This document shows, one piece after another, positions 1 to 34,629 of a stretch of 34,629 bases of DNA. Source of the stretch: a virus; IMG/VR virus record IMGVR_UViG_3300026521_000428, positions 1 to 34,629 of that record; one strand, given 5' to 3'. The notes under the pieces were generated by a model. That model saw only the letters and a program-made list of their open reading frames with translations. It did not search any database and had not been told where the DNA came from. Both the position numbers and the translations under genes were made by a program. Within the stretch, counting starts at the first letter, position 1. Each line of letters opens with the position of its first letter.

Positions 1-138
1 GCCAATTTAATATTCCAAGATTCGAAAAAGAATTATAATATTTCTTTTGGTTATGGTGGAAAAGAAAAAATAGTTCATTTTAAACCTATGGATTTATATA
101 AAAAATATCGAGAAAAATTAGATGAGATGGAACCATAA
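1..138 (+). CDS. C-terminal end of an unknown protein (5' end outside window)
   Basis: The reading frame is open from base 1 to a TAA at 136-138 and gives 45 residues ending in KLDEMEP. The piece is lysine-rich and polar, with no recognisable motif. A second open frame (126-257) continues immediately in another frame without a start codon, so the two may be one gene broken by a frameshift. Base composition matches the neighbouring phage genes. Function unknown. Confidence 0.5.
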   Translation, partial: ANLIFQDSKKNYNISFGYGGKEKIVHFKPMDLYKKYREKLDEMEP

Positions 139-257
139 CTACAGAAGATCCTTTAAAAGCACCGGAGGATTTTAAAAAATTATCCGCTCAATTAAAATTA
201 AATTATGGTGTGGATAAATTAGTAATTACTAGTTTAAGTTTATTATACGAGGAATAA
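126..257 (+). CDS. Start-less ORF, possible frameshifted continuation of the preceding gene
   Basis: This frame is open from just after a TGA at 123-125 to a TAA at 255-257 and would give about 43 residues beginning DGTITTEDPLKAPEDF. It has no ATG or TTG; the only in-frame GTG (210) has no ribosome binding site. The residue composition is protein-like, with alternating charged and hydrophobic positions. The frame at 1-138 ends inside its first codons, so a -1 slip, a base-calling error or an inactivating indel would join the two. The next gene has its own GAGG site and starts at 261. Confidence 0.35.
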   Translation, partial: DGTITTEDPLKAPEDFKKLSAQLKLNYGVDKLVITSLSLLYEE

Positions 258-260
258 AAT

Positions 261-818
261 ATGAAACAACAATTTATTAAAACCAGAGAAGTTATTTATG
301 AAGAAATGATTAAAGGACAACATCATGTCTTAACCTTATTTAAAGATGGTCATAAAAAGTCACATTATGAATATTATGTAGGAATTCCTAAAGAGCATCC
401 ATATTACATGATAGATACCGAAACTCAACAAACAAGATGGTATAAAGAACCACCAATTAATAAACAAGGATACTTATATAAAATAAGTCGGTCAATTGCT
501 TTTAATAATACTAAAGATCTTAAAAGAGCAATTAAAAGCATGAAGGAACCTTTTAGAATTAAAGATGTAAGTAATTTTGATTTTGATAAAGTAAGTGCTT
601 TAGAACATGCTTGGTTATCTTTTCAGGGAAACTTATACGAGTTTTTAAAAGAGGATTATTGTTATTATGGTGGTGGAATGTATATACCAAGTTTTGGAGA
701 TGATTCTTGTAAAAAATCTTCCGAAGTGGCTTTAAAATTACTTGGTAATCATTTTCTGAAAGTACATGACATCATTCAAAAACCATCGGTCATGAAAGTA
801 AATTTTGAAGGAGAATAA
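261..818 (+). CDS. Hypothetical protein, 185 aa
   Basis: A GAGG ribosome binding site sits 8 bases before the ATG. The protein is soluble and rich in Tyr and Lys, with no signal peptide or membrane segment. A Tyr/Gly cluster (YCYYGGGMYIPSFGDD, about residues 133-148) is the most distinctive stretch and could be a loop or binding surface, but I do not recognise the family. It is the first complete gene of a run (261-3456) that includes a NADAR protein and a metallo-beta-lactamase-fold enzyme, so an accessory role is plausible but not shown. Confidence 0.75.
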   Translation: MKQQFIKTREVIYEEMIKGQHHVLTLFKDGHKKSHYEYYVGIPKEHPYYMIDTETQQTRWYKEPPINKQGYLYKISRSIAFNNTKDLKRAIKSMKEPFRIKDVSNFDFDKVSALEHAWLSFQGNLYEFLKEDYCYYGGGMYIPSFGDDSCKKSSEVALKLLGNHFLKVHDIIQKPSVMKVNFEGE

Positions 819-843
819 ATGAGTTATTCAAAAAGGAAATTAA

Positions 844-1824
844 ATGAAAAAAATAAAAAAGTTAGATGAACTTATAGATGGAGAATATTATTGGATGCAT
901 AGTAATATGATATTCGATAATGGTTCTAGAAGTTCGCAAATGTTAATACAACGGTATCGTGATCATAAAGATGGTAGAGCCTATTTTGGGGATCGTATTT
1001 GGGCATATGATGGTAATAACCAAGCGATGGAAAAATATGATATTTATGGGCCAGTTCCAAAACCATTTAGAGGAGATTTAAGCAATCCAAATAATTACCA
1101 ATCTTCAGAATTTGAAAAAGTATTTGGTACGAACGAAGAATTGAATTCAATGATTGCTCAAATTAGAGATAACTTTACAGAAGAAATAATTAAATATATT
1201 CCGGAGAGTAGTGCCTATAGTTCACCCGAATGTGTTTTATTTGCTCTTTATAAAATTCTGGAAGATAGAACTTCATCTCCAAAAGAGATAACTAAAAGTA
1301 CCAATAGTTTACTATCTGTAGATGACGTCTCTAAAGAAAATGATTTTGAATTCTTTTGGGGTGGAATATTCTCACAGTGGGCTAAATATAATTTTGTTGG
1401 TTCTGATGGAGTTACTTATAATTGCGCAGAACAATATATGATGGCAAATAAAGCTATCGTTTTTCAAGATCTTGATAGCTATACTAAAATTATGGCTAGT
1501 ACTGATTCACGAGAACAGAAGGCACTTGGTAGAAAGATAAAAGGTTTTAATGATGAAACTTGGGATAAATATAAAATAGATATTGTTCGAATGGGAACAT
1601 ATCTAAAATTTTCACAGCACCCCGAGTTAAAAGAATATCTTTTAAGTACTGGAAATAAAATTATAGTAGAAGCTTCACCATATGATAGAGTTTGGGGAAT
1701 TGGTTTAAGTGAAACCGATCCTAAAAGATTCGATCCAAAATTATGGAGAGGTCATAATTTGCTTGGTTTTATTATAACTCAAGTAAGAGAACAATTACGT
1801 ACAGAATTAAAGGACGGGGAATGA
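844..1824 (+). CDS. NADAR-domain protein (YbiA-like), candidate ADP-ribose-removing N-glycosidase
   Basis: The C-terminal half (about residues 168-320) matches the NADAR fold: an FFWGG...FSQW opening, the NCAEQYMMANKA helix typical of YbiA-like proteins, the ALGRKIKGF segment, and the closing RVWGIGL...WRGHNLLGF block. Family knowledge: NADAR proteins cleave N-glycosidic bonds. Some act on riboflavin-pathway intermediates, others remove ADP-ribose from guanine in nucleic acids, and a phage NADAR has been described as an anti-DarT factor. The N-terminal ~165 residues (with HKDGRAYFGDRIWAYDG) are unlike YbiA, which is about 160 residues in total, so this is a two-domain protein. The ATG follows AAAAAGGAAATTAA. 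The stop overlaps the start of the next gene at 1821. The anti-DarT role is inference from family and context. Confidence 0.8.
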   Translation: MKKIKKLDELIDGEYYWMHSNMIFDNGSRSSQMLIQRYRDHKDGRAYFGDRIWAYDGNNQAMEKYDIYGPVPKPFRGDLSNPNNYQSSEFEKVFGTNEELNSMIAQIRDNFTEEIIKYIPESSAYSSPECVLFALYKILEDRTSSPKEITKSTNSLLSVDDVSKENDFEFFWGGIFSQWAKYNFVGSDGVTYNCAEQYMMANKAIVFQDLDSYTKIMASTDSREQKALGRKIKGFNDETWDKYKIDIVRMGTYLKFSQHPELKEYLLSTGNKIIVEASPYDRVWGIGLSETDPKRFDPKLWRGHNLLGFIITQVREQLRTELKDGE

Positions 1825-2402
1825 CAATTCATCAAAATCATTGTTGGTTAACCAACGTAAAAAATCCCAATAACGAAGATGGTTCGTTTGATGGACGAGT
1901 TATGGTTTATTTTGAAGATAAAATGGATAATGATTTTATAAGAGATAATGAGTTAGGGTATTGTTTATCAAATCCAGATATGAAGTTAGTTTCAAAACAT
2001 GAATATTTTTCTCAAGATGAATACGATAAATGGGTTGAGATTGAAATCGAATTAAAAGATTATAAAAATAAATCAGAAATACCAGAAAATAAATTAGAAC
2101 GTCTTAAAAAACGTTCTATGAAAACTGGATATAAATTTAACAAAGAAGTTCTCGAATGGTTAGAGGAAAATTATGCTGGCAAATATGGAATTCAAGAATA
2201 CATGGATAAACCTATGTTAATATTTCTTACTCCAAGACCGGCAAGAAATTTTATAAAACAATTTAGCGTTTTTAAACAACCAGTTTTCGATTTTAATTAT
2301 TTTAACGATACTCGTAAAGATATTAAATTATCTAAATTTTTAAAAATTTTAGAAAATCTTGGTGAAATAGAAACAGTAAAAAAAATAAAGGAAAAATTAT
2401 GA
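1821..2402 (+). CDS. Hypothetical protein, 193 aa
   Basis: The ATG overlaps the TGA of the NADAR gene (translational coupling), with GGGGA just upstream. The protein is soluble and charged; a helical, Lys/Glu-rich centre (about residues 70-105) is followed by a segment containing MLIFLTPRPARNFIKQF. No catalytic motif or zinc site is visible and I do not recognise the family. Its position directly after the NADAR gene suggests co-translation with it. Confidence 0.75.
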   Translation: MTIHQNHCWLTNVKNPNNEDGSFDGRVMVYFEDKMDNDFIRDNELGYCLSNPDMKLVSKHEYFSQDEYDKWVEIEIELKDYKNKSEIPENKLERLKKRSMKTGYKFNKEVLEWLEENYAGKYGIQEYMDKPMLIFLTPRPARNFIKQFSVFKQPVFDFNYFNDTRKDIKLSKFLKILENLGEIETVKKIKEKL

Positions 2403-2647
2403 GCAAAGATGTTAAAAATATAGAGGTACTTATCAGAACTAAAGGCGGTAGAGAACATTTTATAATGATTACTAAAAATGAATTAGAAAATGAATATGCA
2501 GATGGATTTAATAATTTAAGTAAATTATCTAGTTTATCTTTTATTGTACAACATTCAGATAGAGTAGTTTTTTTATCTATAATGCCATCAGAAATAGAAT
2601 CAATTAGCGTAACAACTTTAAATAAAGATTATCCAGAGGAAGAATAA
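2399..2647 (+). CDS. Hypothetical small protein, 82 aa
   Basis: A short soluble protein starting MSKDVKNIEVLIRTKGG. The ATG overlaps the previous stop by four bases and an AAGGAAAAATT site precedes it. The predicted pattern is beta-rich (IEVLIRTKGG, LSSLSFIVQHSDRVVFLSIMPSEIESISV), consistent with a small beta domain. The stop overlaps the start of the MBL-fold gene at 2647, so the three genes from 1821 are translationally linked. Function unknown. Confidence 0.7.
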   Translation: MSKDVKNIEVLIRTKGGREHFIMITKNELENEYADGFNNLSKLSSLSFIVQHSDRVVFLSIMPSEIESISVTTLNKDYPEEE

Positions 2648-3456
2648 TGAGATTTATACAATTAGGAAATGGTGGCGGATTAGATCCAACTGCTACCAAC
2701 AGTAGTTTTTTAGTCCAGGTAAAAGAAGATGAATATCTATTATTCGATTGTGGTTTTAATGTTATGCAAAAACTTATAGAATTACAGGAAGAATCTTTGC
2801 AAAATAATGAATATTTTCATATTTCGAAAATTAAATATGTTTTCATTTCTCATATTCATGATGATCATGTTGGAAATGTAGAAACGTTAATGTATTGGAA
2901 TTATTTTAAAAATAATGTTTCTATAACTTGGCTATACGCTAACGAAGAGGTAAAAGATTATTTAAAAATGAAGATGGAACCAAAATTATATAATGGTGGA
3001 AAAGTAGATAATTATTCTATTGTTCAATCTAGTATTAGATCTGTTTCTGGAGACAACAAATTTCCATATAGAATTACTCGGCCAGAAGGTGGAATGTTAA
3101 ATAGTTCTACTACTATTAAATTAGTTTCCTTATACGAAACTTTTCATGGTGGATGCGAATCAAATGGTTTGGTAATAATTAAAGAGTTTGATAATGGCGA
3201 TTCAATCGAAAAAACAAGTTTTGTTATTTCCGGAGATACTAAAGCATCGGTATACTTAGAAGAAGAGATATTATATAAAACATCAAACTCTTCTCGTACT
3301 ATAATATATCATGATTTTAGCGATTGGAATTGTCCAAGTAAAAATGTACATGCCTGTAAATCAGATATTGATAGCGAGTACTCAGAGGAATTTATAGAAT
3401 CTTTAATTTGGTATCATAATAATGGCGTATTTAATCGTCGTTGGCAAGATTGGTAA
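2647..3456 (+). CDS. Metallo-beta-lactamase-fold hydrolase, possible Apyc1-like cyclic-nucleotide phosphodiesterase
   Basis: A metal-binding HxHxDH motif is clear (H69, H71, D73, H74 in SHIHDDHVGN). It follows an LLFDCG strand typical of RNase Z/Apyc1-type MBL proteins and an N-terminal MRFIQLGNGGG strand-loop. Further candidate ligands are H167 (ETFHGG), D197 (ISGDTK) and H222. At 269 residues it is the size of a single MBL domain and has no extra exosite arm. Family knowledge: phage Apyc1 proteins are MBL phosphodiesterases that destroy cCMP and cUMP of Pycsar defence; other MBL relatives are RNase Z or PqqB-like. Which of these applies cannot be decided here. The gene is last in its operon and is followed within four bases by a UUCG terminator. 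Confidence 0.8.
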   Translation: MRFIQLGNGGGLDPTATNSSFLVQVKEDEYLLFDCGFNVMQKLIELQEESLQNNEYFHISKIKYVFISHIHDDHVGNVETLMYWNYFKNNVSITWLYANEEVKDYLKMKMEPKLYNGGKVDNYSIVQSSIRSVSGDNKFPYRITRPEGGMLNSSTTIKLVSLYETFHGGCESNGLVIIKEFDNGDSIEKTSFVISGDTKASVYLEEEILYKTSNSSRTIIYHDFSDWNCPSKNVHACKSDIDSEYSEEFIESLIWYHNNGVFNRRWQDW

Positions 3457-3460
3457 AATT

Positions 3461-3488
3461 AAAAAAGAACCTTCGGGTTCTTTTTTTT
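3461..3488 (+). terminator. Rho-independent terminator with UUCG loop
   Basis: An 11-bp stem (3461-3471 with 3476-3486) closes a TTCG tetraloop and runs into a T tract. It starts five bases after the stop of the MBL gene and separates it from the SMC-like gene at 3516. Confidence 0.9.
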
Positions 3489-3515
3489 GCTAAAAAAAAA
3501 TAAAAAAGGAAAATA

Positions 3516-5498
3516 ATGGAAAATAATATCCAAGATTTCGAAAATAAATTAATTCAATTAAATAATCAATTTCATATCAGTACAAAAATCAAAGAAAATT
3601 TAGAAAATGAAAACCAGGTTTTTTTAAACAATTGTACTGGTATAGAAGAGGAATTAAAATTATTAAATGATACTAAAATGCTTTTGGAAACTTTAAAAAT
3701 TCATAAACTTAAAGAGAAAAAAGATTTTATATTAAATATAGTTAATACTGCTTTAGTAGATATATTCCAAGATAATATTAAAATAGCTATCGAACCTCAA
3801 GAAGGTAAAGGTAAAGTTAATACAAGTTCAACTCAAAAATTCGATATAATTTTTTATCAAAATGATATTGAATTAGCTAGAAATGAAGAATTACTTATTT
3901 CTAATGGTGGTGGTATAATGCAAGTTGTATCAATGCTTTTTAAATTATTAATTGGTTTTATTTATTCTAAAAATACTTTTTATATGTTTGATGAAAGTTT
4001 TAGTCAATTAAGTCAAGATAATAGAATCCGTCTTAGTAAATTTTTACAAATGTTCTGTGAGCAATATAATTTTACTATAGTTGTTGTTTCACAAGTACTT
4101 GATCTAGATGAATACGCCGATATTATTTATAGTGTAAATGCTAAATATGATGACAATGGTGTTCGAGAATTAGTATTAGAGGATTCTAAATTTAAAGAGG
4201 GTATATTCGAACGAAATGTTCAAGTCGGTGAGGAAGGTGTTTGGCATATAAATATTAAAAATTTTCAAAGTATTAAAAATATAGATTTACGGTTTAAAGG
4301 ATATACTGTAATACGTGGACCAAATAATTCTGGTAAAAGTGCTATACTTAGAGCAGTTAGTTCAATACTTTATAATTCTTTCAATGTAAAAAAATATCCT
4401 CGTAAAGCCGGTGGTTTAGATACAAAAGGTAATCCAAGTAAAAAAGTTTTAAATACCGAAATAATTTTAGAAAAAACTTATCTTAAAAGTTTACATGATG
4501 AAGATGGAAAATGTGAAATAATTAAAAAACAAGTTGGATTACGTTATAAAAGTTCTAAAGTATCCTTTGTTATAGAAGGTGAAGAATACTATGGAAAGAA
4601 TTTAGCAGCTGAAAAACTTATGGAAAAGATTGAAGAACTTGGATTCAAGTACATTAATTTAAAAGAATTCTATAAGAACTTCAAAGGTAATTTAAAAGAT
4701 CAAACCGAAAGAATCGCAAGTACTACTCAGTACGACGGATTATTTCTAGTAGGTTCGAAAGGTAATGAAACAGAAAAGATTTTTAATTTTTTATTTAATA
4801 CTGAAAATATTACTAAAGCTATTCTAAAAGTAAAAGAAGATATGATGCTTTTATCAAAGAATCATGAAACTAATCAAGAACGTATTCTTGAAAATACCTC
4901 TAAAATAGAAAAAGTTAATAATGAAATTAAGTACTATTTAAAATTATATTATTTAACAATTATTGAAAATTTATCTTTATTCGATACAAAAGGATTAAAA
5001 GATTATTTAAATAATCTTAATTTTGGAATCGATACTAGAAATCAAATTATTTCTATTTATCAAAATAATTATGGCTTATTTAACGAAGATTTTAAAAAAA
5101 TACAATTAATAAAAGAGCAGACTAGAAATTTTAAAATCAATGAGGAAAAAGTAAATTTTAAAATTAATAATATTAAAAATATAATTATTAAATTTGAAAA
5201 GTTAGCTTTATTGAAGGATTATGAAAAAAATTTACAAAAGGACCATTATCCATTGTTGAATAATAATTCCAAAAATATTTTAATGATGGAAAAATTAATA
5301 GATAAATTGGAAAAATATAAAAATTTGATAATTCATTTTAATGAATATTCGGCTCTTTTTTCTAAATTAAAGAATTTAGAATTATATTTGGAACCCGTAT
5401 TAAATAAAAAACAATTGTTAGATATACAATTTAAATCCAAATTAATGCCATGTACTAAATGTTCAGGCAAAGGATTTATACCAATAAAAGGAAAATAA
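3516..5498 (+). CDS. Circularly permuted Rad50/SMC-like ABC ATPase
   Basis: The two halves of an ABC-type SMC head appear in reversed order. Residues ~1-70 are a coiled coil; then come a signature-like SNGGG (129-133), Walker B TFYMFDE (154-160) and a switch-like TIVVVSQ (187-193). After a linker comes a strand leading to Walker A GPNNSGKS (268-275), followed by a long second coiled coil (~430-640). The protein ends with CTKC (C646, C649), like half of a Rad50 zinc hook. In Rad50/SbcC/T4 gp46 the order is Walker A, coil, CxxC, coil, signature, Walker B, so this is what a permutation at the hook would give. Rad50-type ATPases work with an Mre11/gp47 nuclease on DNA ends; no such nuclease gene is in this window. 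The start has AAAAAAGGAAAATA upstream. The stop overlaps the next start. Confidence 0.8.
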   Translation: MENNIQDFENKLIQLNNQFHISTKIKENLENENQVFLNNCTGIEEELKLLNDTKMLLETLKIHKLKEKKDFILNIVNTALVDIFQDNIKIAIEPQEGKGKVNTSSTQKFDIIFYQNDIELARNEELLISNGGGIMQVVSMLFKLLIGFIYSKNTFYMFDESFSQLSQDNRIRLSKFLQMFCEQYNFTIVVVSQVLDLDEYADIIYSVNAKYDDNGVRELVLEDSKFKEGIFERNVQVGEEGVWHINIKNFQSIKNIDLRFKGYTVIRGPNNSGKSAILRAVSSILYNSFNVKKYPRKAGGLDTKGNPSKKVLNTEIILEKTYLKSLHDEDGKCEIIKKQVGLRYKSSKVSFVIEGEEYYGKNLAAEKLMEKIEELGFKYINLKEFYKNFKGNLKDQTERIASTTQYDGLFLVGSKGNETEKIFNFLFNTENITKAILKVKEDMMLLSKNHETNQERILENTSKIEKVNNEIKYYLKLYYLTIIENLSLFDTKGLKDYLNNLNFGIDTRNQIISIYQNNYGLFNEDFKKIQLIKEQTRNFKINEEKVNFKINNIKNIIIKFEKLALLKDYEKNLQKDHYPLLNNNSKNILMMEKLIDKLEKYKNLIIHFNEYSALFSKLKNLELYLEPVLNKKQLLDIQFKSKLMPCTKCSGKGFIPIKGK

Positions 5499-5965
5499 TG
5501 GATATAAAAAAACAGGAACAGGAATATTTAAAATCTTCCCAATTAAACGAAATTTTAGATTATGAGGAATTTTTAAAAATAATTGATATTATAGATTCAA
5601 AATATAAAAATATCTCGGAAGATAAAATTTTTTTATTATTATTAAAAGAGGCGGGTAATCTTATAGAAAATATTCCAAAACGCGATGTGATTATACTAAA
5701 GTTGATAAATATGTTTAAATTAATAAGCCTACTATTTATTAATAAAGGCGAGCCAGAATTGGTTTATAATTTATTTGGTACGTATATTAAATTAGCCGAA
5801 GCTCCAAATTTTGAAACCAATTTAGAAACTTTATATTCGACCGCTTGGGATAATTTTATTATCCCAATAAGTATAAAACAACCCCAATTAATATTAATAA
5901 AATTTCTTGATTTTTGGTTTGGTTTGGGATTAACTTGGAATACTATTAAGAGTACTATTAAATAA
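5498..5965 (+). CDS. Hypothetical helical protein, 155 aa
   Basis: I chose the ATG at 5498, which overlaps the TAA of the SMC-like gene and has AAAAGGAAAATA before it, rather than an in-frame ATG 13 codons upstream that lies inside the SMC gene. The protein is almost entirely alpha-helical by composition, with long Leu/Ile-rich segments (for example DKIFLLLLKEAGNLIENI), amphipathic rather than clear membrane spans. Tight coupling to the SMC-like ATPase makes a partner subunit possible, but there is no nuclease motif and I do not recognise the family. Confidence 0.75.
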   Translation: MDIKKQEQEYLKSSQLNEILDYEEFLKIIDIIDSKYKNISEDKIFLLLLKEAGNLIENIPKRDVIILKLINMFKLISLLFINKGEPELVYNLFGTYIKLAEAPNFETNLETLYSTAWDNFIIPISIKQPQLILIKFLDFWFGLGLTWNTIKSTIK

Positions 5966-6005
5966 TAATATAGATATTATTTATATATTATAATAAGGAT
6001 TAATA

Positions 6006-6482
6006 ATGAAAAATCAAAAAGAATTAGTATCTTTAGAAATCTTAACTTTTAGTGAGGATGTTACTGGATACTCGGAAGAAGAACTTAGAGAAAAATACCG
6101 AAGTTTTAAAGAATCGTTTACTTTAATAGATGACCTTTCACAACCATATGTAATTAGAACAGTTGTTGGCGATCATAAAGATATTAGATCACTTGAACCA
6201 GAAATGATTCCGGAATGCGATAGATTTGAAGTATCTGAAAGCGTTCAAGATATTTTAAAAAATAACGAACTGCCGGTTTATAAAAGTGAGTTCGATCAAA
6301 ATAATATTGCTAATATTGCAAGTATTAAAGAACAGCAGTTAAATGCGGCTATTAAACAAGAAATGTTAAATGGTCTTAAAGCTATGGAAGATGGAAAAAT
6401 TAATCCTGATATCATTAAAGAGGCTAAAGGATTATCTGATAAAGTTATTGTCAATATTTCCGATGAAAAAACCGATAATTAA
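6006..6482 (+). CDS. Hypothetical protein, 158 aa
   Basis: ATG with AATAAGGATTAAT upstream, after a 40-bp AT-only gap. The protein is acidic and soluble; the N-terminal half is mixed (SLEILTFSEDVTGYSEEELREKY) and the C-terminal half is helical (IKEQQLNAAIKQEMLNGLKAMEDGK). Its last 20 bases are overlapped by the homing endonuclease gene starting at 6463. Since homing genes usually enter near conserved targets, the natural neighbour of this gene may once have been the 507-aa gene at 7593. Function unknown. Confidence 0.75.
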   Translation: MKNQKELVSLEILTFSEDVTGYSEEELREKYRSFKESFTLIDDLSQPYVIRTVVGDHKDIRSLEPEMIPECDRFEVSESVQDILKNNELPVYKSEFDQNNIANIASIKEQQLNAAIKQEMLNGLKAMEDGKINPDIIKEAKGLSDKVIVNISDEKTDN

Positions 6483-7596
6483 ACATATAGAAGATTTTAA
6501 AAAAGTACACGCCGATAAATATTCATACGAGTATTTATCGGATGAGATGTATTTAAATACTAAGCAATTGTTACCGATTTTATGTAAAAATTGTTCTAAA
6601 ATATTTTACCAAAATGCCAATAATCATAAAAGCGGTAAAGGTTGTCCGGTTTGCAAAATTCCAAAACTAAAAAAACCAAGGAAAAGAGTTTCTGAACATA
6701 TAGAAGATTTTAAAAAAGTACATCTAGATAAATATGATTATTCATTAATAAATGAAAAAAATTATAAAAGTACGGATATAAAAGTACCAATAATTTGTAA
6801 ACGGTGCAATGAAGTGTTTTATCAAAAACCAAATGCTCATAAACGAGGAAACGGTTGTCCAAAATGCAAAATAAAAAAGACTAGAAAAAGCGTTTCAGAA
6901 CATATAGAAGATTTTAAAAAAGTACATCTAGATAAATATGATTATTCATTAATAAATGAAAAAAATTATAAAAGTACGGTTTACAAATTACCGATAATTT
7001 GTAAACGGTGCAATGAAGTGTTTTATCAAAAACCAAATGCGCATAAGATGGGACATGGTTGTAAAAAATGTTCTATATTAAATCAGAAAAAATCTAAAAG
7101 TTATTATATAAAAAAATTTTTAAAAATACACGGTGATAAATATAATTATAATCTATTTAAAAATTATTCTTTTGCTAGAGATAAAATAAAAATAATTTGT
7201 AATAATTGCAATTGTGTTTTTGAAACCAGTGTATTGAATCATGTTTCTGGAGTTGGCTGTCCAAAATGTAATTCTTCGAAAGGAGAATTTAAAATACAAC
7301 AATATCTAAAAGAAAATAATATTAAATATTTAAAAGAATATGTGTTTAAAGAATGCTGTAATATAAAACCTTTACGGTTTGATTTTTATTTACCAGATAA
7401 AAATATTTTAATCGAATATGATGGAGAACAACATTTCAAACCAGTAGAATATTTTGGAGGAGAAGAAGCCTTTAAAAGAATACAAAAAACCGATAAAATT
7501 AAAACAGACTTTGCTAAAATAAAAAATATACCGTTAATTAGAATAAAATATAAAGACTTTGATAAAATAGAAAAAATACTAGGAGATATTAAATGA
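6463..7596 (+). CDS. Vsr-like (EDxHD-type) homing endonuclease with four zinc-ribbon/treble-clef repeats
   Basis: Four repeats of about 65 residues each begin with HxxxFxxxHxDKYxY and carry two Cys pairs, CxxC and later CPxC/CxxC (for example ICKRCNEVF...GNGCPKC); this kind of module binds DNA in phage endonucleases. The C-terminal ~100 residues hold a PD-(D/E)xK/Vsr-type nuclease core, with RFDFYLPDKN and IEYDGEQHF as the likely metal-binding strands. I placed the start at MKKPIIKHIEDF (6463), where the first repeat begins; a longer frame upstream lies inside the previous gene. There is no convincing ribosome binding site, so translation may depend on the gene before it. The stop overlaps the start at 7593. 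Repeats 2 and 3 are almost identical in DNA, and the C-terminus closely matches the endonuclease at 32858-33988. Confidence 0.85.
   Translation: MKKPIIKHIEDFKKVHADKYSYEYLSDEMYLNTKQLLPILCKNCSKIFYQNANNHKSGKGCPVCKIPKLKKPRKRVSEHIEDFKKVHLDKYDYSLINEKNYKSTDIKVPIICKRCNEVFYQKPNAHKRGNGCPKCKIKKTRKSVSEHIEDFKKVHLDKYDYSLINEKNYKSTVYKLPIICKRCNEVFYQKPNAHKMGHGCKKCSILNQKKSKSYYIKKFLKIHGDKYNYNLFKNYSFARDKIKIICNNCNCVFETSVLNHVSGVGCPKCNSSKGEFKIQQYLKENNIKYLKEYVFKECCNIKPLRFDFYLPDKNILIEYDGEQHFKPVEYFGGEEAFKRIQKTDKIKTDFAKIKNIPLIRIKYKDFDKIEKILGDIK
6688..7095 (+). repeat. 204-bp near-identical tandem duplication inside the homing endonuclease gene
   Basis: Unit 1 (6688-6891) and unit 2 (6892-7095) each encode one 68-residue zinc module. 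The first ~85 bases differ by a single base, and most of the rest is also identical, while the first and fourth modules of the gene are much more diverged. This is a recent in-frame duplication of one DNA-binding module. Confidence 0.85.
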
Positions 7597-9116
7597 AGGT
7601 AATAAGAAGTAAACTTTCTGACAAACGAGAAAAAAAATTAAAAATCGATTATAATATAATTGAACAGAAAACCGAAGAATTTTTAATTAAATATAATATT
7701 GATGGAGAAATGGAAATTTTCATTCAAGAAAAAATTAATAATGAATTAAATATTGATAAAGCGTATTTAAATATTATTAATAAAAAAGGTAATTCCGAAC
7801 CACAAGTACAAGTGGAATTTTTCACAGATATAAAAAAATACTTAACTAATCTTATTAATGAAAAAATTCTTTTGGAAATTGAATACGTTAAAGCAAATGA
7901 TTCCGAAGAAAAAGCGGAGGAAATAAAAGAAATACTGAATAATACCTTAGAAGAAATTCCGTTAACTATGTTTGATAAAGGAATTAGTAGACCAACTTTA
8001 ACGGCTTATCATTATTTTTTAAAAGTACTTCATAAAAATACAGAAGCTTATATGGAAAAGAATGGTATTAAAAAAATCCGAAATGTTAAAAATCCAAATG
8101 AAATATTTTCAAATGAGATTTATAATATAGTTGGTAAAGATAACGAGTTAATGAGATTTACTTTGACCCTTAAAAATCTTATCGAGAACTGGTTAATTAA
8201 ATATAGTACTAAATCTGGAATTGGAGAATTCTACTATAATATCCTAATGATTACGCCAGAGACAATAATAGAAAAAATTCTCAAATATTTAGTAATGGTA
8301 GCAATTCGTAATAAGAATCCGATGACACTTAGAGCCATTTTTAGCTCATATATAACACTTATACATAAAAACTTATTCTCTTATTATAGTACAAATCTTA
8401 GTAATGTTAAGGTTGGTTATTTCAAACAACTTGGAGAATTATTTACTGAAAATTTTACTTTGATTTATGACGATATTGATCATAGGAATAATAAAAGAAT
8501 TGTTACCGATATCATGGTTAAAACATATCTTATGAAAAATAAAAGATATTTAAAAGATGATTTTGAATTTCTAAATAACGAATACTTTCAAAGTTTTTTC
8601 GAAACTAATTACTATGATGCAATTACCTCGTATAATTATAAAACTAAATTTTCTTTATTAGATCATATGTATTTTTATGAAACTGCTTATAAATATACCA
8701 ACAATCATGGTGACGATGGAAATGCCTATGGGATCGATGAAAATAAACTTCCAGTAAGCTTAGAAAATACTTCCGTAATTAACAGCGACTATTTAAAAAA
8801 AAGTACCAAAAAGAAAAATATTTTATATATTAAAGAAAAACTAACTAAAAAATTATTTAGATATTTTTATAATATATTTGGGGATAAAGAATCAGTACTA
8901 GAAATTCTTACTAAAATGGCGGAAGACATATTAACTAAATTAAATTTTAATCTTTATTTAGATGAAAATTTAAATAAATTGGATTTAACTTTTAATGAGT
9001 ACTTGGATAATATTGATTTCTTTATTGATAAAATTGAAAAGATTATATTAAGTGATGGTATAGAATCTTTAAATTCAGAAACTATATCCGATTTGATACC
9101 ACAAAAGGTTATATAA
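7593..9116 (+). CDS. Hypothetical protein, 507 aa
   Basis: The ATG overlaps the stop of the endonuclease, with TAGGAGATATTAA upstream. The protein is soluble and largely alpha-helical, rich in Lys, Asn, Ile and Tyr, with no visible nucleotide-binding, zinc or catalytic motif. A charged N-terminal third (coiled-coil propensity around residues 60-120) is followed by a long helical core with aromatic residues (TYLMKNKRYL, FYETAYKYTNNHGDDGNAYG). Size and style resemble uncharacterised virion or replication proteins of large phages, but I cannot assign a function. A 14-bp gap leads to the 2H phosphoesterase gene. Confidence 0.75.
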   Translation: MKVIRSKLSDKREKKLKIDYNIIEQKTEEFLIKYNIDGEMEIFIQEKINNELNIDKAYLNIINKKGNSEPQVQVEFFTDIKKYLTNLINEKILLEIEYVKANDSEEKAEEIKEILNNTLEEIPLTMFDKGISRPTLTAYHYFLKVLHKNTEAYMEKNGIKKIRNVKNPNEIFSNEIYNIVGKDNELMRFTLTLKNLIENWLIKYSTKSGIGEFYYNILMITPETIIEKILKYLVMVAIRNKNPMTLRAIFSSYITLIHKNLFSYYSTNLSNVKVGYFKQLGELFTENFTLIYDDIDHRNNKRIVTDIMVKTYLMKNKRYLKDDFEFLNNEYFQSFFETNYYDAITSYNYKTKFSLLDHMYFYETAYKYTNNHGDDGNAYGIDENKLPVSLENTSVINSDYLKKSTKKKNILYIKEKLTKKLFRYFYNIFGDKESVLEILTKMAEDILTKLNFNLYLDENLNKLDLTFNEYLDNIDFFIDKIEKIILSDGIESLNSETISDLIPQKVI

Positions 9117-9130
9117 ATTAAAGGAAAAAT

Positions 9131-9688
9131 ATGAAACCAGAAACAAAACAAAATATTTTGGATGAAAAAATAGGTTACGTTGACGTGTTATTTGATTCGG
9201 ATTCTAATAGATTATTGAATCAAATAATTAAAGATCTCGGATTAAAAAAAGATTTTAATGATGATTTTCACTGTACTATTTCATATTCTAAAAAAGATTT
9301 TAATTTTAAATTACCTGGCGAAGATCTTGGTAATGTTAAAATTAAAGATGGTAAGGTACAGGTTAATTTAAATGAACATTGTACTATTAAAGGTTTTGGT
9401 AATTTTAAAACTCAAGAAGGGTTAAATTTACACGTTGAATTAGATTGTCCTTTTTGTAAATCCGAATTTAAAAGATGTATTAAATCTGGAGCAGTTTATG
9501 ATTATCCAGATTATATACCACATATTACTTTAATGTATAATTGTTCTTTACCTGGCGAAGATAAGGGTATACCTAAAAAATATTTTAAAAATACTCTTGA
9601 TAAGTACGTTGGTAAAAAATTAAAGATAATTAAAGAACGTAAACAAAAACTTAATAAAAATTGGGTTGAGGAATCCAAGAAAAAATAA
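9131..9688 (+). CDS. 2H phosphoesterase, Acb1-like anti-CBASS candidate
   Basis: Two HxT motifs mark the 2H phosphoesterase fold: HCT at 47-49 (FHCTISYS) and HIT at 131-133 (YIPHITLMYN), 84 residues apart, the second preceded by YDYPDY. Phage Acb1 proteins (T4 gp57B family, about 150 residues) have this layout and hydrolyse cyclic di- and trinucleotide signals of CBASS defence. The protein here is somewhat longer (185 aa) with a Lys-rich C-terminal tail. Other 2H enzymes act on 2',3'-cyclic RNA ends or tRNA splicing products, so the fold is better supported than the substrate. A third HCT (83-85) is probably chance. AAAGGAAAAAT precedes the ATG; two small genes follow closely. Confidence 0.72.
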   Translation: MKPETKQNILDEKIGYVDVLFDSDSNRLLNQIIKDLGLKKDFNDDFHCTISYSKKDFNFKLPGEDLGNVKIKDGKVQVNLNEHCTIKGFGNFKTQEGLNLHVELDCPFCKSEFKRCIKSGAVYDYPDYIPHITLMYNCSLPGEDKGIPKKYFKNTLDKYVGKKLKIIKERKQKLNKNWVEESKKK

Positions 9689-9699
9689 GGAAATACGAT

Positions 9700-9957
9700 A
9701 TGATATTAGAAATTAATAAAAAAGCTATTTTAGAGGAATTCGAATTAAATCCTTTTAAGGCGTATGCGAATTATAAGGTAAAAAAAGATATGGAAGCTAT
9801 TCAAAATGGTACTTATAAATCAGAACCAATACCAAAAGATGCTATTAAAATAGCTCAAAACGAACCAGAAAATACAGGTACGATGACAAATACTTTAAAT
9901 AATATACATAATCATAATAACGCGTTGGACGATGCTATGAAAATGTTAGGACATTAA
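9700..9957 (+). CDS. Hypothetical small protein, 85 aa
   Basis: AAGGAAATACGAT precedes the ATG. The N-terminal half is helical and charged (EINKKAILEEFELNPFKAYANYKVKKDMEAI); the C-terminal half is low-complexity and Asn/His-rich (LNNIHNHNNALDDAMKMLGH). No motif recognised. It lies 11 bases after the 2H phosphoesterase and 9 before the next gene, so it is part of the same transcript. Confidence 0.65.
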   Translation: MILEINKKAILEEFELNPFKAYANYKVKKDMEAIQNGTYKSEPIPKDAIKIAQNEPENTGTMTNTLNNIHNHNNALDDAMKMLGH

Positions 9958-9966
9958 GGAAAACAT

Positions 9967-10338
9967 ATGTTTTTAAAATTTCAAAATATTATTATTAATA
10001 TTAATAATATTGGTTTTATAAAAAAGAAAGATGATAAATATTTTTGCCAATATCGCAAAAAAGCTAGTGTAAAAGAGATACAAATACCTATAATATTTGG
10101 GGATTTAAACGATAGTCAATATTTTATGAAACGTGGTTTTTATAAATTAGACAATTATTTCATTAATCCAAATGCTATTAATTTTGTAAATGCCGAACCA
10201 ATAAAAGATTCTAAAACTCAAAATATAGTAAAGGTTCATTTTTCTTTTATGAATGGATTGGAATTAGAGTTTAAAATAGATCAAGGTAGATTTAACGTAT
10301 GGGTTGATAATAGACTCAGAAATTCTCGAAGCAGATAA
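9967..10338 (+). CDS. Hypothetical beta-rich protein, 123 aa
   Basis: AAGGAAAACAT precedes the ATG. The protein is beta-rich and contains two similar strands with asparagines: FQNIIININNIGFI near the N-terminus and DNYFINPNAINFV in the middle, suggesting an internal two-fold repeat of a small beta domain. The C-terminus is basic (DNRLRNSRSR). It is the last gene of the AT-rich operon that ends at the hairpin at 10338. Function unknown. Confidence 0.7.
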   Translation: MFLKFQNIIININNIGFIKKKDDKYFCQYRKKASVKEIQIPIIFGDLNDSQYFMKRGFYKLDNYFINPNAINFVNAEPIKDSKTQNIVKVHFSFMNGLELEFKIDQGRFNVWVDNRLRNSRSR

Positions 10339-10367
10339 AATGATAGTATCTTCGGATACTATCATTT
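10338..10367 (+). terminator. Hairpin terminator with UUCG loop
   Basis: A perfect 13-bp stem (10338-10350 with 10355-10367) closes a TTCG loop and begins at the last base of the preceding stop codon. It lacks a long T tract and is followed instead by TTTCCTGTCGTTAAATTT, a motif repeated after other hairpins in the window. Confidence 0.8.
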
Positions 10368-10382
10368 CCTGTCGTTAAATTT
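10365..10382 (+). promoter_or_regulatory. Post-hairpin motif TTTCCTGTCGTTAAATTT (copy 1)
   Basis: The same 18 bases follow the - strand terminator at 29818-29847 (copy at 29803-29820), and both copies are followed a few bases later by AATTGCTT. Partial matches follow the hairpins at 15221-15245 and 34106-34137 on the - strand. It could be part of an unusual terminator, an RNA-processing site or the start of a promoter region; which one cannot be told from sequence. Confidence 0.55.
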
Positions 10383-10616
10383 CAGTTATAATTGCTTTAA
10401 TTTACTTTAAAATAACTATTAATAAGTATAGATATCTTATAAACAGAGAGATATGAATAACATGCGAATGTTAATATCTTTTATTAAATTTATAGAGTAT
10501 TGTCTCTATGGATTTGATAAGGGATATCTATGGTATCTCTAAGGTGCTCGAGAATGGGTTTACGGACGTTGATCGTCAAGGTTTCATAGCCTAAAATATT
10601 CGAAAAGGAGTAAATT
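10383..10616 (+). other. Structured leader region with two possible short leader ORFs
   Basis: This 234-bp gap opens the hairpin-rich block. It contains nested inverted repeats (GATAT...AACAT GCGA ATGTT...ATATC at about 10450-10483), ATAGAG...CTCTAT at about 10493-10510, and GACG TTGAT CGTC near 10564-10576. Two tiny frames are present: 10453-10542 (29 codons, hydrophobic, MNNMRMLISF...) and 10554-10589 (11 codons, preceded by AAGGTG). They could be leader peptides, but coding is unproven. No confident sigma70 promoter was seen. Confidence 0.4.
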
Positions 10617-11105
10617 ATGGAAATTTTAATTGAAAGAGGATACAGACAATACGACCTTTTTATAGGAGGTGAATGTTACTCTGAAAAAGCTCTCGGGATC
10701 GAATTCGAGTATCATCCGAAAGGATATACCCAAGAAGATCTCAGCGAGGAGGAGATTTGCCATATTTTAGCTTCGGCTAAAAATATAGCAAATCTTCGCC
10801 AAACAAGAGCGAAACTAAGAGAGGGAGTGCCAGCTCTCTTAGTTAATAGAGTGAAAAGCTGGCTCAAATACAAGGGTGTTCGCGCAGTTTTTGTATCGGC
10901 AGTTGGTACTGCCGATTACGAAGTGTGTGAAAGTGTAGAAGACTTTGTCAAATTCTACATAAACGGGCGTTATTGGAACGCCCGGGCGAATGGTAGAGAT
11001 ATCGTATTTGAACCTATGTGGACGGATATCAAATACTTCATCGAAGCTCGGTTCGGGGAGAACCGAGTAGATTTCTACGATGAGTTTGATGTTGAATGGA
11101 GGTAA
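10617..11105 (+). CDS. Hypothetical protein, 162 aa, with hairpin-saturated coding sequence
   Basis: A strong AAAAGGAG site precedes the ATG. The protein is soluble and acidic with many aromatic residues (YINGRYWNARANGRD, FDEFDVEWR at the end); family not recognised. G+C is clearly higher than in the AT-rich genes on both sides (close to half over parts of it). The coding DNA is a chain of perfect inverted repeats: 10755-10793 (two-part stem around TTCG), 10813-10844 (11 bp), 10895-10916 (9 bp), 10934-10959 (7 bp), 10964-10984 (8 bp), 11004-11036 (7 bp) and 11047-11067 (8 bp), plus a small GAAA-capped stem at 10714-10725. The RNA is evidently under structural selection. Probably transferred from elsewhere or kept for early expression. 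Confidence 0.75.
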   Translation: MEILIERGYRQYDLFIGGECYSEKALGIEFEYHPKGYTQEDLSEEEICHILASAKNIANLRQTRAKLREGVPALLVNRVKSWLKYKGVRAVFVSAVGTADYEVCESVEDFVKFYINGRYWNARANGRDIVFEPMWTDIKYFIEARFGENRVDFYDEFDVEWR

Positions 11106-11114
11106 AGTGACTTC

Positions 11115-11141
11115 TCATCGAGCTGGATGTAAAACGGAGCT
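11115..11141 (+). repeat. 27-bp direct repeat, copy 1 (possible pseudoknot)
   Basis: Identical to 11385-11411. Within it CATC/GATG can form a small stem whose GAGCTG loop contains AGCT, which can pair with AGCT at the 3' end, giving an H-type pseudoknot. Its 5' edge also pairs with CGATGAG at 11078-11084, so the stop codon of the preceding gene lies in the enclosed loop. Confidence 0.75.
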
Positions 11142-11284
11142 ACGGTTTGGTATAGCCGTATATTTTAGCCTGTACCATAAATCCAAGTATGTCATATTGA
11201 CAATATGTTCCGCTTGGTAAATAGTAATCCCTAGTGACATCGTTAAAAGGGTGATATGTCTAGTGCTATCAGAGCGAAGTACTG

Positions 11285-11461
11285 ATGAAAGTTGAAAGTT
11301 TTAGAAGGATAAACTTTTCAAGCTATGGAATGCTTAGTCAGCATATACGGCGTATTCTTAGATGTTTAGAAGAAAAATTAAACATCATCGAGCTGGATGT
11401 AAAACGGAGCTTTGTTATCAGGATAAATTATCTTGATAAATTCCTATCACGGCATCCCTAG
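11285..11461 (+). CDS. Possible small protein, 58 aa
   Basis: ATG at 11285 to TAG at 11459-11461, starting MKVESFRRINFSSYG and ending DKFLSRHP. The composition is plausible for a small basic helical protein, but the ribosome binding site is weak (GCGAAGTACTG) and the frame contains the second 27-bp repeat and two stems, so it may be only open sequence in a structured RNA. If real, the repeat would encode IIELDVKRS. Confidence 0.3.
   Translation: MKVESFRRINFSSYGMLSQHIRRILRCLEEKLNIIELDVKRSFVIRINYLDKFLSRHP
11385..11411 (+). repeat. 27-bp direct repeat, copy 2 (possible pseudoknot)
   Basis: Exact copy of 11115-11141, 270 bases downstream. As with copy 1, its 5' edge abuts the 3' arm of a stem (GATGTTTA with TAAACATC), so each copy sits immediately after a helix. 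Confidence 0.75.
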
Positions 11462-11477
11462 AGGTGTAAGTCCGAAA

Positions 11478-11492
11478 ATAGGAGGGTCCTAT
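11478..11492 (+). promoter_or_regulatory. Hairpin hiding the ribosome binding site and start codon of the 85-aa gene
   Basis: ATAGGA (11478-11483), GGG, TCCTAT (11487-11492) form a perfect 6-bp stem with a 3-base loop. The AGGAGGG ribosome binding site fills its 5' arm and loop, and the first two bases of the ATG are in its 3' arm. Folded, it would block initiation; opening it by an upstream ribosome, a protein or an alternative fold would turn translation on. Confidence 0.6.
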
Positions 11493-11748
11493 GTTACCTA
11501 AAAACATAAAAATCAATTTAACATCCCACTTCATGGAGAGAGTGGATCAGCGTTTTGAGCTGGTAGATTCAGATGTTATAGTTGTTGCAGTTAAGAAAGC
11601 AGCGGAAGCAGCATATATGCTAGGACGTAAGTCAAGAATCGTTTGGAATGGTATTATGGTTGTGGCAGCACCATCTAAACGTAATCGAAATGCCATTGAT
11701 ATCGTTACTTGTTGGGAAGCGAGTAAAGATCAACTACAAAGAGGTTAA
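11491..11748 (+). CDS. Small protein, 85 aa, DUF4258/BrnT-like pattern
   Basis: The sequence fits a small domain seen in DUF4258 and RelE/BrnT-like proteins: HFMERVDQRF near the N-terminus (His followed by spaced Arg residues), a valine-rich helix, then RIVWNGIMVVAAPSKRNRNAIDIVTCW as beta strands. Members are often toxins or RNA-binding proteins, but here the match is by pattern only. Initiation is probably controlled by the hairpin at 11478-11492. Composition is like the rest of the hairpin block, though the coding sequence has fewer long stems than its neighbours. A terminator hairpin follows at 11781. Confidence 0.65.
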   Translation: MLPKNIKINLTSHFMERVDQRFELVDSDVIVVAVKKAAEAAYMLGRKSRIVWNGIMVVAAPSKRNRNAIDIVTCWEASKDQLQRG

Positions 11749-11780
11749 CTCTTAAACTTCCTGAACTATTGCGAATAAGT

Positions 11781-11829
11781 CCATCAGTTTACATTATGTT
11801 AATATGTAAAGTGATGGGTTTATTTTGTT
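11781..11829 (+). terminator. Rho-independent terminator
   Basis: A 14-bp stem with one mismatch (11781-11794 with 11804-11817) is followed by GTTTATTTTGTT. It lies 33 bases after the 85-aa gene. Confidence 0.75.
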
Positions 11830-11895
11830 ATTAATATACCATAATCCTAAAGGTGGATTATTTAATACCTCCGATAATGGAGAAGAAAGGTACTC

Positions 11896-12441
11896 ATGGA
11901 GTATAAAACAATAATAAGACCTAGAGGTCAACACAAATTTTTTGGTATGCATAATAGTGACGCATACCAAAACTACCCACAACTCCGTAACTGGAGTTAT
12001 GGGATATTGTTAGACGCCATGCGTAAGCATGGCGGCACATGTAGGGTAGAAATACCTTACACGTGGCACCAGTCTTCAATAGAGAACTATATCGAGTTCT
12101 CTATCGAAGATGTTGATGGTACAACAGAGTACCTCATCGACACAAAAACCCATGAAGATAAATGGGTTAATGTGGTAGTTGTTGTAGGCGATGCCGACTA
12201 CCACTTAACTGCTGAGCGAGCCCAACAATTTATCACTGACATTTTAGTCAGTGATTTGCGTGACGCGTTGCTTTATTATTTTAGTGAGCAAGAAGATCCC
12301 GAAAGGGATTGGAAGTTAGCCGATAAATTTCTATCGGGAGCGGTTATCTTAGAGCTGTCTGATTTCGAAAAGGCTCAGCTACTAATCAAGGAAGAAGGCC
12401 TAAGGCCAGAAAAAAGAGCTATTGTAGCGACACGCTACTAA
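11896..12441 (+). CDS. Hypothetical protein, 181 aa, with hairpin-saturated coding sequence
   Basis: GAAAGG lies 8 bases before the ATG. The leader itself holds two hairpins (ATAATCC...GGATTAT at about 11840-11860 and CTCC GATAAT GGAG). The protein is soluble and acidic (YIEFSIEDVDGTTEYLIDTK, then a valine-rich strand VNVVVVVGDADYHL) with a helical C-terminal half; family not recognised. Perfect stems within the coding DNA: 11940-11972 (11 bp), 12015-12034 (8 bp, GTAA loop), 12040-12061 (9 bp with one G-U, GAAA loop), 12079-12104 (10 bp), 12147-12168 (7 bp), 12172-12204 (8 bp), 12232-12255 (9 bp), 12320-12337 (6 bp) and 12424-12438 (6 bp). Tetraloops and wobble pairs point to selection on the RNA. 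Confidence 0.75.
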   Translation: MEYKTIIRPRGQHKFFGMHNSDAYQNYPQLRNWSYGILLDAMRKHGGTCRVEIPYTWHQSSIENYIEFSIEDVDGTTEYLIDTKTHEDKWVNVVVVVGDADYHLTAERAQQFITDILVSDLRDALLYYFSEQEDPERDWKLADKFLSGAVILELSDFEKAQLLIKEEGLRPEKRAIVATRY

Positions 12442-12515
12442 AATAGTAAGTCTAACTTCTCGCCAGGGATGGCGTTAAACATCTTTTTTAAAACTTAAAT
12501 AAAAAAGGAATTGTT

Positions 12516-12671
12516 ATGTCAAATAACGTAAATGATAAAAAGCTCATCAAGCTTTTTTTAAAACTAAACCCACGTGGAAGCGTGGGAGAGTTTGCTCGTT
12601 GTAAAGGGCAAATTCAAAAACAGCTAGATCTATTAAGATTAATGGACTCGGCTGAGTGGGAAGCTCTTTAA
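12516..12671 (+). CDS. Small hypothetical protein, 51 aa
   Basis: AAAAAAGGAATTGTT precedes ATG at 12516; the frame ends in TAA at 12669-12671 and gives a basic, helical peptide (MSNNVNDKKLIKLFLKLNPRG...LLRLMDSAEWEAL). The coding DNA again folds: AAAAAGCT...AGCTTTTT at about 12537-12557, CCCACG TGGAAG CGTGGG near 12569-12587, and its stop codon lies inside the terminator stem at 12661. It is the last gene of the hairpin block. Function unknown. Confidence 0.55.
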   Translation: MSNNVNDKKLIKLFLKLNPRGSVGEFARCKGQIQKQLDLLRLMDSAEWEAL

Positions 12672-12690
12672 GAGCTTTTTTATTTTTAAA
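12661..12690 (+). terminator. Rho-independent terminator overlapping the stop codon of the 51-aa gene
   Basis: AAGCTCTT pairs with AGAGCTT around a very short loop and is followed by a T tract (TTTTTTATTTTT). The stop codon at 12669-12671 lies in the loop/3' arm. It closes the hairpin-rich block. Confidence 0.8.
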
Positions 12691-12706
12691 TTTAAAAAGG
12701 ATAATA

Positions 12707-13009
12707 ATGGATAATATGATTGGTAAAACTTTTGGTAAATTAAAAGTAATTGAGTTTGCCAAAAGTAAACATTCCCACAAATACTATAAGTGCGAATGTG
12801 AATGCGGTAAAATAAGAGAAGTTTCCGGACCCAATCTAAGATCCGGGAATACTTCGGGATGTGGAAGTTGTAATAAGAAAAAAACTTTTTCTATTACAGA
12901 TGAAGAAATTATACGAAAGATAAATGAATCGAATATAACCCAAGTTGCTAAAGAACTTGGTTGTACTAGAGGAGTACTTTATCGTATTAAAAAGGAGAAT
13001 GAATGTTAG
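12707..13009 (+). CDS. Zinc-finger plus helix-turn-helix DNA-binding protein, 100 aa
   Basis: I chose the ATG at 12707 (AAAAAGGATAATA upstream); an earlier in-frame ATG lies inside the terminator and the 51-aa gene. The N-terminal part opens with IGKTFGKLKVIEFA and has Cys pairs CECECG and CGSC (about residues 28-62), the pattern of the zinc-binding module common in phage HNH/homing proteins. The C-terminal part (ITDEEIIRKINES...VAKELGCTRGVLYRIKKE) is a helix-turn-helix. There is no nuclease motif, so it may be a small regulator or the DNA-binding remnant of a homing enzyme. It overlaps the next gene by seven bases. Confidence 0.75.
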   Translation: MDNMIGKTFGKLKVIEFAKSKHSHKYYKCECECGKIREVSGPNLRSGNTSGCGSCNKKKTFSITDEEIIRKINESNITQVAKELGCTRGVLYRIKKENEC

Positions 13010-13428
13010 AACGTAAAATTCTTATGGGAATTATTTTATATAGTTTTTTATATACAATTCCCAAAAGTTTTCCCATTGGAAAAATGGGACGTAAAAACAT
13101 CATGAAAGCTTTAAAAAAACAATTAAAGATTTATGATGTTAAAAAAGGTCATAAAAAGTATTTAAAGCTTATCGAATTGGCCGAAACAGTTATGTCAAAT
13201 ACTAAGGTTGTTTTTAGTGGTGAGGAATTAGAGATGCTTAACCCTGGAGCACTTTTTGGTATCCTTGAAAAAAATTATCCAGAGTATTTGGAATTCTTTG
13301 AAATTAAGCAATCATGGCTTGATAACATTAAGGGTAATTATTTAGGCACTGGAAATAATACTTTTGTAAGTGTTAAATACACTAATAAACTTATTAGTGA
13401 AATTGAAGAAAATTGTAAAGGATTGTAA
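13003..13428 (+). CDS. Hypothetical membrane-anchored protein, 141 aa
   Basis: Starts within the end of the previous gene, with AAAAAGGAGAATGA upstream. Residues ~6-25 (ILMGIILYSFLYTIPKSF) form one probable transmembrane or signal-anchor segment, followed by a basic stretch and a helical, soluble domain with CDS-like composition. No catalytic motif recognised. The stop is one base before the next ATG. Confidence 0.7.
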   Translation: MLERKILMGIILYSFLYTIPKSFPIGKMGRKNIMKALKKQLKIYDVKKGHKKYLKLIELAETVMSNTKVVFSGEELEMLNPGALFGILEKNYPEYLEFFEIKQSWLDNIKGNYLGTGNNTFVSVKYTNKLISEIEENCKGL

Positions 13429-13429
13429 A

Positions 13430-13630
13430 ATGGGAAAAATTAGTTATCGTAAAAACGAGAATTGGGATGTATTAAGTTTTAATATCATGAAGATGGATAA
13501 TTTACAAAGTGATATAAATAAAAATATCAGAGAGTATTATCCAAAAAATGATATTGATATAGTTGATGTAGATATACATCAACTAAGTGGATCACTGCAT
13601 AAAGTTTTCGTATTTTTTGCAATTAAATAA
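13430..13630 (+). CDS. Hypothetical small protein, 66 aa
   Basis: I used ATG 13430 (one base after the previous stop, AAAGGATTGTAAA upstream) rather than an in-frame ATG inside the previous gene. The product starts MGKISYRKNENWDVLSF and ends with a hydrophobic strand (SLHKVFVFFAIK). No family recognised; the position in a tightly coupled run supports it as a real gene. Confidence 0.65.
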   Translation: MGKISYRKNENWDVLSFNIMKMDNLQSDINKNIREYYPKNDIDIVDVDIHQLSGSLHKVFVFFAIK

Positions 13631-13640
13631 AGGGGAAGTT

Positions 13641-14030
13641 ATGAAGTTAAATAAAGAGAAACTAGAGTTTCTTAAATCGTCTAAGGGTTATAAAGCTGGG
13701 GAACCAGCTTTGGTAGCGTTTGATACATTAATAGAGTTAATTGAAACTAAGGATACTGCCTTAGATACAGTTGATTCTTTAATAGAAGAGAATCGTCTTT
13801 TAAGAGAGCAAATAAAAAAAGAGAGATCTTTTACTGCTCAAAGAGAAAGAGATTATTTATTTGCTTTAAAAGAACTTGAAGAAAGTTTGGACAAAGCAAA
13901 TACAAGAGCTAGTACTTTTTTAGCTGCGGATGCTCAACGCAAAATAAAAGCTAAACGAGAAAGAGAAGAATTAGAGAAAAGAAAAACATTCTCTAAGACT
14001 GATCTTATGTTAGGAGCATATTATGAGTAA
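13641..14030 (+). CDS. Coiled-coil protein, 129 aa
   Basis: ATG 13641 has AAGGGGAAGTT upstream. Residues ~35-115 are a strongly charged helix (IEENRLLREQIKKERSFTAQRERDYL...KAKREREELEKRK) predicted to form a coiled coil. An 8-bp stem with a GGAA tetraloop (13692-13711) lies near the start of the coding sequence. The end overlaps the next ATG. Function unknown; a scaffold or adaptor role is possible. Confidence 0.7.
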   Translation: MKLNKEKLEFLKSSKGYKAGEPALVAFDTLIELIETKDTALDTVDSLIEENRLLREQIKKERSFTAQRERDYLFALKELEESLDKANTRASTFLAADAQRKIKAKREREELEKRKTFSKTDLMLGAYYE

Positions 14031-14445
14031 TCAAGGAGGAAGATCACTTTTACCAAAAAGTGATAAAAGTGTGGTGATAGTCTGGCCAGCTCTAATTCTT
14101 CGAGAAGAAGAAGTTCCAGAAGCTTTAGAAATGCTTCAAGGAATAGGAGCTAAAGAAATCAATTATTTAGGTATGGTAATTACTAAACCAGATATTGATG
14201 AAGAAGGTAATCCTATTCCAGAAACTGGTGGGCGCACGGATCACTTTTTTGAAGTGCTTGATGCGGAAACTAGTTTCTGGGTAAACAGGTTAAAATTAGG
14301 TATCCGTTTATTAAGTGATGCCATTTGGTCGGTTAATGGTTATGATGGTAATCCAATCTATCCTGATTGGATTAAGGAGTATGTTCCAGATGAAGATAAT
14401 TGGGATGTACATGAAGAAGAAATTAAAAGTAAAAATGAAAGATAA
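14023..14445 (+). CDS. Hypothetical protein, 140 aa
   Basis: TTAGGAGCATATT precedes the ATG, which overlaps the previous gene by eight bases. The protein is acidic, beginning with a possible beta strand (VVIVWPALILREEEVPEALEMLQGIGA) and ending in a very acidic tail (DEDNWDVHEEEIKSKNER). A 9-bp stem with an ACCA loop (14043-14064) lies just inside the coding region. No family recognised. Its end overlaps the start of the secreted-protein gene. Confidence 0.7.
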   Translation: MSNQGGRSLLPKSDKSVVIVWPALILREEEVPEALEMLQGIGAKEINYLGMVITKPDIDEEGNPIPETGGRTDHFFEVLDAETSFWVNRLKLGIRLLSDAIWSVNGYDGNPIYPDWIKEYVPDEDNWDVHEEEIKSKNER

Positions 14446-14980
14446 AATGTTAAGTTTATTAAAAAGAGTAATGATAGTAGGTTTAGTAGTTATTGGTTTA
14501 AGTTCTGTAGTTTCCGCAGATTATACCAAAGATGGAGATAAATGTGATGGACCACATAAAGTTGTTTATACTGGTACTATGAAAGTTCTCGATATTGTGG
14601 TTTATGATAAAAATAATAAAGATATTACGGATGATGCTGATACATCGGCTAAAGTAATTAAACGTTTTCGTAATCGAGTATACGACGAAGCGGGAAGATT
14701 ATTATACTCTATGAAACCATTTGATCTATATTGGTATGCATATGGTACTGACGCGAATATAGCTTCGGTCGGTATTAGACAATCTAGAAGTTTTAATCCA
14801 GTACAGCAAATTATGGAACCATCCTCATATGATGCCGAAAACGAGTATTGGATAACTGATGATAAAAATCGTACATTCGCCAATTATACCTTAGAAGGTA
14901 AAACAGTATTGGTGTTTATGGACACCGATGGCGAAAATACAATTATTATTAAATATGTTGGTAAGTTACATAAATTGTAA
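14435..14980 (+). CDS. Secreted or periplasmic protein with signal peptide, 181 aa
   Basis: The first ~28 residues are a classic signal peptide: a basic start (MKDKMLSLLKR), a hydrophobic core (VMIVGLVVIGLSSVV) and a small-residue cleavage site (SA before DYTKDGDKC). The mature part is beta-rich (KVVYTGTMKVLDIVVYDKNNKDIT, ending VLVFMDTDGENTIIIKYVGKLH). An alternative ATG at 14447 would also keep the signal. An exported phage protein could act in superinfection exclusion, lysis or envelope modification, but no motif supports a choice. The gene overlaps the preceding stop and is followed by a terminator. It is the last + strand gene. Confidence 0.75.
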   Translation: MKDKMLSLLKRVMIVGLVVIGLSSVVSADYTKDGDKCDGPHKVVYTGTMKVLDIVVYDKNNKDITDDADTSAKVIKRFRNRVYDEAGRLLYSMKPFDLYWYAYGTDANIASVGIRQSRSFNPVQQIMEPSSYDAENEYWITDDKNRTFANYTLEGKTVLVFMDTDGENTIIIKYVGKLHKL

Positions 14981-14994
14981 CTTCCACATGAAAT

Positions 14995-15025
14995 GAAATA
15001 ATAGTATAGATAATACTATTATTTC
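14995..15025 (+). terminator. Terminator hairpin, 13-bp perfect stem
   Basis: 14995-15007 pairs with 15013-15025 around AGATA. It lies 14 bases after the last + strand stop. Because the stem is A/T-rich and symmetric it may also act on the - strand. Confidence 0.7.
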
Positions 15026-15073
15026 TTCCGCAAATTTATTTTATTTTTTATTTAAAAACGTGATAACTATTAA

Positions 15074-15177
15074 TAGTTAACTATCGATGGTATAACCATG
15101 TTTAGTTGATATATAGATAACTATATTACTATATATACCATCAACTAAAGATACCACGTACTATGAATAGTTAACTA
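15074..15177. repeat. Palindromic element A (about 104 bp) in the convergent gap
   Basis: Outer arms TAGTTAACTAT (15074-15084) and ATAGTTAACTA (15167-15177), then GGTAT (15089-15093) with ATACC (15151-15155), then TTTAGTTGA (15101-15109) with TCAACTAAA (15141-15149), then TATATAG with CTATATA. GATGGTAT (15086-15093) could instead pair with ATACCATC (15135-15142), so two folds compete. It lies between converging operons. The left 34 bases are identical to the start of element B (31498). Confidence 0.7.
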
Positions 15178-15220
15178 AGTGTCGTATGTTAGTTATTTAC
15201 CTTATTTTAACGACATGAGA

Positions 15221-15245
15221 AGAATTCCGGAAATTCCGGAATTCT
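15221..15245 (-). terminator. Terminator hairpin of the - strand tail operon
   Basis: AGAATTCCGG (15221-15230) pairs perfectly with CCGGAATTCT (15236-15245). It lies nine bases beyond the stop of the GIY-YIG gene. On the - strand it is followed by TGTCGTTAAAA (15205-15215), part of the post-hairpin motif. Confidence 0.75.
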
Positions 15246-15253
15246 AAAATTTA

Positions 15254-15751
15254 TTAATTTTCTATTTTATTGACTAAAGGACCCTTTCTACGGTACTTTG
15301 TTCCTAAGGATTGGATAAGACCAACCTCGTAATCTAAAAGTTCTTTAGCGTCAGCAAAGACCCGATGGATAACGATCCAGTTTAATTGATATTCTTTCCA
15401 ATCATGTGGAACCCCTATATCATTATTCTTTTTCGCCCTTTCCATATTTTTTTCTATTTCTTTAAATTTTTCAACTTTTAAAACATTATGTTCTTTATTT
15501 TTTAAATACGATTGTATATGTTGATTATGTCTGTAACCAGCACCTCTAGAGGCTTTACCAACATAAATAGGTTCATAAGCGCTACAGTAACGTTTACCAT
15601 CAGGAGCCTTAATATCAAAAGCTTTGTTTAATTTTTTAAAAGGATCTAAATAAATATATATATAAAATTGATATCTGTTATAATTGAAATTATCTACTTT
15701 TGGATAAATTTTATAAAGTTTCAATAAATTCATATTACTACAAACGTTCAT
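15254..15751 (-). CDS. GIY-YIG family nuclease, 165 aa
   Basis: The GIY-YIG fold is recognisable: strand YIYIYLD (30-36) in place of GIY, PIYVGK (61-66) in place of YIG, then R69, Y73, R74 and H78 (SRGAGYRHNQH), and catalytic-type E142 in DYEVGLIQSLGT, followed by GPLVNKIEN. Family members include Seg homing nucleases, UvrC-like enzymes and uncharacterised phage nucleases. No DNA-binding tail is present, so it is a bare catalytic domain. It is the last gene of the baseplate/fibre operon, where a free-standing homing nuclease is a reasonable guess. An alternative start is the ATG seven codons downstream. Confidence 0.75.
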   Translation of the reverse strand: MNVCSNMNLLKLYKIYPKVDNFNYNRYQFYIYIYLDPFKKLNKAFDIKAPDGKRYCSAYEPIYVGKASRGAGYRHNQHIQSYLKNKEHNVLKVEKFKEIEKNMERAKKNNDIGVPHDWKEYQLNWIVIHRVFADAKELLDYEVGLIQSLGTKYRRKGPLVNKIEN

Positions 15752-15753
15752 AA

Positions 15754-16089
15754 TTATTCACCAAATTTTTCTATAATTTTTAAAATTAATTTTTCGTTAT
15801 TTAATATATTGTATTCGATATCATTCTGTATATCTTTTATAAATTTCTTTTTAAAATCCTCTATATCTACTTTTAATTTTTCATTTTCCATAATTAAATC
15901 ATTAATTATTTTCTTTTCTTTTGTAAACTGAGTATTTATATTAAAAATTTCTTTTTTATTTTTATTTATTTCCGTGGTAACGTCGTTTTTCATCGATTTG
16001 ATATGATTAAAAATTTCTTTTTTAATCATATCGAATTTTAAATTAAAATATTGTTTTAATTCTTTTATAATTTTTATATCGCTTGTCAT
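15754..16089 (-). CDS. Small coiled-coil protein, 111 aa
   Basis: Almost the whole protein is a charged helix with heptad-like hydrophobics (IIKELKQYFNLKFDMIKKEI ... IINDLIMENEKLKVDIEDF). The start is one base beyond the stop of the 902-aa fibre gene. The ribosome binding site is modest (AAAGAAGTTTAAT). A 14-bp perfect hairpin (16000-16032) is embedded in the coding sequence. Its position after the fibre genes suggests a fibre-associated or chaperone role, not shown. Confidence 0.7.
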   Translation of the reverse strand: MTSDIKIIKELKQYFNLKFDMIKKEIFNHIKSMKNDVTTEINKNKKEIFNINTQFTKEKKIINDLIMENEKLKVDIEDFKKKFIKDIQNDIEYNILNNEKLILKIIEKFGE

Positions 16090-16090
16090 A

Positions 16091-18799
16091 TTAAACTTCT
16101 TTTATTTTTACGCTTATTTTACTTCTTACTTTTTTAATAAAAGTTCTCATCAATATTACAATTTCTTGATCTAAATAAAGATTTAACATAGTATTCAAAT
16201 TAGAATGATTATATATATTCAGCATATTAAATTTTAAAGTTTCCTCGTTTTTAAAACTTTCTAAATTTTTATTTGATTCGTCAATACAATTGTATTTATC
16301 AAAATCAGAGGTTGGTAAAATTAATAATTGTCCTATTAAAGTTAAATCGTCCTCTTCAGAAATATTATGTGTTTCCGCATCTATGAAATATTTTCCAGCC
16401 TTTAAAGATTTTCTATCTAATTCTTTCCAACTATCATCAATAATATTATTATCGATTTCTAAAATTTTAAAAGAAGTAAATGAATTTATTTCCGATACTT
16501 TTGGATATTCCTCCACCTCTGTATTATTATCATTTATATTATCCAATTCTGATTTAATACTGTTAATATCGTCATTGATAGTAGTTATATCTTGTTTAAC
16601 AATATTTATATTATTCGATAAAAGTAATTCTTCCTGTTTTGCGCGCGAAATTTCTAAAGTTAGTTTATTAGAATTATCTAAAATATCTTTATTAAATTTT
16701 TTAGCTATAGCTGGTAAAGCATCTTCATTTTCTAAATTAATACTATTTAGAATTTTAATAGTTTCCTCTAATTTTTCCGAATCGGTTTCGTTTAAATTAA
16801 TAATATCGTTTAATTTCTTTTTTTCTTCTTCTAAATCGGTTTTTACTAATTCGATATTTTGATTAAGTTCTAATTTGGATTTTTCCAAATCATTTTTTAT
16901 TATCGATTCTTGTTCCACTGCTCGAAAATTTTCATTTTCTATCGCTTTATTAATTAGATTAAATTTATTTTCGGTATCTGATTTAAGAAGTAATATATTA
17001 TCGTTTAATTTTGTATCCGTTTTAATTAAAGAATCTTTGGTTATTAAATTTTCTTTTTGGAAAGCTTCTACTTTTGCTTCCATAGTTTCCATATCCAAAT
17101 CTATTTTTGAATTAATCGTTATTATATCCGATTTTCGATCCTTAATCTCCTCGTCAATTACCGAAATAAGATAAGTTTCCTCTTTTTTAGCCCTATCTAT
17201 TTCTAATTCTAAATAAGTTTTTAATTCCTTTAATTCATTTTCTAAAGAACTTTCAGAACTTTCAGAACTTTCAGAACTTTCAGAACTTTCAGAACTTTCA
17301 GAACTTTCAGAACTTTCAGAACTTTCAGAACTTTCAGAACTTTCCTGAACTTCGATTAATTTCTGAGAGACTAATTCAAGATTATTTTCTAAAAAGCTAA
17401 TTTTTTCTAGAATTAGCTTTTTATCATTTTCTCTTAAATCTGCTTCGGTTGTTAATTTATTTTCCAAATCAATAAAATTAAGTCTACAACATGTCTCTTT
17501 AATATCATCTATCTGATCTTGTAGATCATTCTCTTTATCTGTGGCTCTAGAAATTTCATCATCTATCTGATCTTGTAGATCATTCTCTTTATTCGTGGCT
17601 CTAGAAATTTCATCATCTACTTTTAAATCTATTTCTTTTTCTCTTTTTGAGGCTCTTGCCGTCTCAATATTTAATTGATTTTGTATAGTTTCCTCAGATG
17701 ATACCGCGCGAAGTTCTTCGTCATCTACCCGTTGATTTAACTTCTCGATTTCTTTATTATTCGATACTACATATCCAGCAAAAATATCATCATTTTCTAA
17801 ATCAACCTTTTCTATAAAATCCACTATTTCCTTAAACGAATCCTTGTCGGCAACACTCAAATCCAAAATATTATCTATTCTTTCTGTTTGAATTAAAAGA
17901 TTATTTTTAATTTCTAAATCGGATTGAATTCTCAATTGTTCTTCATTTTTTAAATTAAATAATAATCTATTGTTATTTTCGTCTATTTCTTTTTGTAATT
18001 CATCTTCTCTTGTTTTTGCTCGTATTTCTTCTGCTTCTAAATCATCCGAGCATTGTTCTTTATAATCTTCTAAAGAATTATTCAATTGTTTTTCAATTTC
18101 TTTAGCTCGGTAAATTTCAGCGTTTAATGACGATTCTATATTTAACTCGGATGTAATTGCTCTATCTTTTTCAAGTTCTAAATTTTTCTGAAGAGTTTCT
18201 TCTTGAACTTTTGCTCGCTGAATTTCAAAATTTAATGAATCAATAATACTAAGTTCTTTATTGGTTGCTCTCTCGGTCTCGTCGGAAATTAATCTTTTTA
18301 TTAATAAAAGCTGTTCATCCATAATTTTTTTATCAGCTTTGGTTTCTTTTAAATTGTCAATTTGATCCTGAAGAGAAGACCGAACTACTTCTATAGAATT
18401 ATTAAAATTTAATTCCAAATCCTGAATAAGTTTTTGAGCTAATAATTTATCCATTTTTTTATCATCTAAATTTAAAATTAAAGCTATTAATTCATTCTTT
18501 AAATTTTTTAAATTATCAAGTGCGATAATTTTATCCATTTTTTTATCATCCATATCCGAATATTTATTATTAAATTCTTCGGTCATTGAATCAATTTTAT
18601 CTAAATATTCCAATTGAGTGACAAAATCTTTTACAGCTTCCGCAAATTTTTCGTCAATTGTTTTGCTAGTTTCATCTTGAATAGTTAATATAAAATCCTT
18701 TATTTCTTCGGCTTTTGTTTCCAGATTCGAATAAACTAAAGCGATTTTATTATTCATATACGTGCTTATTTCCGTAGCTAAATCCCCAAGTAATGACAT
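16091..18799 (-). CDS. Long coiled-coil tail fibre-like protein, 902 aa
   Basis: The first ~760 residues are nearly continuous coiled coil built of short degenerate repeats (DxEIxRAxxxExxL, IxTARASKREKEID). The module SVADKDSFKEIVDFIEKVDLEND matches one repeated in the 2391-aa protein and in fibres of other myoviruses. A run of SES tripeptides (about residues 485-518) comes from a 9-bp minisatellite. The last ~140 residues (from YPKVSEINSFTSF) are globular and could be a tip or attachment domain. AAAAGGAACACT precedes the ATG. By location and design it is a fibre or whisker trimer. Confidence 0.75.
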   Translation of the reverse strand: MSLLGDLATEISTYMNNKIALVYSNLETKAEEIKDFILTIQDETSKTIDEKFAEAVKDFVTQLEYLDKIDSMTEEFNNKYSDMDDKKMDKIIALDNLKNLKNELIALILNLDDKKMDKLLAQKLIQDLELNFNNSIEVVRSSLQDQIDNLKETKADKKIMDEQLLLIKRLISDETERATNKELSIIDSLNFEIQRAKVQEETLQKNLELEKDRAITSELNIESSLNAEIYRAKEIEKQLNNSLEDYKEQCSDDLEAEEIRAKTREDELQKEIDENNNRLLFNLKNEEQLRIQSDLEIKNNLLIQTERIDNILDLSVADKDSFKEIVDFIEKVDLENDDIFAGYVVSNNKEIEKLNQRVDDEELRAVSSEETIQNQLNIETARASKREKEIDLKVDDEISRATNKENDLQDQIDDEISRATDKENDLQDQIDDIKETCCRLNFIDLENKLTTEADLRENDKKLILEKISFLENNLELVSQKLIEVQESSESSESSESSESSESSESSESSESSESSESSLENELKELKTYLELEIDRAKKEETYLISVIDEEIKDRKSDIITINSKIDLDMETMEAKVEAFQKENLITKDSLIKTDTKLNDNILLLKSDTENKFNLINKAIENENFRAVEQESIIKNDLEKSKLELNQNIELVKTDLEEEKKKLNDIINLNETDSEKLEETIKILNSINLENEDALPAIAKKFNKDILDNSNKLTLEISRAKQEELLLSNNINIVKQDITTINDDINSIKSELDNINDNNTEVEEYPKVSEINSFTSFKILEIDNNIIDDSWKELDRKSLKAGKYFIDAETHNISEEDDLTLIGQLLILPTSDFDKYNCIDESNKNLESFKNEETLKFNMLNIYNHSNLNTMLNLYLDQEIVILMRTFIKKVRSKISVKIKEV
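17247..17345 (-). repeat. 9-bp minisatellite encoding Ser-Glu-Ser repeats
   Basis: Ten exact copies of GAACTTTCA (as read on the + strand) plus a partial eleventh, encoding a run of SES. The unit length keeps the frame, so copy number can vary without breaking the fibre. Confidence 0.95.
17391..17422. repeat. Perfect 12-bp inverted repeat inside the 902-aa gene
   Basis: 17391-17402 pairs with 17411-17422 around an 8-base loop, entirely within coding sequence. Confidence 0.85.
17504..17611 (-). repeat. 54-bp tandem duplication in the 902-aa gene
   Basis: Two adjacent copies (17504-17557 and 17558-17611) differ at a few bases only and encode an 18-residue coiled-coil unit with the DEISRAT and DLQDQIDD motifs. 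This shows that the fibre grows by in-frame duplication. Confidence 0.9.
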
Positions 18800-18809
18800 A
18801 GTGTTCCTT

Positions 18810-19151
18810 TTAATTTAAATTATTTTTAAAATCGTCTATATTTCCTAGAGCAGTCTTAAAATTATTTATACTTTGTTGGATATTTATTTTTTCCAAATCA
18901 TTGGCGTCTTTATAATCCTTATCTTTTTCTAAAAAATCCTGAAAATTCGTATACAGCGTATAAATATCCAACTTTAGAATATTTAATTTTGCCATTAAAT
19001 CTTTATAAATTTTTCCAACTTTTAAACCTATGAACGGAAGTATCTTTTCCTTCGTGATATCCTTTTCATATGTTTGATCTTCTTCTGGAGTATTTTCCAC
19101 TATACTTCGGAGGACGTTTTCGTCCTCCTTAATTAATAATTCTTCGGCCAT
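18810..19151 (-). CDS. Hypothetical small helical protein, 113 aa
   Basis: The N-terminal ~35 residues are very acidic (ENTPEEDQTYEKD); the rest is helical (IGLKVGKIYKDLMAKLNILKLDIYTLYTNFQDFL). AAGGATTACCT precedes the ATG. It lies between the two fibre genes with 9-10 bp gaps on each side, so it is probably made with them and may be an adaptor or fibre chaperone. Family not recognised. Confidence 0.7.
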   Translation of the reverse strand: MAEELLIKEDENVLRSIVENTPEEDQTYEKDITKEKILPFIGLKVGKIYKDLMAKLNILKLDIYTLYTNFQDFLEKDKDYKDANDLEKINIQQSINNFKTALGNIDDFKNNLN

Positions 19152-19160
19152 AGGTAATCC

Positions 19161-22100
19161 TTATAAGTTTTGTAAAATAAAGGCATCGTCAAATGAACTA
19201 GATGTCCCAAAATTTGGAGATGTTTTTGCAACTGCTAGAGTTTCATTAATTGCTTGAACTAAATCGTCTTTATTTTCAGTATCTAAATCCGTTAAATCTC
19301 CAATTTGTTTTTGTAAATCGTCATCTCGTTGAACTATTTGAGTATCTAAAGTAATTAAACTATTTTTCATAGATAAATCGTCTATGAAATTAGAATTTTC
19401 AATATTCAAACTATTATCTGATTCTAAGCCTAAACTTAAGCGGACTTGATCGTCATTTAACGTTCTATTATATATTTCGTTATCCAATGTTTCGGATAAC
19501 TTTTTTATATCTTCAATATTTTGAGAAATATTCTCAAAATTTGAAGTAATTTGAGATTGTAATAAATCCTTATTTGTTTTTATTAAATCGTTAATAATTT
19601 CTACATCATCTATACGTTTCTGAATTTCTTGATTTAAATCATTGGTTAATTTTTGAATATTTAAATTGGTTTTATTATCATTATCAAATATAACTTCGTC
19701 TAATTTATTTAAACAGTTATAAAGGCTGTCGATATTATTTAAATAATGAGAATTTAAATATGGGACGAATTCTCCTAAAGAATTTAATCCAGAACCAGAA
19801 ATAATATTATTTTGAATTTTTAATAAATCCGAATCATTTTCTTTAATATATTCTACTAAATTTTCTAATGATCTTAAATCAACTTCGGAATTAATTAATA
19901 AATCATCAATAATTTTTCTAATATCTTGAACCTGTGTTTTTAAATCAGTTTCTGAAGTATTTAAAGATGCCAACATTTCCTGAAAATCATTAATTTTTAC
20001 AGATACCATTTCATACTTAGAGGTAATGTCTTGATCAAGATATGCAAATTCTTTGTATAAGGTATTTGTTTTTGTATTTATTATTTCAGTTGTCGAATTT
20101 AAAATAGTTTCTGTTTTTTCATTAGATTCGTTTATAAATCCATCTAGTTTACTTATGGTATTAAGTATATCTGTTTTATTAGAAACCAGTTTTGAATCTA
20201 TATTTGAATATTGCGAATTTCTTAAAGCTATTTCTTTTTCTAAATAACTATTCGTAGCATTTACTTTATTATCAAAAGTTTCCAGAATATTTTCAAAATC
20301 ATTAATTTTTAAATTTACTAAATTTAAAATATCATTGGTTATTTCTTTTACCAATTGTGTATTTTCATCTAATGATATCTGAGTATCGGATCGCAATCTA
20401 ATAATTTTAGCTTCTAATTCCAATTCTTTAGTTTGAGCTCTATTAAATTCCTGTACTACCTTATCGTTGATTCTTGAATCTACCGTATTTAAAACTGATT
20501 GTACGTCGAATGAATCTACAGAAGTTCCAGCTGTACTACCTGTACTACCAACAATTCCGACTATATTTCCATTTTCAATATCTGTTTTAATTTCATCATA
20601 TATTTCAGAACCAAGTTCGTTTAATCTATTTAAAGATGTTTGAATAGCAATACTTAAATTATCAAAATCCTCTACTCCCGGCCCAATAAGTTCTAAAAAT
20701 CCATTAATTGTTTCATTAATATTTGCCGTAAATGTTTTTATTTCATCGGTATTAGTATTAATAAAATTATTAATGGTTTGTAGCATAGAATCGGTTACAA
20801 AAGTTCGGTTAATTATCTCTTTATTAAGCGTATTGTTTAAAGTTACTAACTTATCTAACACTCCCCCGGATTGAATATCAATATTATTTTGTAATTCTTT
20901 TCTAAGATCGAGAATTTCTTTTTGTCTATTATCCGTTTCAGCTATAATTTTTAAATTAACTGTATTAAAATCGTTAATTCGGAAAGTTTTTTCATTTTGA
21001 ATAGCTATATCGATATATGATTTTAAACTATTATAAAACTCATTTTTAGATTTTAATTCGCTTGTTAATTTAGCACTTAACGAATCAATTTCTATTTGAT
21101 TATCATCTCTCACATTTTGAACAGAACTTAATAAAGAATTTTTTAAATCATTTATACGATTTGTATAATTTTCAGTACTTATAGTAATTAAACCAAGGGC
21201 TTCTGATTTAATAGAATTAATTTCTCTTATTATTTCGTCTTTATTTTTAATCATATCCGAATTAACGTTTGAAATTTTAAAATTAATATCATCCTTAATA
21301 TTACGAATTATATCGTTTTCCGGATCGATAGTATTTAAAACATCGACTATTTTTTGAAATTCTTCGAGATCGAATTCTGCTCCATCGAGAATACTTTGTA
21401 TTTTTTCATCTAAATTCGTTATCGTATTATCGATTTCGTCATTCTTATTACCAACATCGGTTTTAAAAGATTCTATTTCATCCTTAATTTCGGTATCTAT
21501 AGTTTCTCTAATAATTGATTCCTCGTTTATTAAAGCTTGTAATGATGTATCGAGATTCGATATTTTATTATTTGTATCATCCAATCCTAAATTAAGTTTA
21601 GAAATTGTTTCGTTTTGTTCTGCTATTTCATCTTTAATTAAAGCAGTATTATCGTCACATTTATTTTGTATTTCTAATGACACATTGTTTAAAATTTCTA
21701 GAACCGAGCTATACTTATCTTCGGAAGTATTTATAAAACTATTTAAATCGTTTCTTAATTCGGTTACGTAAAATTTTCTATCATTAACTTCTGTTAATAG
21801 ATCATTATTAACAGAAGTTATTAGAGTTCTAATGTTTTCAAAATCATCATTAATTGAATTAATAATATTCTGAGTTAATTTATTATTATCGGTTATAGTT
21901 TTAATAATATCGTCTTTAAATTCGGAATTTATTTGAGCGATTTGTACTTTATTATTTTCAAAATCTTGAGTTAAGATTTTATAGTCTGATAATCTTTCCC
22001 GAATCTCATTATTTAATTCCGTTCTAATTAAATTATCTTCTCCAATTCTAGTATTTGCTTCGGAATTAAGTAAGGTATGTAATTCATCTATACTATTATA

Positions 22101-25100
22101 AACAGTTTTACTAAAATTTAGTAAATTTGTATCATTTTCGAAATCCGATTTTCTAATTAAATCAACTATTTCTTTAAATGAATCTAAATCCTCTGAACTT
22201 CCATCAAAAACATTTTTAATAAGTTCCTGTATTTCTGATAGCTCCGTTTTTAATTCATCATCTACTATTTTTCTTTCCTGAATCTCCGCATCTAAATTCT
22301 CGGTAAAGTTCGTTGTTAAATTGTAATTTTCTTGGATTCTATCGCTAAGATTTCCCTCAGCTATGAGTCTATCATTAATTTCAGAATTTAAATTATTTTT
22401 AATATTTTGATCTTCTGTAGATCGATCGGAAATTTCTTGGTTAACTTTTTCTGTTAAATTTTTAATATCTTCCATTCGATTAAAAATTTCAGAATTTAAT
22501 TTGTCAGTAGTAGCACTGTTCCAATTATCCTGATAGGTTTTATTATCCGAAATAGTTTTCGACATTGAATTATTTACGGTAATCCTATCTGAAATTTCTT
22601 GGTTAAGAGTTGTTTTAATTCCATCCGTATCCGAAATTCTGTTAGCTATTTCAGAATTTAATTTTTCTGTTATAATAACATCTTTTTCTTTATAATCATT
22701 TTCAATAGATGATAGACGATTAGCGGTATTGGCTTTTTCGGTGGTCATTGCATCCTTAACTTCTTTAAAAGAATTTAAACTTGCATCCGAATCAGCCATA
22801 ATTTTAGAAATATCCGATGTATTTGCATTTACTTGATTTTCTAATTCCAAATCTTTTGAAACACTTCTGTTTATTTCGTTAGTTACAATCGTTTCCAAAC
22901 TATTTACTTGATTTTTTCGATCAGTTATTTCAGTATCTATTTTTAATAAGGTATTTTCGTAATGTTCCTGTTCAATATTTGCATTATCTAAGATTTTTTT
23001 ATCAAAATCTTTAATATTTTTAGATATTTCGGTATTAATTAATTCAATGTTATTAACAGTTTCCGAATATTGATTTATTCTTGTTTGTATTTCCGTATTC
23101 AATGTATTTGTAAGATTTGAGTCTTCCTCAATTCTAGCAGATATTTCGTTATTGATTTTAGTATCTAATTCATTATTAATTTCTATTAATTTATTTGAAT
23201 TTTCTAATATATCATTTTTTAATAATTTATCTTGACTTTCACGAGTTGATATTTCATTAATTAAATTAGAATTATTTAGACCAATTCTTTGATTTAGTTC
23301 ATCGGTAGTTATTTTTATTTTATTTTCCAATGTATTATTATCATTCTCGGCCTTAATTACCGATTCTGTAATTTTATCGGTTAGTTTATTCTCAGTAGTA
23401 GAAATTGTTTGAAAAATATTTTCTAAAGTATCGTTTCTTGTACCAAAGAAGGTATCTATTTTTAAAAAAATATCATTTAGTTTTTTATTAAATTCGTCAT
23501 GTTGAGAATTATTATTAAGAAATAAATCTTGAACATCATCATTAAATTTTTCAAATTTTGTCGAAAATTCGGTTTTTGTCTCATTAATCAAATTTAAAAA
23601 ATCTGTAATTTTGGTATCTATTTTAAGATTTGTATTCGATATCAATTCTTCGATATTTTTTAAATTAGTATCCATATTGGTGATTACAGTATTTAATCGA
23701 CCTTCTTGAATTTTAATTAAATTTTCTAAATTAATTTTCTGTTCATTAATAATATTATCCAACTCTTGGATAGCATTCATTCTGTCTTTTATCTCTTGAG
23801 ATATCATATTGGAAAAAGATTCCATATTTTCCAGTCTGGATTTGGTTTCGTTTTCGATACTTGTTTTTAGTATTTCGTCTTCCGCCATACGAAAATCAGT
23901 TTCTTTATTTAAATTATTTAAAATAGTATTTTTAAATAATTTAATATCGTTTATTAAATCTGTTAACATGGTTTCTTTTTCACCAGATAATTGACTTATG
24001 TAATCAATAACTTCTTTAATAGAATTTAACGATTCATCTGTACCATCCAACATCGAATTTAATTTATCAGTTTGTATTTTTATTTCTTCTTCTAATCGTA
24101 AACCTTGTTTAATTCTTTCATCTATTTCTTGAACTAACTTATCATCTAGATTTTTTATAGCTAATGATCTAGCTTCATATTCGTTATTGATACTCGTATT
24201 TAATTCATTTTGTACGCTATCGAAAGTATCCTTAATAGTATTTACCAATACTGTGTTCGCATTTATATCGCTAGTAAGAATATTAAAATTTGATTCGATT
24301 AGATTTTGTAACTCGTTATCTTTTGATTTTAATTCTTCGGAAAGTACTGTTAAAGCGGTATTTATTTTTAAATCATTGTCTACTATTAAACTATAATTAG
24401 TATCTAATTTATTTTCAATACCAGAAAGTTGTAAATTTTTTTCTTCGATCTTTGTTAAAAAATCAGTTTGTAAATTTTTTACTATTGTTTTTAAATTTTG
24501 ATCTACTATTTGGATATCTTCTGTTTTTTCTAACATCTGTTTTTCGAGAATAGATACTCGTAAATCCATAGAGTTACAGCTAATTTTTAAAGCGTTGTCT
24601 ACAGACGTAATTTTAGATAATAAATCGTTATACGAATTTGTAATAGATATAGATAAAGATTCTAAATTTATATCGGTTAGATTTGCCCCACCAGTAATCT
24701 GTAAAATGTTATCATTCAAACGATTAAGATAATTTCTTAAATCTGTTATATTAGTATAATTTAAATCCAAAGCGTTTTGAGCGGTTGTTAAAGCATCCTG
24801 AACTTTATTAGAAAGAATTAAATTATTGTCATTGATATCTTTGAGAATAGTCGCTTTATTATCAACAATAGTATTATTTAAATTATTAATATTTTCTATA
24901 TTTTTACTAATTGAATTTTGTAAAGTTAGTAATTGCTCCTGAATATTCTCAACTGTTAAAGCATTTTCTTCTAAATCGTTTTCTCCAATCAATGATTCTG
25001 CATTAATTAATCTAGTTTCTAAATTGGATAGTTCTGTATTTACGTTAAATAACTTTTCTTGTAAATCATTGGTTTTATTTTCTACTAATTCAAAAACAGT

Positions 25101-26336
25101 CTCGTAATTTAAATTAGAAGTTTCCATAGCGTTATCAATTCTTGCTAAAAGATCATTCTTTATATTTTGTATTTCATCTGTGTTTTTAGATACTAAAGAA
25201 GTTAAATCCGCAAATTGATTAACTAAATCTTCGTTGGTTTTATTTAAATATTCAATTGCATTTTTAATTTGATTATCTAAATCTTCAAAGTTTTGACTAT
25301 AATCTATAGCTTCTAGATCCTTTGTAAATTTATTTACAAAATCATTTATTTTTATTTCTAAATTATTATCAGAATCGATTCTATTTTTAGATTCGAGTTC
25401 TACAAGATTAAAAACTTTAATATAATTATCGTTTATTAATTTTATTATATTTGCATAGTTTGTTTTTATATCTTGTTCTTTTATATTAAAAATACTTATG
25501 AAATCATCCAAATCTGTTCTCAATTTCTGTAATGTTTCATCTACTTTAGTCTCTATTTTAGAAATATCGTTGTTTAAATTTTTTATATCTAAACGACGTT
25601 CCGTTATTTCAGTGATAATATTTTCTTCGTTTTTCTTAATTAATACCTCTAGACCAGAAAATTGAATATCTAAATTTATTTTTAGTTTTGAAAAGTAGTT
25701 GCTAAGTTCGGTTACACTATCAGCAGTTTTTTTATTTTCTATACTAAGAGCATTAATCAAATCTAAATTTTCTTCCGTGCCTAAGTTAGTGATTTCCGAA
25801 ATTATATTTAATTTCGTTTCCAAATCGGATTTATTTAAAACAAGATACGATAATTTAGTTTCCTGTAATAATAAATCATTTTTTATATCGGTTATTAAAT
25901 TTAATAATTGAGTATAAGAACTATTTATCTTTATTTCCGAATTTGTTTTTAAATTGTTTATATCTGTATCCAATGCAACTTTATCAGCCTTCATATTAAT
26001 ACGACTGGATAAATCCGTATTAACCGTTTCGATTTTAGTATCCATTAATTGAATATTATTATCTACTAATCTTCTATCATTTTCAATAACCGTTCTTAAA
26101 TCGTTTTGGTCTAGTGTTTTTAACGCGGTATTTATAATATTTATACTATTTTGAATATTATAAATACTGGTATTAAATCTTTCATCCGTTTCTCGTAATA
26201 AAAAACTTTGGTTTTTCGTTTCGCTTTCTAAAAATTCCATTTTAGTAATAGTATTGTTTAGAGTTGTTACACAATCCGTTTCGCAAGCAACCACGGAATC
26301 ATTTATTAATTCGCAAATTTCGTTTGTATCGGCCAT
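19161..26336 (-). CDS. Giant coiled-coil tail fibre protein, 2391 aa
   Basis: One uninterrupted 7.2-kb frame. The protein is coiled coil for nearly its whole length with many Asn and short NxLNxEIxxRxxxE repeats. At least six copies of a phage-fibre module break the coil, for example DGTDESLNSIKEVIDYI, ADSDASLNSFKEVKDAM, DGSSEDLDSFKEIVDLI and DGAEFDLEEFQKIVDVL. A Gly/Ser/Thr-rich collagen-like spot (GNIVGIVGSTGSTAGTS) lies about 80% along. Three Cys residues sit near the N-terminus (C8, C18, C22). The last residues (SPNFGTSSSFDDAFILQNL) show no enzymatic or binding motif. AAGGAAAAAAATT precedes the ATG. It is likely a very long trimeric fibre or whisker attached to the baseplate proteins encoded next to it. 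Confidence 0.78.
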   Translation of the reverse strand: MADTNEICELINDSVVACETDCVTTLNNTITKMEFLESETKNQSFLLRETDERFNTSIYNIQNSINIINTALKTLDQNDLRTVIENDRRLVDNNIQLMDTKIETVNTDLSSRINMKADKVALDTDINNLKTNSEIKINSSYTQLLNLITDIKNDLLLQETKLSYLVLNKSDLETKLNIISEITNLGTEENLDLINALSIENKKTADSVTELSNYFSKLKINLDIQFSGLEVLIKKNEENIITEITERRLDIKNLNNDISKIETKVDETLQKLRTDLDDFISIFNIKEQDIKTNYANIIKLINDNYIKVFNLVELESKNRIDSDNNLEIKINDFVNKFTKDLEAIDYSQNFEDLDNQIKNAIEYLNKTNEDLVNQFADLTSLVSKNTDEIQNIKNDLLARIDNAMETSNLNYETVFELVENKTNDLQEKLFNVNTELSNLETRLINAESLIGENDLEENALTVENIQEQLLTLQNSISKNIENINNLNNTIVDNKATILKDINDNNLILSNKVQDALTTAQNALDLNYTNITDLRNYLNRLNDNILQITGGANLTDINLESLSISITNSYNDLLSKITSVDNALKISCNSMDLRVSILEKQMLEKTEDIQIVDQNLKTIVKNLQTDFLTKIEEKNLQLSGIENKLDTNYSLIVDNDLKINTALTVLSEELKSKDNELQNLIESNFNILTSDINANTVLVNTIKDTFDSVQNELNTSINNEYEARSLAIKNLDDKLVQEIDERIKQGLRLEEEIKIQTDKLNSMLDGTDESLNSIKEVIDYISQLSGEKETMLTDLINDIKLFKNTILNNLNKETDFRMAEDEILKTSIENETKSRLENMESFSNMISQEIKDRMNAIQELDNIINEQKINLENLIKIQEGRLNTVITNMDTNLKNIEELISNTNLKIDTKITDFLNLINETKTEFSTKFEKFNDDVQDLFLNNNSQHDEFNKKLNDIFLKIDTFFGTRNDTLENIFQTISTTENKLTDKITESVIKAENDNNTLENKIKITTDELNQRIGLNNSNLINEISTRESQDKLLKNDILENSNKLIEINNELDTKINNEISARIEEDSNLTNTLNTEIQTRINQYSETVNNIELINTEISKNIKDFDKKILDNANIEQEHYENTLLKIDTEITDRKNQVNSLETIVTNEINRSVSKDLELENQVNANTSDISKIMADSDASLNSFKEVKDAMTTEKANTANRLSSIENDYKEKDVIITEKLNSEIANRISDTDGIKTTLNQEISDRITVNNSMSKTISDNKTYQDNWNSATTDKLNSEIFNRMEDIKNLTEKVNQEISDRSTEDQNIKNNLNSEINDRLIAEGNLSDRIQENYNLTTNFTENLDAEIQERKIVDDELKTELSEIQELIKNVFDGSSEDLDSFKEIVDLIRKSDFENDTNLLNFSKTVYNSIDELHTLLNSEANTRIGEDNLIRTELNNEIRERLSDYKILTQDFENNKVQIAQINSEFKDDIIKTITDNNKLTQNIINSINDDFENIRTLITSVNNDLLTEVNDRKFYVTELRNDLNSFINTSEDKYSSVLEILNNVSLEIQNKCDDNTALIKDEIAEQNETISKLNLGLDDTNNKISNLDTSLQALINEESIIRETIDTEIKDEIESFKTDVGNKNDEIDNTITNLDEKIQSILDGAEFDLEEFQKIVDVLNTIDPENDIIRNIKDDINFKISNVNSDMIKNKDEIIREINSIKSEALGLITISTENYTNRINDLKNSLLSSVQNVRDDNQIEIDSLSAKLTSELKSKNEFYNSLKSYIDIAIQNEKTFRINDFNTVNLKIIAETDNRQKEILDLRKELQNNIDIQSGGVLDKLVTLNNTLNKEIINRTFVTDSMLQTINNFINTNTDEIKTFTANINETINGFLELIGPGVEDFDNLSIAIQTSLNRLNELGSEIYDEIKTDIENGNIVGIVGSTGSTAGTSVDSFDVQSVLNTVDSRINDKVVQEFNRAQTKELELEAKIIRLRSDTQISLDENTQLVKEITNDILNLVNLKINDFENILETFDNKVNATNSYLEKEIALRNSQYSNIDSKLVSNKTDILNTISKLDGFINESNEKTETILNSTTEIINTKTNTLYKEFAYLDQDITSKYEMVSVKINDFQEMLASLNTSETDLKTQVQDIRKIIDDLLINSEVDLRSLENLVEYIKENDSDLLKIQNNIISGSGLNSLGEFVPYLNSHYLNNIDSLYNCLNKLDEVIFDNDNKTNLNIQKLTNDLNQEIQKRIDDVEIINDLIKTNKDLLQSQITSNFENISQNIEDIKKLSETLDNEIYNRTLNDDQVRLSLGLESDNSLNIENSNFIDDLSMKNSLITLDTQIVQRDDDLQKQIGDLTDLDTENKDDLVQAINETLAVAKTSPNFGTSSSFDDAFILQNL
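21785..21820. repeat. Perfect 14-bp inverted repeat inside the giant fibre gene
   Basis: TAACTTCTGTTAAT (21785-21798) pairs with its exact complement at 21807-21820 around eight bases, wholly within coding sequence. Confidence 0.9.
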
Positions 26337-26358
26337 AATTTTTTTCCTTATGTGTTAA

Positions 26359-28818
26359 TTAAAATGTTATGTTTATATTTATATTTTCTAAATCAAATTG
26401 AAAAAATGGTGGACAAAAATCCAACAGTTCCTCAAAAGTTACCTTATCTTTTAAATTATAGTATATGCTATCGGAATCGTTTATTATAAAAAGAACTGGA
26501 CTTAGTATTTCAATATTCTTAATATAGCTATAATCCGAACCAGTATTATATTTTGAATATATTAAATTTTCTAATTCCGATTCAAAATATCTTAACTGAA
26601 AACCTCTTTTAGTTTTAAAAAAATTTATAATATCTATTTCGATACTTAATCCCAATTCGGATAATGTTTTAAAAGTAGTACTTATATCAAAATAACTTTT
26701 ATCTATATAAATGTTTAAATCAATTTTCTTTTTTAAATCTTTTATAGCATTATTATCCTTTTTATATACCGATGGTACATATTTATCATCCAAATATAAA
26801 GTATTATAAAAGCATTGGTATACTCTGGTATTGAAATTAACCAAATTCTGGATTTCGGTAATTTTAAAAAAATCATTTAATAAATTATATTGATTAATAA
26901 AATCCATTTCCATAAAAGATTTTTCCACAAATGGTAATTTTAAAAGAATTGGTGTTTCCTCGGTACTATATGGATTCAGTACTTCGGTAGCATCAATTAA
27001 AAGATCCCTTAGTTCGTTATCTAAATAGCCTAAAGAAATTTCGCTGAGATCAACTATTTCCGGAAGGGTATTAATATCATTTTTTCTATAATACTTAAAA
27101 GCTATTTGTTTTGGAATTAATTGATAAATTTCGTCAGTTGAATAATATCTTTCTATAGTCATATCATCTTGTCTTACTTCTAATTTAAGTTCAAAAATCT
27201 GTTCCTTTAATATACAGAAGTCGTCTGTAAATAAAGAATTTACTTCCCAAGTAAAATTATTAGCGTAATCCAAAACAAATGAAAAATTATCAGTAGTAAT
27301 ATAATAACTTAAGTTATTATTCGCACCTTGATCAATTTTAAAAGAACTTTTATTCGTTATAAAATCGTAATTTAAACTCAAAATAACTTTATTTTCGTTA
27401 TTTAAATTTCCCTCATCGTTTAAGGAAATATATATTTTCGGATTAACAATATACATCTCGGTTTCATTGGTACTTAAAAATTTATAATAAAAGGGGCTAA
27501 TTAATTCTTTATTATTAATAGTTATCGTTGGATAAAAGGGGTTTTTAGCTATAAAAGATTCATCTAAATTTTGAGAATATGTATCTAAAATTATGTTATT
27601 ATTTGATATTTTGGTTTCTAACGTGTTGTAAATATAAACGAAGTTTTGTCCATTTAAAAATTTAGTATCTACGAATGGTTTTATACCATTCGTATTTTGA
27701 AAAAATAATTCAAAATCATTTATACTCGATAAACTATTACGATATGATAATTTATTAAATATATTTTCTTTTAATTCATCCACCGTTTGAATATTTTTTC
27801 CGTTTTTTCCACCATTTATACTAATACCATTTAAAGAATATTTTGTTAGTTCTTGATTTTCGTTAGTATATGTAATCGTCGTTTGGATATCCGTTAACAT
27901 AAACGAAAGGTTATTTAAATTTCCATTTTCCCCAAGAGTTTCTTCAACACAAATGATAATTTCGTCATTTGTGTTTAAATATTTTCCTAATCGACCATCT
28001 CCAGTTTCAAACGAAATACTATTATCAAAAATGTTTAAAAATAGATCTAGACTTAAACGATTACTTTTAAATTTAAAAAATTTAGTATCAAATTTATCTA
28101 AAGCGTATTTACCTGACACATCTATCGGATCCATTTTACTTAAATCAGTTATTTGTATTGGTTCGTTATTTGCCGGATTATACCAGGAATTAATACTTTT
28201 TATATTTTTATAATTTGTAATATTTATATTAAATTTAAATGATTCTCCGAGGTTATAGGATGGAACTATTATTTTTTTATAGTTTCTTTTAATCTGAAGT
28301 ACGTTATCATAATGTACTAAAAATATTGTTTTTCCGACCTGTGTTGGATCAGGAGCCATTGTTACTAATAATTGTTCTTTAGTGGTTTTAGTATATTTAT
28401 ACGCCGTTACTTGAGAAGAGTTTTGAATAATCTGGATTTTATCTGGAATAATAAAATCCAGATTATTCTCATCTTTAAAAGAATAATTTTCTGGAATAAT
28501 ATATTCCATAACTTTAACATTAGTAAGTATTAATTCTGGAATTACTATACTTACGTCAAATTTCGCCGGATCAGCGTACTTTAATTCGGTATTGTAAATA
28601 CTACTATGAAATAACATACTGTTAAAATCTCTAGCTAAACTTGGATTCATTTCTCTAAATAAAGTACTATAATAATTTGCCATATCATATTTAATATTTG
28701 CTAAATAATCCGCGAGTACTCCAAGTACTCCAGATTTTAATAAAACTGGATTTGTTACATTAAGTTCATTTTGAATAATCGTTCTGAACTCAGTTTGAGT
28801 AAATTCTATTGATTGCAT
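26359..28818 (-). CDS. Baseplate wedge protein, T4 gp6 / baseplate J-like, 819 aa
   Basis: The N-terminal part (LKSGVLGVLADYLANIKYDMANYYSTLFREMNPSLARDF split over residues ~24-62) resembles the helical start of gp6-type wedge proteins. The middle contains SINGGKNGKNIQTVDELK...LSYRNSLSSINDFELFF (about residues 330-370), matching the GG...ET..E.R......RxVT..DYE pattern of baseplate J/gp6/gp47. The rest is beta-rich. T4 gp6 is about 660 residues, so this one is larger. AAGGAAAAAAA precedes the ATG. Its neighbours are a tail-tube-like protein upstream and the giant fibre downstream, as expected for a wedge component. Several perfect hairpins (28425-28468, 27946-27975, 27670-27694, 27301-27320) lie inside the gene. 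Confidence 0.65.
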   Translation of the reverse strand: MQSIEFTQTEFRTIIQNELNVTNPVLLKSGVLGVLADYLANIKYDMANYYSTLFREMNPSLARDFNSMLFHSSIYNTELKYADPAKFDVSIVIPELILTNVKVMEYIIPENYSFKDENNLDFIIPDKIQIIQNSSQVTAYKYTKTTKEQLLVTMAPDPTQVGKTIFLVHYDNVLQIKRNYKKIIVPSYNLGESFKFNINITNYKNIKSINSWYNPANNEPIQITDLSKMDPIDVSGKYALDKFDTKFFKFKSNRLSLDLFLNIFDNSISFETGDGRLGKYLNTNDEIIICVEETLGENGNLNNLSFMLTDIQTTITYTNENQELTKYSLNGISINGGKNGKNIQTVDELKENIFNKLSYRNSLSSINDFELFFQNTNGIKPFVDTKFLNGQNFVYIYNTLETKISNNNIILDTYSQNLDESFIAKNPFYPTITINNKELISPFYYKFLSTNETEMYIVNPKIYISLNDEGNLNNENKVILSLNYDFITNKSSFKIDQGANNNLSYYITTDNFSFVLDYANNFTWEVNSLFTDDFCILKEQIFELKLEVRQDDMTIERYYSTDEIYQLIPKQIAFKYYRKNDINTLPEIVDLSEISLGYLDNELRDLLIDATEVLNPYSTEETPILLKLPFVEKSFMEMDFINQYNLLNDFFKITEIQNLVNFNTRVYQCFYNTLYLDDKYVPSVYKKDNNAIKDLKKKIDLNIYIDKSYFDISTTFKTLSELGLSIEIDIINFFKTKRGFQLRYFESELENLIYSKYNTGSDYSYIKNIEILSPVLFIINDSDSIYYNLKDKVTFEELLDFCPPFFQFDLENININITF
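27301..27320. repeat. Perfect 20-bp palindrome inside the baseplate gene
   Basis: ATAATAACTT followed directly by its complement AAGTTATTAT; no loop. Confidence 0.85.
27670..27694. repeat. Perfect 10-bp inverted repeat inside the baseplate gene
   Basis: TACGAATGGT (27670-27679) and ACCATTCGTA (27685-27694) enclose a five-base loop in coding sequence. Confidence 0.85.
27946..27975. repeat. Perfect 11-bp inverted repeat inside the baseplate gene
   Basis: AACACAAATGA (27946-27956) and TCATTTGTGTT (27965-27975) enclose eight bases in coding sequence. Confidence 0.85.
28425..28468. repeat. Perfect 18-bp inverted repeat inside the baseplate gene
   Basis: 28425-28442 is exactly complementary to 28451-28468 with an eight-base loop. 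It encodes the segment NLDFIIPDKIQIIQ. This is the longest perfect stem in the window and is not at a gene end. Confidence 0.92.
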
Positions 28819-28826
28819 TTTTTTCC

Positions 28827-29750
28827 TTAATTTGTATTAGGATTCGAATATTGTAAAAAATTAAAAAATCTTTCCCCTAATGTATCCGATCTCTTTTTAT
28901 CACTTGCTATTTCTTGTAATTTATCCCAACCATCTATGAATGTATATTGCATATCCATAAATTTAAAATTTAAGGAATATGTACTTGCTTTAGGGGCACC
29001 TCTATCACCAATAATAGTTTTTAAAGGATTATTCATTGGCATTACTCCAAATAAAGTTATTATTCCTTTTAATTCTGTACCTTTCGAATCTAAAATGGCT
29101 ATCCAAACAGTATTACAATATGGATTATCTATTAAGTAATCTTCTTTTACTAAATTATTAAAATATTCTTGAGCTGTATTAGACAAAATATCAAAAAATA
29201 AACCTTCCCTTATTAAATCTATACTTTTATGCCAAGCTTCCATATATTTAAATATTCCAAGATCTCGATTGTCCAAAAAATTAATACTGAAATCGGAGCC
29301 AACATAATCTCGAGTATTCACGAATGAGTTTTTTTGTCGAGTACTAATCGCCATGTATTCTTTATTTGGTTCCGGAACCGAAATATCAGTAATAGTTTGA
29401 CTAAATTTTAAATAATTATTAAATTTAGTTCCATATAATTCATACGATTTTAAATCAATATTCGATTTTTTTTTATCCATAATACTAATATAATTCTTTA
29501 CTGTTTCCGGAGTAGTTTCGAAATTAGAATAATCTCTCAATGTTTCGAACCAAGTACCATGTTGCATAAATACCGCGTAGTTTCCGTTAATAAATGGATT
29601 GAATTCGGAATAGTCTATTCCGAATGTTTTCGTTAAACTGGTTAAAAAAGAAATTAGATCAGTATTAGTTAATCCATATCCACCCGACTGAACGGAAGTT
29701 TTTAATTGTGATTCTATATTTTTGGTTATCTCTTCCTTAAATAAACTCAT
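28827..29750 (-). CDS. Tail tube-fold baseplate protein (gp54/gp48- or gp19-like), 307 aa
   Basis: I start at ATG 29750 because AAAGGA then lies six bases upstream; a TTG two codons earlier would leave no spacing. The C-terminal half has the texture of myovirus tail-tube and tube-initiator proteins: FKYMEAWHKSIDLIREG, then NTVWIAILDSKGTELKGIITLFGVMPMN and a final YSLNFKFMDMQYTF strand pair. T4 gp54 is about 320 residues and gp19 about 163, so the length suits a tube initiator or cap. The gene is first in the baseplate/fibre run and directly precedes the gp6-like gene. The exact role is inference. A near-perfect 11-bp palindrome (29603-29625) lies inside it. Confidence 0.5.
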   Translation of the reverse strand: MSLFKEEITKNIESQLKTSVQSGGYGLTNTDLISFLTSLTKTFGIDYSEFNPFINGNYAVFMQHGTWFETLRDYSNFETTPETVKNYISIMDKKKSNIDLKSYELYGTKFNNYLKFSQTITDISVPEPNKEYMAISTRQKNSFVNTRDYVGSDFSINFLDNRDLGIFKYMEAWHKSIDLIREGLFFDILSNTAQEYFNNLVKEDYLIDNPYCNTVWIAILDSKGTELKGIITLFGVMPMNNPLKTIIGDRGAPKASTYSLNFKFMDMQYTFIDGWDKLQEIASDKKRSDTLGERFFNFLQYSNPNTN

Positions 29751-29802
29751 ATCCAATCCTTTATATATACCTTTATATTATTAATATCTTTGTTAAGCAA
29801 TT

Positions 29803-29820
29803 AAATTTAACGACAGGAAA
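29803..29820 (-). promoter_or_regulatory. Post-hairpin motif TTTCCTGTCGTTAAATTT (copy 2)
   Basis: Identical over 18 bases to 10365-10382 and in the same position relative to a hairpin. On the - strand it lies 53 bases before the start of the tail operon at 29750, so it may also mark a promoter region for that operon. Confidence 0.55.
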
Positions 29821-29847
29821 ACGAAGAGGTTAAATCCTCTTCGTTTT
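29818..29847 (-). terminator. Terminator hairpin overlapping the end of the dehydrogenase gene
   Basis: AAAACGAAGAGG (29818-29829) pairs with CCTCTTCGTTTT (29836-29847). The stem's 5' half on the - strand encodes the last residues (TKRI), and the stop codon lies in the loop. Confidence 0.85.
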
Positions 29848-30834
29848 ATTATAATTCGATATATTTTTTAAATGATTTAAAGAATCCAATTCCGAATCTA
29901 GTTTTGGTAAATATTTTTTACCTTTTAAATTATATTGGGCTTGGATAAAATTATCCAAATCTTTTGGGAGACATGCTCCACCCACACCAAGTTTTCCATC
30001 TTGTGCTATACTAATTTCATTAAAACTATAAGCATGTTCTTTTTGATACTGATTAAATCTTCTAATATCGGTTTCAAATAAATCTGGAACGGTATTTAAA
30101 AATGCAAAATGATTCATAAGTAACATATTTCTAAAATATTTATACTCCATAACTTCTGTAAAAGTACCAGTACTATAATAATGGATACCTTGAATTAAAA
30201 ATTTATTCAATATTTGAACAGCTTTTTCAATTAGAATTGGATCTCCTCCAAATAATGGAATTTCAGTAATAAAATCTTTTTCAGCTGTTCTAGCGTTTAA
30301 AAATTCTGGCCAAAAAATTAAATTAAAATTATCTAATTTTAATTTGTACTTTTTAAATAGTCTTTTTTCTAAAAGTTTTGGAAGTACTGTACTTTTAATT
30401 ACAAGTATTCCTTTATAATCAAAATCATGATAAGCTTTAAGTAATTCAACTAAACCTTTTACAGATTTCTTACTTCCAAACTTTTTAAAATTATTTTTAC
30501 CAGATACTATATCTTTTTTATTTATTTTATCTGGAAAATAATCTGTATTAATAGTAATAATGTTTAAATCGGTATCCAATGTTTTTGCAAAATTATTAAT
30601 GTATTGATTCTCTAACGAATAAATTTCTACGTAATCTTTTAAAGTATTTTTTATATTTTTATAAATAGCTTGATTAACTACTCCAAAACCAACTAAACCA
30701 ATTTTAGTTAATTTCTGGTTAGATGAATCTGATAAATCCTCTGTTTCCTCAATAACCTTTACTAATTTATCTAAGGGTAATTCCGTTTCAAATTCTAAAT
30801 TATTAATTTCTTCTTCCATTTTTTGATAACCCAT
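29830..30834 (-). CDS. Nucleotide-sugar (UDP-glucose/GDP-mannose type) dehydrogenase, short form, 334 aa
   Basis: Rossmann start KIGLVGFGVVNQAI (44-57; the usual third Gly of GxGxxG is Asn), VIKSTVLP (145-152), WPEFLNARTAEKDF (175-188), FGGDP (195-199), the central-domain helix TEVMEYKYFRNMLLMN (226-241) and the active-site GVGGACLPKD with C288. These are hallmarks of UDP-glucose 6-dehydrogenase-like enzymes, which oxidise a sugar nucleotide with NAD. Normal enzymes have about 390-440 residues; this one stops some 45 residues after the Cys loop and so lacks the C-terminal nucleotide-sugar-binding domain, while a 40-residue acidic extension precedes the Rossmann fold. It could be a minimal enzyme or have changed substrate. 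AAGGTACCAAA precedes the ATG, just after the thymidylate kinase stop. Confidence 0.8.
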   Translation of the reverse strand: MGYQKMEEEINNLEFETELPLDKLVKVIEETEDLSDSSNQKLTKIGLVGFGVVNQAIYKNIKNTLKDYVEIYSLENQYINNFAKTLDTDLNIITINTDYFPDKINKKDIVSGKNNFKKFGSKKSVKGLVELLKAYHDFDYKGILVIKSTVLPKLLEKRLFKKYKLKLDNFNLIFWPEFLNARTAEKDFITEIPLFGGDPILIEKAVQILNKFLIQGIHYYSTGTFTEVMEYKYFRNMLLMNHFAFLNTVPDLFETDIRRFNQYQKEHAYSFNEISIAQDGKLGVGGACLPKDLDNFIQAQYNLKGKKYLPKLDSELDSLNHLKNISNYNKTKRI

Positions 30835-30843
30835 TTTGGTACC

Positions 30844-31461
30844 TTATAAAATAATATTTATATGATTCATAATTAAATTATGAATCTCATTTATTTCTAA
30901 TGTAGCGTCGACTACTAAAACATTATGTCCGAATTCTTTCATTATTTCTATTTCGTGTAAATACTTTTCACGAACTTCTGTTAATTTCTCTAAGTTTTCA
31001 TATCTTTCTATATTTGTAAGATCGTTTTTATTTCTTTCCTGAATTCTTTTTAAACTATGGATAGGCTTCATATCTAGAAAAACCGTAAGATTTGGTTTTA
31101 ATAAATCTCCAGTATCCATTTGCTTAGAATTATATACTTTAGAACTTAAAGAATATCTAACACTTATATAATGTTTCTTATCTTCGGATATTGTTTTATA
31201 AATACCATTTTTAGTATTCCAAGTTTGATAAATTCTATCAGTATGCATTAAATAAGATAAAAATAATTCCTCATCTGCTTTAATCATACTTGGGTTAATT
31301 AATTCTTCTCTGATTACTTCTTGAAGTTTTCCTTCTCTTGTTGGAGCATATCCTAAATAAGAATTTGGTAAAGCTTGGTGTAAAAGAGCTGCCTGAGTAT
31401 CTTTCCCCGAACCATCTAAACCTTCAATTACTATAAATTTTTCATTTTTTTCGTTTTCCAT
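30844..31461 (-). CDS. tmk: Thymidylate kinase
   Basis: P-loop GLDGSGKDTQ (residues ~14-23, with GKDT as in T4 dNMP kinase), a YAPTREG segment for the DR/PTREP motif, SVRYSLSSKVYNSKQ in place of the substrate-binding DRYxxSxxAYQ, FLDMKP, and the lid-like RIQERNKND. The length of 205 aa is typical. It converts dTMP to dTDP for phage DNA synthesis in the cytoplasm. AAAGGAAAAATTTT precedes the ATG; upstream is palindromic element B. It is probably transcribed with the dehydrogenase that follows ten bases later. Confidence 0.88.
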   Translation of the reverse strand: MENEKNEKFIVIEGLDGSGKDTQAALLHQALPNSYLGYAPTREGKLQEVIREELINPSMIKADEELFLSYLMHTDRIYQTWNTKNGIYKTISEDKKHYISVRYSLSSKVYNSKQMDTGDLLKPNLTVFLDMKPIHSLKRIQERNKNDLTNIERYENLEKLTEVREKYLHEIEIMKEFGHNVLVVDATLEINEIHNLIMNHINIIL

Positions 31462-31497
31462 AAAATTTTTCCTTTAAATTACATGTGTTTTTATCTA

Positions 31498-31586
31498 TAG
31501 TTAACTATCGATGGTATAACCATGTTTAGTTATCTATATAGATAGCTATACTACTATTGATACCACGTGGTATCAATAGTTAACTA
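31498..31586. repeat. Palindromic element B (about 90 bp) upstream of thymidylate kinase
   Basis: Outer arms TAGTTAACTAT (31498-31508) and ATAGTTAACTA (31576-31586) enclose GGTAT/ATACC (31513-31517 with 31560-31564) and an AT-rich inner stem. Bases 31498-31531 are identical to element A at 15074-15107. A 20-bp perfect palindrome, TTGATACCAC/GTGGTATCAA, occupies 31557-31576, and AACTATTAATAGTT follows at 31583-31596. It fills the gap between the 405-aa gene and the tmk start. Confidence 0.75.
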
Positions 31587-31616
31587 TTAATAGTTATCCG
31601 TTTATTTTCCAAACCT

Positions 31617-32834
31617 TTAAATGCTTTTACAATTAAGAAATTTAATATAACTTAATATCGCAGTAATCATTATTTTACTATAACGATATTCATTTTGAGT
31701 ACTAATATGTTTAGTATCTTCATTTGGAGTATGCAACACATTAATAGCAATACTGGTATTAAATTTTTTAAGTTTATCGAAGTACTCATCTTTTCTAGAA
31801 CTGGTAATTCTATTAGCTAGGACTTCCATATTCATAGAACATAATTCTTCTTCATTTCTTAATTTAAGACCATTTAAAAGTAATTCAATATAGTATTTTA
31901 AATCTTCTTTATTATTATCATCATCTAAGTACCGGTCAATTTTTTGAATAACTTGATTACTTAAAAAGAATTTTTTATATAGCATATCTTTAATAGGACT
32001 TTTTTCAATTACTTTGGTTTTTAATAAACCATTTTTTAATATTTTGTCGGAAAGTCTTTCGATAATATTATTAAAATGTTCTTTCTTTTCAATCATCTCA
32101 CCTGAGTTTTCGTAAGAAGTACTATGGAGTTCATGAACCGATTCAGATTTACCTGACTCAACCGCCTTATAATAATTAGTAGCTAAGTTTTTAAATAGTT
32201 GATTATAACGACTTCTAATAGTCGTAATAATTCTTTTTAAACCAGCATAGTGATGTGTGGGATCTCCAGCGATCTCTTTTGGATAATTATTTTCTAGAGC
32301 AGGTAAAGTAACTTTCATAATATAATTTAATGGGTTTCCCGCATTTTTAAAAGAATGATTTCCTTGTAATTCATAGTTCATCACATATTGGCTAATTTTT
32401 GGATCACAAATATTTGGAAACATTCGGAGCTTATAATAATTCCAGATTAATATGCTGATTAACAATAAAGCATATTGACGGAGCTCTTCGTCATCGTTAT
32501 CCAATCCAATTAAATAAGCTAAACATAACGTTTGATAATAATCTTTGGTATAAACGATTGAACCAAGAAGAGAAAACTGTTCCATTTCGTGTTTAAGCTC
32601 TCTTTCGTTAATACCATATAATTTGTAAAGTAGTCCCGGAAGCTTCTTAGATACCGGAAAATAGTCGCAAAACGACGTATGATGCATACCATCCTGCATT
32701 ACTTTATGACTCGCTAATTTTAAGTACCCTTCTTTAAGTAAATGATAGGCTTGTTTATCTGTTTTAAATTTATCCAAGATGGCAATTATCGTAGGACTAA
32801 TTTTGGAACGGTTCAGTTGTATATTTTTATTCAT
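31617..32834 (-). CDS. Hypothetical protein, 405 aa
   Basis: GGAGAAATAAAAAA precedes the ATG. The protein is soluble and helical, with notable conserved-looking stretches HHTSFCDYFPVSKKLPGLLYKLYG (split around residues 51-74) and GDPTHHYAGLKRIITTIRSRYNQLFKNL (about residues 190-217, His/Arg-rich). No nucleotide-binding or nuclease motif was recognised. It sits between the homing endonuclease and element B. Proteins of this style are common, uncharacterised core genes of large phages; a virion or DNA-packaging-related role is possible but not supported by motif. Confidence 0.75.
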   Translation of the reverse strand: MNKNIQLNRSKISPTIIAILDKFKTDKQAYHLLKEGYLKLASHKVMQDGMHHTSFCDYFPVSKKLPGLLYKLYGINERELKHEMEQFSLLGSIVYTKDYYQTLCLAYLIGLDNDDEELRQYALLLISILIWNYYKLRMFPNICDPKISQYVMNYELQGNHSFKNAGNPLNYIMKVTLPALENNYPKEIAGDPTHHYAGLKRIITTIRSRYNQLFKNLATNYYKAVESGKSESVHELHSTSYENSGEMIEKKEHFNNIIERLSDKILKNGLLKTKVIEKSPIKDMLYKKFFLSNQVIQKIDRYLDDDNNKEDLKYYIELLLNGLKLRNEEELCSMNMEVLANRITSSRKDEYFDKLKKFNTSIAINVLHTPNEDTKHISTQNEYRYSKIMITAILSYIKFLNCKSI

Positions 32835-32857
32835 TTTTTTATTTCTCCAATTTTTTA

Positions 32858-33988
32858 TTAAAGTCCGATAGACTTTTTAAGTATTTCTTCTATTTTATCA
32901 AAGTCCGTATATTTAATACGTACCAATTCTATATTGTTTTTTAAACAATATTCGGTTTTAATTTTATCATTATCCTGAGTTTTCTTTAACCCTTCTAAAC
33001 CACCAAAATATTCAACTGGTTCAAAATGCTGCTTACCATCATATTCTATTAAAATATTTTTATCTGGTAAATAAAAATCAAACGGTAATGGTTTTATATT
33101 ACAACAATCTTTAAAACGATATTCTCTATTATAATTAATATTATTAGCTTTTAAAAATCGTATAATTCTTTTTTCTCCTCGACTGTCCTTAGGATAGCAT
33201 AATTGGCATTCTCGTCCTTTTAAATGATTATCCATCGTGGTTTCAAATTCTCCATGTTCTGGACAAATTATTTTTATTTTTGATGTTAGTCCAGAATAGG
33301 TTTTTGATACTTCATCGTAATTATATTTATTTAAATATTTATTATTTAATTTAATAAATAATTTTTCTAAATCCCTTTTATAAAACCCGGAACATTTATT
33401 ACAACCACGGCTATTTATAAAATTACCATACGTTGTTTCAAATTCGCCATGTTCTGGACAAATTATTTTTATTTTTGAAGAATTATTTATATATTTGACC
33501 AAACTGTAATCGTAATTTGGAAATTTTTTTCGTAATTTGGAAATTGCTTCATCTTGTGTTAAAGTATTATTTTCTAAAAAGCATTTTGGACATCCAAAAT
33601 TTCGCAAATGATTTTGAGGAAGCTGTAAAAATTCCCCATGAGGTACCAGATTATTATCTAATTTATTACATGTTATTATAACTTCGGTTCTAACGTTTTT
33701 ATAATTTACTTTTGAATAATCGTATTTATAGTTATGCACTATATTTGATCGTTCTATGAATTCTTTCTTAGATAATTTTTTATTACTTTTTCTTTTATAG
33801 CATTTTGGACACTCTGATCCAATCATATGCATTTTTGGTTTGACGAAAAATTCTCCATGATTATCAACTGGACAAATTATTTTCACCTCGGTACTATAAG
33901 TTTTATATTGAACTTTTGAATAATCGTATTTATCCCCATATTTATATTTAAACCTTCTTAATACTTCTTCTTGAGATAATTTTTTCAT
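32858..33988 (-). CDS. Vsr-like homing endonuclease with four zinc-ribbon modules, paralogue of 6463-7596
   Basis: Four modules carry a variable CxxxxxHGEF or CPEHGEFE segment followed by CxKC/CxxC pairs (ECPKC, GCPKC, GCNKC, ECQLC), each about 60-70 residues and led by a KYDYSKVxY motif. The nuclease core at the C-terminus has PFDFYLPDKN and IEYDGKQHF. Its C-terminal ~100 residues and their DNA are very similar to the + strand endonuclease, while the zinc modules are diverged, as expected if target specificity changed. AAGGAGATG precedes the ATG. A decayed copy of the same family lies just upstream (34145-34290). Confidence 0.85.
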   Translation of the reverse strand: MKKLSQEEVLRRFKYKYGDKYDYSKVQYKTYSTEVKIICPVDNHGEFFVKPKMHMIGSECPKCYKRKSNKKLSKKEFIERSNIVHNYKYDYSKVNYKNVRTEVIITCNKLDNNLVPHGEFLQLPQNHLRNFGCPKCFLENNTLTQDEAISKLRKKFPNYDYSLVKYINNSSKIKIICPEHGEFETTYGNFINSRGCNKCSGFYKRDLEKLFIKLNNKYLNKYNYDEVSKTYSGLTSKIKIICPEHGEFETTMDNHLKGRECQLCYPKDSRGEKRIIRFLKANNINYNREYRFKDCCNIKPLPFDFYLPDKNILIEYDGKQHFEPVEYFGGLEGLKKTQDNDKIKTEYCLKNNIELVRIKYTDFDKIEEILKKSIGL

Positions 33989-34105
33989 TACTTTTGAACA
34001 TCTCCTTATAATATTCTTCTTGTTTAATATATCTATAAAGGGTAAGTATAGTTATCTATACATCTATATAAAATTGTATAGATATCTCGTATTAAAATCC
34101 ACAGG

Positions 34106-34137
34106 AAATCATTAGAGAATTTCTTCTCTAATGATTT
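34106..34137 (-). terminator. Terminator hairpin, 14-bp perfect stem
   Basis: 34106-34119 pairs with 34124-34137 around TTTC. On the - strand it is followed by TTTCCTGTGGATTTTAA, a variant of the post-hairpin motif. It follows the relic and so ends the transcript of the acidic protein gene. Confidence 0.75.
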
Positions 34138-34144
34138 ATTACAT

Positions 34145-34290
34145 TTAAGACTTCTTCTACGTCTTCAGAATATTTAATTCAAATTATTCTTATATCGTTT
34201 TTAAACAATAATCTTCTTTAATTTTATCCCGTTCCTGTGGACTTCTTTAAATCTTTTTATAACTTCTTCTTTGGGTAATTTTTTGGCCAT
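34145..34290 (-). pseudogene. Decayed, internally deleted homing endonuclease relic
   Basis: On the - strand, ATG at 34290 begins MAKKLPKEEVIKRFK, matching the start of the intact neighbour (MKKLSQEEVLRRFK). The sequence then jumps, in another frame, to QERDKIKEDYCLKTI, matching the neighbour's C-terminal QDNDKIKTEYCLKNN, and continues with scattered stops. The zinc modules and nuclease core are gone. It is the scar of an older endonuclease insertion. Confidence 0.75.
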
Positions 34291-34305
34291 AATAATAACC
34301 TTTAA

Positions 34306-34629
34306 TTATTTCTTAGTTTCTATAAGTTCTTTTCCATTTTCTTCAGCGTCTTCTGCTTCATCTGGTTTTTCCACTTCTTTATCGGCCTGTTCGATATCCT
34401 CTTTGGCTACTTCTTCTCCATCGTGTAATTCTAACGAATCCATTACTTGATCATCTACATTAGCTTCACTATCCGCTTCGATTTCTTCCTTAGCTTCTTC
34501 ATCTGAAGGAATTACTTCCGCAGCGTCTTCGATATCGTCCTCGACACTTTGCTCAGCTGCTTCAGATTCATCATCTTTTAAAGCATCGCTATGATCGCCT
34601 TTAAAATCTTCTGGTAATTCTCCATGATT
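34306..34629 (-). CDS. C-terminal part of a very acidic protein (5' end outside window)
   Basis: The frame is open from the window edge to a TAA at 34306-34308, giving 107 residues packed with Asp, Glu and Ala (EAAEQSVEDDIEDAAEVIPSDEEA in part), low in hydrophobics and probably disordered. Such tails occur in prohead scaffold or internal proteins and in DNA mimics, but no motif decides. The ending (NGKELIETKK) is basic. Confidence 0.7.
   Translation of the reverse strand, partial: NHGELPEDFKGDHSDALKDDESEAAEQSVEDDIEDAAEVIPSDEEAKEEIEADSEANVDDQVMDSLELHDGEEVAKEDIEQADKEVEKPDEAEDAEENGKELIETKK

Follow-up and report, generated by a model that had tools for sequence, protein, structure and literature searches.

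The chain of a canonical Rad50/SbcC protein runs from an N-lobe through an arm to a CxxC hook motif in the middle and through a second arm to the C-lobe, an order that all comparators checked here show, as an earlier note on this DNA had stated. The arm and hook of Rad50 are thought to couple ATP-driven movements of the head to DNA tethering through a continuous hairpin. Fusions of Mre11 to Rad50 are also known, in Mimivirus R555 and others (PMC3175470), and they are a different event from the permutation described here. In the open-licence literature, no description of a permuted or split Rad50, SbcC, or SMC protein was found, nor was a paper on the split SbcC operons described next.

In the Bacillus phage vB_BboS-125 (gp32 to gp36 region), gp32 is a 471-aa protein comprising the N-lobe and arm, with CPLC nine residues before its end, and it is accompanied by a 78-aa coil protein, by gp35 (211 aa), which consists of a short arm and the C-lobe, and by an SbcD-like phosphoesterase. 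The same gene set (phrog_16465 N-half, phrog_18563 coil, phrog_15167 C-lobe, and SbcD-like) is present in 31 phage, prophage, and Bacillota loci (L017-L047), some of them near-identical and one of them (L017) vB_BboS-125 itself; CxxC lies within the last 20 residues of the N-half in all 31, and the halves are fused in none. C-lobe matches below 1e-12 occur in 65 of 398 Bacillota genomes, nearly all as ORFs of 210-250 aa, and in each of the 20 genomes inspected, the C-lobe gene follows an N-half with CxxC in its last 30 residues and has an SbcD-like gene nearby, again with no fusion (0/20). The two sets comprise 51 split operons, some near-identical, with a terminal CxxC on the N-half in 51/51 and fusion in 0/51; the separate C-lobe protein is ~215 aa, and the SbcD-like nuclease gene lies beside it. 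SbcC is also split in Microcystis phage Mvi-JY20, the 485-kb phage LR745208, Tunturiibacter phage Tunturi_5, and Microbacterium phage Magritte; in some of these the two halves lie at distant sites, and the Magritte N-half lacks CxxC. SbcC is thus often divided at the hook, and a terminal CxxC is a normal feature of the split form. The split operons (L017-L047 and L102-L121) are widespread in Bacillota genomes and phages, with the ~77-aa coil protein in the phage set. Long C-lobe ORFs in three Bacillota genomes were considered as further fusions and rejected, as they hold phosphoesterase, N-lobe, and C-lobe in canonical order. The loci L099 (2764-4818), L100 (4652-6754, minus strand), and L101 (4583-6670, minus strand) each encode a phosphoesterase and an SbcC head in one chain that has hardly any arm and in which no CxxC hook is apparent.

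The window analyzed here, a 34,629-nucleotide stretch of DNA from a large bacterial virus (IMG/VR record IMGVR_UViG_3300026521_000428), carries a gene in which these parts stand in the order C-lobe, N-lobe, arm, and CxxC, which is not the canonical Rad50/SbcC order. The ORF (3516-5498, plus strand) starts with ATG and encodes 660 aa in one frame without an internal stop. Its features and the genes on either side are as follows.

2647..3456, plus strand: metallo-beta-lactamase (MBL)-fold hydrolase directly upstream (Lactamase_B, 8.9e-11; at 5128-5937 in L002 and 5149-5925 in L003).
3516..5498, plus strand: permuted SbcC/Rad50-like ATPase gene (same order at 6001-8034 in L002 and 5977-8034 in L003).
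3519..3767, plus strand: N-terminal arm helix leading into the C-lobe, residues 2-84 (AlphaFold2 helix; aligns with the start of free-standing C-lobe proteins).
3768..4193, plus strand: C-lobe of the ABC head, residues 85-226 (phrog_15167, 3.7e-10; profile A5 to 3qkr_B, 2e-12; VIA Z 8.7-8.9 to 9a9j_B).
3900..3914, plus strand: ABC signature SNGGG, residues 129-133 (alignment with DRGGG/DNGGG of split C-lobes).
3978..3995, plus strand: Walker B FYMFDE, residues 155-160 (D159 and E160 invariant in profile A5).
4080..4094, plus strand: switch position VVVSQ, residues 189-193 (alignment with split C-lobes).
4194..4241, plus strand: linker between C-lobe and N-lobe, residues 227-242, a novel junction (past the ends of split C-lobes and ahead of the starts of split N-halves).
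4242..4763, plus strand: N-lobe of the ABC head, residues 243-416 (AAA_23, 3.7e-9; profile A6 to Rad50 5f3w_B, 1.4e-17; VIA Z 8.8-10.3).
4317..4340, plus strand: Walker A GPNNSGKS, residues 268-275 (computed motif position).
4764..5444, plus strand: fast-evolving C-terminal helical arm, residues 417-643 (AlphaFold2 helices of low confidence; dN/dS about 0.45-0.6).
5445..5495, plus strand: terminal CxxC tail with CTKCSGKGF, residues 644-660, a hook candidate (CxxCSGKGF kept in 3/3 fused proteins).
5498..5965, plus strand: downstream gene with no significant family match, whose start overlaps the ATPase stop (TAATG, 5496-5500).

The motif positions given in the earlier note, with signature and Walker B ahead of Walker A, came out the same when recomputed, and a D-loop, SQLS, follows Walker B at residues 163-166. 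The same note had the chain ending with CTKC; the CxxC does lie near the C terminus (residues 646-649), but 11 residues, SGKGFIPIKGK, still follow it. When the window protein is shuffled, a CxxC falls in its last 20 residues with a probability of 0.0009.

Both halves of the protein are related to Rad50-type heads. Residues 7-211 match phrog_15167, annotated as an ATPase, and residues 245-472 match Pfam AAA_23; Pfam and NCBIfam detect the P-loop half only, and permuted proteins of this kind are likely to be overlooked by annotation pipelines. Against the PDB, the C-lobe profile A5 retrieved Rad50 C-terminal half-chains (2e-12) and SMC C-halves (about 1e-7), and the N-half profile A6 retrieved Rad50 (1.4e-17); both profiles include split relatives and are evidence at the level of the family, of which the window protein is one member. 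The AlphaFold2 model of the full chain (30 sequences; pLDDT, 65.8; pTM, 0.53) has a helix at residues 2-84, an alpha/beta C-lobe at 85-226, and an N-lobe at 243-376, with both lobes mostly above pLDDT 70, followed by arm helices of low confidence at 417-486, 492-574, and 584-643, and its pLDDT falls under 50 at 644-660. Beyond the head, where an SMC hinge was sought, only helices and the CxxC tail are predicted, with low confidence. A head-only model (residues 52-455) reached a pTM of 0.67 and a pLDDT of 63.6. The top Foldseek matches include the free-standing Rad50/SMC C-half chains 1f2u_D, 3qkr_B, and 5h66_B. By VIA, model residues 40-225 superimpose on the Rad50 C-half 9a9j_B (Z, 8.7; 165 aligned; rmsd, 3.6) and residues 240-415 on SMC/Rad50 N-halves (Z, 8.8-10.3), and the head-only model gave the same two ranges, the C-lobe Z to 9a9j_B being 8.7-8.9 across the two models; Foldseek and VIA align in sequence order, which confirms each half and cannot match both permuted lobes together. 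Each lobe is thus modeled with a Rad50/SMC-type fold, while the packing of the lobes, the arms, and the position of the tail are not predicted confidently. The profiles and the structures of each half support the earlier reading of a Rad50/SMC-type ATPase with its head halves in permuted order, and residues 1-240, for which an unrelated fold would have refuted that reading, hold a Rad50-type C-lobe in both the profiles and VIA. By homology, the two lobes likely close into one ABC head, of which the models (pTM, 0.53 and 0.67) fall short of proof.

The same motif order and the terminal CxxCSGKGF were found in the same neighborhood of two other IMG/VR contigs (65.9 kb and 114.4 kb), which answers the suggestion that phage genomes be searched for this order with two viral contigs and brings the known fused members to three, all on metagenomic viral contigs. 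The window ATPase shares 78-79% protein identity with its two relatives. Among the three proteins, pairwise identity is 93-96% in the C-lobe, 88-92% in the N-lobe, 62-94% in the linker (residues 227-242), and 52-59% in the C-terminal arm, and the dN/dS values for C-lobe, N-lobe, and arm are 0.04-0.08, 0.14-0.21, and 0.45-0.60, respectively. The low values in the C-lobe and N-lobe indicate that purifying selection acts on the two lobes within a single frame. Both tail cysteines are conserved in 3/3 fused proteins despite the fast-evolving arm that precedes them. Scans of viral contigs with the window protein, alignment A1, and a DNA pattern for GGGIMQVVSM returned only the two relatives, and a scan of genome contigs with alignment A1 returned no further fused member. 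Among phages, vB_BboS-125 was the only tblastn match to the window protein; plasmids gave no match to the C-lobe, the Microcystis phage C-lobe gave no additional locus as a query, and no part of a mixed C-lobe alignment was sufficiently conserved for scanning.

The most likely role of the protein appears to be that of a permuted SbcC partner of an SbcD-like nuclease, which is encoded elsewhere in the two related genomes. In both of these, a phosphoesterase gene lies 13-15 kb upstream (L055, 7513-8550, in G002; L056, 6936-7973, in G001), within a T4-like topoisomerase region; the window record is a fragment that starts downstream of this region, and the gene is not seen there. The split-system SbcD profile matches the two genes at 1e-18 to 1e-19 and a nearer phosphoesterase at 3e-5 (database size of 1). 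In PHROGs, phrog_1649 comes out slightly ahead of SbcD for at least one of the SbcD-like copies. From these profile matches, the distant phosphoesterase of G001 and G002 is identified as SbcD-like with moderate confidence. The nearer phosphoesterase, three genes upstream in L002 and L003, was considered as SbcD and rejected, as it belongs to phrog_1649 and its score with the split-system SbcD profile is far below that of the distant gene. The three fused-gene records showed no second SbcC, and no convincing match to the 77-aa coil protein (phrog_18563) was found in these three incomplete records. By analogy with gp46/gp47, the ATPase and its SbcD-like partner may process DNA ends in replication and recombination.

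An unlikely alternative is that the ATPase works with the adjacent MBL-fold hydrolase (2647-3456) as a module of SMC-like ATPase and MBL nuclease. The MBL-fold gene occupies the position directly upstream in 3/3 records, and an MBL-fold gene and RecT are likewise found close to the SbcC-like genes of Listeria phage B054 and Virgibacillus phage Mimir87, but the matches of the MBL protein to nuclease families such as RNase Z are weak, and both related genomes hold an SbcD-like phosphoesterase. The SbcC-like genes of B054 and Mimir87 (L014 and L015) are in canonical order. Farther along the window, a 408-aa homing-endonuclease-like gene (6370-7596; phrog_559, 5.7e-94) separates two genes that are direct neighbors in L002 and L003, and it overlaps with the end of the upstream gene. 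On the minus strand, the window encodes two very long, coiled proteins of 902 aa (16091-18799) and 2391 aa (19161-26336), the former with a run of SES repeats.

As to the origin of the permuted order, the most economical account is that genes for a split C-lobe and a split N-half were brought into the order C, N and then fused. The split C-lobe profile matches window residues 5-215 at 66 bits over profile positions 3-206, and a profile from only four non-Bacillota split C-lobes still gives 48 bits on the window protein. The N-half of the window protein aligns with split N-halves from their first strand onward, and CxxC ends both. Fusion of separate genes is favored because residues 5-215 span whole free-standing C-lobe proteins and the rest corresponds to the CxxC-ending N-halves. 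Since a terminal CxxC is normal in split N-halves, that of the window protein is not a by-product of the permutation. The arm ahead of the C-lobe has 60-84 residues and the arm past the N-lobe about 225, which argues that the protein is not simply an opened Rad50, as the return arm is mostly missing. The proposal that the protein was opened at the hook and its old ends joined therefore holds for the resulting permuted order, whereas fusion of two separate genes fits better as its origin, and the claim that such an opening would produce "exactly this arrangement" is too strong for arms so unequal and a hairpin so incomplete.

A true circular permutation of a canonical one-chain Rad50/SbcC, opened at the hook through duplication or internal rearrangement, would yield the same final order, and canonical one-chain SbcC does occur in phages with related topoisomerase genes. 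This path is nevertheless quite improbable, and fusion of split genes is considered clearly the better-founded origin: residues 5-215 cover the free-standing C-lobe proteins fully, PHROGs assigns the C-half to the split family phrog_15167, and the arm lengths are unlike those of an opened hairpin. A profile of five canonical C-lobes gave no match to the window protein, a weak control given its divergent sequences, and comparison of a re-ordered copy of the chain with a canonical full-length profile was uninformative. Unfused C-then-N neighbors, the expected intermediate of a fusion, were not found, and the split operons run N before C. Descent from a T4 gp46-like protein, hinted at by the T4-like topoisomerase, was rejected, as the SbcC of Campylobacter phage F207 and that of a huge phage are canonical and not permuted.

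A function in defense or counter-defense, as an ATPase of the GajA, OLD, or Lamassu kind rather than a replication and recombination enzyme, is very unlikely. PADLOC does match the N-lobe to MADS3, OLD, GajA, and LmuB and the MBL-fold neighbor to LmuA, but the matches fall mostly in the generic P-loop region, and the C-lobe groups with SbcC-type proteins that adjoin SbcD-like genes. The window also encodes a NADAR-domain protein (844-1824; PF08719, 1.8e-50; PADLOC PDC-M42C, 1.9e-42), which possibly counters host defense. An assembly or reading artifact that merged two genes is extremely improbable, for the fused frame and linker are common to three contigs with about 22% protein divergence, even though the window record has a suspicious join elsewhere, near 126-136, where it lacks about 330 bp that L003 contains. 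At that join (1-300), a phosphoesterase gene is truncated: positions 1-136 match L003 at 93%, and with 126-298 the match picks up again about 330 bp farther on, so that a deletion or an assembly join removed the end of the gene.

The gene product is thus probably a single-chain SbcC/Rad50-type ATPase whose split halves were fused in swapped order and which works with an SbcD-like enzyme. Along the chain, a short arm would lead into the C-lobe, which carries the signature and Walker B, and a linker of ~16 residues into the N-lobe, which carries Walker A, followed by the long arm and CxxC. Within one chain, the two lobes would assemble into an ABC half-head. A pair of chains would enclose two ATPs, each held between the Walker A of one chain and the signature of its partner, as in Rad50. 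In Rad50, the end of the C-lobe and the start of the N-lobe both lie in the head, so joining the former to the latter should be geometrically easy if the window protein packs its lobes in the same way. The switch residue is Gln193 in 3/3 fused proteins and His (LITHN) in most split C-lobes; with Gln in place of His, ATP turnover may differ. The long arm might fold back on itself, stay mostly unpaired, or pair with another protein, and in split operons the 77-aa coil protein may pair with it. The CxxC tails of two chains could share a zinc ion or bind a partner, replacing the hook. The two conserved tail cysteines per chain are half of a putative tetrahedral zinc site, as in Rad50; the description of the tail as "half a zinc hook" names no more than what any Rad50 monomer brings, and for the conserved CxxC near the C terminus, zinc binding would be putative. 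With the SbcD-like metallophosphoesterase, the ATPase would process DNA ends during phage replication and recombination.

Whether the protein is a working permuted Rad50/SbcC that arose by splitting and re-fusion, builds its head from swapped halves, and dimerizes via a C-terminal CxxC without a full return arm is evenly balanced. If so, SbcCD function would not depend on a covalently unbroken hook hairpin. The hairpin is cut just after CxxC both in the window protein and in the widespread split operons. The swapped fusion is a natural test of which links are needed, namely, head closure, arm pairing, or the hook, and splitting followed by re-fusion in the other order is a plausible path to circular permutation in the SMC superfamily. 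These observations suggest that the ancient Rad50/SbcC machine is separable at the zinc hook and can be re-joined the other way round.

Compared with known systems, the window protein shares the head motifs, the folds of the two halves, and one CxxC per chain with canonical Rad50/SbcC (E. coli SbcC, T4 gp46, and Listeria phage B054 gp49), whereas its halves are swapped, its CxxC stands at the end rather than in the middle between two arms, and its arms are unequal. The head lobes of SMC proteins and RecN score alike in structure, but the window protein shows a terminal CxxC and the permuted order, and a hinge domain is not seen in its low-confidence model. Mre11-Rad50 fusions are likewise SbcCD modules re-fused in evolution; they join the nuclease to the ATPase, whereas here the ATPase itself is permuted. 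With the split SbcC operons, the window protein shares homology of both halves over their lengths, the CxxC end of the N-half, and the same short arm at the start of the C-lobe protein; in the operons, however, the halves are separate genes with the N-half first and the SbcD-like gene adjacent, whereas the window protein is one gene with the C-half first, and in its relatives the SbcD-like gene is distant.
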